Positions 1 to 64,000 of a DNA stretch of 64,000 bases are shown one piece after another. A program made the position numbers and the translations under genes. The DNA is from Synechococcus sp. HJ21-Hayes (GTDB lineage Bacteria > Cyanobacteriota > Cyanobacteriia > PCC-6307 > Cyanobiaceae): assembly GCF_024345835.1 (NCBI RefSeq), contig NZ_JAGQBW010000001.1:248001-312000 (forward strand). Direction: 5' to 3'. Each line of letters begins with the position of its first letter. The stretch's first letter is position 1. Under the pieces are notes generated by a model. The model ran no database searches. It was not told the origin of the DNA and saw only the letters and a list, made by a program, of their open reading frames with translations.

Positions 1-435
1 CTGTTGCTCGGGATCCCCACCCGTGGGGTGGCCCTAGCCCAGGTGCTCGCCGCCAAGCTGGAAGTGCTGTGCGGCCATCCGGTGGATCAGGGCAGCCTGG
101 ATCCCACCTTCCACCGCGACGATCTCGATCGGGTTGGCACGCGTCTGTCGGCCCCCACAGAGCTACCCACCGCCGTGGACGGCCGGGAGGTGGTGTTGGT
201 GGACGACGTGATCTTCACGGGACGCACCGTGCGGGCGGCTTTGGAAGCCTTGCAGGCCTGGGGGCGTCCGCATCGGGTGACCTTGTTGGCGATGGTGGAC
301 CGCGGCCATCGTGAACTGCCGATTCAGCCCGATTTCTGCGGGCGGGTGGTGCCCACGAGCCGCCAGGAAGTGATTGCCCTCTGCCTTCAGGCCATTGATG
401 GCGAGGAGGGGGTGTTCCTGCTCAAGGGGGAATAG
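1..435 (+). CDS. pyrR: PyrR bifunctional pyr regulator / uracil phosphoribosyltransferase, 5'-truncated by window edge
   Basis: The reading frame is open from base 1 and ends at a TAG at 433-435, so only the last ~144 residues of a protein of usually ~175-180 residues are present. PyrR binds uridine nucleotides and PRPP; in many bacteria it controls pyrimidine gene expression by binding mRNA and has a minor UPRTase activity. Visible here are the N-terminal GIPTRGVALA loop and the PRPP-binding signature VVLVDDVIFTGRTVRAAL (about bases 190-243). The missing part is about 35-40 N-terminal residues. Whether it acts as an RNA-binding attenuator in this organism cannot be seen; pyrF at 41 kb is not linked. 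Confidence 0.9.
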   Translation: MLLGIPTRGVALAQVLAAKLEVLCGHPVDQGSLDPTFHRDDLDRVGTRLSAPTELPTAVDGREVVLVDDVIFTGRTVRAALEALQAWGRPHRVTLLAMVDRGHRELPIQPDFCGRVVPTSRQEVIALCLQAIDGEEGVFLLKGE

Positions 436-438
436 CGC

Positions 439-660
439 TCAGGCCACCGCCTCAAGTTCATCGGAGCGGAAGTGGGCCCGGAACCGGCCAAAGGCCACGA
501 TCACCGGCAGGGTGGGGCTGATGGTGCGACCCTTGTAGTCGTTCAGCACCTGGAACACCTCTCCCTGCTGGCCCTGGAGATCAAAGGCCTTGCCGCGGTG
601 CTCGGGATGGTGGAACACCACCACGCTCTGGCAAACCCTCACCTGATCTCCCGTTTGCAT
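439..660 (-). CDS. ftrV: Ferredoxin-thioredoxin reductase, variable (alpha) chain
   Basis: A 73-residue protein matching the small variable subunit of ferredoxin-thioredoxin reductase, the heart-shaped heterodimer that passes electrons from photosynthetic ferredoxin to thioredoxin. The family pattern is clear: an N-terminal GDQVRVCQSVVVFHHPEH segment, a central GQQGEV turn and the C-terminal AHFRSDELE. The chain adopts an SH3-like barrel that caps the catalytic subunit (ftrB, not in this window). It lies convergent to pyrR with a 3-bp gap and downstream of the minus-strand gene at 701-1534. Length is normal for the family. Confidence 0.9.
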   Translation of the reverse strand: MQTGDQVRVCQSVVVFHHPEHRGKAFDLQGQQGEVFQVLNDYKGRTISPTLPVIVAFGRFRAHFRSDELEAVA

Positions 661-700
661 GAAGAGCGTGGCGCAAGTGGAGCCATCTTGTCACGGGCCC

Positions 701-1534
701 TCAGCGGCGGCAGGCACTTTCCGGGCCGGCTTCCACCACCTTGCCGCCCAGGTCGCGGCAGGCGGAGGTGAAGGCCTTCCAGTCGTCCATGCCCTGGGCG
801 ATCTTCTGGTTCACCAGGGCATCGAGCTGATCGGCCGGCACGTTCGACTCGAGCTCACCCCCATGGGAATTGTGTTGCCGCTCATCGGCGCTGCGCAGGC
901 CCTCGATGCCCTTGGTGACCTGCTGGCGTTGGGCCTGGGTGTGGCGCTTCCACCAGGGGTGATCGATGCGGTTGAGCGCATCCAAGGCTTCCCACCAGCG
1001 CTGCTGGGCGATCAGTGCCACCGCCCGTTCCTTCTGGAGCTTGTTGCGGTTCCAGCTCTCGCGCAGGTTGTCGCCGAGGGCTGTGCCCTCGGCATTGCGA
1101 TCGGCATGGAGGTTGGCCAGTACCTTCAGAGCGCCGCTGAGATCTCCCTGGGCATAGAGCTGCAGGGCCCGGGCCTCCAGCTCTTGTTGCCACGCCACCA
1201 GCAGCCGTTGATCCCCGGCGCTGCTGGCTCCGGAGTTCACCAGTTGCAGCTGCAAGCGCAGGGCCTCGGCCCATTGCCCCTGGCGCCAGAGCTCGGTGGC
1301 CTTGAGGCGACGGCAGCGGCCCTGTTCCATCGGTGCCTTGCCCCCCAGCCATCGCAGGGCCGCCAGCTGTTCGCTAAAGCGCAGGCAGTCGTCCAGCCGC
1401 CCGGCCTGGGCGGCCCGTTCCAGCTGGTTGGGCAGTTGCTTCTCCCACCAGTAGGCCGCCCCTACGCCCCCTGCCACCAGGCCAAGGGTGATCACCAGCC
1501 AGAAGCGCGGGAGCCGGTGCCGGCGGATGGCCAA
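701..1534 (-). CDS. Membrane-anchored protein with helical (TPR-like) repeats, function unknown
   Basis: A 277-residue protein with one N-terminal membrane segment (about residues 9-29, FWLVITLGLVAGGVGAAYWW) followed by an Ala/Leu/Gln/Trp-rich region with several degenerate helix-turn-helix units of TPR character (for example around residues 80-110 and 115-145, with the LWRQGQWAEALRLQLQL pattern). I do not recognise a named family. It follows the Hsp70-like gene 1649-3217 on the same strand after 114 bp and precedes ftrV, so it may be co-transcribed with the Hsp70. TPR-type proteins often bind chaperones, which makes partnership with the Hsp70 possible, but this is inference. Confidence 0.65.
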   Translation of the reverse strand: MAIRRHRLPRFWLVITLGLVAGGVGAAYWWEKQLPNQLERAAQAGRLDDCLRFSEQLAALRWLGGKAPMEQGRCRRLKATELWRQGQWAEALRLQLQLVNSGASSAGDQRLLVAWQQELEARALQLYAQGDLSGALKVLANLHADRNAEGTALGDNLRESWNRNKLQKERAVALIAQQRWWEALDALNRIDHPWWKRHTQAQRQQVTKGIEGLRSADERQHNSHGGELESNVPADQLDALVNQKIAQGMDDWKAFTSACRDLGGKVVEAGPESACRR

Positions 1535-1648
1535 GGAAGGAGGGTGCTGATGGGCCCTGTTCTATGGATTGATGGGCCCAGCTTCACGGGTTCAGGGGCA
1601 GCGCCTGTGGCGTCCACTGCAGGGCCGGCAACACCAAGCCACCTGGCT

Positions 1649-3217
1649 TCAGCGCACGGGGCCGAGGACCTGGACCGGTAGGGCCTGGCCCGTGGCCAGG
1701 TCGTCGCCCTCCAGCACCAGCTCCCCAGTGGCCTGGATGTTGAAGCGCAGCCGCAGGCGATCCTGGCCTTGCTGGCCCGGGGGATCCAGCTGTAACGGCT
1801 TGGGTTGCTGCTCCCAGGGGCACACCGCGGCCATGCCGGCGGGCCGGCGCCGTAGCCGCGGCAGCCCATCCACGAACACCACTTCGCTGCGCTCTTCATC
1901 GCTGGGTTCCCCCAGCACCAACTCCAGGGCCTCCTGGTGTTCACGGCTGCAGGCCAGCACCAGTTCCAAGGGACGTTCACTGGGCCAGGCCTGTCCCGCC
2001 TGAAACAGCGGATGCCAGCGGTGCTCGCCACTCCGCTGGTCCCAGCAGCGAATGGAGACGCCCCGACTGAGTATGTCTCTCACGGCGACCCCGGGGGTGA
2101 GGGCCAGGGCCCCCAGGGCCACCGCCGCGATCGGCCGCTCATCCCGCAGGGGAATGCCGCCGCAGCGCTCCTGCAGCCATTGGCGGATCAAGGGCAGCCG
2201 GCTGCTGCCCCCCACGGGCAGCACCGCGTCCAAATCACACAGCTGGACGCCCGCAGCGCGGGCGGAGGCCACCACGCTCGCCAGCAGGGTGTCGAGTAGG
2301 TTCAACAGACCGTTCTCCCGCAGCAGCGTCTCCAGTTGTGGGCGACTGAGGCGCAGTTCCCGCGGGGCTGTACCGGGCCCTGGGCTCCAGAGGCCAAGAG
2401 CCTCCTGCTGCTCGCTGAGCTGGCACTTGAGCCGCTCGCAAACGGCCAGGAGTCCAGCGGCATGGCTCTGCCCCGTGACGTCCAGGTCGGGGCAGAGGGC
2501 GGCGGCGATCCAGCGGTCGATGTCGCGTCCCCCCAGGGCCAGTCCTGCTTTGCCCAGCACCCGGGCGGTGCGCAAGGCCTGGCGGCTGCCATCGAGGTCA
2601 CGCCCGCCGAAGCGCAGCAGCTGGGCAATGGGTGCGGCTTTGCCTTCTCCGCCTTCAAGGGCCACCAGGGAGAGGTCGATGGTGCCGCCGCCCAGGTCCA
2701 CCACTAGCACCTTGCTGCCGGCCGGGAGTCCGGCGCCGATGGCCGCGGCGGTGGGTTCATCCACCAGTGCCACCTCCGGCACTGCGAGGCCGCTCGTTAC
2801 TTCGGTGAGCCAGCGGCGATACCCGCGGTAGCTGTCGATCGGCGCGGTGAGCACCAGCCGGCTGGGGGCCAGGTGTGCGGGTAGCTGCTGCCAGATGCGT
2901 TCCATCAGCAGGGTGCCGGCCTGCTCCGGGCTGAGCAGGGCCTCGCCTGCCCGTGGTGGGCTGGCGCCGATCCAGCGCTTGAAGTCGCGCTGCAGTTGCG
3001 GGCCGCCTTGCTCCACCAGGCCCGCCTCGAGCACTTGGCGCCCGACCAGGGGGCGCTCACTGTCAGCCTGCTGCAGCCACAGCAGGCTGGGGATCACGCT
3101 GGGAGCCCCGCAGCTGTAAGGGGGCAGCTCCAGCAGCTGGGCCGGGCCACCCGCCGCAGGCTGGAAGGCCACCACGGTGGTGCTGCTGCCCAGGTCGATG
3201 GCGAGGGTGCCGGCCAT
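1649..3217 (-). CDS. Hsp70 (DnaK)-family protein with short C-terminus
   Basis: A 522-residue actin-fold ATPase of the Hsp70 family. The start is placed at the ATG at 3217, giving MAGTLAIDLGSS; the open frame runs on upstream to 3595 but that part is low-complexity shadow of the opposite-strand gene. Nucleotide-binding motifs are present: phosphate-1 loop IDLGSSTTVVAF (residues 7-18), LVDEPTAAAIG (151-161), phosphate-2 DLGGGTIDLS (174-183), and VLPVGGSSRLP for the adenosine site (about 335). Canonical DnaK is about 630-640 residues; here only ~150 residues follow the ATPase domain, enough for a beta-sandwich but not for the full helical lid. It is therefore a specialised paralog, not the main DnaK. 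Substrate unknown. Confidence 0.85.
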   Translation of the reverse strand: MAGTLAIDLGSSTTVVAFQPAAGGPAQLLELPPYSCGAPSVIPSLLWLQQADSERPLVGRQVLEAGLVEQGGPQLQRDFKRWIGASPPRAGEALLSPEQAGTLLMERIWQQLPAHLAPSRLVLTAPIDSYRGYRRWLTEVTSGLAVPEVALVDEPTAAAIGAGLPAGSKVLVVDLGGGTIDLSLVALEGGEGKAAPIAQLLRFGGRDLDGSRQALRTARVLGKAGLALGGRDIDRWIAAALCPDLDVTGQSHAAGLLAVCERLKCQLSEQQEALGLWSPGPGTAPRELRLSRPQLETLLRENGLLNLLDTLLASVVASARAAGVQLCDLDAVLPVGGSSRLPLIRQWLQERCGGIPLRDERPIAAVALGALALTPGVAVRDILSRGVSIRCWDQRSGEHRWHPLFQAGQAWPSERPLELVLACSREHQEALELVLGEPSDEERSEVVFVDGLPRLRRRPAGMAAVCPWEQQPKPLQLDPPGQQGQDRLRLRFNIQATGELVLEGDDLATGQALPVQVLGPVR

Positions 3218-3304
3218 GGCCTTCAAAGCTGAAGGGAAAACACCGTCCCTAAGGCTGGCGCCGGCGGCGACGCCATGGTGAGACCGGTGGGTCCAGGGAG
3301 GAGC

Positions 3305-3589
3305 ATGGATCGGGTCTCTCACGCGCTGTTGTCCTTCTACAGGGAGGATCCGGAGCTGTGTCGCCAGTTGGATCCCCTGTGTGCCTGCCGGCTCTCCCGC
3401 GGCTGGGGGGCGCTGCGGATCGAATGCCGTGATCTGGCCCATCGCGAGAAGGTGAATGGGGTGATCGCCCTGCTGCGCCCGCCCCTGGAGGCCCTGCGGC
3501 TGGCCCGTCAGATCACGCTGGTGGTGCAGGGCCATGAGCCCCTCACCTATCCGGTCACGGTGCCCTTGCCCAGCAGCCTGCTGGCCTAG
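3305..3589 (+). CDS. Small conserved hypothetical protein upstream of rpoZ
   Basis: A 94-residue protein with no family I can name. The start is set at ATG 3305 because a good Shine-Dalgarno (GGGAGGAG) lies just before it; an in-frame ATG at 3275 lacks one. The sequence begins MDRVSHALLSFYREDPEL and has a beta-rich basic middle part (GWGALRIECRDLAHREKVNG). It is divergent from the Hsp70-like gene (3217) and sits 24 bp upstream of rpoZ, so it is likely the first gene of an rpoZ-DUF1818 transcript. No membrane segment or signal peptide is seen. Confidence 0.7.
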   Translation: MDRVSHALLSFYREDPELCRQLDPLCACRLSRGWGALRIECRDLAHREKVNGVIALLRPPLEALRLARQITLVVQGHEPLTYPVTVPLPSSLLA

Positions 3590-3613
3590 ACTCAAGTCAA
3601 CGGTGAGTGTTTC

Positions 3614-3844
3614 ATGTATCTAGGCGTCGATATCAGCCCCAAGGAGTTGGCTCAGCGAGCCGAGAGTCTGGTGCGCCACTCCAGCAACCGTTACCTCACC
3701 ACCGTGCGGATTGCCTTCCGGGCCAAGCAGCGCCGCTTCGACGACTTCGATGGACTGCTCGAGGATTCCATGATCAAGCCCGTGCAGCGCGCCATCGTGG
3801 AGCTCAGCGACGAGCAGGACCAGCCCGATCTGCTGCCGGGCTGA
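3614..3844 (+). CDS. rpoZ: DNA-directed RNA polymerase omega subunit
   Basis: A 76-residue omega subunit, which helps assembly of RNA polymerase by latching the beta' subunit. The cyanobacterial omega pattern is obvious: [20 protein letters not shown], then [11 protein letters not shown] and [13 protein letters not shown]. Length matches other cyanobacterial omega proteins. The ATG at 3614 follows a GTGAG-like ribosome site. The downstream DUF1818 gene begins 7 bp after the stop, an arrangement I would expect to be co-transcribed. Confidence 0.92.
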
Positions 3845-3850
3845 GCCACG

Positions 3851-4249
3851 GTGTCTGCTGGCGTGATTGAAGTCGGCGTGGTGCAACGAGAGGGCGAGGG
3901 CTGGCGGTTGGCATGGGATGCAGGCCGCCAGCCCTTTCCCGTGTTGATCGGAGGTGATGGCTGGGCCGCGGAGCTCAGTCTCAGCGAGGCCGAAGCCCTG
4001 CGGGATGGGGTGAGCCTCCTGGCAGCCCAGCACGCCGATTTGGTGGATCAATTGATGGCGGAAGAGGCCATCAGCCTCGAGCTCGAACGGCAGCCTTGGT
4101 GGATCGGTCTGGATGGCGATCGCGCCGGTTTGTCCCTGCGGGTGGTGCTGACCCCCGAACCAGGCCAGCGGGCCATGGAGGGTTCCTGGTCGGTGGCGGC
4201 CAGCAGGGCGTTCATGGCTGCTCTGCAGCAGTTGCACGGTCAGCCGTGA
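3851..4249 (+). CDS. DUF1818-family cyanobacterial protein
   Basis: A 132-residue soluble protein starting at GTG 3851. It resembles the DUF1818 family, which is restricted to cyanobacteria and plastid-bearing lineages and whose function is unknown. Features consistent with the family are the GGDGWAAELSLSEAEAL segment, a following amphipathic helix (LVDQLMAEEAISLELE), and the WWIGLDGDRAGLSLRVVL beta hairpin. It is immediately downstream of rpoZ, suggesting coexpression with transcription machinery but no specific role can be read from the sequence. Confidence 0.75.
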   Translation: MSAGVIEVGVVQREGEGWRLAWDAGRQPFPVLIGGDGWAAELSLSEAEALRDGVSLLAAQHADLVDQLMAEEAISLELERQPWWIGLDGDRAGLSLRVVLTPEPGQRAMEGSWSVAASRAFMAALQQLHGQP

Positions 4250-4616
4250 GGGACTGAGTGCTCTCCCTGAGATTGGCCACGAGATTGCCCCTCTGATCAG
4301 CGCTGCTGATCGCAGCTGTTCTCCCGGATGCTCCCCCAGGCTGCCCAGGGTTTTCCCCAGGGGAGGGTGCCAGTCGCCTGCGGTGGCGGGGACCATGGGG
4401 ATAACGGTGCCTGCTGCCGTGGTCCTATTGACAGGCCTGTCCCGCCTTTTAGGGCCGTCTGCTTCGCCGTGGGCCCTGTGGCCTATTCGCCCGTCTTCGC
4501 CGGTAATCGCGCCGTGAGACAGGTTGAGAGACGGTGTGTGGAGGTTCGCTTGACCTCGCGCGGGTGCTGTGGGGAACTGGTGCGCAGATGCAGCGGGTTT
4601 GATGGAGATGGCGGGC
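4250..4616. other. Intergenic region without a supported gene
   Basis: This 367-bp gap between the DUF1818 and DUF2811 genes holds no ORF with convincing coding character. It contains a perfect 7-bp inverted repeat with a 3-base loop (GATCAGC/GCTGATC, 4295-4311) that lacks a following T-run, a C/G-rich CCCAGG...CCTGGG-type element near 4337-4365, and a TTGACA hexamer at 4428-4433 without a well-spaced -10 box. It may carry the DUF2811 promoter and leader or a small RNA; neither can be shown here. Confidence 0.4.
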
Positions 4617-4829
4617 ATGGTGAGCATGCGGGCCGAGGTGCCTGAGGGCCTCCTGCATTCGATGCAAGGCTTCATTGAGGCGCATCCCAATTGGGATCAA
4701 TACCGCCTGTTCCAGGCCGCCTTGGCCGGTTTCCTGGTGCAGAACGGGATGCAGAACCGGGAGATCACCCGTTGTTACCTGGCCAACCTGTTCCCGCAGC
4801 AACCTCGCTTCTCGGAACCACTGGGCTGA
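4617..4829 (+). CDS. DUF2811-family small protein
   Basis: A 70-residue protein of the DUF2811 family, small cyanobacterial proteins of unknown function. The start is chosen at ATG 4617 (MVSMRAEVPE) because GGAG lies about 9 bases upstream; ATGs at 4602 and 4608 or the distant one at 4569 are less likely. Family features seen: AEVPEGLLHSMQGFIEAHP, then NWDQYRLFQAALAGFLVQNG and a C-terminal RCYLANLF. Its last 65 bases overlap the 3' end of the convergent membrane-protein gene 4765-5580, so both 3' ends are encoded on opposite strands of the same DNA. Confidence 0.8.
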   Translation: MVSMRAEVPEGLLHSMQGFIEAHPNWDQYRLFQAALAGFLVQNGMQNREITRCYLANLFPQQPRFSEPLG

Positions 4830-5580
4830 ACAGCTGCCGGTAGGTGGCGGTGACCATGCCGCTGATCCAGGGGATCACCACCAGCAGGGCAATCCCCGTG
4901 GCCAGCACGCCTTGCCCCTGCACCAGGGCCTCGGCGAGCAGGCCCAGGCCCAGGGGCACCAGCGCCAGGCCGCTGCAGGCCGCCCCCAGACCCAGCAGGG
5001 TGGGCCAGCGCCGCTCGAGGGTGCGTAGGCCGATGCGGAAGGCCCCTGATGGGCTTTGATCGGCCGCCAGCACCAGGCAGGCATTGAATACCTGGCTGAG
5101 GGCCACCCCCCCCAGCAGCACCAGGGCCAGCAGGATCGTTACCACGCTCAGGGCCGGGGCCAGGAAGATCACCAGCGACCAGCCCACAAAACCGATCAGT
5201 GCCGCTAGAGCCAGGCCGGCGGCGGCGGTGAGCAAGCTCAGCCCCAGCCTCAGACCATCGCTGGCTGACCAGCGGCAGAGCTCGCGCCAGCGGGGGCGAT
5301 GGCCCGCTGCGGCATCCAGCCCACCTCGGGTTAGCCCCTGGATCAGCCACAGCAGACTGAGGAAGTAGAGCGGCACCCCCACCAGCCGCAGCAGTGCGTT
5401 GAGGATGCCGCTGCCGGTGTCGTGGCCTGCGGCGAATAGGGCCCAGCCCAGCAGGTGCAGGGCGGTGGCGGTGAGGCTGAAGCCCACCAGGTCCCAGCGG
5501 TTGGCCCACAGTCCCTGCCAGCCCTGCTGGAGGGCTAGCCCCAGGTTCACTGGGTAGATCGGCAGGGTGCGCGGCGCCAT
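4765..5580 (-). CDS. Multi-spanning membrane protein, function unknown
   Basis: A 271-residue integral membrane protein. The start is set at ATG 5580 (MAPRTLPIYPVN); the longer frame to 5709 lies in the neighbouring EVE gene and is a shadow. About six hydrophobic segments are visible, for example WDLVGFSLTATALHLLGWAL, VPLYFLSLLWLIQGL, AAAGLALAALIGFVGW, ALSVVTILLALVLLGGVAL, LLGLGAACSGLALVPLGLG and VLATGIALLVVIPWISGMV. The general layout resembles uncharacterised cyanobacterial membrane proteins with glycerophosphoryl-diester-phosphodiesterase-type membrane domains. It is 4 bp downstream of the EVE-domain gene on the same strand, so likely co-transcribed with it. Confidence 0.75.
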   Translation of the reverse strand: MAPRTLPIYPVNLGLALQQGWQGLWANRWDLVGFSLTATALHLLGWALFAAGHDTGSGILNALLRLVGVPLYFLSLLWLIQGLTRGGLDAAAGHRPRWRELCRWSASDGLRLGLSLLTAAAGLALAALIGFVGWSLVIFLAPALSVVTILLALVLLGGVALSQVFNACLVLAADQSPSGAFRIGLRTLERRWPTLLGLGAACSGLALVPLGLGLLAEALVQGQGVLATGIALLVVIPWISGMVTATYRQLFSPVVPRSEVAAGTGWPGNNG

Positions 5581-5584
5581 GGCC

Positions 5585-6043
5585 TCAGAGTGGCCCCAGC
5601 ATCTCGAGTAACCGAGCCGCGCTGGCCTCAGGCACCGGCAGGATGGAGAGGCGGTTGCCGTTGCGCACCACTGGCAGCTCCTCCACGCTGAAGTGCTCCC
5701 GCAGCGCATCGAGGCTGAGTAGCTGGGTGAAGTGCCCGAGGTAGCTCAGTCGCACGCAGTCCCAGCGGGGCGCCTGCGGTGTCGATTTCGGATCGAAATA
5801 TTTGTTGGCTGGATCGAACTGGCTAGGGTCGGTGATGCCGATTTCGATCACCTCCATCATCCCCACGATGCCGGGCGGTTTGGCATTGGAGTGGTAGAAG
5901 AATGCCCGATCACCCAGGGCCATACTGCGCATGAAATTGCGAGCCTGGTAGTTGCGAATGCCGTCCCAGAGGGTTGTGCCGTCTTGCTGAAGATGGTCAA
6001 TCCCGTACACGTCGGGCTCGCTCTTCATCAGCCAGTAGGCCAT
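5585..6043 (-). CDS. EVE-domain protein (thymocyte nuclear protein 1-like)
   Basis: A 152-residue EVE-domain protein, a PUA-like fold proposed to bind modified nucleobases in DNA or RNA. The characteristic start YWLMKSEPDVYGIDHL, the WDGIRNYQARNFMR segment, the GDRAFFYHSN strand and the final FDPKSTPQAPRWDCV portion are all typical. Length is full. It overlaps no gene upstream; murD begins its stop 39 bp away on the same strand. EVE proteins are widespread housekeeping proteins and are also found with restriction systems, but nothing else here suggests a defence island. Confidence 0.9.
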   Translation of the reverse strand: MAYWLMKSEPDVYGIDHLQQDGTTLWDGIRNYQARNFMRSMALGDRAFFYHSNAKPPGIVGMMEVIEIGITDPSQFDPANKYFDPKSTPQAPRWDCVRLSYLGHFTQLLSLDALREHFSVEELPVVRNGNRLSILPVPEASAARLLEMLGPL

Positions 6044-6082
6044 TCCACATCCAGCATTGGCCGTGAGGCTAGCGGCTCTGTC

Positions 6083-7477
6083 CTACAGGGCCAGCGTGAG
6101 CTGGCGGAAGTGATCGCCGCGGGCTTCAAAGTCGCGGTACTGGTCAAAGCTGGCACAGGCCGGTGAGAGCAGCACGGCCCGGCAGCCCAGGCGCCCGGCC
6201 AGGGCATGGGCCAGCGGCACCGCCTCCGTAAGCCCTGCCACGGTGTGGATCTGGCCGTTGTAGTGGGCCTGCTCCAGCAAAGCCTTGAACGGCTCCTGGG
6301 CAGCCCCAAACAGCACCACCGCTGGCGCCTGGCGCTGCAGCTGCTCGAGCCAGGCCGTGGCATCCCCCAGCTTCGCTTCACCGCCCGCCAATGCCACTAG
6401 CGGACCGTCCACGGCCCGCAGGGCCACTTCAGCAGCGTCGTAGTTGGTGGCTTTGCTGTCGTTGAAATAGGTAACTCCATCCAGGCTGCGGATGCGTTCC
6501 AGCCGGTGGGGCACGCCGGGAAAGCCCTGGAAGGCCGCTTCCATGGTGGTGCCACTCAGGCCGAGCTGTAGCCCAACGGCCACGGCCATCAATAGGTTCT
6601 GGCGGTTGTGTTGGCCAGGCATGGCTAGGGCACGGGCATCGAGCACCGCACCTCCGCTGGCCTGCACCTGGTCGTTGTCGATCCAGAGATGGGGATCGAG
6701 GCCCGCAGCCCGAGCCTGCTGCTGGCTGCCGGCGGTGACCCAGAGGGCGTGGTCCCAGCTGGCGGCATGGCTGCGCAGGTCGGGGTCATCGCCGTTGAGG
6801 ATCCGCACCTGGGAGTGCTCCAGCAGGCTGCGCTTGATCGCCCGGTAGTGATTCAGGTTGCCGTGGCGCTCGAGATGATCGGGGGTGAGGGTGGTCCACA
6901 GGCCGATGCGCGGCGCCAGGACGGGGGCCGATTCGATCTGGTAGCTGCTTAATTCCACCACCAGCCAGGCGGGCAGGGACTGACCGTTGCCCTGGCGCTC
7001 GAGGGCCAGTTCAGCAGCGGAAAAGCCCACGTTGCCGCACATGGGGGCATCAATGCCGGCGCTGGCCAACAGGTGCGCCACCAGGTGGGTCACGGTGGTT
7101 TTGCCATTGGTGCCGGTGATGCCGATCCAGGGCACCGCTTGCAGGGCCTCCCACGCGATGGTGATTTCCCCGTCGGTGGGGATCCCACGGCGGCGCAGCT
7201 CTTCGAGGGTGGGATGGTCCCAGCGGATGCCCGGGCTCACGATCACCCGCTCTGGGGCGCCAGTCAGGGCTTCAAAACTGGCTGAGCTGAGGGGAGCCCC
7301 CAGGGCCACGGCGATGCCCTCCCGGCGAAGGCTCTCCGCCTTCTGCTCAAGGGCCTGGCCCTTGCCGCTCTCGAGCACCAGCACGGCGTGACCCTGCCGA
7401 TGCAGGAGGCGCGCCGCCCCTATTCCCGAACGCCCCAGGCCGAGGACAACGGTGAAAGGCTGTCCCGGGGGCTGCAT
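6083..7477 (-). CDS. murD: UDP-N-acetylmuramoyl-L-alanine--D-glutamate ligase
   Basis: A 464-residue Mur ligase that adds D-glutamate to UDP-MurNAc-L-Ala in cytoplasmic peptidoglycan precursor synthesis. Domain order is normal: N-terminal Rossmann-like UDP-binding domain with VLGLGRSGIGAARLL (residues 10-25), central ATPase domain with P-loop GITGTNGKTTVTH (119-131), and the C-terminal domain with FNDSKATNYDAAEVAL. The signature HNRQNLLMAVAV is also present. The ATG at 7477 gives a standard length. The nearest upstream element is tRNA-Val on the same strand. Confidence 0.97.
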   Translation of the reverse strand: MQPPGQPFTVVLGLGRSGIGAARLLHRQGHAVLVLESGKGQALEQKAESLRREGIAVALGAPLSSASFEALTGAPERVIVSPGIRWDHPTLEELRRRGIPTDGEITIAWEALQAVPWIGITGTNGKTTVTHLVAHLLASAGIDAPMCGNVGFSAAELALERQGNGQSLPAWLVVELSSYQIESAPVLAPRIGLWTTLTPDHLERHGNLNHYRAIKRSLLEHSQVRILNGDDPDLRSHAASWDHALWVTAGSQQQARAAGLDPHLWIDNDQVQASGGAVLDARALAMPGQHNRQNLLMAVAVGLQLGLSGTTMEAAFQGFPGVPHRLERIRSLDGVTYFNDSKATNYDAAEVALRAVDGPLVALAGGEAKLGDATAWLEQLQRQAPAVVLFGAAQEPFKALLEQAHYNGQIHTVAGLTEAVPLAHALAGRLGCRAVLLSPACASFDQYRDFEARGDHFRQLTLAL

Positions 7478-7565
7478 GGCTGGGGCTGAGCAGGAAGGCT
7501 TGGAAAGGGCTGGATCCAGCGCTTGATTGGGTGCCTCTGACGGGCACCAATCTGAATTCTGCGAG

Positions 7566-7637
7566 TGGGCGATACTGGAATCGAACCAGTGACTCCTACC
7601 GTGTCAAGGTAGTGCTCTACCTCTGAGCTAATCGCCC
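7566..7637 (-). tRNA. tRNA-Val (GAC anticodon)
   Basis: Read on the minus strand, this 72-base element folds as a tRNA: a 7-bp acceptor stem GGGCGAU/AUCGCCC, D arm GCUCAGAGGUAGAGC, anticodon stem CUACC/GGUAG with loop UUGACAC (anticodon GAC, valine), and T arm CUGGUUCGAUUCCAG. The discriminator base is A. The 3' CCA is not encoded. It lies between the S4-domain gene (upstream on the same strand) and murD. Confidence 0.95.
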
Positions 7638-7686
7638 TCAGGGGCCTTTCGGCAAGCCGAACTTAGCAGTTGGGCGTGTTTCTGGC

Positions 7687-8472
7687 TCAGCTGCGGCGCA
7701 TCACCAGCCGCCAGCGATCCCTTTTGGTGGGCTGGATCTCCAGGATCTCCAGCTCGCCTCGGCCGTCCAGGCGGACCCGGTCGCCGGCGGCGAGTTCCTT
7801 GCTGGGGCTTTGCGCCGGTTGCCAGTTGATGCGCACGGCACCGGCGCGTACGAGTTCGGCCATGCGGCTGCGCGGCAGGCCGAACCCCGCGGAGGCCACG
7901 GCATCGAGCCGGAGGGAAGCCTCCACGCTGCTCAATTGTTTCGGTACCCGCTGGGCTGGCAGCTGCAGTTGCTCGAGGTTGGCCGCCTCCAGCCGCACGC
8001 TCACCGTGCGCACCTGGGCACTCTGGCCGTGGAGCACCTGGGCCAACGCGGGGGTCACCACCAGTTGGGCGCCGCGGTCGCCCCGCATCCAGATGTCGCC
8101 GATGGCCTCCTCTGTGGCACCAGCGGCTAGCAGTCCCTGGAGCACATCCCGGGGTTCGGCAGGGTCGAATAGGAAATTTCCGCTCAGCATCAGGCCCATC
8201 AGAGGCGCTGCCTCGCCGGCTGCCTGATCCAGCTCTGGGCGACGCAGCAGCAGCCGGCAGCGCTCGGCCTGGGGCCAGCCCCCTGCCGCGCTGAGTTGCA
8301 GTTCGGTGAGGCTCCCAAGGCGCTGCACCGACTCCTCGCGCACATCGGCCGCCACAAAGCCGCTCCATACCGGCTCCCAGGTGCGGATGGCCTGCTCGGC
8401 CAGCTCAATCAGCATGTCCAGGTTGTGGGGGTGGCGGCACCCCCTGAGCAGCTCCTCGCGCGGCAGCACCAT
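7687..8472 (-). CDS. Photosystem II S4-domain RNA-binding protein
   Basis: A 261-residue protein of the family named photosystem II S4 domain protein, found in cyanobacteria and plastids and related to YlmH of Firmicutes. The N-terminal half has the LPREELLRGCRHPHNLDML and LLLRRPELD segments; the C-terminal S4 RNA-binding domain is seen at about residues 180-245, with SVEASLRLDAVASAGFGLPRS and VRAGAVRINWQPAQSPSKEL. Its name comes from association with PSII phenotypes; the molecular role is likely RNA or ribosome binding. The upstream gene 8480-8983 ends 7 bp away, so the two are probably an operon. Confidence 0.85.
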   Translation of the reverse strand: MVLPREELLRGCRHPHNLDMLIELAEQAIRTWEPVWSGFVAADVREESVQRLGSLTELQLSAAGGWPQAERCRLLLRRPELDQAAGEAAPLMGLMLSGNFLFDPAEPRDVLQGLLAAGATEEAIGDIWMRGDRGAQLVVTPALAQVLHGQSAQVRTVSVRLEAANLEQLQLPAQRVPKQLSSVEASLRLDAVASAGFGLPRSRMAELVRAGAVRINWQPAQSPSKELAAGDRVRLDGRGELEILEIQPTKRDRWRLVMRRS

Positions 8473-8479
8473 CGGTCCC

Positions 8480-8983
8480 TCAGCTCTCGTTGAGTCGCAC
8501 CACGGCTTTCGGATTGCCTTCCTTCAGCCGTGTCCAGGGCATCTCGATGCCGGAGGGCATTTCCACCAGCAGTAGCCAGTTGCCCTCCTCCAGGCGGTTG
8601 CGCAGGGTGCGGATGCGGTCGTCGGCTTCGGAGGTCACGCTGGCGGCCGCAGCAAAGCTGCCCATGAACCCCGAACCCAGACCCAGCAGTCCACCGATCA
8701 GGTGGGAGCCCACCGGGCCGGCAAAGGCAAAGGTGTCGAGGTCGGTGATGAAGGTGAAGGTGAGTCCGGCGAAGAATCCGAAGGGCACCAGCCAGCGGGC
8801 CATGCTGCGTTGCCTCAGCTGGCGGGCCAGGGCTGGGTTGAGGTCCGCCACCGTGGCGATGTCGGTTTCCCCACGACCGATGGCCAGCAACCGCATGGGC
8901 GGCGGAGTGAGGGTCGCTAGCTGCTCCTGCAGCTGACGCAGCCGCTTGCGCTCCGAGAGCACCACCACAACGCTGCTTCCCAC
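8480..8983 (-). CDS. Small conserved membrane protein, function unknown
   Basis: A 167-residue protein if the GTG at 8983 is used (VGSSVVVVLSERKRLRQLQ); the open frame continues to 9214, but that part overlaps the serA promoter and start and looks non-coding. It has a cytoplasmic N-terminal helix, two hydrophobic stretches (WLVPFGFFAGLTFTFI and a glycine-rich SHLIGGLLGLGSGFMGSFAAAA), and a C-terminal soluble part (GNWLLLVEMPSGIEMPW). It is divergent from serA and is 7 bp from the S4-domain gene. I do not recognise a family with a function. Confidence 0.65.
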   Translation of the reverse strand: MGSSVVVVLSERKRLRQLQEQLATLTPPPMRLLAIGRGETDIATVADLNPALARQLRQRSMARWLVPFGFFAGLTFTFITDLDTFAFAGPVGSHLIGGLLGLGSGFMGSFAAAASVTSEADDRIRTLRNRLEEGNWLLLVEMPSGIEMPWTRLKEGNPKAVVRLNES

Positions 8984-9098
8984 TGGCCACCGGGCTCGGA
9001 ATGCACTGATTCTCCATGGGGCCGGCTGGGCATCGGTGGGGAGGCTGAAGGCCCCCTCTCTACACTTCACCTTCGGCCGCCCCCACCCCCGCCGGGTC

Positions 9099-10685
9099 AT
9101 GACGAAGGTTCTGGTTTCCGATCCCATTGACCAGACAGGGATCGACATCCTGTCGCAGGTGGCCCAGGTGGATGTGCGTACGAGCTTGCCGCCCGAACAG
9201 CTCAAGCAGATCATCGGCGACTACGACGCCTTGATGATTCGCTCCGGCACCCAGGTGACGGCCGAGATCATTGAGGCCGCTACCAAGCTGCGCATCATTG
9301 GCCGCGCTGGTGTGGGTGTCGATAACGTCGACGTACCTGCCGCCACCAAGCGGGGCGTGATCGTGGTGAACTCCCCTGAGGGGAACACCATCGCCGCGGC
9401 GGAGCATGCCCTGGCACTGATGCTGTCGCTGTCGCGCCACGTGCCCCACGCTCACGTGAGCACCATGGCCGGCGGCTGGGACCGCAAGAAATATGTGGGT
9501 AACGAGCTCTACAAGAAGAAGCTCGGTGTGGTGGGCCTGGGCAAGATCGGCTCCCACGTGGCCCGCGTGGCCAAGGCCATGGGCATGGATGTGATGGCCT
9601 ACGACCCGTTCGTGTCGGCGGAGCGGGCCCAGCAGATGCAGGTGCGGCTGATGCAGCTGCCGGCCCTGTTCGCCGAGGCGGACTACGTGAGCCTGCACCT
9701 GCCCCGCACCCCCGACACCGAGAACCTGGTGAATGCGGAGCTGCTACGCACCATGAAGCCCACGGCCCGCATCGTGAACTGCGCCCGTGGCGGCATCCTC
9801 GATGAGGCGGCCCTGGCCGAGGCGGTGGAGAACGGCACCATCGGAGGCGCTGCCCTCGATGTATACGCCAACGAGCCCCTCGAGGCCGGTTCCCCCCTGC
9901 GCAATGTCAGCGAGCGGCTGATCCTCACTCCCCACCTCGGTGCATCCACCGAAGAGGCCCAAGAGAATGTGGCCATCGACGTAGCCGAGCAGATCCGCGA
10001 CGTGTTGCTGGGGCTGCCGGCCCGCAGTGCCGTGAACATCCCCGGCCTCAATGCCGAGGTGATGGAGCAGCTCAAGCCCCACCTGCAATTGGCTGAAACC
10101 CTGGGCCAGCTACTCAGCCAGTTGGCGGGCGGCCAGATCAGTGAGCTGGAGGTGCGCCTCCAGGGCGAGTTCGCCACGCACCCGGCCCAGCCCCTGGTGA
10201 TCGCGGCACTCAAGGGCCTGCTCTCCACCGCCCTCGGCGACAGCATCAACTATGTGAATGCCGGCCTGGAGGCCAAGGAGCGGGGCATCCATGTGCTCGA
10301 GGTGAAGGATGATGCCGCCCGCGACTTTGCAGGCGGCTCCCTGCAGCTGAGCTCCAAGGGCGCCAACGGCAACCACACCGTGACCGGTGCCGTGTTCGCC
10401 GATGGCGAACTGCGCATCACCACCATCGACGAGTTCCCGGTGAATGTGGCACCCAGTCGTCACATGCTGTTCACCCGCCACCGCGACATGCCTGGCATCA
10501 TTGGCCACCTGGGCTCGGTGCTGGGCGAGCACAACGTGAACATCGCCTCGATGCAGGTGGGCCGGCGCATCGTGCGGGGCGACGCCGTGATGGTGCTGAG
10601 CGTGGATGACCCCATTCCCCCCAGTCTCTTGGCCAACATCCATGCCATCAACGGCATCCAGGAAGCCCACCCCGTGACCCTCTGA
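9099..10685 (+). CDS. serA: D-3-phosphoglycerate dehydrogenase
   Basis: A 528-residue NAD-dependent enzyme that oxidises 3-phosphoglycerate in the first step of serine synthesis. The start ATG 9099 (MTKVLVSDPIDQ) gives the standard length of the long, type 1 form. Visible are RAGVGVDNVDVPAATKRG, the NAD-binding GVVGLGKIGSHVARVAKAMG, the catalytic region HLPRTPDTENLVN...NCARGGILDE, the intervening domain and a C-terminal ACT domain (RDMPGIIGHLGSVLGEHNVN). The downstream prmA starts 25 bp after the stop. Confidence 0.97.
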   Translation: MTKVLVSDPIDQTGIDILSQVAQVDVRTSLPPEQLKQIIGDYDALMIRSGTQVTAEIIEAATKLRIIGRAGVGVDNVDVPAATKRGVIVVNSPEGNTIAAAEHALALMLSLSRHVPHAHVSTMAGGWDRKKYVGNELYKKKLGVVGLGKIGSHVARVAKAMGMDVMAYDPFVSAERAQQMQVRLMQLPALFAEADYVSLHLPRTPDTENLVNAELLRTMKPTARIVNCARGGILDEAALAEAVENGTIGGAALDVYANEPLEAGSPLRNVSERLILTPHLGASTEEAQENVAIDVAEQIRDVLLGLPARSAVNIPGLNAEVMEQLKPHLQLAETLGQLLSQLAGGQISELEVRLQGEFATHPAQPLVIAALKGLLSTALGDSINYVNAGLEAKERGIHVLEVKDDAARDFAGGSLQLSSKGANGNHTVTGAVFADGELRITTIDEFPVNVAPSRHMLFTRHRDMPGIIGHLGSVLGEHNVNIASMQVGRRIVRGDAVMVLSVDDPIPPSLLANIHAINGIQEAHPVTL

Positions 10686-10710
10686 CGCGGGCATCCGCAG
10701 TGCTGGCACG

Positions 10711-11610
10711 ATGACCCTCTCCTGGTGGCGGCTCGAGATTCCCTCCCTGCCTGAGCTGGAGGAATCGCTGATCTGGAAGCTGAATGCCCTCGGTATTCCC
10801 CGGGTGGCCGTTCACCACAGGCCTGAGCTGCCGGCTCAGCGCCAACTGGTGGCCTGGCTACCCGAGGCGGATTGGCCCGAGGCCGAGCGGCGCCAGCTGG
10901 AGGCGGCTCTGGCCCCCTTGGCCGCCACCTTTGGCCTTGCCCTGCCCCCGATCCACTGGCTGCACCAGGACGACGAGGACTGGAGCCTCAGCTGGAAGCA
11001 GCACTGGCAGGCCGATCCGGTGGGTGAACGGCTCCTGATTTTGCCGGCCTGGTTGGAGTTGCCGGCTGAGCACGCCGATCGCCTGGTGATCCGGATGGAT
11101 CCCGGCAGCGCCTTTGGTACTGGCAGCCATCCCACCACCCGCCTCTGCCTCGAAGCGCTCGAGACCCTCGACCTGAAGGGGCAGCGGGTGGCGGATCTGG
11201 GTTGCGGCAGCGGCATCCTCGGCATTGCGGCCCTGCTTGAGGGTGCCACGTCGGTGGCGGCGGCTGACACCGATTCCCTGGCCGTGCGGGCCACCCGCGA
11301 TAACGCCATGGTGAGTGGCTTCAAGGAGCGGCTACAGGTGCAGTTGGGCTCGGTGGAAACCCTCTCGGAGCTGCTGGGCGGTGAGCCGGCGGAGCTGCTG
11401 CTCTGCAACATCTTGGCGCCGGTGATCGAGGCCTTGTGCCCGGCTTTTCACACGGTGCTCGCGGCCCGTGGGGTTGGCCTGCTGAGTGGCTTGCTGGTGG
11501 ATCAGGCCCCACGGCTCACCCAGGTGTTGGCGGAGAACGGCTGGCGAGCCGAGCTCACGACCCAGCAAAGCCAATGGGGCCTGATGACGATCCACTGGGC
11601 CGGTGCCTAG
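10711..11610 (+). CDS. prmA: Ribosomal protein L11 methyltransferase
   Basis: A 299-residue SAM-dependent enzyme that trimethylates ribosomal protein L11. Key signs are the GSAFGTGSHPTTRLCLEAL motif ahead of the SAM-binding VADLGCGSGILGIAAL (about residues 160-175), followed by the LLCNILAPVIEAL catalytic segment. The N-terminal ~100-residue L11-recognition domain is present. Length and order are normal; it follows serA in the same direction. Confidence 0.93.
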   Translation: MTLSWWRLEIPSLPELEESLIWKLNALGIPRVAVHHRPELPAQRQLVAWLPEADWPEAERRQLEAALAPLAATFGLALPPIHWLHQDDEDWSLSWKQHWQADPVGERLLILPAWLELPAEHADRLVIRMDPGSAFGTGSHPTTRLCLEALETLDLKGQRVADLGCGSGILGIAALLEGATSVAAADTDSLAVRATRDNAMVSGFKERLQVQLGSVETLSELLGGEPAELLLCNILAPVIEALCPAFHTVLAARGVGLLSGLLVDQAPRLTQVLAENGWRAELTTQQSQWGLMTIHWAGA

Positions 11611-11633
11611 CCCCAGTCCGTCTGATGTTGCAT

Positions 11634-11655
11634 AAGGCACGCTGATCTGTGCCTT
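11634..11655 (+). terminator. Hairpin after prmA, possible terminator
   Basis: A perfect 7-bp inverted repeat (AAGGCAC/GTGCCTT) with an 8-base loop begins 24 bp after the prmA stop and is followed by GGCTTTGATT rather than a strict U-tract. It could weakly terminate the serA-prmA transcript. The lack of a clear T-run lowers confidence. Confidence 0.4.
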
Positions 11656-11715
11656 GGCTTTGATTGGCCTTCACGGCGTCGAGCCCGCAGATCCACAGGA
11701 ACCCCCCCTGGAGGA

Positions 11716-11737
11716 TGTAGGAAGGTGCGGTCCTACA
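11716..11737 (+). promoter_or_regulatory. Inverted repeat in the petF leader
   Basis: TGTAGGA and TCCTACA form perfect 7-bp arms around an 8-base spacer, ending 46 bp before the petF start. This could be a regulator-binding site or a 5' leader hairpin for ferredoxin; the sequence alone does not tell which, and no known iron-regulator (Fur) box is evident. Confidence 0.35.
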
Positions 11738-11783
11738 GGCCCGGGGCTGAACCCTCAGGCGTCTGTGAGCCCCAATCCCTTCC

Positions 11784-12083
11784 ATGGCTTCCTACAAGGT
11801 CACCCTCATCAGCGAGAGCGAAGGCCTCAACAAGACCATCGAGGTACCTGACGATCAGTACATCCTCGACGCTGCTGAAGAGCAGGGCATCGACCTCCCC
11901 TACTCCTGTCGTGCCGGTGCCTGCAGCACCTGCGCCGGCAAGATCACCGCTGGCACCGTGGACCAGTCCGACCAGAGCTTCCTGGACGACGACCAGATCG
12001 AAGCCGGTTTCGTGCTCACCTGCGTGGCTTACCCCACCAGCGACTGCACCATCAAGACCCACGCCGAAGAAGAGCTCTATTGA
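11784..12083 (+). CDS. petF: [2Fe-2S] ferredoxin, plant type
   Basis: A 99-residue soluble ferredoxin, the main electron acceptor of photosystem I, supplying FNR, nitrite reductase, FTR and others. The cluster-binding pattern is complete: [14 protein letters not shown] supplies three cysteines (CxxxxCxxC) and LTCVAYP gives the fourth. The acidic surface expected for photosynthetic ferredoxins is present ([16 protein letters not shown]). Length is as usual (97-99). A strong terminator follows at 12135. Confidence 0.97.
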
Positions 12084-12134
12084 GCCGGGGTTCGGGAGGC
12101 CCTGGTGCATCCCTCTCCCCTCTGTGTTTTTCCG

Positions 12135-12158
12135 GCCACCCTTCGGGGTGGCTTTTTT
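12135..12158 (+). terminator. Rho-independent terminator of petF
   Basis: GCCACCC-TTCG-GGGTGGC forms a 7-bp GC stem with a stable TTCG tetraloop, followed immediately by six T residues. It lies 51 bp after the petF stop codon. Confidence 0.9.
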
Positions 12159-12208
12159 GTCACTCAACGCTCCCTCCGCGTCGCTCCCACCGCTCTTTCA
12201 GCGTTCCC

Positions 12209-12589
12209 GTGTCCGTGGCTGCCCCCCAGGTTGATCAGCTCTATGCCCATGGCAGCGAGCACACCAGCCCCGGTGGCCAGTACAGCTTTCGCGTGCTGGG
12301 GCCCTGCTGTCGCCTGTTTGACCGCGAGGAGCTGCCGTGGCCCTGCTGCCGCCTCGCCTGGCGCAGCAAGGAGCCCAGCTGGCGCCGGGTCGGTCGTCGC
12401 TTTGTGGCCGATCTGGCCTCCCGCCGCTGCCCCTCCTATGCCGTGGAGCTGCTGCAGCCGGGTTCCAGGCCCACCCAGACGGTGCTGACGCTGTTCCCCT
12501 TGCGGCTCAAAGGCCCCCTGCAGGAGTGGTGGTACAGCAAGCAGCCCACCTCCCTGGATCCTGGCAACACGGCACCGCCGCCAGCCTGA
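12209..12589 (+). CDS. Conserved cysteine-rich small protein, unknown function
   Basis: A 126-residue protein, starting at GTG 12209 (or GTG 12215; the sequence before it is non-coding). It has two CC pairs (LGPCCRLFDREELPWPCCR) and further basic residues, ending in LKGPLQEWWYSKQP. The arrangement of cysteines could bind a metal but no standard zinc motif is present. It follows petF after the terminator, so has its own promoter. The opposite-strand ORF 12164-12604 is glycine/alanine-rich and is judged a shadow. I do not recognise a family. Confidence 0.6.
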   Translation: MSVAAPQVDQLYAHGSEHTSPGGQYSFRVLGPCCRLFDREELPWPCCRLAWRSKEPSWRRVGRRFVADLASRRCPSYAVELLQPGSRPTQTVLTLFPLRLKGPLQEWWYSKQPTSLDPGNTAPPPA

Positions 12590-12602
12590 GAGATCTGGGC
12601 AC

Positions 12603-12629
12603 AAAAAAGCCGCGGTGGTGGCCGCGGCT
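12603..12629 (-). terminator. Rho-independent terminator of psbV
   Basis: On the minus strand AGCCGCGG / CCGCGGCT form an 8-bp stem with a 6-base loop, followed by a run of T. It starts 26 bp after the psbV stop (12656) and also lies 3' of the convergent gene 12209-12589, so it could serve both directions, though the T-run favours psbV. Confidence 0.85.
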
Positions 12630-12655
12630 CTCGGTTTGCTTGTGGGAGGGGGAGA

Positions 12656-13165
12656 TCAGAAGTAGATCTTGCCGCCGCCCCACTGCTGCCCTTGCACCTT
12701 GGGGGCCACCAGGATGAAACCGGCCATGAGACGCAGGTCTTCGTCGGTGAGGTCGCGCATTTTCACGAACACGTCGCTGCTGCGCATGCTTGGGTGCAGG
12801 TCGGCGATGCTGTACTCGCCGTCGTAGCTGGTGGGGTCCTTCATGTAGTCCACCAGGGCCTCCACGTTGTCGCGGGGTGGTGTGGCCAGGGAAAGGGTTT
12901 CAGGGTCGAGGCCCACGTTTTGGTTGGTCTTGGTGATGCCACCGGCATGGCATTCGCCACAGCTGGAGTTGAACACCTTGCGACCAGCCTTCACTTCCTG
13001 TTCGCTAAAGGTCACCGCTGTGCCATCGGCGTTGGCGGGCACGGTGAGCTGTTCAGCAGTCCACTGAGCGGCGTTGGCAGGGCCGGCGAAGCCCACCAGC
13101 AGCGCCAGGGGGAGAACCAGCAGCCGGGCCAGGGTCCGGAGCGCAGAGGAGAAGAAAGAGGCCAT
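12656..13165 (-). CDS. psbV: Photosystem II cytochrome c-550
   Basis: A 169-residue precursor of the extrinsic lumenal PSII subunit PsbV, which stabilises the oxygen-evolving cluster. Start ATG 13165 gives an N-terminal signal (ALRTLARLLVLPLALLVGFAGPANA) with a probable cleavage after ANA. The c-type heme site is SSCGECHAGG (CxxCH), and the second axial ligand His lies in the DLHPSMRSSDVF segment. Typical mature length ~135. An upstream ATG at 13180 exists but would extend the signal by five residues. It ends with the terminator at 12603-12629. Confidence 0.95.
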   Translation of the reverse strand: MASFFSSALRTLARLLVLPLALLVGFAGPANAAQWTAEQLTVPANADGTAVTFSEQEVKAGRKVFNSSCGECHAGGITKTNQNVGLDPETLSLATPPRDNVEALVDYMKDPTSYDGEYSIADLHPSMRSSDVFVKMRDLTDEDLRLMAGFILVAPKVQGQQWGGGKIYF

Positions 13166-13272
13166 TGAAAAAGCCGGCAATGTGGCGGCTGAGACCGCAC
13201 CAGAGCCCTTGTATCACGGCCAATGGGCCCGCCGGTTGCGAATGGCCGCGGCACTCACGAACTGTTGCAGCC

Positions 13273-14223
13273 TCAGGCCCCGCCCGCGGCCACCTCGAGG
13301 GTGAGGAAGTCCTTGGCGATCAGCGTGTTGGGGAAGATCGCCCGGGCCTCCTCCAGCAGATCGTCCGGGGTCACGGGGTTGCCTGGCATGTAGCGGGGGC
13401 TCAGGTGGGTGAGCACCAATTGCTTGGCTCCGGCGGCCAGGGCGGTTTGGGCGGCCATGGTGCTGGTGGAGTGCTGGCGTTGGAAGGCCATCTCCGCCTC
13501 GGCATGGGCGAAGGTGCTCTCGTGGATCAGCAGGTCGGCCCCGGCCGCCAGCTCCACTGCCGCCTCGCAGAACACCGTGTCGGTGCAGTACACCACGCTG
13601 CAGCCCGGCCGCTCCGGCCCGCAGAGGCTGGCGCCGTTGATGATGCGGCCGTCGTCCAGTGTCACCGTGTGGCCGGCCTTCAGTTCGGCATAGATGGGTC
13701 CGGGGGGGATGCCTAGGTCGCGAGCCTTGTCCACATCGAAGCGGCCGGCGCGCGGTTTCTGATCCACCCGGTAGGCGTAGGCGGGCACCCGGTGGGTGAG
13801 GGGCGTGCAGCGCACGGTGAGGTCGTCGTCGTCCAGCAGCAGGGTGCCCGTGCGGGCGGCCTCCTTCACCCGGTGACTGCGCAGGGGGTAGCCGATCCGG
13901 GTGGAGGAGGTGCGCAGCACACCCTCCAGGTAGTCCCGCAGGGGATCGGGGCCATAGAGGTCGATGCCGCTGCAGGTGCCCGCCAGGCCCAGGCTGGCCA
14001 GCAGCCCCGGCAGGCCGAACACGTGGTCGCCGTGCATGTGCGTCACGAAGATTCGGCTCAGCTGGCTCACCCGCAGGTCACTGCGCAGGAACTGGTGCTG
14101 GGTGCCCTCGCCGCAGTCGAACAGCCACAGCTCAGCCCGCTGGGGCAGCCGCAGGGCCACCGCTGACACATTGCGGGCTCGGGTGGGAACCCCGGAGCTG
14201 GTGCCCAGGAAGGTGACCTGCAC
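13273..14223 (-). CDS. rnz: Ribonuclease Z (tRNA 3' endonuclease)
   Basis: A 316-residue metallo-beta-lactamase-fold enzyme of the RNase Z / ElaC short form that removes 3' trailers from tRNA precursors. This is relevant because the tRNA genes here lack encoded CCA. Zinc motif [15 protein letters not shown] lies at residues 61-75, after the start [18 protein letters not shown]. The distal His and Asp ligands are in the VYCTDTVF and VLTHLSPRY segments. The length is standard for bacterial RNase Z. Confidence 0.96.
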
Positions 14224-14300
14224 GGCCGGTGGGTCTCCCAGGGCTCACTGACTTGATGCTCCCACGCCGGGGCTGGCGGGGGTGGGGTGAGCTCGTCACA

Positions 14301-15674
14301 ATGGCCTGCCGTGCCCGCCCCGCCGCGATGCCCTCCCCCCTTCGCTCGCTCACCCTGGGGCTGTGCCTGCTGGCCCCGCTGGCGGCGGAGCTGCGGGCCC
14401 AGAGCCAGGCGCAGGCTGTGGCCGAACCGCGGTTGAGGGTGCTGCTGCAGGAGGCCCCAGACCTCACGGTGCGGGCCCCCGCCAGCGGCGGGCTGCGGTT
14501 GCGGGATCGGCAGGGTCGGGTGTTGCAGGAGTTGGGGGCGGATCAGGTGCTGCGCCTGCGCTTCAACGGTGGCTGGGTGGAGGCTGATCCGGAGCCGCTC
14601 GCCGCGGCGGGTGGAGCCGATGCTCCCGCCATCAACGCAGGGGTGGAACTGTGGATCGAGCCGGTGGCGCCCCCAGGTGCCGAGCCCAGCCTGTGGCTGC
14701 AGCAACGGCGCTACCGCGGTCAGCTCCAGATCCTGCCCAAGGCCGAACGGCTGCAGGCGGTGAACCATGTGCCGTTGGAGAGTTATCTGCCCAGCGTGGT
14801 GGGCAGTGAGATGCCCGCCAGCTGGCCAATTGAGGCTCTGCGCGCTCAGGCGGTGGCTGCCCGCACCTATGCCCTCAAGGGGCGCAAGCCCGCGGCTCCA
14901 TTCGATCTCAAGGCCACCGTGGCCAGCCAGGTGTACAAGGGTGTGGAGGCGGAAACCCCCTCCACCCGCGCGGCGGTGGCCGGCACCCGCGGCTTGGTGC
15001 TCACCCATGGCAATGTCCTGATCGATGCGGTGTTCCACAGCAGCAGTGGCGGCAGCACCGAGAGCAGCGGCGACCTCTGGTCCAGCCAGTTGCCCTATCT
15101 GGTGAGCGTGCCCGATTTCGACGACGACGCCCCCGTGCGCCAGTGGCGCCAGCCCCTCGATGCTGCGCTGTTGGCCAAAGCCTTCGCCGAGATCGGCGGT
15201 GTTCAGACCATCCAGGTGCTCTCCACCACGCCCACCGGCCGCGTGCGCCAGGCTCGGGTGGTGGGGCCCAGCGGCCAGCTGCTGCTGAGCGGCGCCCAGC
15301 TGCGCAGTCGGCTCGGGCTCAAGAGCACCTGGGTGCGTTTTGAGCAGGAGCTGCTGCCGGGGGCTGAGGTCATGGCCCAGGAGTTGGCGGGTTCCGGAGG
15401 GCTACAGGTGCCACCACCGCCACCGCTGCTCTCCCCATCCCCGCCAGCGATTCAGCTGGTGGCCGTGGGCCGCGGTTATGGCCATGGCATCGGCATGAGC
15501 CAGTGGGGGGCCTATGCCATGGCCCGTCGGGGAGATAGCTACGGACAGATCCTGGAGCACTACTACCGGGGTACCCAGGTGCGTCCCTACGCCGAGCTGG
15601 TGCTGGCGGGGCTCCCTCAGCCAGGCTCTGGGTCTGTGGGTTCCATGGCCCTGGCCAGCGGATCCCAACCCTGA
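14301..15674 (+). CDS. SpoIID/LytB-domain protein
   Basis: A 457-residue exported protein with a SpoIID (peptidoglycan lytic/amidase-enhancing) domain. ATG 14301 is taken as start; ATG 14328 (MPSPLRSLTLG) also fits, and both lead into a signal peptide (LTLGLCLLAPLAAELRAQ). Core motifs: VNHVPLESYLPSVVGSEMPA, the RAQAVAARTYAL catalytic-region helix, and near the C-terminus the characteristic GHGIGMSQWGAYAMA. In Bacillus SpoIID degrades glycan strands; cyanobacteria have such homologues with poorly defined roles in wall remodelling. It is divergent from rnz. Confidence 0.85.
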   Translation: MACRARPAAMPSPLRSLTLGLCLLAPLAAELRAQSQAQAVAEPRLRVLLQEAPDLTVRAPASGGLRLRDRQGRVLQELGADQVLRLRFNGGWVEADPEPLAAAGGADAPAINAGVELWIEPVAPPGAEPSLWLQQRRYRGQLQILPKAERLQAVNHVPLESYLPSVVGSEMPASWPIEALRAQAVAARTYALKGRKPAAPFDLKATVASQVYKGVEAETPSTRAAVAGTRGLVLTHGNVLIDAVFHSSSGGSTESSGDLWSSQLPYLVSVPDFDDDAPVRQWRQPLDAALLAKAFAEIGGVQTIQVLSTTPTGRVRQARVVGPSGQLLLSGAQLRSRLGLKSTWVRFEQELLPGAEVMAQELAGSGGLQVPPPPPLLSPSPPAIQLVAVGRGYGHGIGMSQWGAYAMARRGDSYGQILEHYYRGTQVRPYAELVLAGLPQPGSGSVGSMALASGSQP

Positions 15675-15685
15675 TTCTCTGGACC

Positions 15686-16459
15686 TTGACCCTCCGCATT
15701 CCGGCCGCCCCCTACGCCCTCCAGGTTGAGCCCGATGAAGATGCCGTGGCGGAGGCCGTTGCGCCGCGTCTGCTCGAGGCCCTGGGCGAGTCCAGGCCGC
15801 TGGGGCTGGCCACCGGCCGCACGATGGAGCCGGTGTATGCAGCCCTGCGGCGCCGTATCGCTGGCTTGCCTGGGCTGGAGCGCCAGGTCCTATTGGCCCA
15901 GTGGCGCAGCTTCAACCTGGATGAGTACGTGGGCCTGGGCCCGGAACACCCGGGTTCCTTCTCCGCCACCATGGCCCTGGCCCTGGGGGAGCCGCTGGAT
16001 CTCGTGCCGGGCCGGTTGCAGCTGCCCGATGGGCAAGCGGACGATCCCGAGGCGGAGGCCCACCGCTATGGAACTGCCGTGGCGGCGGCCGGCGGCATCG
16101 GCCTGCAGTTGCTGGGCCTGGGTAGCAATGGCCATGTGGGCTTCAACGAGCCCCCCTGCGGGGCGCAGGCCCCCTGCCGCTGTCTGGAGCTGAGCGATGC
16201 CACCCGTCTGCAGAACGCCGCGGCCTTCGGTGGTGATCCCCAGGCCGTGCCCCCCCGGGCCATCACCCTGGGCACGGCCGAGATCCTGGCGGCCGATCGG
16301 GTTCTGCTGGTGGTTACAGGCGGCGCCAAGGCCGAGATGTTGCGGCGCGCTCTGCTGGAACCTCCCTCTGTGGAGGTGCCGGCCAGTTGGCTGCAGGGGC
16401 ATCCACGGCTCACGGTGATGGCGGATGCGGCGGCGGCCTCGGCCCTGCCGCTCAGCTGA
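15686..16459 (+). CDS. nagB: Glucosamine-6-phosphate deaminase
   Basis: A 257-residue enzyme that converts glucosamine-6-phosphate to fructose-6-phosphate and ammonia. Starts at TTG 15686, directly after the SpoIID gene. Conserved features: [11 protein letters not shown] (about residue 41), the FNLDEYVG loop (76-83) with the catalytic-site Asp, and the [13 protein letters not shown] segment at 144-156. It links amino-sugar recycling with the cell-wall hydrolase gene just upstream, which suggests a co-transcribed pair. Its last 8 bases overlap the end of yebC on the other strand. Confidence 0.9.
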
Positions 16460-17222
16460 GGGCGGCCTCCATCAGCGCCTCGTCCGCCTCCAGGTTGCTG
16501 GTCACGCTGCGTACGTCGTCCAGGTCCTCGAGCACATCGAGCATCCGCAGGCAGGCCCGCAGGGTGTCCCCGTCGGTCACCGGGCAGGGGGTTTGGGCGA
16601 TCCAGCGGTGCTCCCAGCTGGTCACGGGCCAGCCCAGGCCCCGCAGGCCATCCTGCAGGGCTTCCAGAGCTTCGAAAGAGCCGAGCACCTCAGCCTCCTC
16701 AGCATCGAGCTCGTAGCCCAGGGGTACGGGGCCGCCGCTGGCCTCCAGGGTCAGGAGGCCCTCGAGCAGGGCCTCCTCCGAGAGGTTCACTGGCTCCAGC
16801 CGCACCACGCTGCGGTGTTCGAACAGATAGCCCACGCAGCCGGTTTCGCCGAGGTTGCCGCCGTTTTTGCTGAAGGCCAGCCGGATCTCGGCGGCGGCGC
16901 GGTTGCGGTTATCGGTGAGGGATTCGATCAGCACGGCCACTCCGCCCGGCCCGTAGCCCTCGTAGCGCACTTCCTCGAACTGGTCGCTGCCGCCCCCTTG
17001 GCCGGAGCCCTTGGCGATGGCCCGCTCGATGTTGGCGCTCGGCACCCGCGCCGCCTTGGCCTTTTCAATCGCGGTGCGCAGCTGGAAGTTGGCGGCGGGA
17101 TCTGCGCCGCCGCGGGCGGCCACGCTGATCTCACGCCCCAAGCGGGTGAACACAGCGCCGCGCTTGGCATCCACCACCGCCTTGGTTCGCTTGATCTGGG
17201 CCCATCTGCTGTGGCCGGCCAT
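16452..17222 (-). CDS. yebC: YebC/PmpR family transcription/translation factor
   Basis: A 256-residue member of the YebC (TACO1) family: DNA-binding regulators in some bacteria and, as shown more recently, ribosome-associated factors aiding translation of poly-proline stretches. The start [19 protein letters not shown] and the [45 protein letters not shown] segments are diagnostic. Length is normal (~250). It ends convergent to nagB and follows truB on the same strand after 27 bp, so may be co-transcribed with it. Confidence 0.93.
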
Positions 17223-17249
17223 GGGAGGTTCGCAAGTCTCGTCGGAAGG

Positions 17250-18167
17250 TCAGCCCGCTGCTTGCAACACCATGCGGGGCTGCAGCTGGTTGCCTGCCAG
17301 GGCCCGGGCCATGCCCGCCAGGTTGCCATCCGGCCCTACCACCACCACCGCCGTGTCCAGCTCCAGCTGCAGGGCCGTGGCTTGGGCCTGGCCGCAGCGC
17401 CAGCCCGCCAGATCCGTCTCCACCAGCCGGTGGCGCGGCAGCGCGGCCAGGGCCTCGAGGGGGTCCACCAGTGGTGGTGGCGGTGCCTGCTCCAGCTGCT
17501 CAAGGCCCACGGCCTGCTCCAGGCCGAACCCCAGGGCCCCGGTACGCCGCAGATGGGCTAGACAGCCGCCGCAGCCGAGGCTTTCCCCCAGGTCGCGGGC
17601 GAGGGAGCGGATGTAGGTACCGGCCGAGCAGGCCACCTCCAGCTCCAGTTGGCCGCTGCTGGGATCCCAGCCCAGCAGCACCAGCCGCTCGATCGTCACC
17701 GGCCGTGGGGGCAGCGCCAGTTGTTCCCCGCGCCGCACCCGGGCGTAGGCCCGTTCCCCGTCCACGTGCACGGCGGACACCTGGGGCGGCCGCTGCTGGA
17801 TGGCCCCGCGGAAGGGCTCGAGGGCCTGCTCCAGCGCAGCGGTGGTGAGGGCCGGAATGGCCCGATGCTCCCGCACGTCACCGGCCAGATCGTCGGTGCT
17901 GGTGATCACCCCCAGTTGCACCACGCCCCGGTAGGTCTTGCCGCCGTCCAGGTAGGGCAGCAATCGGGTCGCGGTGCCCACGGCGATCGGTAGCACGCCG
18001 GTCACGGCCGGATCCAGGGTGCCGCCGTGGCCCACCCGCTTGAGGCCATAGGCGCGGCGCACCTTGCTCACGCAGCCATGGGAGGTGAGGCCCGCGGGCT
18101 TGTCGAGCACCAGAAAGCCGCAGGGTTCGCCCGGGCCCTGTTCGCCCCCTGTGCCGCCGCCCGCCAT
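17250..18167 (-). CDS. truB: tRNA pseudouridine-55 synthase
   Basis: A 305-residue pseudouridine synthase that modifies U55 in the T-loop of tRNAs. Catalytic aspartate is D52 in RVGHGGTLDPAVTGVL; further motifs are GFLVLDKPAGLTSHGC, KTYRGVVQLG and the C-terminal AGTYIRSLARDLG. Starts at ATG 18167, inside a CCATGG whose plus-strand ATG is the start of the divergent transporter gene. There is no alternative Met close by before the conserved core. Length matches family. It continues into yebC. Confidence 0.95.
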   Translation of the reverse strand: MAGGGTGGEQGPGEPCGFLVLDKPAGLTSHGCVSKVRRAYGLKRVGHGGTLDPAVTGVLPIAVGTATRLLPYLDGGKTYRGVVQLGVITSTDDLAGDVREHRAIPALTTAALEQALEPFRGAIQQRPPQVSAVHVDGERAYARVRRGEQLALPPRPVTIERLVLLGWDPSSGQLELEVACSAGTYIRSLARDLGESLGCGGCLAHLRRTGALGFGLEQAVGLEQLEQAPPPPLVDPLEALAALPRHRLVETDLAGWRCGQAQATALQLELDTAVVVVGPDGNLAGMARALAGNQLQPRMVLQAAG

Positions 18168-19002
18168 GGCTGTGTTCGCCGCAGTGCCTGCGGGCACTGT
18201 TGCATCCACCCCGTTGGGCCTGGCAATCGCTGCCGGCCCCGCCAGCCTGGGACGGCTCTCCGCACCAGCTTGCTTGGGTTTGCAGCAGCGCCGCGATCTG
18301 GCCTTCCTGGTGTTGGCTGGCCTGTTCCTCGGAACCATGGGGATGCTCAACATCCTGGGCCTCACTCGGTTCCTGAACCTGGGCTCCATCGGCTCCTGGC
18401 CGGTGGTGGTGGCCGTGGGGGCCCTTCCCTACCCGGTGACTTTCCTCTGCACCGACCTGATCAGTGAGATCTGGGGGGAGGAGAAAGCCAGCCAGCTGGT
18501 GTGGGTGGGGCTGCTGCTTAATGGCTGGATCGTGCTGATCCTGTGGCTTGGGGGCGTGCTGCCGGGCTTGGCCGGTGCGCCCGAGGGCACCTTCTTTGAG
18601 GTGCGGCGGTTGGCTTTTGGCGCCGTGGGCGCCTCGATGGTGGCCTACCTGGCTGCCCAGTTCACCGATGTGCGGTTGTTTCATTTCTGGAAACGCCTCA
18701 CCGCTGGCCGGGCTCTATGGCTGCGCAACAACGGATCAACCCTGGTGAGTCAGTTGGTGGACACCAGTGCCGTGGTGTTGATCAGCCACTACGGCGCTCA
18801 CGTGCTGCCGGTGCGGCCAGGGGAGCCGGTGTTGCCGCAGTTGCTGAGCTTCATCGCCAGCGGCTACCTGTTCAAGGCGGCGGCGGCCCTAGCGGACACG
18901 CTGCCCTTCTATGCCCTCACCGCCTGGCTGCGCCGCTGGTTGGAGGTGCCGGGCGATGGCGCCGAGCTGGAGGCAAGTGCGGGGCCGGCCTCTCTGCCCT
19001 GA
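18166..19002 (+). CDS. Queuosine precursor transporter (YhhQ/VUT family)
   Basis: A 278-residue membrane protein of the YhhQ family, transporters that import queuosine precursors (preQ0/preQ1). Its ATG at 18166 overlaps the truB start on the other strand. About six membrane helices are visible, starting with LAFLVLAGLFLGTMGMLNIL, then WPVVVAVGALPYPVTFLCTDLISEI, which contains the family pattern PVTFLCTDLISEIWG. A long N-terminal 40-residue extension before the first helix is unusual; a downstream start is possible. Because queA (51131) is also here, the cell appears to make tRNA queuosine, and this protein could supply or retrieve precursor. Confidence 0.82.
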   Translation: MAVFAAVPAGTVASTPLGLAIAAGPASLGRLSAPACLGLQQRRDLAFLVLAGLFLGTMGMLNILGLTRFLNLGSIGSWPVVVAVGALPYPVTFLCTDLISEIWGEEKASQLVWVGLLLNGWIVLILWLGGVLPGLAGAPEGTFFEVRRLAFGAVGASMVAYLAAQFTDVRLFHFWKRLTAGRALWLRNNGSTLVSQLVDTSAVVLISHYGAHVLPVRPGEPVLPQLLSFIASGYLFKAAAALADTLPFYALTAWLRRWLEVPGDGAELEASAGPASLP

Positions 19003-19018
19003 GGCCTACGGTGCGGGA

Positions 19019-19768
19019 ATGACCACCCTTCCTGTGCTCGATCCCCAACGCTTTCTGGCGGATGGGTTCGACCTCTCGGCGCAGCTGGCCCGTTTCCTGG
19101 ATCTCAGCATCGAGGATCTGGCGGAGCGTCTGCCCACCAGCACCGACGATCTGGCTTCGATCCATCCCGGTGCCTTCGATCCGGACCAGGCTGGCGCCTT
19201 CTACGAGGAAACCGTGGGCACCGGCCACCTGCTGGAACTGGCGGCCTGGCACCTGGGCAGTGCTGATTACATCGCCGACACCCTGCGGCTGCAGGCCCGG
19301 TTTGCCAGAGGGCATGTGCTCGATTTCGGCGGCGGCATCGGCAGCCATGCCCTGGCGGCAGCAGCTCTGCCCCAGGTGGAAGCGGTGTGGTTTGTGGACC
19401 TCAACCCCCACAACCGTGCCTTCGTTACGGAGCGGGCCCAGCAGCTGGGGCTCTCGGACCGGCTGCGCTGCTTCCGCGACCTCGACGACCCCCAGCTGCC
19501 GGCTCAGTTCGACACGATCGTGTGCCTCGACGTGTTGGAACACCTGGCCGATCCCGCGGCCCAGCTCGGCCTGTTCGAGCGGCGCATGGGCAGCGAGGCG
19601 ATCGCGTTGCTCAACTGGTATTTCTTCAAGGGCTTCAACGGCGAATACCCCTTCCACTTCGATGCTCCCGAGCTGGTGGAGAGCTTCTTTCTCACCCTGC
19701 AGGCCCGCTTCCTCGAGGTGTTCCACCCCTTTCTGATCACCACCCGGGCCTATCGGCGCCTGAGCTGA
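19019..19768 (+). CDS. Class I SAM-dependent methyltransferase
   Basis: A 249-residue soluble methyltransferase with N-terminal all-helical extension of about 75 residues followed by a Rossmann core. SAM motif I is [16 protein letters not shown] (about residue 102), with motif Asp in the [10 protein letters not shown] turn and motif [15 protein letters not shown]. The N-terminal part ([17 protein letters not shown]) is not a known substrate domain. The ATG 19019 is 17 bp after the transporter stop, suggesting an operon. The substrate is unknown. Confidence 0.75.
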
Positions 19769-19777
19769 GGCCTCATC

Positions 19778-19805
19778 AAAAAAGCCGGCGGGGGTACCGC
19801 CGGCT
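19778..19805. terminator. Bidirectional terminator between methyltransferase gene and rpmA
   Basis: AGCCGGCGG / CCGCCGGCT give a 9-bp perfect stem with a 5-base loop (19783-19805). On the minus strand it is followed by a run of T (complement of A at 19778-19783), so it best ends the rplU-rpmA transcript; a weaker CTTGAAC follows on the plus side. Confidence 0.85.
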
Positions 19806-19828
19806 CTTGAACCTGTTGATGCGGCTGA

Positions 19829-20092
19829 TCAGCCGACGGCGATGTTGATGCGCTTGCGGGTGCGCAGGCCGCGCTTGATGGTGTCGAAGCTCACCACACC
19901 GTCGCTGAGGGCGAAGAGGGTGTCGTCGGAGCCGCGACCCACGTTCAGACCGGGCAGCACGGAGGTGCCGCGCTGGCGGATCAGGATCGAGCCGGCGCTG
20001 ACGCTCTCACCGCCGTAGCGCTTCACACCGAGGCGCTTGGAGTTGGAGTCGCGGCCGTTGCGGGTGGAGCCTGTGCCTTTCTTGTGGGCCAT
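19829..20092 (-). CDS. rpmA: 50S ribosomal protein L27
   Basis: An 87-residue L27, the large-subunit protein whose N-terminus reaches the peptidyl-transferase centre. Sequence [20 protein letters not shown] is typical, with [22 protein letters not shown] following; the C-terminus is [14 protein letters not shown]. No cleavable N-terminal extension of the Firmicutes type is present. It lies 39 bp downstream of rplU on the same strand, the classic rplU-rpmA operon. Confidence 0.97.
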
Positions 20093-20131
20093 GGTTCAGA
20101 AGGAGAAGGGTGGGAAGGAATGCTGGGGAGA

Positions 20132-20485
20132 TCAGCCGAGGGCCTTGCCGCCCACCGTGATGGACTTCACCATCACGCGGGTGAGTTCCTGGCGATGACC
20201 GTTCTTGCGGCGGGTTTTCTTCTTGGGGCGCATCTTGTAGACGATCAGCTTGGGGCCGCGGCGATGGGCCATCACCTGCAGTTCCACGGTGGCGCCTTTC
20301 ACGTAGGGCTGGCCCACGTTGGCGGCCGAGCCGTCGTTAACCAGGAGCACGTTCTCCAGGGTCAGCGTGCTGTCAACGTCGGCGTTCAGACGATCGAAGT
20401 CGTAGTAGCGGTTGGGCTGAACCCAGAACTGCGTACCGGAGGCTTCAACGATCGCGTAGGGGCCGGTGGGGGTGGCTGTACTCAT
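20132..20485 (-). CDS. rplU: 50S ribosomal protein L21
   Basis: A 117-residue L21. Matches the cyanobacterial form, including [20 protein letters not shown], the central [22 protein letters not shown] and the C-terminal [15 protein letters not shown]. Starts at ATG 20485 with a 145-bp gap to kaiA, which runs the other way; the rplU and kaiA promoters must both lie there. Confidence 0.95.
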
Positions 20486-20630
20486 GGAGGTCCGGGGCGT
20501 GGACAGGCTGACGAGGTGGCCTCGTCATTGCGGCCTGCCGCACGGCAATCGAAAGACAAACAAGGATCCTCGCCTTTCAAGGTCCTGGTCGTCAACACTG
20601 TGAGCACTGCCAGGGGCCTTCTCTCGGCGC

Positions 20631-21533
20631 ATGTCTCAGCCGGCTCTCACCATCGCCTCGTTGCTGTCAGACCCGCGCCTGGAGCGGGCCTGCCGACAGT
20701 GGCTTAAGGGCGGCCGATATCAGCTGGAAGATCTGGGCTCTCGGCTGGCTCCGCTGCAGGAGTTGGAGGAGCGGCGCGACACCTTTGATGTGGTTCTGGT
20801 GCAGCAGGGCGCCTATCCCCCCGAGATCTACGACGGACTGCGGCGCCAGGGCTTGATCCTGCCGGCCGTCGTTGTGGGTGAGGTGAGCGGCCGCATCGAG
20901 TACCACGAGGCCGAGGTGCATCTGCCCGAGGACCAGCTCGAGCAGATCACCTACAGCGTGGATGCCGCGGTGTCCCGCTTTCTGCGCCAGGGACCCCAGG
21001 CCAGCTCGGCTGGGGAGTCCGCCGCCAGCTCCGGGGGGGTGGCCACGCCGGAAAACTGGCGGCTGCCCAACCGCCTCAAAGGCCGGCTGGGTTACTTGGG
21101 CGTTTTTTACAAGCGCGATCCATCGCTGTTTCTGCGCAGCCTTCCCCAGGGGGAGCGCCAGGAGTTGCTGGCGTCACTGGAGCGCAGTTACCGCGATCTG
21201 CTGATCAGCTACTTCAAGGATCCGGCCGCTGCCAACCAGGCGATCGAGAGCTTTGTGCATTCCGCGTTCTTCAGTGATCTGCCGGTGAACAAGGTGGTGG
21301 AGATTCACGTGGATTTGATTGACGGTTTCTGGAAGCAACTCAAGCTGGAAGGGCACAAGAATGACTTTCTCCAGGACTACCGCCTGGCCCTGCTCGACGT
21401 GCTTGCCCATCTTTGCGAGATGTACCGCCGATCGGTTCCCCCCGATCTGCCGCTTTCAGGCCCGGGATCGGTGGCAGAGCCCAGCCAAGCCACCGCCGCT
21501 GCCAACCAGGACTACGCCCAGGAGGTGAATTAG
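20631..21533 (+). CDS. kaiA: Circadian clock protein KaiA
   Basis: A 300-residue KaiA, which binds the KaiC C-terminal tail and promotes its autophosphorylation. The N-terminal pseudo-receiver half (about residues 1-135) contains DVVLVQQGAYPPEIYDGLRR; a Ser/Gly/Ala-rich linker at about 125-140 separates it from the helical C-terminal KaiC-binding domain (GRLGYLGVFYKRDPSLFLR, then KVVEIHVDLIDGFWKQLKLEG). S. elongatus KaiA is 284 residues; the extra residues lie in the linker and C-terminal tail. KaiB follows with no gap. The intact full-length gene rules out the kaiA loss seen in Prochlorococcus. Confidence 0.95.
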   Translation: MSQPALTIASLLSDPRLERACRQWLKGGRYQLEDLGSRLAPLQELEERRDTFDVVLVQQGAYPPEIYDGLRRQGLILPAVVVGEVSGRIEYHEAEVHLPEDQLEQITYSVDAAVSRFLRQGPQASSAGESAASSGGVATPENWRLPNRLKGRLGYLGVFYKRDPSLFLRSLPQGERQELLASLERSYRDLLISYFKDPAAANQAIESFVHSAFFSDLPVNKVVEIHVDLIDGFWKQLKLEGHKNDFLQDYRLALLDVLAHLCEMYRRSVPPDLPLSGPGSVAEPSQATAAANQDYAQEVN

Positions 21534-21869
21534 ATGAGTCCGCGCAAGACCTACATCCTCAAGCTCTACGTGGCGGGGAATACCCCCAACTCCATGCGGG
21601 CGCTCAAGACGTTGCGCAACATCCTCGATACCGAGTTCCAGGGGGTGTATGCCCTGAAGGTGATCGATGTGCTCAAAAGCCCGCAGTTGGCCGAGGAGGA
21701 CAAGATCCTGGCCACACCCACCCTCGCCAAGATTCTGCCGCCGCCGGTGCGCCGCATCATCGGTGATCTCTCCGATCGCGAGCGCGTTCTGATCGGCCTG
21801 GATCTCCTCTACGAGGAGTTGAACGATGAAGGTTTCGCCACGGACATGGAGGCCGGCGAGTTGCCTTGA
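21534..21869 (+). CDS. kaiB: Circadian clock protein KaiB
   Basis: A 111-residue thioredoxin-like metamorphic protein that binds the KaiC N-terminal ring and sequesters KaiA in the night phase. Starts at ATG 21534, directly after the kaiA TAG. Sequence hallmarks: [48 protein letters not shown], and [21 protein letters not shown]. The acidic tail ([14 protein letters not shown]) is slightly longer than in S. elongatus, where KaiB has 102 residues. The key KaiB fold-switching region is intact. Confidence 0.97.
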
Positions 21870-21933
21870 ACTCCTGCTGAATCCAGTTAGAAAACCACAT
21901 CTCGATTAACTTCCCCTCAGGACTATCCGATCC

Positions 21934-23478
21934 ATGCAGGACCCCAGCTCCCCATCCCATGCACTGATGTCCGTGCAGAAGCTCCCCACGGGGATTGAGG
22001 GCTTCGACGACATCTGCCAGGGCGGCTTGCCGATTGGACGCTCAACCCTGATCAGCGGCACCTCCGGCACCGGGAAAACGGTTTTCTCACTGAATTTTCT
22101 ATACAACGGCATTCGTCAGTTCGACGAGCCGGGCATCTTCGTGACCTTCGAGGAATCTCCCCTCGATATTCTGCGCAATGCCTCCAGTTTTGGCTGGAAC
22201 CTGCAGGAGATGGTTGAGCAGGATAAGCTCTTTATTCTCGACGCTTCGCCTGATCCCGAGGGGCAGGACGTGGCCGGTAGCTTTGATCTGTCTGGATTGA
22301 TTGAACGCATTAATTATGCTATTCGCAAATATAAGGCCCGACGAGTGGCGATCGATTCGATCACGGCTGTGTTTCAGCAATACGATGCTGTTTCTGTGGT
22401 GCGCCGCGAAATTTTCAGGTTGATTGCGCGTCTCAAGGAGATCGGTGTTACCACCTTGATGACCACGGAGCGCATCGATGAGTACGGCCCGATTGCTCGC
22501 TATGGCGTCGAGGAATTTGTGTCTGATAACGTGGTGATCCTACGCAATGTGCTGGAGGGCGAGCGCCGGCGGCGAACCTGCGAGATCCTCAAGTTGCGGG
22601 GTACTACGCATATGAAGGGGGAATTCCCCTTCACAATGGGCGCCCACGGCATCAGCATCTTCCCGCTGGGGGCGATGCGCCTCACCCAGCGCAGTTCCAA
22701 CGTGCGGGTGAGCTCCGGTGTGCCGCGGCTGGATGAGATGTGCGGTGGTGGCTTCTTCAAGGATTCGATCATCCTGGCCACTGGCGCCACCGGCACTGGT
22801 AAGACGCTGTTGGTGAGCAAGTTCGTGGAGAACGCCTGCGCCAACAAGGAGCGGGCGATCCTTTTCGCCTACGAGGAATCGCGCGCTCAGCTCCTGCGCA
22901 ATGCCACCAGCTGGGGCATTGATTTCGAGCAGATGGAGCGCGATGGCCTGCTCAAGATCATCTGCGCTTATCCCGAGTCCACGGGTTTGGAGGATCACCT
23001 GCAGATCATCAAGACTGAGATCAGCCAGTTCAAGCCATCTCGCATGGCGATCGACTCACTGAGCGCCCTGGCACGGGGGGTGAGCCACAACGCTTTCCGG
23101 CAGTTTGTGATCGGCGTGACTGGGTATGCCAAGCAGGAGGAGATCGCCGGCTTCTTCACGAACACCTCTGAGGAGTTCATGGGCAGCCATTCGATCACTG
23201 ACTCCCACATCTCTACCATCACCGACACCATCCTGCTGCTGCAGTATGTGGAGATCCGCGGCGAGATGGCCAGGGCCTTGAACGTGTTCAAGATGCGCGG
23301 ATCCTGGCACGACAAGGGCATTCGCGAGTTCGTGATCACGGGTAACGGCCCCGAGATCAAGGATTCCTTTTCCAACTTTGAGCGGATCATCAGCGGCGTG
23401 CCCCACCGCATCAACACCGACGAGCGCAGCGAGCTCTCGCGGATTGTTCAGGGCGTCACCAGCGACGACAAGCTCTGA
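21934..23478 (+). CDS. kaiC: Circadian clock ATPase/kinase KaiC
   Basis: A 514-residue double-RecA-domain hexameric ATPase, the core oscillator. Walker A motifs are GTSGTGKT (residues 42-49) in CI and GATGTGKT (about 284-291) in CII; the catalytic glutamates occur in VTFEESP and YEESRAQ. The phosphorylation pair is S427/T428 in SHISTITD (bases 23212-23217), equivalent to S431/T432 in S. elongatus with an offset of four. The C-terminal tail that KaiA binds is present (RINTDERSELSRIVQGV). Starts at ATG 21934, 64 bp after kaiB. The last 31 bases overlap the nblS-like gene on the opposite strand. Confidence 0.97.
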   Translation: MQDPSSPSHALMSVQKLPTGIEGFDDICQGGLPIGRSTLISGTSGTGKTVFSLNFLYNGIRQFDEPGIFVTFEESPLDILRNASSFGWNLQEMVEQDKLFILDASPDPEGQDVAGSFDLSGLIERINYAIRKYKARRVAIDSITAVFQQYDAVSVVRREIFRLIARLKEIGVTTLMTTERIDEYGPIARYGVEEFVSDNVVILRNVLEGERRRRTCEILKLRGTTHMKGEFPFTMGAHGISIFPLGAMRLTQRSSNVRVSSGVPRLDEMCGGGFFKDSIILATGATGTGKTLLVSKFVENACANKERAILFAYEESRAQLLRNATSWGIDFEQMERDGLLKIICAYPESTGLEDHLQIIKTEISQFKPSRMAIDSLSALARGVSHNAFRQFVIGVTGYAKQEEIAGFFTNTSEEFMGSHSITDSHISTITDTILLLQYVEIRGEMARALNVFKMRGSWHDKGIREFVITGNGPEIKDSFSNFERIISGVPHRINTDERSELSRIVQGVTSDDKL

Positions 23479-25490
23479 CGTTCAGCCTCTATGCGCAGTT
23501 CATCGGCGTCGGCCAGGTCGAGCGGTAGATCAAACCAGAAGGTGGTACCTACTCCCAGTTCGCTGGCCATGCGGATGCGCGTGCCGTGCTTCTCGAGGAT
23601 GCCCCGCACGATCGAGAGGCCCAGGCCTGTGCCCACCTCGGTGTGCACAGCGTTTTCCACTCGGTAGAAGCGCTCGAAGATGCGCTCCTGGTCTTCCCGG
23701 GAAATACCTGAGCCCGTATCGGCGATCTCCACCCGCAGCCGCGGCAGGGGCGCGGTGAGGTCGCAGGTGGGGTTGTCGCTGTTCGGTGCCATGGCGGGAT
23801 CGAGCTGGCAGGTGTCTGGCCATGGATAGGCCCGTAGTGCCAACTGTCCGCCACTGGCGGTGAACTTGAGGCCGTTGCCCACCAGGTTGTCGAACACCTG
23901 CAGCAGTAGATCCCAGTTGCCGCGCACCCGGGGCAGCTGCTCATCCACATCGAGATCCAGTTGCACCCCCTTGTCGTCGGCATTGAGCCGGTAGTTGCGC
24001 AGGGTTTGCTCCATGGCTGGCCGCAGTTCCATCGGCTCCAGGGTCCAGACGCGATCACTCTCCAATCGGGAGAGATCGAGCACATCATTCACGAGCCGGG
24101 TGAGGCGATCGGTTTCGGCGTTGGCGATGCCCAGAAATTCCTTCTTCTCCGCTTCGCTCAGCTGGTCGCCCAGGTCATGGAGGGTTTCGACATAGCTCTT
24201 GATGTTGAACAGTGGCGTGCGCAATTCGTGCGACACGTTGCTGATGAAACGGCTCTGGGCCGCGTTGAGTTCCACCTCACGGGTGAGGTCCTGCACCGTC
24301 ACGGCGATGCCCTTGAGGGATTCACCACTGGCATCCCGCACGGACTGCAGCACGATCCGCAGGGTCCGGGCCGGTTCGCCGAAACTGCAGCGCACATCAT
24401 TGCTGTCCTTGTCGCCGGCCAGCAGGCTCTCCAGGGGAGCTTGCAATTCCACCGCCAGCAGCTCCGGCAACTCCTCGCACAGCTCGCTGCCTTCCAGCTT
24501 GCGGCCCTCCCAGCGGAACAGCCGCCGTGCCGTGGGGTTCACCAGCACTACCCGGCCCTCGGCGTCCAGCAGCACGGCACCATCGGCCATGGTGGCAATC
24601 AGCGACTGCTGCTTCACCTGGGCAGCGGTGAGCTCCTCGATGTTGGCCTCGTTGTAGGCCTCCAGCTGGGAGGCCATGTCGTTGAAGCCCTCCAGCAATT
24701 CTCCCAGTTCCCCCCCCACGGGCAGGGCGATGCGGGCTTCGAAATTGCCGCCGGCGATTGAGCGCACCCCCCGCAGCAATTCCTTCACAGGCCGGGTGAT
24801 GGTGAGGGCGTTGAACACGGCCCCCAGGATCACTAGCACCCAGATGGAAATGAATACCGCCACGGTTACCTCGCGGCTGAGGGCGGCGCTGGCCAGGGCG
24901 GCTTCGTTGGGGTTGATGCCCAAGGCCAGTACCCCCAAGTAGCGGTCACCTGCCACTAGGGGCACGAACACATCGGTCACCTGGCCATCGGGGCTGAGGT
25001 GCTGGCGGATCAGCGGGCTCTGGGGCCGGCGGGCCAAATCGGCGGGCATCTCCAGGCGTCGGCTGAGCAGCAGCTCGCTGCTGCCGCTGGTGCCGCTGAT
25101 GGGGATGCCGAGGTAGATGATCCCCTCGGGATCCGCGAAGAAGATGTAGCGAAGGCTGCGGCTCGACTTCCAGAACCGCTCCGCCACCGCCGCCAGCTCC
25201 CGGTCGTTGCCCTCGGCCACCAGCGGCGTCACGTTGGCGGAGAGCAGGAGGCCCAGGTCGCGGGCGAAGCGGGTGTCGCTCATGCGCACGTCGGCCTGGA
25301 TGCCGTTGAGCGCAAAGAAGGTGATGCCCGTCATGACCAGGCTCACCACCAGGGTGGCAGCAGCCAGCAGCTTGGTTTGCAGGCTGAATTCAGCCCACCA
25401 GCGCTGCAGGTTCTGCCACCAGGAGAGTCCGCCCCGTGGCGTGGCCAGGGCGGCTGGCTCGGCAGAACTCGCGGGGCTGGCGCTGGTCAC
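23448..25490 (-). CDS. nblS: NblS/DspA-type sensor histidine kinase
   Basis: A 680-residue membrane-bound histidine kinase, likely the orthologue of NblS (Hik33/DspA/Ycf26), which controls photosynthesis- and stress-related genes (high light, cold, nutrient) via response regulators such as RpaB. Domains in order: short N-terminal segment, membrane helix about residues 38-62, extracytoplasmic sensor region, second helix about 210-232, HAMP, PAS (KQQSLIATMADGAVLLDAEG), HisKA with FISNVSHELRTPLFNIKS, and HATPase_c with DNLVGNGLKFTASGG and GTGLGLSIVRGILEKHG. The tail-to-tail position after kaiC is as expected for marine Synechococcus. Signal sensed is not known. Confidence 0.85.
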   Translation of the reverse strand: MTSASPASSAEPAALATPRGGLSWWQNLQRWWAEFSLQTKLLAAATLVVSLVMTGITFFALNGIQADVRMSDTRFARDLGLLLSANVTPLVAEGNDRELAAVAERFWKSSRSLRYIFFADPEGIIYLGIPISGTSGSSELLLSRRLEMPADLARRPQSPLIRQHLSPDGQVTDVFVPLVAGDRYLGVLALGINPNEAALASAALSREVTVAVFISIWVLVILGAVFNALTITRPVKELLRGVRSIAGGNFEARIALPVGGELGELLEGFNDMASQLEAYNEANIEELTAAQVKQQSLIATMADGAVLLDAEGRVVLVNPTARRLFRWEGRKLEGSELCEELPELLAVELQAPLESLLAGDKDSNDVRCSFGEPARTLRIVLQSVRDASGESLKGIAVTVQDLTREVELNAAQSRFISNVSHELRTPLFNIKSYVETLHDLGDQLSEAEKKEFLGIANAETDRLTRLVNDVLDLSRLESDRVWTLEPMELRPAMEQTLRNYRLNADDKGVQLDLDVDEQLPRVRGNWDLLLQVFDNLVGNGLKFTASGGQLALRAYPWPDTCQLDPAMAPNSDNPTCDLTAPLPRLRVEIADTGSGISREDQERIFERFYRVENAVHTEVGTGLGLSIVRGILEKHGTRIRMASELGVGTTFWFDLPLDLADADELRIEAERQSLSSLVTP

Positions 25491-25541
25491 GGCTGGGGGG
25501 TGCCCATGGCGTCGGAGCGGGCCGCAGCCTAGGAGCGCGGC

Positions 25542-26861
25542 CTAACGGCCACGAACCTGGTGGCCGATGTCGCGCCGGAAGGTGATGCCCTCAAAATTCA
25601 CCTGGGCCAGGCCGGCGTAGGCCCGCTCGAAGGCGGCATCGAAGTCGTCGGCCTGGGCCACCACGGCCAGCACGCGGCCGCCGTTGGTCACACAGCTGCC
25701 GTCGGCGTCGCGGCGGGTGCCGGCGTGGAACAGCTGCAGGTGCTGGCTCGGCTCCAAGCTGCTGCTGATCGGGTCGCCCTTGCGGATCTCGCCCGGGTAG
25801 CCCTGGGCGGCCGCAATCACGCAGGCACTGCAGCTGGGCGCAATGCTGAGCGCGGGAGCCTGATCCAGGGCTCCGTTGGCGCAGGCCAGCAGCACCTGGG
25901 CCAGTTCAGGGCCTAGCAGCGGCATCAGGGTTTCGCACTCCGGATCACCGAAGCGGCAGTTGAATTCGATCACGCTCGGCCCGTTTTCGGTGAGCATCAG
26001 CCCCGCGTAGATCACACCGCGGTAGTCGATGCCCCGGGCCTGAAGGGCCTGGAGGGTGGGCTCCAGCACCAACTGCTGCATCTGCTCCAGCCCCGCAGCA
26101 TCCAGTAGGGGAGCCGGGGCATAGGCGCCCATGCCGCCGGTGTTGGGGCCTGTGTCGCCCTCGCCGATGCGCTTGTGGTCCTGGGCGGGGGGCAGCAGCA
26201 CCATGCGCTGGCCATCGCTGAGGGCAAAGACCGATACCTCGGGCCCATGGGTGCGCTCCTCCAGCACAAGGGAGGCTTCCTCGCCAGCAGAGCCGCCACC
26301 ATCAAAGCGGCCGGCAAAGATCTCCTCAATGGCGGCGCGGGCCTCCTCGAGACTCTCTGCCACGGTGACGCCCTTGCCGGCGGCGAGGCCATCGGCTTTC
26401 ACCACAAGGGGTTTGCCCTGGGCCTCCAGGACCTCCAGGGCTTGTTCGCGGCTGTTGGCGGGCCAGAAGCCGGCGGTGGGGATGCCGGCCTCGCGCATCA
26501 GCTGCTTGGCCCACTGTTTGCTGGCCTCCAGCTGGGCCCCATCGGCCCCAGGACCAAAGCAGGGGAACCCTGCGGCCCGCAGGCTGTCGGCCAGGCCGGC
26601 GGCCAGGGGGGCTTCCGGGCCCACCACCACCAGCTCGATGGCGTGCTCCTGACAAGCCGCCAGCAGGGCTTCGTGGTTGGTTTCGGCGATGGCCAGTTGC
26701 TGGCAGCCCTCCAGGCTCAGGGTGCCCCCGTTTCCCGGAGCCACCCACACCTGCTCCACGCCATGGGAGCGGGCCAGGGCCCAGGCCAGGGAGTTCTCAC
26801 GGCCGCCACCGCCCACCACGAGCACGCGGGCGGGACTCAGCAGGGTCGCCGGGGTGGACAT
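25542..26861 (-). CDS. purD: Phosphoribosylamine--glycine ligase
   Basis: A 439-residue ATP-grasp enzyme, the second step of purine synthesis (GAR synthetase). Start placed at ATG 26861; the frame continues upstream to 26894 but is overlapping the divergent gene leader. Conserved: VLVVGGGGRENSLAWALA at the start (dinucleotide-like fold), KADGLAAGKGVTVAES, FAGRFDGGGSAGEEASLVLEE and FNCRFGDPECETLMPLL with the Mg/ATP-binding residues. It lies 51 bp upstream of the nblS gene on the same strand, so could be transcribed with it. purC is at 27977 but in the other direction. Confidence 0.96.
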   Translation of the reverse strand: MSTPATLLSPARVLVVGGGGRENSLAWALARSHGVEQVWVAPGNGGTLSLEGCQQLAIAETNHEALLAACQEHAIELVVVGPEAPLAAGLADSLRAAGFPCFGPGADGAQLEASKQWAKQLMREAGIPTAGFWPANSREQALEVLEAQGKPLVVKADGLAAGKGVTVAESLEEARAAIEEIFAGRFDGGGSAGEEASLVLEERTHGPEVSVFALSDGQRMVLLPPAQDHKRIGEGDTGPNTGGMGAYAPAPLLDAAGLEQMQQLVLEPTLQALQARGIDYRGVIYAGLMLTENGPSVIEFNCRFGDPECETLMPLLGPELAQVLLACANGALDQAPALSIAPSCSACVIAAAQGYPGEIRKGDPISSSLEPSQHLQLFHAGTRRDADGSCVTNGGRVLAVVAQADDFDAAFERAYAGLAQVNFEGITFRRDIGHQVRGR

Positions 26862-26930
26862 GGCAGCCGGGGAGCAAGGTGGGACGGCCCGCATTGCTCC
26901 CCTAGGTTGTGGGCCAGAGGACGGAACGCG

Positions 26931-27980
26931 GTGCCACCCCTTCTTTACACGCCGGTGCGTCCCGCGCCCGCCTGGCGTCTTGTCGGCTGGCTGTGCTCAC
27001 CCGTGGCCAGCGCCCTGATCCTCATGGCCGCTGCCCCAGCCCAGGCGAAGCTGCCCTTTATCGGCAATCTGTTTGCCAAGCCGGTCCCACCGCCCAGCGG
27101 CCCCTCGGCACCACCGTTGCCGGGTAGCACCCCGGAGATTGATTTTCAGGCCCTGCTGCTGCGCGGCACGATCCCGGAACTGAATCTGGCCTGCCAGGAG
27201 GCCGCCAGCTTTGACTTTTTAACCCGCTTGCGCCTGCTGCGTCAGCGGCTGATGCAGGTGGCCCCGGCGCCCCAGCCTCTCGACATGGTGCTGCTCAATG
27301 CCAATGCCCTCCTGAGCTGCCGCGCTCCGGACGATGCCCTGGTGGTGCTCAACCGCGATGGCCCCAAGGCAGGTGTTGAGCGGGCTCGTTGGCTAATCCT
27401 GCGCTGGCGGGCGGCCAACGCGGGTCTGAATCACCCGGTGGCGGCGGAATCCCTGCAGCTGCTGGCCAATGGCCAGCTGGCCAGCCTGGAAACCGTGGCC
27501 CTGCCCCTGTTGCTCCGCGATGACGGCACCCTGGTGACCCGTGCGGCCCTTGACGTGCTGGCCGATCACCTGGCCACCCTCGGGCGCGATCAGGAGGCCG
27601 CGACGGTGCTGCTGGCGGCCCGGATGCCGGGGAAAGCGGCGGCGGCGCGGCTGCAGCGGGCCGTGGCCCTGCTGCGCCAACTGCCGGCGGCGGAACGCAA
27701 CCAACTGCTGGAGCAGGCCCTCGACCAGGCGGCTGCCGATGGGGCTTGGGGGCTGGCTCTTGCCCTGCTCAACGATCAGCGCCAGCTGTTGCAGGCCAGT
27801 GGTGTCAGTGATGAGGCCGCTCGCCAGCGCCTGCTGCGCCTGAGCCAGCGGGTGGACGATGCCTACAGCGAGTTGCAGGCCAGGCGGCAAGATTCTCAGG
27901 AGGGAGAGCGGGCGGCCCAGCTGCAGCAGCAGCTGCGGTCGCCACGGGCTCCCGGAGGCCACGCCACATCCCACCCATGA
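26931..27980 (+). CDS. Exported helical-repeat protein, function unknown
   Basis: A 349-residue protein starting at GTG 26931, right behind purD on the other strand. It has a signal peptide (residues ~14-39, ending APAQA then KLPFIG), so it should be exported, and a proline-rich spacer ([17 protein letters not shown]), followed by many Ala/Leu/Gln-rich helices with TPR- or solenoid-like spacing. No family recognised. It overlaps purC by 4 bp (ATGA), so the two are translated from one message, and the same message may run on to the Omp85 and lipid A genes. A periplasmic envelope-assembly role would suit the neighbours but is unproven. Confidence 0.65.
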
Positions 27981-28732
27981 CCGCTTACACCCTCGGCCCC
28001 CTGCTGTACGAAGGCAAGGCCAAGCGGGTTTTCCAGACCGACCAGGACGACCTGGTGGCCGTGGAATACAAAGACGACGCCACGGCCTTCAACGCCCTCA
28101 AGAAGGCCCAGCTGGCGGGCAAGGGGCAGATGAACTGCCAGATCTCGGCCCTGTTGTTCGAGCTGCTGGAACAGGCGGGCGTTCCCACCCACTACCTCGG
28201 CGTGCAGGGCAGCAATTGGATGCTGGTGAAGCCGGTGGCGATCGTGCCGGTGGAGGTGGTGATGCGCAACATTGCAGCCGGCTCCCTGTGTAAGCAGATG
28301 CCCATCGAGGCCGGTACGCCCCTTGAACCAGCCTTGCTCGATCTCTATTACAAGGACGACGCCTACGGCGATCCGCTACTCACCGATGCTCGGCTGGAGC
28401 GTCTGGGTCTGCTCACCGCCGAGCAGCGGGTGGAACTCGAGCGTGTGGCCCGCCACGTGAATGCGGTGCTGCTCAGCTTCTTTGCTGGCATTGGCCTCCA
28501 GCTGGTGGATTTCAAGATCGAGCTCGGCTTCACCGCCGCCGGTGCGCTGGTGCTGGCCGATGAGATCAGCCCAGATACCTGCCGCCTCTGGGACCTGCAA
28601 GTAGCCGATCCCCGCGACCGCATTCTTGATAAAGACCGATTCCGCCAGGATCTGGGGGGGGTCGTTGAGGCCTACGGGGAGGTTCTCAAACGGGTCCAAG
28701 GGGTCTGTGCTCCTGCTCGGGTTTACGGGTAG
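27977..28732 (+). CDS. purC: SAICAR synthetase
   Basis: A 251-residue enzyme that attaches aspartate to CAIR in purine biosynthesis. Conserved: [46 protein letters not shown] and the [24 protein letters not shown] region. Length matches family. The ATG overlaps the previous stop (ATGA). There is a 42-bp gap before the Omp85 gene. Confidence 0.97.
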
Positions 28733-28774
28733 GTTCAGCGTCATTTGCGGCATGGCCGCACTGCCCGGACTCTC

Positions 28775-31081
28775 ATGGCTGGCCCCCGCAACGGCATGAA
28801 CCTGGCCCTCCGAATCCGAGGTGCCCATGGTTTTGCCGCTGCTCTGCCTCTGGCTGCTGCTGTGCTGGGCCAGCCGGTGATGGCCCAGCAGCCTGTTTCT
28901 GGCCAGACCAACGCACCCTCCCGCGCCAACAAAGCTCCCCTTCCGACCCCCATCGGTTCAGATCAGGCTCCTGCAGCAGCACCGGCCCCTGCCCAAGCCC
29001 CAGCCCCCAGTGAGAGCCTCGCCCCTGAGGCTAAGGCTGAGCCGCGGGTGCTGATCAGCGAGGTGGTGGTGAAAGGGATCGAGGGCCATCCCGAGCGGGA
29101 GCGCCTCGAGCTGGCCGTCTATGACGCCATGGCCACCCGGCCGGGCACCCGGGTGACCCGCGCTGAGCTCCAGAACGACCTCTCGGCGATCTATGCCACC
29201 GGCTGGTTCTCCGACGTGCGCATTCAGCCTGTTGACAGCCCCCTCGGGGTGCAGGTGGTGGTGACGGTGGCCCCCAACCCTGTGCTCACCAAGGTGGAGC
29301 TCGATGGCGTTGGTGCCAAGACCAAGCTGCCCTCGAACCTGATCCCCGATATCTTCGCGGCGGATTACGGCAAGACCCTCAATCTCAATAGCCTTCAGAT
29401 CCGCATCGCCGAGCTGCAGAAGTGGTACGCGGACCAGGGTTACTCCCTGGCTCGGGTCACCGGCCCCACCCGCGTCAGCCCGGAGGGTGTCGCCCAGCTG
29501 CAGGTCCGGGAGGGCACTGTGTTGGGCGTGGAGGTGCAGTTCCTCGATAAGGAGGGGTCGGCCACGAATGACAAGGGGCAGCCTTACCGCGGCAAATCGA
29601 AGCCCTGGGTGATTACCCGAGAGATCTCGATCAAGCCTGGCGACACCTTCAACCGTCGTCGGCTTGAGGACGACATCAAGCGTCTGTACGGAACGGGCCT
29701 GTTTGGCGATGTGAAAGTGACCCTGCGGCCTGCGGCTGGCAATCCTGGTGAGGTCACGATTGTGTTGGGGGTCGTGGAGCAGTCCACGGGGTCCCTGTCC
29801 GGTGGCTTGGGCTATAGCCAGAGCCAGGGGGTGTTCGGGCAGGTGCAGATTCAGGACAGCAACATGCTGGGCCGTGCCTGGGATCTGGCTCTCAATTTCA
29901 CCTACGGCCAGTACGGCGGCCTGGCCGATTTGTCCTTCACGGATCCGTGGATCAAAGGGGATAAATACCGAACCGCCTTCCGCGCTCGGTTGTTCCTGAG
30001 CCGTGAGGTTCCTCAGATCTTCCAGAGCCAGAACAACGGCAGCATCTACACCGTTTCGGATGTTTCGAGCGGCTTCTACAGCGCCCCATCCACGGCCATC
30101 GCCTATCAGAGCAACTCATCAGTTCAGGGTGGGCCCTACGCCTCCCCTGCGGCGGCCAAGGCCTCCAATCAGGCTCTAGGTGTCAACAACAACTGGTTTG
30201 CCCTCGATGGCAACTCCATTGCCATCCAGCGGGTGGGAGGCAGCATCCAGTTCGTCCGTCCCCTCAACGGCGGTGATCCCTTCAAGCGCGCGCCGTGGGC
30301 AGTGGTGGTGGGCTTCAACGCCCAAGAGGCCACGCCGATGAACTTCAGCGGTACGGCCATGCCCTACGGCGTGAGTACCAATAACTTCAACAACGGTCAG
30401 ACCACGGTTAGCAACGTGATCTGCGTGGCCTACAACTGCCAGAACGGTGCCACCAAGAACCCTCTGGTTGGTGTGCGCGTGGCCGCCACCATGAACAACC
30501 TCAACGATCCTCGCAATCCCACCAAGGGTAATTTCCTCAGCCTGGGTACGGAGCAGTTCGTGAGCGTGGGGCCCAACTCCCCCACCTTTAACCGGCTGCG
30601 GGCGAGCTACACCCACTACATCCCGGTTAATTGGTTGAAGGTGTTCAAGGGTTGCCGTCCCAAGCCCGGCCAGGCGGCGGATTGCAAGCAGGCTTTGGCG
30701 TTCCAGGCCTCCGTGGGCGGCAACCTGGGCAACCTCCCCGTTTATGAAGCCTTCTGCCTCGGGGGATCTAACTCCGTGCGCGGCTATTACGACTGTGATC
30801 TCGCCGTGGGCAAGAGCTTTGGTGAAGCCACCCTGGAATACCGCTTCCCCCTGTTCAGCATCATCAGTGGTGAATTGTTTGTGGATGGTGGTACCGCCTT
30901 CGGCAGCCAGGCCAGCGTGACTGGCAACCCCGGTGGTCTGTTGCTCAAGCCCGGCCAAGGGTTCTCGGTGGGTACCGGCCTGATCGTGACCACCCCCGTG
31001 GGGCCCCTGCGCCTCGAGGTGGCCAGCCAGGACTTCACAGGTGAGTACCGCTTCAACCTCGGTGTGGGTTGGAAGTTCTGA
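28775..31081 (+). CDS. bamA: Omp85/BamA outer-membrane assembly protein
   Basis: A 768-residue Omp85 protein that inserts beta-barrel proteins in the outer membrane. ATG 28775 is taken as start; ATG 28796 is equally possible and leaves a clearer signal peptide (ALPLAAAVLGQPVMAQQ). A proline/alanine-rich linker is followed by POTRA domains (about residues 80-360, e.g. VLISEVVVKGIEGHPERE, TKVELDGVGAK, VEVQFLDKEG), then a C-terminal 16-strand barrel region ending in FNLGVGWKF, with the lid-loop-type motif VRGYYDCDLAVGKSFGEA. Cyanobacterial Omp85 typically has three POTRA domains, consistent here. It precedes lpxC by 13 bp. Confidence 0.92.
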   Translation: MAGPRNGMNLALRIRGAHGFAAALPLAAAVLGQPVMAQQPVSGQTNAPSRANKAPLPTPIGSDQAPAAAPAPAQAPAPSESLAPEAKAEPRVLISEVVVKGIEGHPERERLELAVYDAMATRPGTRVTRAELQNDLSAIYATGWFSDVRIQPVDSPLGVQVVVTVAPNPVLTKVELDGVGAKTKLPSNLIPDIFAADYGKTLNLNSLQIRIAELQKWYADQGYSLARVTGPTRVSPEGVAQLQVREGTVLGVEVQFLDKEGSATNDKGQPYRGKSKPWVITREISIKPGDTFNRRRLEDDIKRLYGTGLFGDVKVTLRPAAGNPGEVTIVLGVVEQSTGSLSGGLGYSQSQGVFGQVQIQDSNMLGRAWDLALNFTYGQYGGLADLSFTDPWIKGDKYRTAFRARLFLSREVPQIFQSQNNGSIYTVSDVSSGFYSAPSTAIAYQSNSSVQGGPYASPAAAKASNQALGVNNNWFALDGNSIAIQRVGGSIQFVRPLNGGDPFKRAPWAVVVGFNAQEATPMNFSGTAMPYGVSTNNFNNGQTTVSNVICVAYNCQNGATKNPLVGVRVAATMNNLNDPRNPTKGNFLSLGTEQFVSVGPNSPTFNRLRASYTHYIPVNWLKVFKGCRPKPGQAADCKQALAFQASVGGNLGNLPVYEAFCLGGSNSVRGYYDCDLAVGKSFGEATLEYRFPLFSIISGELFVDGGTAFGSQASVTGNPGGLLLKPGQGFSVGTGLIVTTPVGPLRLEVASQDFTGEYRFNLGVGWKF

Positions 31082-31094
31082 TGGGACTCCAGTC

Positions 31095-31952
31095 ATGAGC
31101 ACTTGGCCCAGCGATTACGGCCAGGCCTGGACCCTCGCCTCCTCCGTAGAGCGCACCGGCATCGGCCTGCACAGCGGCGGCCAGGCGCGGGTGAGGTTGG
31201 AGCCCTCCGATAGCCCGGGATACCGCGTGGGTTGGCTGGATGCACCCGACCTCGGCCTGGTGCGCCTGGCTCCCGAGCAGGTGTGCGAAACCCAGCTCTG
31301 CACGGCCCTGCAGCTCAACCAGCGGCGCCTGGCCACGGTGGAGCATCTGCTGGCGGCCCTGGCCGGGCTGGGCATCACTGCTGCCACGATCCTGGTGGAT
31401 GGCTCCGAGATCCCTCTCCTGGATGGCTCGGCCCAGCCCTGGGTGGATGCCATCGCCGAAGCGGGTCTGCAGAGCCTGGGCGATCGCTCCACGGCGCTGC
31501 CCCTCACAGCTCCGATCACCCTGCAGCAAGGTCAGAGCTTTGCCACGGCCCTGCCGAGCGATCGCTTGCGCCTGGGGGCCGCCATTGAATTCCCTCAGCC
31601 CGCGATCGGCCGGCAATTGTTCTCCCTGGAGCTCACGCCCCAGGCCTTTGTGGAACAGATCGCCCCGGCCCGCACCTTCGGGTTCCGCGAGCAGGTGGAG
31701 CAACTCCTGGCTGCTGGGCTGATCAAGGGCGGCGCCCTCGATAACGCCCTGGTGTGTGATGGAGCCGAGTGGCTCAATCCCCCCCTGCGCTTCGCCGATG
31801 AACCGGTGCGCCATAAGCTCCTGGATCTGCTGGGGGATCTCGCCCTGGCCGGTCTTCCCCAGGCCCAGGTGTTCGCGTTCCGTGGTTCCCACGGATTGCA
31901 CACCGCCCTGGCGGCGGCCTTGGCATCTGCCTCTCGCCCCCTGCCCATCTGA
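31095..31952 (+). CDS. lpxC: UDP-3-O-acyl-GlcNAc deacetylase
   Basis: A 285-residue zinc amidase, the committed step of lipid A synthesis. ATG 31095 chosen; 31041 is inside bamA. Zinc ligand [14 protein letters not shown] is present (H83), along with [13 protein letters not shown] near the N-terminus and the second ligand site [20 protein letters not shown]. The signature [10 protein letters not shown] is normal. The deacetylase is 285 residues versus ~305 in E. coli. First gene in a tight block lpxC-fabZ-lpxA-lpxB. Confidence 0.95.
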
Positions 31953-31957
31953 ATCCC

Positions 31958-32428
31958 TTGACTGCATCCACACCGCCATCGGGCCACGCCAATGTGCCTG
32001 TCCTCAATAGCGAGCAGATCCAGGGACTGCTGCCCCATCGCTACCCGTTTGCCCTAGTGGATCGGGTGATCGAGCATGAGCCGGGCAAGCGAGCCGTGGC
32101 CATCAAGAACGTCACCTTCAATGAGCCTCAGTTCCAGGGCCATTTCCCCGGTCGCCCCTTGATGCCGGGGGTGCTGATCGTGGAGGCCATGGCCCAGGTT
32201 GGCGGCCTGATCGTGACCCAGATGCCGGATCTGCCCAAGGGACTATTTGTGTTTGCCGGCATCGATGGCGTGCGTTTTCGCCGGCCGGTGGTGCCGGGTG
32301 ATCAGCTGGTCATCAGTTGTGAGTTGCTCAGCCTTAAGCGTCAGCGCTTTGGCAAGGTGAAGGCGGAGGCCAAGGTGGATGGCGAGCTGGTGTGTGCCGG
32401 TGAGCTGATGTTCTCTCTGGTGGACTGA
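31958..32428 (+). CDS. fabZ: 3-hydroxyacyl-ACP dehydratase
   Basis: A 156-residue dehydratase of fatty-acid synthesis; starts at TTG 31958, five bases after lpxC. The catalytic His/Glu pair is in [20 protein letters not shown] (H62 and E76) and the substrate tunnel motif is [12 protein letters not shown]. Location between lpxC and lpxA is standard and makes sense because all use 3-hydroxyacyl-ACP. The leading ~13 residues are not conserved, so a later GTG start at 31994 is possible. Confidence 0.95.
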
Positions 32429-32433
32429 CCGCT

Positions 32434-33264
32434 GTGATGACCAGCAGTCCTGCGACAGAAACCAACATTCACCCCACGGCGGTGGTGGATCCCCGAGCCC
32501 AGCTGGAGCCTGGCGTGGAGATCGGCCCCTATGCGGTGATCGGCCCGGAGGTGTCCATCGGGGCCGGCAGTCGCATCGGCCCCCACGTGGTGCTGGATGG
32601 CCGCGTGCGCATGGGCCGCCGCAACCGCATTTTCCCCGGCGCCTGCATCGGCGCGGAACCCCAGGATCTCAAATACAACGGCGCCTCCACCGAAGTGGTG
32701 ATGGGCGACGACAACTCGATTCGCGAGTGCGTCACCATCAACCGCGCCACCCATGAGGGGGAACAGACCCGCATCGGCAACGGCAATCTGCTGATGGCCT
32801 ATAGCCACCTTGGCCACAACTGCCTGCTGGGGGATCGCATCGTGATCGCCAATGGGGTGGCCGTGGCCGGCCATGTGGTGATCGGTGATCGCGCCGTGGT
32901 GGGTGGTGTGCTGGGAATCCACCAGTTTGTCCACATTGGCACCATGGCCATGGTGGGAGGGATGAGTCGCATCGACCGCGACGTGCCCCCCTTCGCGATT
33001 GTGGAGGGGCATCCCGGGCGGTTGCGCGGTCTGAACCGCATCGGCATCAAGCGCAGCGGCCTGGCTGAGCTTGATGACGGTGCCCAGGCCAAGCAGCTCC
33101 AACAGGTGTGGACCGAGCTCTACCGCAGCGATGCGGTGCTGGCCGATGCCCTCAAGGCCGTGCGCCAGTACGCGCTGTATCCACCCGCCGAAACCCTGGT
33201 GAGCTTTTTGGAGGCCTCCACCGGCCCTGGCCGCCGCGGGCCGCTGCCTGCCCAGCGTTCATGA
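32434..33264 (+). CDS. lpxA: UDP-GlcNAc O-acyltransferase
   Basis: A 276-residue left-handed beta-helix enzyme for the first step of lipid A synthesis. Hexapeptide repeats start at [19 protein letters not shown] and run to about residue 190, including [17 protein letters not shown] and the catalytic-base His in [14 protein letters not shown]. The C-terminal helical part ([16 protein letters not shown]) is present. Begins GTG 32434 with an ATG one codon later. Overlaps lpxB by 4 bp (ATGA). Confidence 0.96.
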
Positions 33265-34436
33265 GTCGTCTCCTGATCAGCACCGGCGAGGTGTCTGGAG
33301 ATCTGCAGGGGAGCCTGCTGGTGCAGGCCCTGCGGCAGGTGGCTTCCGAGCGCGGCCAGGACCTCGAGATCGTGGCCCTGGGTGGTGAGCGCATGGAGCG
33401 GGCCGGAGCCCGGCTGCTGGCCAACACCGCGCCCATGGGGGCTATCGGCCTCTGGGAGGCGCTGCCTTTGGTGCTGCCCACCCTGAGGCTGCAGCGGCGG
33501 GTGAACCGCTGGCTGGCGCAATCCCCTCCCGATGGGGTGGTGCTGATCGATTACATGGGCGCCAACGTGGGCCTGGGGCTCAAGCTCAAGCGCCTCTTGC
33601 CCCACGTACCCATCACGTACTACATCGCTCCCCAGGAGTGGGCCTTTCGCATTGGTGATGGCGGCACCACCCGCTTGATCGGCTTCACCGATCAGATTCT
33701 GGCCATCTTTCCCGAAGAGGCCCGCTTCTACGCCGGCCGCGGGGCAGATGTCACCTGGGTGGGGCATCCCCTGCTCGACACCCTGGTGGATCTGCCCAGC
33801 CGCGAGACAGCCCGCGCTGCGCTGGGCCTGCAGCCAGGAGAGCAGTTGCTCCTTGTGTTGCCGGCCTCGCGCACTCAGGAGCTCCGCTATCTGTTGCCTC
33901 CTCTGGCTGCTGCGGCGGCAGAGCTGCAACGGCGTCTGCCTGGCCTGCGGGTGATGGTGCCGGCGGGCCTGGCCTCGTTCGAGGCACCCTTGGCGGAGCT
34001 GTTGGCGGCGGCGGGGGTGAAGGCCGAGGTGGTGAAGGCGGCCGATGCCGATCGCTTGCGGCCCAGCCTCTGTGCGGCCGCCGATCTCGCCCTCACCAAG
34101 TCGGGCACCGTGAATCTGGAGCTGGCCCTGCGGGGGGTGCCCCAGGTGGTGGGCTATCGGGTGAGCCGCCCCACCGCATGGCTGGCGAAGCATCTGCTGC
34201 GCTTCCAGGTGGAGCACATTTCCCCGGTGAACCTGGTGCTGGGGGAACGGCTGGTGCCCGAGTTGCTGCAGGACGGCTTCACTGCCGAAGCGATCGTGGC
34301 CGAGGCGCTCCCCCTGCTCGCCTCCCCCGATGCCCGGGGGCATATCGAAGCTGGCTACCGTCGTCTTCACCAGGCCCTGGGGGACACCGGCGTGACCCGC
34401 CGGGCTGCTGCGGCCATCCTCGACGCCTTGCCATGA
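33261..34436 (+). CDS. lpxB: Lipid-A-disaccharide synthase
   Basis: A 391-residue GT19 enzyme joining UDP-2,3-diacylglucosamine and lipid X. Start ATG 33261 ([20 protein letters not shown]). Diagnostic segments: [45 protein letters not shown] and the [23 protein letters not shown] nucleotide-sugar motif. It overlaps lpxA and msrA by ATGA at both ends. A 416-residue ORF on the opposite strand is a composition shadow. Confidence 0.95.
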
Positions 34437-35062
34437 GCCGTGTCCGCCTTCTTGCCCTGGTGCTGTTGGTGCTCCTGGGTCTGGGGGCGCCGGTCCAGGC
34501 CGCCATTGAGGAGGCGGTGTTCGGCGGTGGTTGCTTCTGGTGCCTCGAGCACGATCTCGAGGTGCTTCCAGGGGTGCTGGATGCCGTGAGTGGTTACAGC
34601 GGCGGCAGCCTCAAGAACCCCACCTACAAGCAGGTTTCCGCCGGTGGCACGGGCCACCAGGAGGTGGTGGAGGTGCGCTTTGACACCACCAAGATCAGCT
34701 ATCCCACCCTGCTGCGGGCCTATTGGCGCAACGTGGATGCCACTGATGGGGGCGGCCAGTTCTGTGATCGTGGCGCCTCCTATCGCCCGGTGATCTTCAC
34801 TAGCGGGGAGGTTCAGGCGCAGCAGGCGCGGGCCAGTCTGCAGGCGGCCGCCAAGGAACTTGGCCGGCCCGCGGCAGCTCTCAAGGTTCAGATCAAGCCG
34901 CTCCAGGCCTTCTGGCCCGCGGAGAGCTATCACCAGAATTACGCCGAGCGCAATGCGGTGAAATATCGCTACTACCGCTGGGCTTGCGGCCGCGATCAAC
35001 GCCTTGATGCCCTTTGGGGCCCCCTGGCCCGCAGCAGTGGAGCTTGGGTTACGACCCACTGA
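34433..35062 (+). CDS. msrA: Exported peptide methionine-S-sulfoxide reductase
   Basis: A 209-residue MsrA with an N-terminal signal peptide ([20 protein letters not shown]) and the catalytic motif [12 protein letters not shown] (C34 is the nucleophile). Other family marks: [49 protein letters not shown], and a C-terminal [17 protein letters not shown]. It repairs oxidised Met in proteins; the signal points to the periplasm or thylakoid lumen. Only one further Cys, near the end (WACGRDQ), may serve for recycling. It is the last gene of the lpx block, overlapping lpxB by ATGA, so likely co-transcribed with it. Confidence 0.92.
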
Positions 35063-35128
35063 CCAGGGGCTTTCTATGGAAAAGCTGAAGACGACTGCGG
35101 CATCCCTGCTGCATTTTTTGAGTGCTGG

Positions 35129-35149
35129 AGCGGGTTTCCGCCCTTTTTT
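35129..35149 (+). terminator. Possible weak terminator after the lpx-msrA block
   Basis: A short GCGG-GTTT-CCGC stem followed by CCTTTTTT occurs about 67 bp after msrA. The stem has only 4-5 bp, so strength is doubtful, but no other candidate for terminating this long plus-strand unit is seen before the 35200 gene. Confidence 0.35.
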
Positions 35150-35199
35150 CTCTGGGTAGGTGCTCCTAACTTGTATGGAGCTCGGGTGCAGGTGTGTGT

Positions 35200-35400
35200 A
35201 TGTATCTGCTGACCATTCGGGACGGGCTGGTGACCCGCCACATCGGCCCTTACGAGAGTCCCAAGCAGGCGTCTGACGATTTGGATCGTCTTCTTGAGCA
35301 GTTCGGCGAGCGTGCCCGCTGGCAGATCCATGCCCTGGAACAGCCGGCGGATGTGCTCGGCACCTCAGCGATGCCCTCGGCGCGGGTGATGGCGGCTTGA
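35200..35400 (+). CDS. Small conserved hypothetical protein (66 aa)
   Basis: A 66-residue protein starting at ATG 35200, MYLLTIRDGLVTRHIGPYES. It contains a beta-hairpin-like start and an amphipathic helix (SDDLDRLLEQFGERARWQ). No family recognised; the regular sequence with matched codon usage supports it as real. The sequence from about 35155 to 35199 upstream has no obvious Shine-Dalgarno. Confidence 0.55.
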   Translation: MYLLTIRDGLVTRHIGPYESPKQASDDLDRLLEQFGERARWQIHALEQPADVLGTSAMPSARVMAA

Positions 35401-35414
35401 TTCAGGCGCCGGGA

Positions 35415-35651
35415 TCAGCGCGGTTGCTGGCCGGGGTAGCCCCGCAGAAGCCCGCTCTCGATCATTAACCCCACGCCTGCCACGATGGCGATCAGGCTCA
35501 AGGTGCCATACCAGAACCAGGGGCCGTGGGGCTGGCCCAGTACCTGCAGGGTGCGCCGCTGCACCGCTTCGCCGAACAGGCACAGACCCGCCGGTAGTAG
35601 CAGCACCCCGGCCTGGGCCTTTACATACCAGCGGATCTTGGGAACAGCCAT
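35415..35651 (-). CDS. Small two-helix membrane protein, unknown function
   Basis: A 78-residue protein beginning MAVPKIRWYVKAQAGVLLLP, with two membrane segments (AQAGVLLLPAGLCLFGEAV and WYGTLSLIAIVAGVGLMI). A Gly/Gln-rich C-terminus ends in GYPGQQPR. It lies in the short gap between the convergent 35200 gene and pepA, on the pepA strand, and has its own start at ATG 35651. Length and hydrophobic pattern are typical of cyanobacterial small membrane proteins with no assigned role. Confidence 0.65.
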   Translation of the reverse strand: MAVPKIRWYVKAQAGVLLLPAGLCLFGEAVQRRTLQVLGQPHGPWFWYGTLSLIAIVAGVGLMIESGLLRGYPGQQPR

Positions 35652-35716
35652 TGGGAATCTGGTGCTGGGGACGCTGGGTTCAGGTTAGGGGGAGTCTCCG
35701 GCTGGTTCCCATTCGC

Positions 35717-37207
35717 TCAGGCCGCTCCACCGGCCAGTACCCAGTTCACCAGGGTGCGCACGCCGAAGCCGGTGGCGCCCGCCGGATCCATGCCGCGGCC
35801 CTTGTCACTCCAGACGGTGCCGGCGATGTCCAGGTGGGCCCAGGGGATGTCCTGGCCCACAAAGTCCTGCAGGAACAAGGCTGCAGTGATCGAGCCGCCG
35901 GGGCGGGGGCCGGTGTTCTTCATGTCCGCCAGGCCGCTCTTGAGGCCTTCGCGGTAGGAGGGCCGCAGGGGCATGCGCCAGAGGGCTTCGCCGCCCTGCT
36001 CGGCGGCGCCCACCAGGGCTGCGGCCAGGCCGTCGTTGGGGGACCACAGGCCGGCGATCTCCTCGCCCAACGCGATTAGGCAGGCGCCGGTGAGAGTGGC
36101 CAAATCCACAACGGCATCGGGTTCCAGCTTGCTCGCGTACACCAGGGCATCGGCCAGGGTGAGCCGACCTTCGGCATCGGTGTTGTTGATCTCGATCGTC
36201 TTGCCGTTCGAGGCGGTCACGATCGCGCCGGGGTGGATGGCCCCACCGCTGATCATGTTGTCGCAGGCGGCCACGATCATGTGCACTTCAAGGCCTGCCG
36301 GCTTCAGCTCGGCGATGGCGCGCATGGCTCCCAGCACCGCTCCGCTGCCGCCCATGTCGTACTTCATCATCTCGATCTGGGAGCCGGCGGTTTTGAGGTT
36401 GTACCCGCCGGAATCGAAGGTGAGGCCCTTGCCCACTAGAGCTAGTCGGCGGTTCACCGGGCCGGTGGGGCGATAGGTGAGATGGATGAATTTGGGCGGC
36501 AGGTCGGAGCCCTGGGCCACCGCCAGGTAGGAGCCCATACCCAGTTCTGCACAGTCGGCGCGCTCGAGAACCTTGAGCTCCAGGTTGAAGGTCTGGGCGA
36601 TGGCGGCAGCGGTATCGGCCAGGGCCTGGGGAGTCACCACATTGGGCGGGGCGGCCACCAGTTCCCGGGCTAGCTCCACGCCGCTGCAGATGGCCGCCAC
36701 GGCACTGAGGCCGGCGGCGGCTCCCTCCGCCAGACCCAGCAGTTCCACGAAGGTGGGCACGGGTTTGGGTTCCGCCTCGCTCTTGAAGCGCTGATCGCTG
36801 AACAGGCTCAGGCGTACTGCTTCGGCGATGGCGGTGGCGGCAGCCACGGGTTCGAGGCCCTCCACTGGCAGGGCGATGCCCAGGCTGCCTGCTCCAGGGC
36901 CGCCGCCGGCCTTGGCGGCAGTGGCGGCGGCCCTGCGCACCCCCTCAAGCCCGAAGCCGGCCGGTTCCCCTAGGCCGATCAGCAGCAGGGTTCCCGGCGT
37001 CTGGCCAAGCAGCTCGAGGTTGAGGCACTCGCCGGCCTTGGCCTTGAAGCGGCGTTGCTCGAGCCGCTGGCTGATGCCGGCACCGAAGCGGGCGTCCAGT
37101 GCGGCCATGGTGGTCGCTGAGGCCGTCCCGCTGAACAGTCCCACCGCCAGGGTGTCCCCGCTCCAGTCGCTCAGGGTGCTGGGGCTGCAGCGGAACTCCA
37201 TGGCCAT
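35717..37207 (-). CDS. pepA: Leucyl aminopeptidase
   Basis: A 496-residue M17 leucine aminopeptidase, a hexameric dizinc enzyme (in some bacteria also a DNA-binding factor in cer/Xer recombination). The C-terminal catalytic domain has the signature NTDAEGRLTLADALVYA, the metal-binding GKGLTFDSGGYNLK and YDMGGSGAVLGAMRA. The N-terminal domain (about residues 1-170) is less conserved. Length is normal. ATG 37207 or, two codons later, ATG 37201. Confidence 0.95.
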   Translation of the reverse strand: MAMEFRCSPSTLSDWSGDTLAVGLFSGTASATTMAALDARFGAGISQRLEQRRFKAKAGECLNLELLGQTPGTLLLIGLGEPAGFGLEGVRRAAATAAKAGGGPGAGSLGIALPVEGLEPVAAATAIAEAVRLSLFSDQRFKSEAEPKPVPTFVELLGLAEGAAAGLSAVAAICSGVELARELVAAPPNVVTPQALADTAAAIAQTFNLELKVLERADCAELGMGSYLAVAQGSDLPPKFIHLTYRPTGPVNRRLALVGKGLTFDSGGYNLKTAGSQIEMMKYDMGGSGAVLGAMRAIAELKPAGLEVHMIVAACDNMISGGAIHPGAIVTASNGKTIEINNTDAEGRLTLADALVYASKLEPDAVVDLATLTGACLIALGEEIAGLWSPNDGLAAALVGAAEQGGEALWRMPLRPSYREGLKSGLADMKNTGPRPGGSITAALFLQDFVGQDIPWAHLDIAGTVWSDKGRGMDPAGATGFGVRTLVNWVLAGGAA

Positions 37208-37240
37208 CAGGGCGTCGCGTTGGGCGCGATGGTAATGCGA

Positions 37241-37855
37241 TCAGTCGAGATCGGTGGTGAAGGGGGTGGCCCAGCGGGCCCGGGTTTCCTTGTTGAATGG
37301 CGGTAACCAGTGGCGGATCAGCTCCTGCTCCAGGGCCCGGCGCGGTTTCACCTGGGCCGGGGCGTCGCTCCAGAAGCGGATGTTGAGCTGGCTGCCGAGG
37401 CCCACCTGCTGCAGGGCTTCGCCGTAGGCGGCCAGGTAACCCTTGCAATCGTGCTCGCCCTTCCAGCGCTGGTCGGCCCGGCATGTTTCGCCCACATAGA
37501 GCAGCAGGGGCTCAGGGCGGTGTGGTGGTTGATCGAGCACGAAATAGACGGCTGCTCCCTGGTGTTGAGGCTGGGGCCAGCGCCAGAACTGCAGGTGCTG
37601 GGCCGCCAGGGCGAGCGGATTCAGGCTCAGGGCCAGGCTGGTAGGCCTGGGGGATTCAAACAAGCTGCCCTGGGCGGTGTCGCTGGTTAGGCCCTTGGCT
37701 GCCGCTGCAAACAGGGGGCTCTGGTGGCTCGCCAGTCGCTGCTGCCACTCCAGCAGTTGGTGCTTCAGCAGTGGCAGGGTGTCCCCGGCACCGCCGCCCA
37801 GCCCCGTGTCGCCGCCGAACAGTTGACCCTGGCGGGCCTGGGGGTAGAGCGCCAT
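37241..37855 (-). CDS. GIY-YIG-domain protein, possible nuclease
   Basis: A 204-residue protein whose C-terminal half resembles a GIY-YIG nuclease. Visible: VYFVLD (residues 103-108) for the first strand, LLYVGET (118-124) for the second, a catalytic-type Arg at R130 and His at H135 (RWKGEH), Glu E178 in RALEQELIR, and N188 in PPFNKE. The N-terminal ~95 residues are rich in Gln, Leu and Ala and may be helical. Conserved in picocyanobacteria as far as I recall; the target is unknown. It ends 33 bp from pepA and starts 5 bp after the HhH gene, so co-transcribed. Confidence 0.72.
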   Translation of the reverse strand: MALYPQARQGQLFGGDTGLGGGAGDTLPLLKHQLLEWQQRLASHQSPLFAAAAKGLTSDTAQGSLFESPRPTSLALSLNPLALAAQHLQFWRWPQPQHQGAAVYFVLDQPPHRPEPLLLYVGETCRADQRWKGEHDCKGYLAAYGEALQQVGLGSQLNIRFWSDAPAQVKPRRALEQELIRHWLPPFNKETRARWATPFTTDLD

Positions 37856-37860
37856 GGCGG

Positions 37861-38544
37861 TTAGGCGGAGCGGGGCAATTCAGGACCGGCTGGACCCTTG
37901 CCGAAGCGCACTTTGCCAATCAGGTGTTCCACCACCGCCGCGGGCAACTGCAGCCGCTGCTGCAGGTCGGCCAGGTCGAGGAACGGGGCCCGTTGCCGTT
38001 CCCGCAGCAGCCTCTGGCAGCGTTCCTGGCCGAGTTGGGGCAGGCTGCGCGCCAGTTCAGCGGCGCCGGCGCGGTTGAGATCCAGCTGGTTTGGTGGGGT
38101 GCTGGCGGGAGCTCCATCGCCGTACCAGCGAAACAGCAGCAGGGGAGCCCACGCCTCGATCTGACCGGGGCTGATCTCCAGCAGCCGTTGCAGGTCGTCC
38201 GGTCCGCTCAGCTGGACGCCACCCGCCTGGAGGCGCAGCAGCAGATCCACCTGGGCTGGCTGCAGGCCGGGAAGTCGCAGCCAGTCGGCGGCGGTGGCCC
38301 GGTTCACGTCCAGTCGCCAGCCCAGGGCGGCAGCCTGGCGAACCTCCGTGGCATTGCTGAGGCGCCGGTTGGGATCCTGCTCCAGCTTGAGGCCCAGCAG
38401 CTCCTGTTCGATCGGGTCGTGCTCCGGGCTGGCTTGTGGGCCTGGGTCGGGCCGTGACGCTTCCGGCCGCGGCCGTGGCGCGATCTGCCCCGCCGCCTCC
38501 AGCAGGGTGCGGGCTAATGGATCCAACCAGTGGCCCCGGGCCAT
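37861..38544 (-). CDS. Helix-hairpin-helix (ComEA-like) protein
   Basis: A 227-residue protein with several helix-hairpin-helix motifs of the ComEA/DNA-binding kind: DVNRATAADWLRLPGLQPAQ, then SGPDDLQRLLEISPGQIEA, and a C-terminal LDLNRAGAAELARSLPQLGQ with FLDLADLQQRL. An N-terminal region is disordered and proline-rich (PRPRPEASRPDPGPQAS). No signal peptide is visible, unlike ComEA of competence systems, so it is probably cytoplasmic. It is flanked by the GIY-YIG and LuxR genes, same direction. Confidence 0.75.
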   Translation of the reverse strand: MARGHWLDPLARTLLEAAGQIAPRPRPEASRPDPGPQASPEHDPIEQELLGLKLEQDPNRRLSNATEVRQAAALGWRLDVNRATAADWLRLPGLQPAQVDLLLRLQAGGVQLSGPDDLQRLLEISPGQIEAWAPLLLFRWYGDGAPASTPPNQLDLNRAGAAELARSLPQLGQERCQRLLRERQRAPFLDLADLQQRLQLPAAVVEHLIGKVRFGKGPAGPELPRSA

Positions 38545-38577
38545 GGCGGCAAAGGCGCGCGGCAGAACGGCCTGACC

Positions 38578-39288
38578 TTACCCAGATTCAGGCCAGTCCA
38601 ACAAACCCAGCCGCAGGCCCTCCACGGCCGCGTGGGTACGGTCGCGGGCCTGCAGCTTCCGCAACACGCTGCGCATGTGGGTCTTTACGGTTTCCACGCT
38701 GATGAACAGCCGCTGGCCGATCTCCTGGTTGCTGTTGCCACCGGCGGCGAGCTGGAGCACCTCCACTTCCCGGCTGCTGAGCGGCGCCAGCGGCGGGCCC
38801 TGGCTGCCGGGGTAGTGGGCCAGATACATAGCATTGAGGTTGCGCTGCACGTAGAGGCCTCCACCGCTTACGGCAGCGATGGCGGCCTTGAGCGTGCCCA
38901 TGCCCATCTCGGACTCGTCGCAGATCCCATCGCAGCCGGCCTGAATGGCCATCTTGATGCGTGCCAGGGGTTGGTGGCGGGTGAAGATCAGCACGGTGCG
39001 CACCTCTGGGTGGTGGCGTTTCACCTGGCCTACCAGCGCCACCCCGCATCCCTGCTCGAGCTGATCGGTGCAGAACAGCACAGTTCCCTGCTGATCGCGG
39101 ATCAGCGTCAGCCCCTCGGCCTCGGTGGTGGCGGCCCCCACCAGCTGATCTCCAGGCTGAACGGTGCTGATCAGCAGGCTCAAGGCCAGGCGGCTGCCCG
39201 TGCAGGCCACCAGACGGGAGTCTCGAAGCATCAGGTTGCCGTCTCTGGAGTTGCGGCGCACCTGCTCGATCAGCGGGGTGTAGTCCAA
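38578..39288 (-). CDS. LuxR-family response regulator with degenerate receiver
   Basis: A 236-residue protein with a C-terminal LuxR/NarL-type HTH (about residues 165-228; LSSREVEVLQLAAGGNSNQE, then IGQRLFISVETVKTHMRSVL). The N-terminal half looks like a receiver but the acceptor strand reads VLFCTDQLEQGCGVAL, with Cys73 where Asp is usual, and the conserved Lys is replaced in GICDES. The IFT threonine (T103) is kept. It may act without phosphorylation. Position as first gene of the run leading to the HhH and GIY-YIG genes suggests it may control them. Confidence 0.78.
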   Translation of the reverse strand: MDYTPLIEQVRRNSRDGNLMLRDSRLVACTGSRLALSLLISTVQPGDQLVGAATTEAEGLTLIRDQQGTVLFCTDQLEQGCGVALVGQVKRHHPEVRTVLIFTRHQPLARIKMAIQAGCDGICDESEMGMGTLKAAIAAVSGGGLYVQRNLNAMYLAHYPGSQGPPLAPLSSREVEVLQLAAGGNSNQEIGQRLFISVETVKTHMRSVLRKLQARDRTHAAVEGLRLGLLDWPESG

Positions 39289-39417
39289 GGCGGTTCAAGC
39301 ACCGCGATCAATGTGTGCCGGATTGCCGGATTCCGCAGCCCTGTGATGCGTGGATCCGCACTCGCCATAGCCCCTGGGGACCAGCACAATCGATCGGAGC
39401 GCACCGGCCCGATCGCC

Positions 39418-39741
39418 ATGGCTTTCTTCGAATCCGAGATTGTTCAGGATGAAGCGAAGCGGCTCTTCGGCGATTACCAGCAGCTGATGCAGCTGGGAGG
39501 CGAGTACGGCAAGTTCGATCGCGAGGGCAAAAAGCTCTTTATCGACCGGATGGAGGAGCTGATGGACCGCTACCGCGTGTTCATGAAGCGCTTTGAGCTC
39601 TCCGACGACTTTCAGGCCAAGCTCACAGTGGAGCAGCTACGGACCCAGTTGGGCCAGTTTGGGATGACCCCCGAGCAGATGTTCGAGCAGATGCACCGCA
39701 CCCTGGAGCGCATGAAGGGCGAGCTGGAGAAGGAGGCTTGA
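39418..39741 (+). CDS. DUF1825-family protein
   Basis: A 107-residue acidic helical protein, conserved in cyanobacteria, of unknown function. Starts at ATG 39418 (MAFFESEIVQDEAKRLFGDY). Helix pattern continues with QQLMQLGGEYGKFDREGKKL and ends in a glutamate/lysine-rich helix (MHRTLERMKGELEKEA). It is divergent from the LuxR gene, with 129 bp between their starts, and tyrS follows after 40 bp in the same direction. Confidence 0.85.
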   Translation: MAFFESEIVQDEAKRLFGDYQQLMQLGGEYGKFDREGKKLFIDRMEELMDRYRVFMKRFELSDDFQAKLTVEQLRTQLGQFGMTPEQMFEQMHRTLERMKGELEKEA

Positions 39742-39781
39742 AGGCGCGGCTGCGTACCATCCGCACAGGTGAGCAGGTGTA

Positions 39782-41053
39782 ATGGCTGAGGGCGCGCAGG
39801 CACGTCCCGAGTGGTGGCACCGGGGGGTGGCCGATCTCTTCCCCGCCGGTGCTGGTCCAGAGGCCGCCCACGATCCCGACCAGCAACTCAGCGCCCGGCT
39901 GGCCCAGGCCGAGCACCGCGGTGTGCCCTTGCGGGTGAAGCTCGGCATCGACCCCACCGGCTCCGACATCCACCTGGGCCACTCGATCCTGTTCCGCAAG
40001 CTGCGAGCTTTCCAGGATGCGGGCCACACGGCGGTGTTGATCATCGGCGACTTCACCGCCCGAATCGGGGATCCCACGGGCAAGAGCGCCACCCGGGTGC
40101 AGCTCAGCGCCGCCGAGGTGGAGGCCAATGCGGACACCTATCTCGTCCAGCTGGGCCTTGGTCAGGACCCTGAGCATGCCCTGCTGGATTTCCACACCCC
40201 CGGCCGCCTGGAGGTGCGCCGCAACAGTGAATGGTTGGCGGGCCTTGATTTGCCCAAGGTGATCGAGCTCTTGGGCACCAGCACCGTGGGCCAGATGCTG
40301 GCCAAGGAAGACTTCGCCAACCGCTACGGCTCCGGTACCCCCATTTCCCTCCACGAGTTCCTCTACCCGCTGCTGCAGGGCTACGACTCGGTGGCTATTG
40401 AGGCCGACTTGGAACTGGGCGGCACCGACCAGAAGTTCAATGTGGCCATGGGCCGTGACTTGCAGCGTCATTTCGGCCAGCAGCCCCAGTTCGGGATGCT
40501 GCTGCCGATCTTGCCGGGCCTCGATGGCGTGCAGAAGATGAGCAAGAGCCTGGGCAACACCGTGGGCCTCAGCGACGACCCCCTCTCGATGTATTCCAAG
40601 CTCGAGAAGGTGCCGGATGCGGTGGTGGAGGACTACCTCACCCTGCTCACCAATCTGGATCTGGAGGCCCTGCCTGCCAACCCGCGTGAGCGCCAGAAAG
40701 CGATGGCCCTCGAGATCACCCGCCAGCGCCACGGGGCGGAGGCCGCCAGTACCGCCCAGGCCGATGCGGCCACGTTGGTGGGGGGTGCCCAGGGCGCCGG
40801 AGCGGCCGCCGCCGAGGTGCCTGAGGTTTCCCTGGAGTTGGTGAACTTCCCCGCCAAGGCCTTCTACTTACTCAGCGCCGTGGGCCTCTGTGCCAGCAGC
40901 AGCGAGGCCCGCCGCCAGATCCAGGGGGGTGGCGTGAAGCTCGATGGCCAGAAGCTCAGCGATCCCAACCAGGAGTTTGCAGCTCCGGCCGAGCTGACCG
41001 GCAAGGTGCTGCAGCTGGGCAAAAAGACCTTCCGGCGCCTGGTGGTGGGCTGA
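39782..41053 (+). CDS. tyrS: Tyrosyl-tRNA synthetase
   Basis: A 423-residue class I synthetase. HIGH-type motif is HLGH (residues 64-67), KMSKS motif at 252-256 (QKMSKSLG), and a C-terminal S4 RNA-binding domain ([20 protein letters not shown]). The long insertion in the middle ([21 protein letters not shown]) is alanine-rich. The 5' start at GTG/ATG near 39782 gives a slightly extended N-terminus. The stop TGA overlaps the ATG of pyrF (TGATG at 41051-41055). Confidence 0.96.
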
Positions 41054-41784
41054 TGGCTGGATGCCTGGGAGCCGATCCCGCCGATCGGATCATCGTGGCC
41101 CTCGATGGCATGGTGCCCGCGCAGGCTCTTGCGTTTGCGGCGGCGGTGCCCCAGCTGCGCTGGGTGAAGGTGGGCCTGGAGCTGTTTGTGGCTGCTGGGC
41201 CCGCTGTGGTGAGCCAGCTGCGGGATCAGGGCAAGCGGGTGTTTCTGGATCTCAAGTTCCACGACATCCCCGCCACCATGGCCGGTGCCTGCCGCAGTGC
41301 CGCGCGGCTGGGCGCGGAGCTGATCACCGTGCATGCCTGCGCTGGTAGCGAGGCGCTGAGGGCCGCCCAGGAGGCGGCGCAGGATTCTTCCGCGGCGGTA
41401 GGTCTACCGGTCCCAACCCTGCTGGCCGTCACGGTGCTCACCAGTTGGGATTCGGCCTGTTTCGCCAGTGAACTGGCGATCGATGAGCCCGTGGCTGAGT
41501 ACGTGCCGCGGCTGGCCGCCCTGGCCGCGGCGGCCGGCATCGGCGGCTGTGTGTGCTCGCCGCTTGAGGTGGACAGGTTGCGGACGGCCCATCCCCATCC
41601 CTTTGCGCTCGTGACCCCTGGGATCCGTCCCGCAGGGGCGGCCCTAGGCGATCAGCAGCGGGTGCTCACGCCGGCCCAGGCGATCGCCGCCGGCTCCAGT
41701 CAGCTCGTGATCGGCCGGCCGATCACGGCGGCCCCGGATCCGGCCGCGGCCTTCGCAGCCTGTTGTGCGGAGCTGCAGTCATAG
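41053..41784 (+). CDS. pyrF: Orotidine-5'-phosphate decarboxylase
   Basis: A 243-residue TIM-barrel enzyme for the last step of UMP synthesis. Conserved: [27 protein letters not shown], the catalytic [14 protein letters not shown] and the phosphate-binding VTPGIRPAG then [17 protein letters not shown]. The ATG overlaps the tyrS stop. Its last six bases overlap the convergent GT4 gene. Confidence 0.96.
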
Positions 41785-43032
41785 GCCTGCCAGAGTTGCT
41801 TGGGGCACCAGGCCGGCATAGAGCAACTCCAATTGGTCGATATTGCGCTCGAGGGTGTAGCGCTCCAGGGCCCGTGCCCGGGCGCGCCGGCCCAGTTCCG
41901 CCGTTAGTACGGGCTGGTCCCGTAGCACCGGCAGCAGGGTGCGCAGCTGGGTGGTAACCCCCTGGGTGCTGATCACGATGCCCGCTCCCCCCTCCAGCAC
42001 CTCGCCATCGGCTCCGGCATCGGTGGCCACGCAGGCAGTGCCGCTGGCCATCGCCTCCAGCAGCGCCAGGCTCAGCCCCTCCACCAGTGAGGGCAGCAGG
42101 AACACCTCGGCCAGCTGCAGCAACGCCAGCCGTTTGGCCTGATCGGGTTCGTGGCCCCACCAGAGCACATCGATCTCGGGGCCGTAGGTCTGCATCAGCG
42201 ATTGGCGCACCGGCCCATCGCCCACCACCACCAGCGTGCAACCGGTTGGCTGCACCAGTCGCCAGGCGCGCAACAGGGCCTCCACGTTCTTTTCGGTGGC
42301 AATGCGGCCCATGTACAGGAACACCCGCTGGCCGGCAAACCGTTGCCGCAAGGTCAGAAGGTCGGCTGAAGCCGCCGTGGCTACAGGGGCTGGCGTCCAC
42401 AGGTTGGGGTCCACACCATTGGGGATCACGGCCAGCCGCGCCTCGGGCACCCCCAGCCGGCTGAGGACCTCGGCCTGCAGCTCGGAGAACACCACCACCC
42501 GGTGGTATTTGGCCAAGGAGGGGGCGTAGAGCTGATAGGTGAGCTGTTGGGTGCCGGCGCTGAGGTTGCGCAGGCTGGCGTCAAAGGCTGGATGAAAGGT
42601 GGCCACCAGGGGCAGCCCGAGCTGCTGGCACAGATCCGGCAGCCGGAAATCGAGGGGGGAGAGGGTGAGACTGGCATGTACCAGATCGGGTTGCAGCCTC
42701 TCCAGCGACTCGCGCAGTTCCCGTTGTGCCCCCGGTGATGGAATGGTGTACACCTGGGATTTCACCAGGTAGGACAGGGCCACATCGGGGGCCCCCTCGC
42801 TGCTTGTTGGCTTGGCAGGGGCCGCGCGGAAGCGCTTCAACCCCTGGTTCAAGATCCCCTGGTTCAGTCCCCCCTCGGCATCGTCCCGCTTGAGCGGAAA
42901 CCCTGCCGGCGTGTCGAAGTGGATGAAGCTGATCTCATGGCCCCGGCTCCTCAGGGCCTCTGTGGTGGCCAGGCCGTAGGTGACGTTGCCGCAGAACGGT
43001 GACTTCTTGCCCAGCCAGGCGATGTGGGCCAC
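41779..43032 (-). CDS. Family 4 glycosyltransferase, possible DgdA-like galactolipid or envelope enzyme
   Basis: A 417-residue GT-B glycosyltransferase of family 4. N-terminal motif [17 protein letters not shown] and the acceptor-domain [12 protein letters not shown], then the C-terminal nucleotide-sugar domain with [36 protein letters not shown] (EX7E motif) and [19 protein letters not shown]. The start pattern recalls cyanobacterial galactolipid synthases of the DgdA kind, but I cannot confirm that here. It is just downstream of the MFS-recO-deoC genes and likely in their transcript (30 bp after the MFS gene). Confidence 0.75.
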
Positions 43033-43061
43033 GCAGCGGCAGGCTCAACCAAGGGCTGACG

Positions 43062-44423
43062 CTAGCAGCGTTGCCAGGGTTTCTCGAGCAGGGCCGCCGC
43101 CAGAGCCAGGGCCGCTAGGGCCCAGAGCACGGGCAGAAGGCCATAGCGGCTCACCACGGTGCCCGCCAGCACCAGGGGCAGGCTGAGGGCGATGTTGATC
43201 AGGTTGTTCTGCAGGCCGAACACCTTGCCGCGCATGGCTTCGGGGGTGTCCTCTTGGATAGTGGTCTGGGCGGGGATGGCCAGCAGGGCTGCGCCGAGGC
43301 CCAGCACCCCACACAACACCAGGGTGAACACCAGATTGCCCCGCAGCTGTCCCAGCAGCACCAGGCTCCAGGCCATGGTGCCCAGGCCCGCCGCGGCCAG
43401 CCGGCGGCGGTTGAAGCTGTGGCCCACCTGGGCCACGGCCACGGCGCCAACAGCCAGGCCCACCCCGCTCATGGCCAGCAGGGTGCCGAACTGGGTGGGA
43501 CCCAGGCTCTTGATGGCCGAGGCCAGGCTGATCGCTAGCACATACAGAGCGGCCAGCAGGCTGTAGAGCAGAACCAGCTGCAGGATGGCGCTGCGCACAC
43601 TCGGCCGTTCCCGCAACACCTGGAGGCCTTCGCCGATTTCCCGCCATATCGTGTCGCCACTCGCGGCCCTGGGCGTTTCCTCCACCCGGATCCAGGCGAT
43701 CGAGAGGGCCGCGAGGCCGTAACAGAGGGGGAGCAGGGCGAACTCGCCATTGGGAATGCCCACCCCGGCCAACCCGTACTTGAGCAGCCGCAGGATGGGG
43801 TCACCCAGGGCAAAGCCCACGATCGTGGCGCCCATGCTCGTGGCCTGGTAGAGCGAGTTAGCCGCCAGCAGCTGGCGGGTGGGCACCAGCATCGGAATGG
43901 CGGCTTGCTCGGCCGGTGCGAAGAACTGGGTGAGCACTGATTCCAGGAACGTGATCACCAGCAGGCTCCAGTAGCCCCAGCTCAATCCCAGCCACATGGG
44001 CCCATCCAACAGGCACAGGGGCACCAGCAGTGCCAGCCCGGCTCGGATGGCATTGGAGGCCACCATCACCTCGCGCTTGCGCCAGCGATCGGTCCAGACG
44101 CCCGCGACCAGTCCCAGCATCATGGCCGGGATGGTGTTAGCCACGTAGATGCCGGTGGCCAGCAGGGTGATCAGCTGGGCTCGACTCTCGATATCCAGCT
44201 TGAAGGCCCCAGCGGCTTCCGCCAAGGCGCCATTGGCTGGAGGTGTGGCGCTCACCCAGTACTGGGCGATCAGAAACACCATCAACACGATGTAGAACTT
44301 GTCCGCCAGTTGGCTGAACACTTGCCCCAGCCAGAGCTTGCGGAATTCCGGCAGGGCCAGGACGCCTTGGAGGCCGGAAGATCGCGCGGGTCCGCTCAAG
44401 GGGTCTAACGATGGCCGGGTCAC
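43062..44423 (-). CDS. MFS transporter
   Basis: A 453-residue major facilitator protein with about 12 helices; the loop motif GVWTDRWRKREVMVASN between TM2 and TM3 matches MFS motif A. Starts at GTG 44423 (VTRPSLDPLSG), overlapping the recO stop as GTGA; the open frame running up to 44537 lies within recO. The pattern resembles efflux-type permeases (ALPEFRKLWLGQVFSQLADKF) but substrate is not predictable. It is translationally coupled to recO and precedes the GT4 gene; a lipid or metabolite export role in connection with the GT4 enzyme is possible but speculative. Confidence 0.85.
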   Translation of the reverse strand: MTRPSLDPLSGPARSSGLQGVLALPEFRKLWLGQVFSQLADKFYIVLMVFLIAQYWVSATPPANGALAEAAGAFKLDIESRAQLITLLATGIYVANTIPAMMLGLVAGVWTDRWRKREVMVASNAIRAGLALLVPLCLLDGPMWLGLSWGYWSLLVITFLESVLTQFFAPAEQAAIPMLVPTRQLLAANSLYQATSMGATIVGFALGDPILRLLKYGLAGVGIPNGEFALLPLCYGLAALSIAWIRVEETPRAASGDTIWREIGEGLQVLRERPSVRSAILQLVLLYSLLAALYVLAISLASAIKSLGPTQFGTLLAMSGVGLAVGAVAVAQVGHSFNRRRLAAAGLGTMAWSLVLLGQLRGNLVFTLVLCGVLGLGAALLAIPAQTTIQEDTPEAMRGKVFGLQNNLINIALSLPLVLAGTVVSRYGLLPVLWALAALALAAALLEKPWQRC

Positions 44424-45220
44424 GATGATGGCGCACCAGCCGGCCCGAAGCACTGGCGCAGCAACGGCCAGGCCCTGGCGCTGCGGCCCAGATGCTCCCG
44501 GCTCCACAGTTCCACCAGTTGCAACAGCCGCAGCCACACCCGCTGGGGTCCCATCAGCTCGCCGTCGCGGCGGCGGGGCAGGGCCGGCCGCAGCAGCCGT
44601 TGCAGCAGGGCCAGCTCGGAGGCATTGAGCATCAGCTGGGCGCCCGCCACGCCGCCGATCACAAAGCCCTCACTGGGGATCAGGCTGCAGCGCCACTCCC
44701 AGTGACCGAGTGGTGGATCGAGCCGTTCACCACTGCGGGCGCAGGCGGCCAGAGGCAGGGCGTAGCCGCCGAGGGCGAGCAGGTGCACCCCGCCCTGCAC
44801 GGCGATGGCCAGGGCCTCCAGATTGTCCTGGCGCTCCTTGACCACGGCCTCCAGCAGATTCAGCTGCAGCAGCAGGTCGTCGAGCACGCCCTCGACGGGG
44901 TCGCCGCTAGGCACCAGCTGCAGGCTCAGTTCGGCCAGGCCCTGGGCGGCGGCCAGGGTTTCCAGCCGCTCGGCCAGGGCAGAGAAGTTGCGCTGCACCT
45001 GGAGCTGGCGCACCCGCCGCAGGCCGCGGCTGCCACTCACCTGCAGCGAGAGCAGCGCCAGGGGCACGGCAGCCGCCAGGGAACTCTTTGGTTTGCGCGC
45101 GCCCGGCACCGCCAACCGCGTGAGACCCTCGGCGTTGCTCAGCAGGGTGAGGAGCCGGTCGGCCTCCCCTAGGGGGCTGCACTTCAGCACCAGCCCCTCC
45201 AGGCGCCGCTCACCGTTCAA
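44420..45220 (-). CDS. recO: DNA repair protein RecO
   Basis: A 266-residue RecO, which with RecR and RecF loads RecA onto SSB-coated DNA. Starts at TTG 45220; the ORF extends upstream through deoC but the conserved protein begins at NGERRLEGLVLKCSPLGEADRLLTLL. The N-terminal OB fold and the C-terminal helical region with LLQLVELWSREHLGRSARAW are visible. The start overlaps the deoC stop (TTGA) and the stop overlaps the MFS start (GTGA), so the three are translationally coupled. Confidence 0.9.
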   Translation of the reverse strand: MNGERRLEGLVLKCSPLGEADRLLTLLSNAEGLTRLAVPGARKPKSSLAAAVPLALLSLQVSGSRGLRRVRQLQVQRNFSALAERLETLAAAQGLAELSLQLVPSGDPVEGVLDDLLLQLNLLEAVVKERQDNLEALAIAVQGGVHLLALGGYALPLAACARSGERLDPPLGHWEWRCSLIPSEGFVIGGVAGAQLMLNASELALLQRLLRPALPRRRDGELMGPQRVWLRLLQLVELWSREHLGRSARAWPLLRQCFGPAGAPSS

Positions 45221-45888
45221 GGCCCGGGGGTCCGCAGGGCCTGCATCAGGGCCACGCCACGGCTGGTGCCAAGGCGGCCGGCCCCGGCCTCCACCAGTTC
45301 GATCGCCTGCTCCAGGGTGCCGATGCCACCCGAGGCCTTCACGGCTGCCCGGCCGCGGGCTAGGTCCCGCAGCTGCTTCACCTGCTCCACGGTGGCAGCT
45401 GGCCCGAAGCCACTGCCGGTTTTGAGAAAGGTGGCCCCCACATCGATCGAGGCCTCCACCGCCAGCGCTAGGGCCGCTGGCTCGAGGCGACCCACCTCCA
45501 GGATGACCTTCACCGGCAGCCCCAGCTCCACGATCGCTGCGAGGTCCTGGCAGAAGCTGGTGCTGTCGGCATCGGCCAGGGCCCCGAAATCGGGCACCAC
45601 ATCGAGTTCCTCGGCGCCGGCGGCGGCGGCCCACTCGGCCTCGGCTTGCTTGATCGCTGGCGGCACCGCTCCGAAGGGGAAGCCCACCACGCTGATCAGC
45701 TTGGGGCCGCGGCCGCCACTCGGGCCCAAGCGCTCCCGGGCCGCCGGCAGCCAGCGGGAGGCCATACACACCCCGGCAAAGCCGAAGTGGCGGGCCTCAT
45801 CGCAGCAGCGCTCGATCGCCTCCCGTCCCTGGTGGGGATCGAGCAGGGCGTGGTCGATCAGCGAAGCGAGATCAGGAAGGTCGCGCAA
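45217..45888 (-). CDS. deoC: Deoxyribose-phosphate aldolase
   Basis: A 223-residue TIM-barrel class I aldolase that splits 2-deoxyribose-5-phosphate. Conserved: LIDHALLDPHQGREAIERCC, the Schiff-base lysine in ASIDVGATFLKTGSGFGPAA and a second lysine in RAAVKASGGIGTLEQAI. Ends TGA at 45217, overlapping the recO TTG. The function is deoxynucleoside salvage; linkage to recO is a known cyanobacterial neighbourhood. Confidence 0.95.
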   Translation of the reverse strand: MRDLPDLASLIDHALLDPHQGREAIERCCDEARHFGFAGVCMASRWLPAARERLGPSGGRGPKLISVVGFPFGAVPPAIKQAEAEWAAAAGAEELDVVPDFGALADADSTSFCQDLAAIVELGLPVKVILEVGRLEPAALALAVEASIDVGATFLKTGSGFGPAATVEQVKQLRDLARGRAAVKASGGIGTLEQAIELVEAGAGRLGTSRGVALMQALRTPGP

Positions 45889-45921
45889 GGATTTAACAGG
45901 GCCGAGCAGGCCCCGGGATTC

Positions 45922-46509
45922 TCACGCCTTGGCCTGGATCACGCCGAAGCCGCCGTGGTTGCGTCGATACACCACCTGCAGCTCCCCGGTCTTGTCGTCG
46001 CGGAAGAGGTAGAAGTCGTGGTCGATCACATCCAGCTGGTGCAGGGCCTGATCGAGGCTCATCGCCGGCATGGCGAAATACTTGCGGCGCACCCCAGGGC
46101 TCGGCAGGCTGGCTTCCTTGCCGTCCAGCAGAGAACCACTCACCACGTCGTCGCCCACCAGCTCGGCGGTGCTGGGGGTGGCGCTGGCGTGATGGCCGGG
46201 GCTGTGGTGATGATCGCCGTGGCGGTCCTTGTAGCGGCGCAGCTGGCGGCTGAGTTTGCTGGCCACCAGGTCGATGCTGGCGTAGAGGTTCTCGCTGCGC
46301 TCCTGGGCACGGATCACCGTGCCGTTGGCGAACACCGTGACCTCGGCGGTCTGTTGCGGCACCCGCGGATTGCGGGCTACCGAGAGGTGCACGTCCGCTT
46401 CCTTCACCATGCCGTCGAAATGGCCGATAGCCCGCGACAACTTGTCTTCGGTGTAATCCCGGATGGCCGATGTGACCTCCAGATTGCGGCCGTGAATCAG
46501 CAGCTTCAT
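45922..46509 (-). CDS. hpf: Ribosome hibernation promoting factor / LrtA, long form
   Basis: A 195-residue protein, the long HPF form (N-terminal ribosome-binding domain plus C-terminal dimerisation domain). N-terminal part MKLLIHGRNLEVTSAIRDYT, with HLSVARNPRVPQQTAEVTV; C-terminal domain begins at RRKYFAMPAMSLDQALHQ and ends VVYRRNHGGFGVIQAKA. In cyanobacteria this is the light-repressed transcript gene lrtA, whose protein stabilises 100S ribosomes in the dark. Start ATG 46509, longer frame upstream rejected. The divergent lipB starts 48 bp away. Confidence 0.92.
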   Translation of the reverse strand: MKLLIHGRNLEVTSAIRDYTEDKLSRAIGHFDGMVKEADVHLSVARNPRVPQQTAEVTVFANGTVIRAQERSENLYASIDLVASKLSRQLRRYKDRHGDHHHSPGHHASATPSTAELVGDDVVSGSLLDGKEASLPSPGVRRKYFAMPAMSLDQALHQLDVIDHDFYLFRDDKTGELQVVYRRNHGGFGVIQAKA

Positions 46510-46556
46510 CCCGTGGCTCCCAGGCGGTGGGGATGCCTGAACGCTAGGAACGGTGT

Positions 46557-47240
46557 GTGAATTCCACCACCAGCGACGCAATCTGTTTCCAACCCCCGGG
46601 GCTGGTGGAGTTCCCGCGGGCCTGGGCCTGGCAGCAGCAGCTGCAACGCCGGCTGCTGGACGTTCCCTCGGGCCCCGATGCGGTGGTGCTGCTGCAGCAC
46701 CAGCCCTGTTACACGCTGGGCCGCGGGGCCGATCCCAGCTTCCTTGGCTTTGATCCCATGGCACCCCCTGCGCCCCTGCACCGCATCGACCGCGGCGGGG
46801 AGGTGACCTTCCATGGCCCGGGGCAGCTGGTGCTCTACCCCGTGCTGAACCTGCAGCGGCATGGGGCCGATCTCCACCTCTATCTGCGGCAGTTGGAGGG
46901 GGTGGTGATCGATGTGCTGGCGGCCCTGGGCCTGCGGGGGGAGCGGATCGCGGGGCTCACCGGCGTGTGGGTCGACGGTTGCAAGGTGGCGGCCATCGGC
47001 GTGGGCGCGCGCCGCTGGATCAGTCAGCACGGTCTGGCCCTGAACGTGGACGGCGACCTCCGCGGCTTTGCCCAGGTGGTGCCCTGTGGCATCCGTGACC
47101 GGGCGGTGGGCAGGCTGGTGGACTGGCTGCCCCAGCTCACGCTGGCCGCTGTGCAGCCGCTGCTGTTGCAGGCCTTTGCTCAACGCTTCGGCCTGCGTTT
47201 GCGCCCCCCCAGTCGCCAGGAGACCCTGCAGGGGTGGTAA
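46557..47240 (+). CDS. lipB: Octanoyl-[ACP]:protein N-octanoyltransferase
   Basis: A 227-residue LipB, which transfers octanoyl to lipoyl domains, for example the pdhC product encoded downstream. Starts at GTG 46557. Conserved: [20 protein letters not shown], the catalytic lysine in [12 protein letters not shown] and cysteine in [14 protein letters not shown]. Length normal. It is the first gene of a plus-strand run (acyl-CoA ligase, ylqD, pdhC, queA). Confidence 0.95.
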
Positions 47241-47271
47241 GACCGGGCCAGTTCCACTCCCCGCGCCAACC

Positions 47272-49245
47272 ATGGGCCACCCCCAGACCGCTGCAGCCCC
47301 CCTGGCGGAAGTGCTCTGGAGTGGCAGTCGCCAGGATCAGCGGGCCCTGGCAGGGGGTAATGACTGGACCGATCTCACCGGGTTGGAGCAGCTCTGGGGG
47401 CGCCTGGCCGAGCGCTACGGCGACGCCATTGCCCTGGATGCCCCCCATGCCAAGCCGCCGGAGCAGCTCAGCTTTCGCGACCTGCACAGCCGCATTGAGC
47501 AGGCGGCCGCCGGCTTTGCCGCCCTGGGAGTGCGCCCCGGTGATGTGGTGGGTCTGTTTTCCGAAAACAGCCCCCGCTGGCTGGTGGCGGATCAGGCTCT
47601 GATGCGCCTGGGCGCGGCCGATGCCGTGCGGGGCAGCAGTGCACCGGCCGAGGAGCTGCGCTACATCACCGCCGATTGCGGGGCCGTGGCCCTGGTGGTG
47701 GAAAGCGCCGAGTTGTTGGCCAGCCTCAAGCTCAGCAGTGAGCTGCTGGGGCAGGTGCGCTTTGTGGTGCTCCTGCAGGGGGATCGCGGCTCAATCGTGC
47801 CGGTGGTGCCCTGTTACACCTGGGCTGAGCTCCTGGTTCGGGGTGCCCAGGCCCCAGCGCCGGCTTGGCCCGAGGGCGGTGAGCAGCGCCTGGCCACGGT
47901 GCTCTACACGTCGGGCACCACCGGGCAGCCGAAGGGCGTGCCGCTCAGCCACGCCAACCTGCTGCACCAGCTGCGCAACCTCGCCGTCGCCGTGGCCCCG
48001 CGCCCCGGGGATCGGGTGCTGAGTGTTCTGCCGATCTGGCATGCCTATGAGCGCACCGCCGAGTATTTCCTGCTGGCCTGCGGCTGCCAGCAGACCTACA
48101 CCAGCCTCAAGCAGCTGCGGCCAGACCTGCAGCGGGTGCGTCCCCACTATCTGATCAGTGTGCCGAGGCTGTGGGAGGCGTTGCTGGGCGGCTTTGAGGA
48201 TGCCCTTGGCGCCATGCCGGCCCTGCGCCAGGCGCTGCTCAAGCGGGCCCTGGCCGTGAGCCGTTTCCACTGCGCCCAGCGGCGCACCGCCTGCGATCTC
48301 ACCCTCTCGCCCGAGCCGGTGGGCCGCAAGCTGCTGGCGGCCGGAGGCACCCTGTTGAGCTGGCCTCTGCACGGCCTGGCCGCGCGACTGTTCTGGCCCA
48401 AGGTGCGCCAGCAGTTGATCGGTGGTCGTCTGCGCACGGCCATCAGTGGTGGCGGTGCCCTGGCCAGCCATGTGGATGGCTTCTTCGAGGCCATCGGCAT
48501 TGAGCTGCTGGTGGGCTACGGCCTCACCGAAACCAGCCCGGTGCTCACCTGCCGGCGTGCCTGGAGCAACCGCCGCGGCAGTGCCGGCCAGCCGTTGCCG
48601 GGCACTGCCATCCGCATCGTGGATAGCGAGAGTGGCGTTGTGCTGGCCGTCGGTGCCCGCGGCAAAGTGCTGGCCAAGGGGCCCCAGGTGATGACTGGCT
48701 ACTTCCGCAAGCCGGAGGCCAGTGCCCAGGTGCTGGACGGTGAAGGTTGGTTCGACACCGGCGATCTGGGCCACCTGCTGGCCGATGGAACCCTGGTGCT
48801 TACGGGCCGCGCTAAGGACACGATCGTGTTGAGCAGTGGCGAGAACATTGAGCCGGGGCCCCTCGAGGAGTGTCTAGTGGCCTGCAGCTTGGTGGAACAG
48901 GTGATGCTGGTGGGGCAAGACCGCAAGGCCCTCGGCGCCCTGGTGGTGCCGAAGGCGGAGGCCCTGGCGGCCTTTGCCCTGGAGCAAGGGCTGCAGCAGT
49001 CGGCCGTTTGGCCGGACGGCAGCCCGGCCGGGGCAGGGCCCGACCTGCTCAAGGCCCTGACCAGTCGCCTCAATCGCCGCTTGCAGGCCAGGGTGGGGGC
49101 TCGTCCCGATGAGCGCCTGGCGGGTGTGGCCCTGGTGGCGCCGTTCTCGATTGACAACGGCCTGCTCACCCAGACCCTCAAGCAGCGCCGTGATCGCATC
49201 GCCCAACGCGATGCCGTCGCCATGGCGGCCATTTACGGCCGCTGA
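47272..49245 (+). CDS. Long-chain acyl-CoA/acyl-ACP synthetase
   Basis: A 657-residue AMP-forming fatty-acid ligase. The signature YTSGTTGQPKG lies at residues 212-222, GYGLTETSPVL and GWFDTGDLGHL are present, and the hinge/ATP motif is AKDTIVLSSGENIEPGP. The most likely role is acyl-ACP synthetase (Aas) recycling free fatty acids, as in other cyanobacteria. Starts at ATG 47272, 31 bp after lipB; the open frame further upstream overlaps lipB. Length and order are typical for cyanobacterial Aas. Confidence 0.9.
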   Translation: MGHPQTAAAPLAEVLWSGSRQDQRALAGGNDWTDLTGLEQLWGRLAERYGDAIALDAPHAKPPEQLSFRDLHSRIEQAAAGFAALGVRPGDVVGLFSENSPRWLVADQALMRLGAADAVRGSSAPAEELRYITADCGAVALVVESAELLASLKLSSELLGQVRFVVLLQGDRGSIVPVVPCYTWAELLVRGAQAPAPAWPEGGEQRLATVLYTSGTTGQPKGVPLSHANLLHQLRNLAVAVAPRPGDRVLSVLPIWHAYERTAEYFLLACGCQQTYTSLKQLRPDLQRVRPHYLISVPRLWEALLGGFEDALGAMPALRQALLKRALAVSRFHCAQRRTACDLTLSPEPVGRKLLAAGGTLLSWPLHGLAARLFWPKVRQQLIGGRLRTAISGGGALASHVDGFFEAIGIELLVGYGLTETSPVLTCRRAWSNRRGSAGQPLPGTAIRIVDSESGVVLAVGARGKVLAKGPQVMTGYFRKPEASAQVLDGEGWFDTGDLGHLLADGTLVLTGRAKDTIVLSSGENIEPGPLEECLVACSLVEQVMLVGQDRKALGALVVPKAEALAAFALEQGLQQSAVWPDGSPAGAGPDLLKALTSRLNRRLQARVGARPDERLAGVALVAPFSIDNGLLTQTLKQRRDRIAQRDAVAMAAIYGR

Positions 49246-49319
49246 GCAGCGGGTGCGGCCAACCGACCGTTGACCCCTGTTCGCTGGGCTGACAGCGTGG
49301 GCGCTGCATTTGCTCTCCC

Positions 49320-49760
49320 ATGGCCGACGGCACCCTTTCGATCAAGCGCACGATCACCGTGCGGGCCGTGGTGACCCCCCGGTGGAAAGAGGACGCGGAG
49401 CGGGAGCTGAGCAATGCCGTTGCCGGCAGCGATGCCCAGCTCTCCCAGCTGGAACAGGAGGGGCAGCAGCTGGTGGATGCGATTCGCAGCCAGAGCGCCA
49501 ACCCCCTCGACCCTCGCGTTCAGGAGCAGGTGGCTTCAGTGCAGGAGCAGGTGGCGGCCAAGCGGGCCGAACTGGAGGAGCAGAAGCGGCAGCTGTTGGA
49601 GCAGCAGCGCCAGGTGCGCGATCTGGAGATGGAGCAGATTGTGGAACAGGGCCAGCTGGAGAGCTTCACCGATGTGCGGGTGGGCGACAACCTGGTGGAG
49701 AAGCTCCAGGTGGCCGTGGTGGTGCGCGATGGCGTGATCGAGGCGATCGAGGGGGCCTGA
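49320..49760 (+). CDS. YlqD-family protein
   Basis: A 146-residue protein with YlqD family features: SIKRTITVRAVVTPRWKED near the start, a long coiled-coil segment in the middle (QEQVASVQEQVAAKRAELEE and onward to ~residue 110) and the C-terminal RVGDNLVEKLQVAVVVRDG. Function unknown. The coiled coil suggests dimerisation. It is 74 bp after the acyl-CoA ligase gene, before pdhC. Confidence 0.85.
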   Translation: MADGTLSIKRTITVRAVVTPRWKEDAERELSNAVAGSDAQLSQLEQEGQQLVDAIRSQSANPLDPRVQEQVASVQEQVAAKRAELEEQKRQLLEQQRQVRDLEMEQIVEQGQLESFTDVRVGDNLVEKLQVAVVVRDGVIEAIEGA

Positions 49761-49824
49761 GCTGTCCTGAGGGGTGGGGGGATCAAGCCACGTAAAATCC
49801 CCCCACTTGCACGGCAGACCTCCG

Positions 49825-51141
49825 TTGGCCACCCACGAAATCTTCATGCCGGCGCTCTCCTCCACCATGACGGAGGGCAAGATCGTGGAGTGGCTCAAGA
49901 AGCCCGGCGATCCCGTAGCCCGTGGTGAGTCGGTGCTGGTGGTGGAGTCGGATAAGGCCGACATGGACGTGGAGTCGTTCAACGAGGGCTTCCTGGCCGC
50001 GGTGCTGATGCCCGCCGGCGGCACGGCTCCCGTGGGGGAAACCATTGGCCTGATCGTGGAAACCGAGGCCGAGATTGCCGAGGTGGTCGCGAAGGCCCCG
50101 GCGGCTCCCACAGCTGCGTCTGCTCCTGCCCCGGTGGCCGCCGTTGCTCCTCCGGCCAGCGCATCACCGGCTCCCGCCCCGGTGGCCGCGCCGGTGGCTG
50201 TTGCTGCGCCCGTGGCCTCTGGCCGTGTGGTGGCCTCGCCCCGCGCAAAGAAGCTGGCGAGCCAGCACGGTGTGGCCCTGGACAGCCTGAGGGGCAGCGG
50301 CCCCCATGGCCGTATTCAGGCCGAGGACGTGGAGCGGGCCCTGGGCCTCACCGTGGCGGTGCCCCGGGTGGCGGAAGGGTCCGGTCCTGCCGTTGTGGCT
50401 GCGGCCGGCAGCGGTGCTGCCGTGGCGGCTCCCGCTCCTGCCGGTGATGCCTTCGGCCGGCCGGGCGAGAGCGTGGGCTTCAACACCCTCCAGAACGCGG
50501 TGAACCGCAACATGGTCGCCAGCCTGCAGGTGCCCTGCTTCCGGGTGGGCTACACGATCACCACCACCAAGCTCGACGCCTTCTACAAGCAGGTGAAGCC
50601 CAAGGGCGTCACGATGACGGCCCTGCTGGCCAAGGCGGTGGGCGTGGTGCTCGCGCGCCATCCCCAAGTGAACGCCGCCACCAGCGCCGATGGCAGTGCC
50701 ATGAGCTTCCCCGCCGCTGTTAATGTGGCGGTGGCTGTGGCCATGGAAGACGGCGGCCTGATCACCCCGGTGTTGGCTAACGCCGACAAGACCGACATCT
50801 ATTCAATCGCCCGCAACTGGGCCGATCTGGTGGCCCGGGCCCGCAGCAAGCAGCTTCAGCCCGAGGAATACAGCACCGGCACCTTCACCCTCTCCAATCT
50901 GGGCATGTTCGGGGTGGATCGATTTGATGCGATCCTGCCCCCCGGCACCGGCGCGATCCTGGCGGTGGCGGCCTCCCGGCCCACCGTGGTGGCTGGCAAG
51001 GATGGCTCCATGCGCGTGGCCAACCAGATGCAGGTGAACCTCACCTGCGACCACCGCACCATCTACGGCGCCCATGCTGCTGCCTTCCTCAAGGATCTGG
51101 CCCAACTGATCGAGACCAACCCGGAGACCCTTGCCCACTGA
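49825..51141 (+). CDS. pdhC: Pyruvate dehydrogenase E2 (dihydrolipoamide acetyltransferase)
   Basis: A 438-residue E2 subunit. The probable start is TTG 49825 ([18 protein letters not shown]), matching other cyanobacterial E2 N-termini; the open frame to 49774 has no conserved residues. Domains: lipoyl domain with the attachment lysine in [13 protein letters not shown], Ala/Pro-rich linker, peripheral-subunit-binding domain ([19 protein letters not shown]), second Ala/Pro-rich linker, and catalytic domain ending with [13 protein letters not shown] containing the active His. LipB, encoded upstream, acts on this protein. It overlaps queA by 11 bp. Confidence 0.95.
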
Positions 51142-52291
51142 GCCGACTCGCGCTGTGGATTCAGCCGATCTGCGGCTCTCCAGCTACAGCTTTCCCCTGC
51201 CCGAGGAACGCATTGCTCAGCGGCCGGTGGAGCCCCGCCACGCCGCTCGGCTGCTGGTGTTGGATCCACAGGGGCTTGGGCCAGCTCCCCATGCCCGCCA
51301 TCTGAGCGTGTGGGACCTGCAGGCGGAGCTGATGCCCGGCGACCTCCTGGTGGTGAACGACACCCGGGTGCTGCGGGCGCGGTTGGAGGCGCGCCGACCG
51401 AGCGGCGGGGCGGTGGAGCTGCTCGTTCTCGAGCCCTGGCAGCCGCAACCCGGTGAGAGGCCTGTTCCCGGCCAATGGCTGTGCCTGGCGAAACCTGCCA
51501 AGAAACTGCGGGCCGGTGATTGGCTTGAGGTGGTGGCGGAGGGCCAGCCGCCGCTGCCGGTTCAGGTGATCGGTAGCGACCCCGATACCGGCGGCCGCAT
51601 CCTCCAGTTTCCGATCGCGTGTAGCGATGCGGCCGCCCTCGAGCCGCTGCTGGTGCAGTACGGCGCCATTCCCCTGCCGCCCTACATCCACGAGCACGAC
51701 GCCAGCGACAACGAGCGCTACCAGACCCGCTATGCCGCTCGCCCCGGAGCCGTGGCGGCCCCCACGGCGGGCCTGCACCTCAGCGATGAACTGCTGGCGG
51801 CGATCCGCGACCGGGGAGTGGAGCTGGCTACCACCACCCTGCACGTGGGTCTGGGCACCTTCCGGCCGGTGGAAACGGAAGATCTCAGCCAGCTGCAGCT
51901 GCACAGTGAGTGGGTGGAGGTGAGCCCGGAGCTGGTGGCGGCTGTAGCGGCTTGCCGAGCCCGTGGTGGCCGGGTGATCGCCATCGGCACCACCTCGGTG
52001 CGCAGCCTGGAGGCGGTGGCCCAGCTGCACGGCGGCGTGCTCCAACCCCACACCGGCCCGGTGAATCTGGTGATCCAACCCGGTTACCGCTTTGCCGTGG
52101 TGCAGGGGTTGCTCACCAACTTCCACCTGCCCAAGAGCTCTCTGCTGTTGCTGGTGAGTGCCCTGATCGGCCGCGAGCGCCTGTTGGCGTTGTATGCCGA
52201 GGCGATCGAGCGCCAGTACCGCTTCTTCTCCTACGGCGATGCGATGTGGATTCAGCCGGAGGCGGTGCTGGAATCGGCGCGGCCCGTTTAG
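51131..52291 (+). CDS. queA: S-adenosylmethionine:tRNA ribosyltransferase-isomerase
   Basis: A 386-residue QueA that transfers and isomerises ribose from SAM to preQ1 in tRNA to give epoxyqueuosine. Starts at TTG 51131 within the end of pdhC; an ATG start is not available nearby. Conserved: [71 protein letters not shown], and [19 protein letters not shown]. Together with the queuosine precursor transporter (18166) it indicates queuosine-modified tRNA. Confidence 0.95.
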
Positions 52292-52301
52292 CTGAACGGC
52301 G

Positions 52302-52939
52302 TCAGCTGGCCGGTTCATCAAGGAACCGCTGGAAGCTTGCGAATAGCTGGCCGATCTCCTCGATCAGTCACGGCAGCGGCCATCGAGTTCTGGTAGTGAA
52401 TGCGCACCAAGGGGTGCGAGTTTTTCCTAGGCCAGCTCCTCCTGCACGCCGCTGTTCACGTCGTGCTGGAGAACAAAGTCGAGAAATAGCTGCTGTTTGC
52501 TGGTGAAGCGGGAGTGGATGTAGAGGCGTGCCTGCTGGGCGCGGGTTTCGCGGGGGATGGGAGGCAGGGCGTAGGCCACGTGGGCCAGCATGTCGAATAG
52601 ATCGTTGTGCTCGGCCGAGATGATCGCCTGCATCTCTGCCAATTGCTCGTCACCGAAGCCTTTCTCCGCCAGGCCTTGAAGCAGCCTGCTGCGGGTGTCA
52701 GGCGAACTCCAGAGCGCCCTCAGTTCGGCTTCATCCTTCACGAACTCAGGCAGCTGCCCGTAGAGCAGCTCGATCTGCAGGTCTTCCTTCTGGTTGTCTA
52801 CCGGGCCCGCATCGCGCAGAGGGCTGTCGGCGGTGAAGGTCAACGGAGGCGCTTGAGATGACGCCCACCCTGCCACTGAATCTTCAGCTGCGGCAAGGCG
52901 GCTGTTGTCGTTTTGGTAGCCATGCGTTGGCTGCATCAA
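52302..52939 (-). pseudogene. Degraded C-terminal fragment of a type I restriction enzyme R subunit (hsdR)
   Basis: The 170-residue ORF 52427-52939 matches the EcoEI-type C-terminal domain of HsdR: FVKDEAELRALWSSPDTR, GLAEKGFGDEQLAEMQAI, NDLFDMLAHVAYALPPI and KQQLFLDFVLQHDVNSG. The stop TAG (52427-52429) interrupts the domain: EKLAPL follows in the same frame, then a +1 shift (near 52408) gives VRIHYQNSMAAAV, and another near 52368 gives LIEEIGQLFASFQRFLDEP before TGA at 52302. These three pieces line up with the end of HsdR proteins. The helicase and nuclease parts are missing: the fragment starts (TTG 52939, ATG 52936) inside the sodB terminator. No hsdM or hsdS nearby. Confidence 0.8.
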
Positions 52940-52966
52940 AAAGCCCCCAGTTTGGCGCCGGGGGCT
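52937..52966 (-). terminator. Rho-independent terminator of sodB
   Basis: On the minus strand AGCCCCC/GGGGGCT (7 bp) enclose an 11-base loop, followed by TTTTTGATG. It starts 38 bp after the sodB stop at 53005. The hsdR fragment begins inside the T-run, showing the breakpoint lies just beyond this terminator. Confidence 0.88.
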
Positions 52967-53004
52967 GGGCTCGCAGGAAGGAGCTGATGTCAGACGGGTG
53001 CGAC

Positions 53005-53604
53005 TCAGGCAGCAGCCAGGTTGGCGGCCACGAAGTCCCAGTTCACCAGCTTGTCAAGGAAGGTGGTCATGTAGTCGGGGCGACGGTTCTGGTAGTCCAG
53101 GTAGTAGGCGTGCTCCCACACATCCATGGTGAGCAGGGCCTTCTGGCCGTGGGCCAAGGGCAGGTCTGCGTTGGGGGTCTTGGTCACCTTCAGAGTGCCG
53201 TTGTCCAGCACCAGCCAGGCCCAGCCGCTGCCGAACTGGGTGGCGCCGGCGGTCTTGAAGGCCTCCACAAAGGCCTCGAAGCTGCCGAAGTCGGCGTTGA
53301 TCTTGTCAAGCAGGGCGCCGCTGGGGCTGCCGCCACCGCCGGGCTTGATGCACTGCCAGTAGAAGCTGTGGTTCCACACCTGGGCGGCGTTGTTGAACAC
53401 ACCGGCCTTGCTGGCATCACCGGCCACGGCGGTGATGGTGTCTTCCAGGCTCTTGCCGTCCAGCTCGGTGCCGGCCACCAGGTTGTTCAGGTTGGTCACG
53501 TAGGCAGCGTGGTGCTTGCCGTGGTGGAACTCCAGGGTCTGGCGTGAGATGTGGGGCTCGAGCGCGTCGAGGCCGTAGGGCAGCGCGGGCAGCGTGTGGG
53601 CCAT
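53005..53604 (-). CDS. sodB: Iron superoxide dismutase
   Basis: A 199-residue Fe-SOD. Metal ligands: H27, H79, D161 and H165 (in [14 protein letters not shown] and DVWEHAYYL). The pattern [11 protein letters not shown] with Gln75 and the [15 protein letters not shown] end is the iron type. No signal peptide, so cytosolic. The ATG at 53604 gives [16 protein letters not shown]; the frame runs on upstream to 53631 without conserved residues. Many oceanic relatives have Ni-SOD instead, so this enzyme is a useful lineage hint. A strong terminator follows. Confidence 0.95.
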
Positions 53605-53685
53605 GGAGGGAGTCCGGTGAGCGGCCGGCATCCTAACGATCGCTTCAGGTTTCGAAAGTCGGGAGAACCGGCCTGCCCGTTGGCC

Positions 53686-54318
53686 TCAACGGCCGATCTG
53701 CAGCAGTTCCACCTCGAAGATCAAGGTGGCGTTGGGGGGGATCACCCCGCCGGCGCCACGCTCGCCATAGGCCAGGTCTGGGGGGATCACCAGTTTGCGC
53801 TTGCCGCCCACCTGCATGCCGGCCACGCCTTCATCCCAGCCCTTGATCACCCTGCCTGCGCCGAGGGGGAAGGAGAAGGGGCCGCGGCCGTAGCTGCTGT
53901 CGAACTCCTTGCCGTTTTCGAGGGTGCCGCGGTAGTTCACCGACACGCTCTCGCCGGATTTGGCCTCTGGGCCGTCACCGATCACCAGGTCGGTGATGCG
54001 CAGGCCGCTGGGGGTCACGCGCTCTTTGGCGGCCACCAGTTCACCGCCAAGGGCATTGGCGCCGGAATTGGCGATCTGATCGGGGGAGCCGGCGTCGTCA
54101 GTGGCCATGGCAAACAGGGTGGGGTTGGGATCTTCGGGATCCAGCTCGATCCGGCCCGCCGGGGTGGCGCTGCTGCTCACCACAGCCGTGCTCAACGCCG
54201 CGGTAGCGGCGGGATTCGGGCTGGCGGCCACCACCGTGGAGGGCGCCACAAGCTGGCTCACGAGGGCCAGCAGCAGGCAGGCCACGCACACCGCCGAACT
54301 GATCAGGATGTCGCGCAT
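53686..54318 (-). CDS. FKBP-type peptidyl-prolyl isomerase, membrane-anchored or exported
   Basis: A 210-residue protein with an N-terminal hydrophobic segment ([20 protein letters not shown]), likely signal or anchor, then an Ala/Ser-rich spacer, and a C-terminal FKBP domain (about residues 105-210): [57 protein letters not shown] and [18 protein letters not shown]. Catalyses prolyl isomerisation, probably in the periplasm or thylakoid lumen. Start ATG 54318 selected; an extension to 54426 overlaps the next gene. Confidence 0.9.
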
Positions 54319-54382
54319 GGGGAGGGATCGAGCGGTCCGTGGAGGGATTCTGCCCCAGGGATTCCACGGTGCCGCAGCCCCC

Positions 54383-54742
54383 TTAATCGGGGATGTCGCT
54401 GAGGTCGCCGCCGGAGGGTCGCCCACCGTTGGTGCGCAGCTGCCGCTCCAGGCGATCCAGGCGCCCGCGCAGTTCGTCCAGTTCCCGCTGCCGTGCCAGG
54501 CCCAGATCCTGCAGCAGGTGGTCGATGTTGCGTCCCACCTGGCGCTCCGTCTGCTTTTCCAGCTCAGGGTTCTCGCCCCGCAGGCTGCTGAGCACCTCCT
54601 CCACCAGCGCAGTGGCCTGGGCCGGATCGAGGCGGCCGCTGCTCACCCAGGCCTGGGTCACGCTGCGCAGGCGGTCAGCCACCAGGGAGGTGGTGCCGAG
54701 ACCCCGCAGGAGTAGCTGCTGGAGGGGATTGGCTGGATCCAT
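54383..54742 (-). CDS. Phasin-like (PhaF-type) coiled-coil protein
   Basis: A 119-residue protein starting at ATG 54742 ([20 protein letters not shown]), resembling small cyanobacterial proteins annotated as polyhydroxyalkanoate regulator/phasin PhaF-like. Amphipathic helix [19 protein letters not shown], conserved [22 protein letters not shown] and a terminal coiled coil ([20 protein letters not shown]). No polyhydroxyalkanoate synthase genes are seen in this window, so the name only reflects similarity. It is 61 bp from and divergent to lnt. Confidence 0.7.
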
Positions 54743-54802
54743 GGCTCGCAAAGCGCCTTGGGTTCACAACCCAAACCATGGCGCTTCCTTAGGTTGCTGG
54801 CC

Positions 54803-56287
54803 ATGGCAGTGAACCGGCAGTTCTGGTGGATCACCGCCCTTGGTGGCGGGCTGTTGGCCGGCGCGGCATTGCCCCCTCTGGGCTGTCCACCCCTGTTGTG
54901 GCTGGCCCTGGTGCCGCTGTGGGCCCAGGGCCCCCGGGCCGCCTGCGTGTGGGGTGCTGGGGCGGTGTTGGTGAGCCATCGCTGGTTGCTGTGGCTGCAT
55001 CCCCTCGACTGGGTTGGGGTGCCCCTGCCCCTCAGCCTGCCGTTGTGCCTGCTGCTCCTGGCGGCTTGCGCCTTGCTGGGTGGCCTGCTGGTGGGCAGCT
55101 GGCGCTGGCTGGTGCAACGGCTGGGGGCGGAGGGCTGGTGGGCGGCGTTGCTGGCGGCGAGTGCATGGGGGCTGGCGGAGGTGCTGCTCGCCCGCGGTCC
55201 CCTCTTCTGGATTGGCCTGGGATCCGCGGCACTACCGGGGGACCGGGCCCTGGCGGGGCTTGCTCAGGGGCTGGGTGCCGGCGGATTGGCGGCTTTGCAG
55301 CTGTTGCTGGGCTGGGGGCTGTGGCGCGTGTTGGACGCCGCCGTGGCCGAACAGAGGCGATGGTGGCGCTGGGCCATGGCCTGGCTGGCGGCGGTGCTGG
55401 TGCTGCATCTCTGGGGCTGGCAGTTGCTGCAGCCGTTGCAGCGGCAGGCAGCCCTTGAACCCCAGCGAACGCTGCTGCTGCTCCAGCCCGCCATCCCAAC
55501 CCGGCACAAGTTCGAGTTTGTGCAGCAACAGCTGTTGCTGCGGCGGTTGATGGGCGCCCAAGAGGAGGCGCAAGCCCGCGGGGCCTCGGCCTTGGTGCTG
55601 CCGGAGGGCGCCCTGGCCCTGGGCCAGCCCCTGCCCCAGCCCGCGGCGGTGGAGGTGCTCACGGGGGGCTTTCGCCTGGAGGATGAGCAACTGCGCAGCG
55701 CCCTGTTGGCGTTTCCCGCTGGCCAGCAGCAGCCCCAGGGCGCCGTTGATAAGCACCGCCTGGTGCCTTTAGGGGAGTGGGTGCCCCTCAGTGGCCTGGT
55801 GGAGTGGGCGGGGCTGTCCGCAGTTGGGGGTCTGTCCCCTGGTGCGCCATCGCGTCTGTTGAGCCGGCCCTTGGGCTCCATTGGCGTGGCCATCTGCTAC
55901 GAGGTGGCTGATGGCACCGCCCTGGCGTCGGCCACGCGGCAGGGGGCCGGGTGGTTGCTGGCCAGTGCCAATCTCGACCCCTATCCCGCCCAGTTGCAGC
56001 GGCAATTTGCCGCGCTGGCGCAATTGCGGGCCATTGAAACCAGCCGTTGGTTGGTGAGTGCGGCCAACACGGGGCCGAGCCTGGCCGTTGATCCCGCCGG
56101 GGTGGTGCAGCGGCAATTACCGGCTGGCGAGGCGGCCACGCTGCCGGTGCAGGTGCAGCCGCGCCAAGCCCTCAGTTTCTACGGACGCTGGGGTGAACTG
56201 CCCTTGCTGTTGGCTGCCCTGGCGGGGGGCATGGGCGCGGGCAGGGTCGCCTGGAACGCACGCCTGGCTCGCACGAGACAATCCTGA
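54803..56287 (+). CDS. lnt: Apolipoprotein N-acyltransferase
   Basis: A 494-residue integral membrane enzyme that adds the third acyl chain to lipoproteins. N-terminal region has about six helices (GGGLLAGAALPPLGCPP and LPLSLPLCLLLLAACALLGGL among them). The C-terminal nitrilase-like domain has the Glu-Lys-Cys triad in ALVLPEGALAL, VDKHRLVPLGEW and VAICYEVADG. ATG 54803 chosen; the earlier frame back to 54758 overlaps the divergent promoter. Length similar to E. coli Lnt (512). Confidence 0.93.
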   Translation: MAVNRQFWWITALGGGLLAGAALPPLGCPPLLWLALVPLWAQGPRAACVWGAGAVLVSHRWLLWLHPLDWVGVPLPLSLPLCLLLLAACALLGGLLVGSWRWLVQRLGAEGWWAALLAASAWGLAEVLLARGPLFWIGLGSAALPGDRALAGLAQGLGAGGLAALQLLLGWGLWRVLDAAVAEQRRWWRWAMAWLAAVLVLHLWGWQLLQPLQRQAALEPQRTLLLLQPAIPTRHKFEFVQQQLLLRRLMGAQEEAQARGASALVLPEGALALGQPLPQPAAVEVLTGGFRLEDEQLRSALLAFPAGQQQPQGAVDKHRLVPLGEWVPLSGLVEWAGLSAVGGLSPGAPSRLLSRPLGSIGVAICYEVADGTALASATRQGAGWLLASANLDPYPAQLQRQFAALAQLRAIETSRWLVSAANTGPSLAVDPAGVVQRQLPAGEAATLPVQVQPRQALSFYGRWGELPLLLAALAGGMGAGRVAWNARLARTRQS

Positions 56288-56396
56288 GCCTTTCCAGGAT
56301 TGGGCTTGGTCGTGTGTCCCGCTCGCTGGGCTGCCTTGCCAGTCTTGTGGGGTTGCCGTTATCGGCTGCCAGGAAAGGTGTGCCCGGTCCGGCAAT

Positions 56397-56430
56397 AAAA
56401 AAGACCCCTCGCACAGCAAGGAGTCTTTTA
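56397..56430. terminator. Bidirectional terminator between lnt and tRNA-Ala
   Basis: An 11-bp stem (AAAAGACCCCT / AGGAGTCTTTT, one G-U pair) with a 9-base loop is flanked by A- and T-runs, so it can end transcripts from lnt (plus) and from tRNA-Ala (minus). It starts about 110 bp after the lnt stop. Confidence 0.9.
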
Positions 56431-56434
56431 ATGA

Positions 56435-56507
56435 TGGAGCCAAGCGGATTCGAACCGCTGACCCCCTGCATGCCATGCAGGTGCTCTACCAGCTGAGCTA
56501 TGGCCCC
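56435..56507 (-). tRNA. tRNA-Ala (GGC anticodon)
   Basis: 73-base minus-strand tRNA: acceptor GGGGCCA / UGGCUCC carrying the G3-U70 wobble that identifies alanine tRNA, D arm GCUCAGCUGGUAGAGC, anticodon stem CCUGC/GCAGG with loop AUGGCAU (anticodon GGC), T arm AGCGG UUCGAAU CCGCU. Discriminator A. CCA not encoded. Preceded by lexA upstream on the same strand, terminator after it. Confidence 0.97.
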
Positions 56508-56605
56508 GTTTGGTGTCGACGATCTGCCTAAACCTGGTGATTTGGCTTGGCCGTGAGGCCCGTTCGTTCGATGCGAAAAGCTTACACCGCAGCGGGTGCG
56601 GAGCC

Positions 56606-57217
56606 TCACACCTGGCGCCAGACCGCCACAAGTCGGCCCTGCACACTCACCTGTGCTGCGTCCACCAGAATCGGCTTGTAGGCGGGGTTCGCTGCTTCCA
56701 GGCGCACCTGACGGCCTTGCCGATGGAAGTGCTTGAGGGTGGTGCCGCTGCCGGGCACTAGGGCGCTCACGATCGTGCCTTCCCGCAGTCGGCTTGGGTC
56801 GGTCACCGGCTCCATCAGCACCACGTCCCCGTCGGTAATATGAGCCTCCACCATCGAATCGCCGTTCACGGTGAGGGCAAACAGCCCACGGGTGTCAAGC
56901 ACGGGAGCGAGGTCCAGTCGCTCGTGCACGTCGTCAAAGGTTTCCACTAGGCCACCGGCTGCCACGGCCCCCAGCACTGGGATGCCACCTGCCAGTCCTC
57001 CCAGTAGTTGCAGGGTTCTGGCCTGTCCCTCTTGCCAGGTGATCCAGCCCTTCTGTTGGAGATGGCGCAGGCGGCTCTGCACCGGTGCTGGTGAGCGCAA
57101 GCCCATGGCCTCCATCATTTGCCGAATGGAGGGGCTGTGGCGATGCTGGCCGATGTAGTCCGCCAGCCAGTCGTAGAGCTCCTGCTGGGCCGCGGTGAGC
57201 AGTTGCAGATCGGGCAC
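56606..57217 (-). CDS. lexA: LexA repressor
   Basis: A 203-residue LexA if GTG 57217 (VPDLQLLTAAQQ) is the start; TTG 57223 is two codons earlier and the ORF extends further without conservation. N-terminal winged HTH: QELYDWLADYIGQHRHSPSI, then RQMMEAMGLRSPAPVQSRLRHL. Self-cleavage features: Ala87-Gly88 site (GAVAAGGLVETF), catalytic Ser121 in NGDSMVEAHITDGD and Lys162 in TTLKHFHR. In cyanobacteria LexA represses SOS or other genes; which applies here cannot be seen. No obvious LexA operator was found in the region upstream. Confidence 0.93.
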   Translation of the reverse strand: MPDLQLLTAAQQELYDWLADYIGQHRHSPSIRQMMEAMGLRSPAPVQSRLRHLQQKGWITWQEGQARTLQLLGGLAGGIPVLGAVAAGGLVETFDDVHERLDLAPVLDTRGLFALTVNGDSMVEAHITDGDVVLMEPVTDPSRLREGTIVSALVPGSGTTLKHFHRQGRQVRLEAANPAYKPILVDAAQVSVQGRLVAVWRQV

Positions 57218-57505
57218 CGGCAATACAGATGAACCACTGGGGTAGTTCTGCCAGAGCGTGAGCGTTTTGTCCAGTCCGCATTCTGTGCGGCTGCCACCCG
57301 GGGGTGTCTTCGCCTGGTGGTGCCCCATGGCAGGGCCTGCAGCGTGGGCCGATGTCCCCGCGCTGCGCTGTTCCGCGGCCACTCTGAAGGGCGCCTACCT
57401 CTACAACCCTGTGGGCATGCCCGATGTGGACAGTGGACGCGAGGTGTAAGACGGACAGATGCCCACCAGCGTCATCAGTTCCGGATCAGAGGTGAGGGTG
57501 GCCCC

Positions 57506-58453
57506 TTAGCCCCCAAGAACTGCCGCGAGCAGCGCCTGCTGGGCGTGCAGGCGGTTTTCGGCTTGGTCGAAGATGCGATTGGCGCTGCCCTCCATGGCAC
57601 CGGCGCTGATTTCCAGCCCCCGGTAGGCCGGCAGGCAGTGCAGCACGATCGCCCGTGCATCCGCTTCGGCCAGCAGCTCCTCGTTGAGGCACCAGCCCGC
57701 GAAGGCCTCTTCCCGTTCGGCCTTTTCCTGCTCTTGGCCCATGGAGGCCCAGACGTCGGTGTAGAGGGCATGGGCACCGCGCACGGCTGCCACCGGGTCA
57801 TGCACCACAGCAATGCTGCAGCGGTCGGCTGCGAGCGCCTGCGCCTGCGCCAGTACGGCCGGGCTGGGTTCGAACCCCCTGGGGCAGCCGATGCGCACGT
57901 TCACCCCGAGCAGGGCGCCGCAGAGCATCAGCGAGTGGGCCACGTTGTTGCCATCGCCCACGTAGGCCAGGGTGAGGCCGGACAACGGCCCGAAGGCCTC
58001 CTGCAGGGTGAGGTAGTCGGCCAAGGCCTGGCAGGGGTGCTCGAGATCGGTGAGGGCGTTCACCACCGGAATCGAGGCCCAATGGGCGTACTCGCACAGC
58101 TCCTCCTGGGCGAAGGTGCGAATCGCCAGCACATCCACATAACGGCTTAGCACCCGGGCGGTGTCCGCCACGGGCTCCCCGCGGCCCACCTGGGTGACCG
58201 AGGGGTTGAGGTCGATCGTTTGCCCCCCTAGGCGGGCCATGGCCACCGTGAAGCTCACCCGTGTGCGAGTGGAGGCCTTGGTGAAGATCAGCCCCAGGGT
58301 TTTGCCTGCCAGGTCCACCTGGGTGCGGCCCGCCTTGAAGTCCGCGGCCAGCTGCAGCAACGCGTGGGTCTGCTCGGCGCTGATATCGGCCGAGGAGAGG
58401 AAATCCCGTCCATGGAGCAGCTCCAGGCAGGGATCGGCGCTGGAGCTAGCCAT
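57506..58453 (-). CDS. argF: Ornithine carbamoyltransferase
   Basis: A 315-residue transcarbamylase forming citrulline. Motifs: carbamoyl phosphate site KASTRTRVSF (STRTR at 61-65), HPCQALADY (139-147) and ornithine site HCLPAYRGLE (272-281). Normal length. Begins at ATG 58453, 53 bp from the ftsH stop, on the same strand. The 288 bp between argF and the lexA start hold no gene; a GGGCATGCCC palindrome at 57413-57422 is the only notable element. Confidence 0.96.
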   Translation of the reverse strand: MASSSADPCLELLHGRDFLSSADISAEQTHALLQLAADFKAGRTQVDLAGKTLGLIFTKASTRTRVSFTVAMARLGGQTIDLNPSVTQVGRGEPVADTARVLSRYVDVLAIRTFAQEELCEYAHWASIPVVNALTDLEHPCQALADYLTLQEAFGPLSGLTLAYVGDGNNVAHSLMLCGALLGVNVRIGCPRGFEPSPAVLAQAQALAADRCSIAVVHDPVAAVRGAHALYTDVWASMGQEQEKAEREEAFAGWCLNEELLAEADARAIVLHCLPAYRGLEISAGAMEGSANRIFDQAENRLHAQQALLAAVLGG

Positions 58454-58506
58454 CGACCCTTCTCAAAGAACCCTTATCCGGGATCAGGGGCCCGTCCGTC
58501 AAGGGG

Positions 58507-60384
58507 TCAAGCAATGGCCTGCGCGTCCTCGGGCATCACGCTGCTGGCCAGGAGGTTCTTGAGGTCGTCGCCCTCGATCACCTCCTTCTCCAGGATCTGC
58601 TGGGAGATGCTCTCCAGCAGGCCGCGGTTGTGGCGCAGGATCGAGAGGGCTCGATCATGGGCCCGATCCACCAGCGTGCGCACTTCTCGATCGATGGCCT
58701 GGGCAGTGGCATCACTCACCACCCGGCGCGGGTTGTTGCCAGCCCCTAGGAATCGGCTGCCGCCCTGTTTGTCGTAGGCCAGGGGGCCCAGGATGTCGCT
58801 CATGCCGTAGGTGCCCACCATCTGCTCGGCGATGTCGGTGGCTCGCTGCAGGTCGTTGGCGGCGCCGGTGGTGATTTCGCCGAACACGATCTCCTCGGCG
58901 CTGCGCCCGCCGAGCAGGGTGGCGATCTGGCCTTCCAGGTCTTCCTTGGAGTTGAGGAAGCGCTCCTCGGTTGGCAACTGCAAGGTGTAGCCCAGGGCGC
59001 TCATGCCCCGGGGCACGATCGAGATCTTGGCCACCTTGCTGCCACCCGGCATCAGGTGCCCCACGATCGCGTGGCCTACCTCGTGGTACGCCACTACCCG
59101 CTTCTCCTCAGGTTGCAGCACGCGGCTCTTTTTCTCCAGGCCCGCCACCACCCGTTCAATGGCCTCGTTGAGGTCGGCCTGTTCCACCTCGGTGCGGTAA
59201 GAGCGAGCGGCCAACAGGGCGGCCTCGTTCACCAGGTTGGCCAGATCGGCCCCGGCGAAGCCACTGGTGGCCTGGGCGATCTTGTCGATGTCCACGCTGG
59301 GCGAGAGCTTCACCTTCTTGGCGTAGATCTGCAGGATCAATTTGCGGCCCGAGAGGTCGGGACGATCCACCAGCACCTGGCGGTCGAAGCGACCCGGACG
59401 CAGCAGAGCAGCGTCGAGGGTTTCCGGCTGGTTGGTGGCGGCCAGCACGATCACCGGTTTGTCCTGGGCGGCGAAGCCGTCCATCTCGGTGAGCAGCTGG
59501 TTGAGGGTCTGCTCCCGCTCATCGTTGCCCCCTACCACACCCATGGAGCCGGCGCGGCTCTTGCCGATGGCATCCAGTTCGTCGATGAAGATGATGCAAG
59601 GGGCCTTTTTCTTGGCCTCCTCGAACAGGTCGCGCACCCGGGCGGCACCGGCTCCCACGAAGAGCTCCACGAATTCGGAGCCCGAGATGATGAAGAAGGG
59701 AACCTCCGCTTCTCCGGCTACGGCCTTCGAGAGCAGGGTTTTGCCCGTGCCGGGAGGCCCCACCAGCAGAACCCCCTTGGGGATGCGGGCGCCGATGGCT
59801 GCGTAGCGCTCGGGCTTCTTGAGGAAGTCCACGATCTCGGCCAATTCGGCCTTGGCCTCGTCCACCCCGGCCACATCGGCGAAGGTGACGCGCGACTCCT
59901 CATCGGGTACGTACACCTTGGCCTTGCTCTTGGTGAAGCTCAGGGCCCCCTGGGCACCGCCCATCTGGCGGCGGGCAAAGAACTGCAGCACCAGGATGAA
60001 GATCAGCGGTGGCACCACCCAGCTCAGGGCCGTGGTGATGAAACTGGGCTTCTGTGGGGGAGCAGCGGCGAACTCCACGCCGTGCTGCTCTAGCCGTTGG
60101 GGCAGATCCATGTCGAAGATCGGCGTGGTGGCGAGCACCGATGGCGCCCCCTCCTCGGCGTTGTTGAGCTCGTAGCGGATTTGCTCCTGGGTGATGTAAG
60201 CCCGCTTGACGTTGCCGTCATCCACCTGGCTGATGAACAGGGAGTAGGGAACCCTGGGCACCTGCTGCATCGACTGGTTCGGCAGGAAGCTGCTGAACAG
60301 CAGCAAGACGCCGAAACCGATCAGAACCAGGTTGATGATGCCGAAGCGCCTGTTGGGAGGCGTGTCGTCCTGGCGGATGGCCAT
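58507..60384 (-). CDS. ftsH: ATP-dependent zinc metalloprotease FtsH
   Basis: A 625-residue membrane AAA protease. Two membrane helices (about residues 14-34 and 113-135) flank a lumenal/periplasmic part of 80 residues. Walker A GPPGTGKT at 209-216, Walker [12 protein letters not shown] around 264-274, SRH with RPGRFDRQ, and zinc-binding HEVGH at 434-438 (instead of the usual HEAGH). FtsH paralogs in cyanobacteria degrade damaged D1 or regulate iron stress proteins; which paralog this is cannot be told from sequence by eye. Downstream argF is in the same direction. Confidence 0.96.
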
Positions 60385-60464
60385 GCGGCGGAAAGCTTGT
60401 TAGGCCCAAACTAGTTGCCACGCCTCAAGCGCGCGCGGGGTGACAACCGAACGCCCTGTTCTGC

Positions 60465-61118
60465 ATGTGTGGCCGCTTTTCCCTCACTGCCTCCCTCGAT
60501 CGCCTGCTGCCCCGACTGGGGGGGAGCCTGCCGGAGGGCCTGGTCCGCTATTACGCCCCGCGTGCCCTGATCCAGCCAGGCGAACCCCTATTGGTGCTGC
60601 GCCAGGAACACGGCCAGATCGGCTCGGCCCTGATGCTCTGGGGCCTGCTGCCGGAATGGAGCAAGGATCCCCTCGTGCGCCATGGTGCGGGCCAGCGACC
60701 TTTCAATGCCCGCAGGGAAACTGTGGCGGAGAAGGCCACCTTCCGCGGACCCTGGCGCCACCGCCGTTGCCTGCTCCCCGCCGATGGCTTCTATGAGAAG
60801 GGGCGGTTGATTCGCCGCTCTGATCGCAAGCCGTTCTGGTTGGCGGGCCTGTGGGATCGCTGGATTGGCCCCGATGGCAGTGAGCTCGAGAGCTGTTGCG
60901 TGCTCACCACAGCTCCCAATGCCCTGGTGGCGCCGTTGCACAACCGCATGCCCGTGATCCTTCCCGATGGCCTCGAGGAAGCCTGGCTGGCCCCTTGCGA
61001 TGGCCCCGGTCTGCGGGCCCTGGAGCCGCTCCTCGAGGGCTGGGATCCCGAGGGTTGGGAGTTGGTTGCGCCACGGCGCAACCCTGCGGAAAATAGACAG
61101 CTCTCGCTGCTGGAGTAG
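60465..61118 (+). CDS. SRAP (YedK/HMCES) DNA-protein crosslink protein
   Basis: A 217-residue SOS response-associated peptidase family member. Catalytic Cys2 (MCGRFSLTASLD), NARRETV with the active Asn, GFYEKG with the Glu, and TTAPNALVAPLHNRMPVIL with His are all present. These proteins crosslink to abasic sites in single-stranded DNA. Starts at ATG 60465, divergent from ftsH. With lexA 3.9 kb away this adds a DNA-damage function, though coregulation is not shown. Length is standard. Confidence 0.95.
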   Translation: MCGRFSLTASLDRLLPRLGGSLPEGLVRYYAPRALIQPGEPLLVLRQEHGQIGSALMLWGLLPEWSKDPLVRHGAGQRPFNARRETVAEKATFRGPWRHRRCLLPADGFYEKGRLIRRSDRKPFWLAGLWDRWIGPDGSELESCCVLTTAPNALVAPLHNRMPVILPDGLEEAWLAPCDGPGLRALEPLLEGWDPEGWELVAPRRNPAENRQLSLLE

Positions 61119-61201
61119 CCCCCTGGTTCCATTGTCCGCCCACTGGGCATTGGCGTTTGAGGCCGTTGGCTTCGGCCGCGCAGCGTTGGTTGGGGCTGGG
61201 C

Positions 61202-61954
61202 ATGCCAGCTGAATCCGTCGCCCTGCGGTTGCGCCACAGCGGCTACCGCCAGCTGCTGCTGCTGTGCCTGGCGGTAATGGCTAGTTTCAGCCTGCCCGAT
61301 GGCTGGAGCCGCCTCTCCTCGCTCGGCTACAACCTGCTGCCGTTGGTGATGCTGCGGGGGTTTGGCCGCCAGTGCGGCCCGGTTCCGTTCGGACCGATCC
61401 CCCGCCAGATTTACCGCGCCTTGGGGCTGGCTGCGTTGGCCTCCGGTTTGGCCTGGTCGTTCACCCCCCTGGCCCTGCGCAGCACCGGCGTGGCGATGTT
61501 GGTGCTCTGGACCCTGTTTGTGGGTTGGAGTGCCGTGCGGCTGGTGCGGGGCCTGGCCCAGGAGCGGGTGGTGAATGCCCAGGTGTTGATGGGTGCCGGC
61601 GCCGGCTATCTGTTGATTGGTCTCACGGCGGGGCTGGTGTTCAGTGCCCTGGAAACCATCAGTCCCGGCAGTTTCAGCAGCGTGCGTGAGGCGGCCCACG
61701 ATGTACTGCTGTCACGCGAAGGCCCCAGTGGTGAGTCCACCCTGGTGTGGGAACTCAACTTCGTGCGGATCAATTACTTCGCCTTCGTGAGCCTCACCAC
61801 CACCGGGTTCGGCGACATCGTGCCCGCCACGCCGCCGGCCCAGATGGCCAGTGTGGCGGTGGCTGTGACCGGCACCCTCTATCTCGCCGTGGTGATGGGC
61901 CTGCTGATCAGTCGCTACACGGTGCAGGAGTCGGAGGAGGAGAATCAGGGCTGA
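61202..61954 (+). CDS. Pore-loop ion channel protein (K+-channel type)
   Basis: A 250-residue membrane protein with about six helices and a single pore loop between the last two: INYFAFVSLTTTGFGDIVP, where TTTGFGD resembles the selectivity filter of potassium channels. Helix segments include LLLLCLAVMASFSL, VAMLVLWTLFVGWSAV, GYLLIGLTAGLVFSALE and VAVTGTLYLAVVMGLLIS. ATG 61202 is chosen; a TTG at 61157 is less likely. No C-terminal RCK domain is present; it ends with QESEEENQG. Its last 47 bases overlap the ribD gene on the other strand. Confidence 0.8.
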   Translation: MPAESVALRLRHSGYRQLLLLCLAVMASFSLPDGWSRLSSLGYNLLPLVMLRGFGRQCGPVPFGPIPRQIYRALGLAALASGLAWSFTPLALRSTGVAMLVLWTLFVGWSAVRLVRGLAQERVVNAQVLMGAGAGYLLIGLTAGLVFSALETISPGSFSSVREAAHDVLLSREGPSGESTLVWELNFVRINYFAFVSLTTTGFGDIVPATPPAQMASVAVAVTGTLYLAVVMGLLISRYTVQESEEENQG

Positions 61955-63032
61955 GTTCCAGGGTCCAGAGCAGGTCATCGCCGAGTTGCTGGAGCCGTCG
62001 CCGCGGCCATGGCGTCGCCTGGTTGACATCCACCAGCTCGAGATTGCCCAGGGGCGTCTGGGCCGCAGTGCCCCCCAGCAGTTTGGGGGCCATCACCGAG
62101 GCCACCTGTTGCACGCAGCCTTCGCCCACGGCTGCTGCCGCCAGGCTGGCACCGCACTCCCACAGCACCTGGTTGCAGCCCCGCTTGGCCAGTTCCAGCA
62201 GCAGGTGCTTGGGGCTGCAGTGGTCGAGCACCAACCGCTCCACCTCCAGCTGATCCAAGTGGAAGCGTCCCTGGGCGGGTGCACCCAGGCCATGGGCTAC
62301 CAGGGTGGGGGCGGTGCGCTGGTCCCACAGCTGTGCCTGCCGGGGCAGCTGGAGGCTCCTGCTCAGCACCACCCGCAGGGGTTCCGGGTTCCGTTGGCCG
62401 CGGGAGCTGAGCAGGGGATCATCGGCCCGCACGGTGCCGCCTCCCACAATCACGGCATCGCAGCTGGCCCGCAGCCGATGCACCCAGGCCCGGGCCTCGG
62501 GGCCGCTGATCCACTGGCTGGAGCCATTGGGCAGAGCAGTGCGGCCATCACTGCTCATGGCCCACTTGAGGATCCCAAAGGGTCTGCCCGTGCTCACCCG
62601 GTGCAGGAAGGCGCGGTTGAGTTGGCGCGCTTCGCTGGCGCAGACGCCCTCGATCACCTCAACGCCAGCGGACCGCAGCTGGGCGATGCCGCTGCCGCTC
62701 ACCCGCGGATCGGGATCGGCCATGGCTATCACCACCCGCCGGATACCGGCCGCCAGTAGGGCCTCGCTGCAGGGGGGGGTGCGGCCGTGGTGACAGCAGG
62801 GCTCGAGGGTTACCACCGCCGTGCCGCCCCGGGCTTGGTGCCCCGCCTGGCGCAGGGCATGCACTTCGGCGTGGGGCGCTCCGGCGCGGGCATGAAAGCC
62901 TTCCCCCACCAGCTCCCCATGGCTGTTGAGCACCACGCAGCCCACCACAGGGTTCGGGCTGGTGCGGCCGGCGCCGAGGGCGGCCAGTTGCAGGGCCCGC
63001 TGCATCCAGCTATGCCAGAAGCTGTCACTCAT
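61908..63032 (-). CDS. ribD: Riboflavin biosynthesis deaminase/reductase RibD
   Basis: A 374-residue bifunctional enzyme of riboflavin synthesis. N-terminal deaminase: SPNPVVGCVVLNSHGELVGEGFH, zinc motifs HAEVHAL and EPCCHHGRTPPC. C-terminal reductase: LKWAMSSDGRTALPNGSSQWI, VGGGTVRADDPLLSSRG and LWECGASLAAAAVGEG. Start ATG 63032 overlaps the DUF3122 stop (ATGA). The C-terminal 47 bases overlap the convergent channel gene. Confidence 0.95.
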   Translation of the reverse strand: MSDSFWHSWMQRALQLAALGAGRTSPNPVVGCVVLNSHGELVGEGFHARAGAPHAEVHALRQAGHQARGGTAVVTLEPCCHHGRTPPCSEALLAAGIRRVVIAMADPDPRVSGSGIAQLRSAGVEVIEGVCASEARQLNRAFLHRVSTGRPFGILKWAMSSDGRTALPNGSSQWISGPEARAWVHRLRASCDAVIVGGGTVRADDPLLSSRGQRNPEPLRVVLSRSLQLPRQAQLWDQRTAPTLVAHGLGAPAQGRFHLDQLEVERLVLDHCSPKHLLLELAKRGCNQVLWECGASLAAAAVGEGCVQQVASVMAPKLLGGTAAQTPLGNLELVDVNQATPWPRRRLQQLGDDLLWTLELSPDSPPPTPAPCSD

Positions 63033-63556
63033 GCGGCGTCTGCGTCCGTCCAGCTGGGCAGGCTGCGCCATTCACCTACCACATAGGGCGGCACAGGTAG
63101 CTCCACGAACACTCCCGGCAGTTCCAGCCGCAGCGGTCGGTTCTGGTTCAGGCTCTCCAGCAGCGGAGCCAGGTTGAACTCGGCGGCAGCATCGCGGCCA
63201 TCGGCGGCGAGTTTGGGGTTGTCGGTGGTGATGTCCTGTAGCTGCCAGTTCTGGCGGCCGGAGTGCACCAGCAGGGAGGTGGGGTGATCCAGGCGCACCC
63301 TGCCGGGGTAGCCCACGATCCGCAGGATTAGCGGTCCGCCGGGAGGCCCTTGCCGGTAGGCAACCGCCTGCCAGCTCTGGTAGTCCAGGTCGCGCAGACT
63401 CTCGAGGCTGCGCACCACCGGGGTGCCGTTCTCATCCGGGTGGGCGTGCACCTGGGCCAGGACCGGTGCGGGGAGGGCCAGCCACAGCACGCCGAGCACC
63501 ATCCCCAGCAGGGTGAAGCAGAGGGGGCGCAGCCACGGGCGAAACAGAGGTTGCAT
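63029..63556 (-). CDS. DUF3122-family exported protein
   Basis: A 175-residue protein with signal peptide (LCFTLLGMVLGVLWLALPAPVLAQ, cleavage after LAQ). The mature portion begins HAHPDENGTPVVRSLESLRD, and continues with SWQAVAYRQGPPGGPL and VFVELPVPPYVVGEWR; this pattern is that of the cyanobacterial DUF3122 family (thylakoid/periplasmic, role unknown). It overlaps ribD by 4 bp at the stop (ATGA), 8 bp downstream of the GH116 gene. The open frame extends further upstream without conservation. Confidence 0.85.
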   Translation of the reverse strand: MQPLFRPWLRPLCFTLLGMVLGVLWLALPAPVLAQVHAHPDENGTPVVRSLESLRDLDYQSWQAVAYRQGPPGGPLILRIVGYPGRVRLDHPTSLLVHSGRQNWQLQDITTDNPKLAADGRDAAAEFNLAPLLESLNQNRPLRLELPGVFVELPVPPYVVGEWRSLPSWTDADAA

Positions 63557-63564
63557 GGTGGAGA

Positions 63565-64000
63565 TCAGGCCTCCCGCTGGGCGCCGGGGATGGGCTGCCA
63601 GTTGGTGTGGGTGGCCCACAGGGCCCAGATGGCCATGGCCCGCAGGTAGTGGCAGGCCCGGAAGGTGTTCACCGCGGTGATCGCCTCGGGGGTTCGGAAT
63701 TGCAGGCCACCGGCATACACCTGCTGCACCACGGCACCGGTGATGGCGAAGGCGGTGCCGCTGTCGCCCATCAGGCGGTAGTAGGCCGCCAGGCCGAAGT
63801 TGATGCCGGTCCACACCTCGAGGGGATGAGTGCCGTTGGGATCGAGGGGCGTGCCATCGCGGCGAAGGCCATTGGCTACACCGAGGCTGCCGCCCTGGAA
63901 CCCCTCGAAGCAGGCTTCTTTTACCGCCTTGAGAGCGCTCTGGGCGCGGTCGTCGGCCACCACAGCGGGCAGGCCCAGCAGGCGGGCGTAGAAGTCGCCG
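63565..64000 (-). CDS. GH116 (GBA2-like) glycosidase, C-terminal part only
   Basis: The minus-strand frame is open to the window edge; 145 residues are present, the C-terminal end of a much longer enzyme (GH116 proteins are ~800-900 residues). Matches to GH116 / non-lysosomal glucosylceramidase family: FYARLLGLPAVVADD, EVWTGINFGLAAYYRLMG, LQFRTPEAITAVNTFRACHY and YLRAMAIWALWATH. The family hydrolyses beta-glucosides or related substrates; the substrate here is unknown. It starts the operon with DUF3122 and ribD downstream, with only 8 bp between it and the DUF3122 gene. Confidence 0.82.
   Translation of the reverse strand, partial: GDFYARLLGLPAVVADDRAQSALKAVKEACFEGFQGGSLGVANGLRRDGTPLDPNGTHPLEVWTGINFGLAAYYRLMGDSGTAFAITGAVVQQVYAGGLQFRTPEAITAVNTFRACHYLRAMAIWALWATHTNWQPIPGAQREA

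Follow-up and report, generated by a model that had tools for sequence, protein, structure and literature searches.

What is the 170-residue open reading frame (ORF) that fills the gap between two convergent genes of the picocyanobacterium Synechococcus sp. HJ21-Hayes, and is it a gene at all? Within the window, the whole 64,000-nucleotide stretch of DNA that was analyzed, the ORF (52427..52939, minus strand) starts with a TTG codon and lies in a scar of about 0.6 kb. In the ORF list, it is flanked by two ORFs that we take to be queA (51131..52291, plus strand), the convergent neighbor, and sodB (53005..53631, minus strand), the upstream neighbor on the same strand as the relic. An earlier note had interpreted the ORF as the C-terminus of an EcoEI-type HsdR, and the locus as the scar of a lost restriction-modification (R-M) island. 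We are highly confident that the scar is what remains of a complete type I R-M operon (hsdM, hsdS, and hsdR) that was formerly present between sodB and queA. It consists of the start of hsdM joined to a damaged end of hsdR, and is a pseudogene produced by ordinary decay of an anti-phage operon. The relic reading was right but incomplete, as the hsdM start had been overlooked; the ORF is a relic of the whole operon and not of hsdR alone.

To begin with the hsdR side, a profile search of the reading frames against the HsdR C-terminal family, the check recommended by the earlier note, gave a strong match to PF08463 (EcoEI_R_C) across ORF residues 59–167 (profile positions 7–123 of 163; E = 9.3e-22), with a score of 78.3 bits against a curated cut-off of 24. 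The hsdR-derived part of the ORF begins at residue ~56. We ruled out residues 1–55 as HsdR sequence, since they match the hsdM leader and start, and the assignment to the HsdR C-terminus stood only for the remainder. At the DNA level, the hsdR 3′ remnant (52302..52774, minus strand) extends from codon ~623 (GreenBA-s numbering) to the stop and is 83.4% identical to the intact hsdR of Synechococcus sp. GreenBA-s (L012:8031-8485), with 15 gap bases in total. Frame walking and alignment revealed a nonsense TAG (52427..52429, minus strand) where intact hsdR has CAG, and alignment to the GreenBA-s gene revealed two frameshifts on the minus strand, one caused by the insertion of a single base at 52415 and the other by the loss of 11 bp near 52363..52364. 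The stop and two frameshifts described previously were thus all recovered, together with an additional in-frame 3-bp insertion (52437..52445, minus strand; VQEELA versus VQELA in intact HsdR). By inspection, the four small lesions are all located in the final third of the remnant. Following the TAG, the domain continues without a change of frame as EKLAPL, then shifts to a second frame (VRIHYQNSMAAAV) and finally to a third (LIEEIGQLFASFQRFLDEP), exactly as had been claimed. When the three frames were joined by hand, the PF08463 match improved to E = 7.3e-24 and reached profile positions 7–162. The third frame closes at a TGA (52304-52302; FLDEPAS*), 10 bp from the queA stop; we read this TGA as the native HsdR stop, given that the equivalent position is where intact HsdRs terminate.

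The other half of the scar derives from hsdM. About the first 24 codons of this gene (TTGACC...; 52775..52846, minus strand) are retained, with identities of 76.9% to L015:349-413 and 77.4% to L012:1427-1488 (about 77% in both loci; E = 6e-8 on the set searched). Weaker matches, also at the 5′ end of hsdM, were found in L020, L024, L027, L029, and L031, and the hsdM starts of L085 and L086 are 85–86% identical over 50–55 bp. In G242, a genome of another genus, the terminator end, hsdM leader, and hsdM start (52810..52948, minus strand) are present with 126 of 139 bases identical (L084:9622-9760), and run there uninterrupted into hsdM coding sequence. The junction with hsdR (52774..52775, minus strand; hsdM ...CTGCAG / ATCGAG... 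hsdR) was placed by comparison with hsdM of L085, L086, and L012 and with hsdR of L012, L013, L014, L015, and L017; it is in frame and has little or no microhomology. A 27-aa frame in the leader (52923-52843) was rejected as a gene, as it has no convincing relative and in G242 this DNA forms the hsdM leader. No RNA family was found in 52200-53100 at gathering scores.

The two halves correspond to the outer ends of the GreenBA-s operon, whose order is hsdM (1373-3217; N6_Mtase and HsdM_N), hsdS (3214-4377; Methylase_S), and hsdR (6165-8516; ResIII and EcoEI_R_C). Its hsdM start and hsdR end align to the two scar halves, but the operon has three long ORFs and lies on a contig other than that of queA-sodB, whereas the scar retains the two ends only. 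Since the scar comprises an hsdM start and an hsdR end, one operon-sized internal deletion would explain why hsdS is gone altogether and hsdM and hsdR for the greater part. According to this model, a full hsdM-hsdS-hsdR operon, oriented like sodB, would have lain directly past the sodB terminator, and a single deletion from hsdM codon ~24 to hsdR codon ~622 (~6.5 kb on the GreenBA-s layout) would have removed the methyltransferase core, the specificity subunit, and the nuclease and ATPase/translocase domains. The nonsense codon, the 3-bp insertion, and the two frameshifts would be later hits on the leftover hsdR end. The anatomy of the scar, its junction and lesions, the empty site in relatives, and the differing remnants in the gap of two other genomes are observed; we infer that the loss was one deletion, that it preceded the small lesions, and that no product is made from the scar today. 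Of these lesions, the large deletion is the principal one, with the stop and frameshifts secondary.

A functional type I system requires an HsdM with an N6_Mtase domain, an HsdS, and an HsdR with nuclease and SF2 ATPase domains. In the scar, ~24 hsdM codons are left, hsdS falls within the stretch missing between the two halves, and the alignment to HsdR covers only codons ~623 to the end, in agreement with the earlier claim that the ATPase and nuclease part is missing. The scar shares the C-terminal domain homology of EcoEI-type HsdR, but lacks the nuclease, ATPase, and helicase domains, and the C-terminal domain itself is interrupted. Its profile score above the cut-off and its disabling lesions relative to intact relatives (the large deletion, TAG, +1, and −11) are those of an EcoEI-type hsdR pseudogene.

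In other genomes, the homologous stretch is mostly the end of an HsdR of ~780 aa. Scanning 84,980 genomes with the 170-aa ORF as query yielded 21 loci: in 16 the hsdR ORF spans 714 aa or more, three (L019, L026, and L032) have a tail only, and two run off a contig end. Among relatives, the ORF had a match in 8 of 59 other genomes searched, and hsdR 3′ homology at 73–83% DNA identity was found in 24 further loci, some of them duplicates. Non-independent loci are L002/L012/L056, L003/L015/L058, L005/L022/L062, L004/L060, and L010/L061, as well as L016/L085 and L017/L086, which share contigs. The same hybrid ORF was found neither in the 59 genomes nor in the 84,980-genome scan. The ORF would have been a small gene rather than a relic, according to the earlier note, if the profile search had failed or if other strains carried it intact under strong purifying selection. 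The search succeeded and no strain with an intact 170-aa ORF was found, which supports a relic; the selection estimates given below are for comparison with intact hsdR genes.

Several of these loci have unusual structures of their own. In Synechococcus sp. WH 5701 (L027:4749-6238), hsdM retains only its first 65 codons or so and hsdS gave no match, yet a 764-aa hsdR is open, possibly an orphan HsdR resulting from a separate deletion. Open frames of 178 aa occur in L019 (7939-8513), where hsdR from codon ~592 onward follows, out of frame, the initial ~8 codons of the gene, and in L026 (3413-4000), where DNA upstream of hsdR is joined to codon ~587 onward. Genome G013 has two hsdR copies (L060 and L061) with equal match scores, and an hsdM match beside only one of them (within 19.5 kb). 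A contig titled as a Chitinophagaceae MAG (L029) is probably misbinned, because its hsdR tail hardly differs from the one in a cyanobacterial MAG (L028).

We then compared the queA-sodB region across 300 genomes of the family, of which 124 had a sodB match at threshold and at least 111 had queA on the same contig; 13 sodB-bearing genomes were left out as unpaired, and two queA places came from a separate search. The gap is at most 250 bp in 73 of the 111 placed genomes, 257–4225 bp in 27, and more than 10 kb in 11. In the closest relative (G001; queA DNA 92.2% and sodB 97.6% identical), it measures 95 bp. Empty sites read as sodB stop, terminator, a few bases, and queA end. The sodB terminator (52938..52965), which forms the outer boundary of the scar, is at the same place in these sites, and the start of the 170-aa ORF adjoins its T-run. 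In contrast to the earlier proposal of a boundary within the terminator, the operon lay just beyond it.

Filled gaps hold varied ORFs, by eye including PIN-type toxins, an Sfp-like transferase, a CBS/EAL protein, and a secreted protein of ~175 aa. The last is an apparently secreted family present in the gap of L039, L041, L044, L048, L098, and L105, in part of the genus and in G091. All 27 filled gaps were compared with hsd sequences: the window, 22 loci including L084 and L087, and four further genomes (G007, G013, G015, and G024, as L044, L043, L041, and L039) for matches longer than 40 residues only. Remnants of hsd genes were present in three, namely the window, G242, and G185. This second check advised by the earlier note found a gap that is mostly empty, with remnants in two other genomes. 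The convergent queA-sodB gap appears to be a small tolerated landing site with changing cargo.

G242 and G185 are sister genomes of another genus, with queA DNA 96.7% identical to each other. Their remnants share the insertion place, orientation, and operon family of the scar, and G242 and the window have boundary sequence in common on both sides, but the deletions differ. In G242 (L084), which has a truncated N6_Mtase, hsdM is interrupted by a transposase ORF (PF13586 and PF05598), after which hsdM codons 163–523 are joined to hsdR codons 367–641, followed by the last hsdR codons. G185 (L087) retains a trace of the hsdM start and a 43-codon fragment of the hsdR ATPase, and has gained a Phd_YefM/PIN pair. 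Between G242 and the window, identity is 83.0% in queA, 89.4% in sodB, and 89.8% in the noncoding leader. Because this noncoding stretch is no more diverged than the flanks and most other gaps are empty, we favor transfer of the operon into the gap in two lineages over common descent, although a single short stretch does not prove it. As most gaps are empty, inheritance of the scar from a common ancestor of both genera is the less likely course.

Could the relic have arrived already truncated, through recombination between genomes, with no full operon having decayed at this site? The leader is 89.8% identical to that of G242 although queA is only 83.0% identical, and most placed genomes have empty gaps; for these reasons, transfer with flanks at some point is likely. 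However, G242 keeps the middle of hsdM and hsdR codons 367–622, which are absent from the window, and the window keeps parts absent from G242, so that neither can be the source as it stands and a fuller ancestor is needed. We consider arrival in the truncated state unlikely, and prefer a full operon that decayed on site.

Elsewhere in the genome, we found no second PF08463 domain, no other HsdM of the lost family (the closest other HsdM matches are 27–28% identical), and no intact copy of the lost operon in the whole assembly. An intact type I operon with an HsdR of another family is present outside the window (~G000:C1:7550-13810; locus L128), encoding an HsdR of 1063 aa (PF11867, PF18766, and PF04313, but no PF08463), an HsdS of 427 aa, and an HsdM of 597 aa. 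Thus, the strain has not totally lost type I restriction.

We next examined selection on the 112 hsdR codons that precede the first lesion. Their dN/dS against the four closest intact genes was 0.067–0.087, similar to the range among intact pairs (0.061–0.153); a strict frame finder accepted 9 of the 17 loci given, and the other 8 were left out. Codon changes private to the window are 12 synonymous and 4 non-synonymous, including Y160D. In a tree of 23 tails, in which the start of the alignment row was calculated for some loci and could be wrong by a few bases, the window lies within a group of L012, L013, L014, L015, L018, and L060 (support 80/98; branch 0.2). Given these ratios and this placement, decay is probably recent, and most of the divergence probably accrued while hsdR still worked. 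Long neutral drift found no support in a test for relaxed selection.

Because the same figures also fit a constrained short protein, this reading keeps a small residual chance. On this reading, the cell would have kept the hybrid as a small protein in which an HsdM leader peptide precedes a free HsdR C-terminal domain; it might serve as a decoy, binding a type I methyltransferase so that a complete HsdR cannot join it. The fusion is in frame, the 112 codons contain neither a stop nor an indel and have low dN/dS, and stand-alone hsdR tails of 178 aa exist in two other genomes (L019 and L026). These tails are over-sampled, however, as both loci were found using the tail as query, and they arose by different deletions. 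Moreover, the C-terminal domain itself is cut by the TAG and frameshifts, the ORF begins inside the T-run of the terminator behind sodB and, by eye, lacks an evident ribosome site, the hybrid is absent from the other genomes searched, and the resident intact system has an HsdR of the PF11867 family without PF08463. We regard a maintained protein as very unlikely. Slighter still is the chance of its specific form, in which the hybrid would have been kept to dock on type I methyltransferases and block HsdR assembly, as a restriction-dampening decoy left by a dying operon; if true, other picocyanobacteria with stand-alone hsdR tails would offer parallels. Finally, although the scar is known from the assembled sequence of a draft genome (39 contigs), it is extremely improbable that the system is intact and that errors of sequencing or assembly produced the stop, frameshifts, or deletion, as the operon body is missing from the whole assembly and not here alone, the scar lies inside a 339-kb contig between two intact genes, the error would have to mimic a two-gene fusion, and remnants of the same operon occupy the same gap in two other genomes.

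Pseudogenized R-M systems are well known as a kind. An excerpt of PMC4176335 mentions pseudogenization of such systems in general and suggests small integration hotspots; the likeness to our scar is one of kind, and the queA-sodB locus is not described in that excerpt. In titles and the opening lines of abstracts, including those of PMC3874165 and PMC4176335, we found no description of this locus, and a report elsewhere is possible.

Identifying the ORF as an operon relic corrects what would likely be annotated as a hypothetical protein. Taken together, these findings indicate that one deletion and a few small lesions can wipe out a type I operon and yet leave a gene-like open frame of 170 aa, and suggest that across Synechococcus, Cyanobium, and Vulcanococcus the queA-sodB gap is a small site of variable content, in which one operon family has followed different paths of decay.
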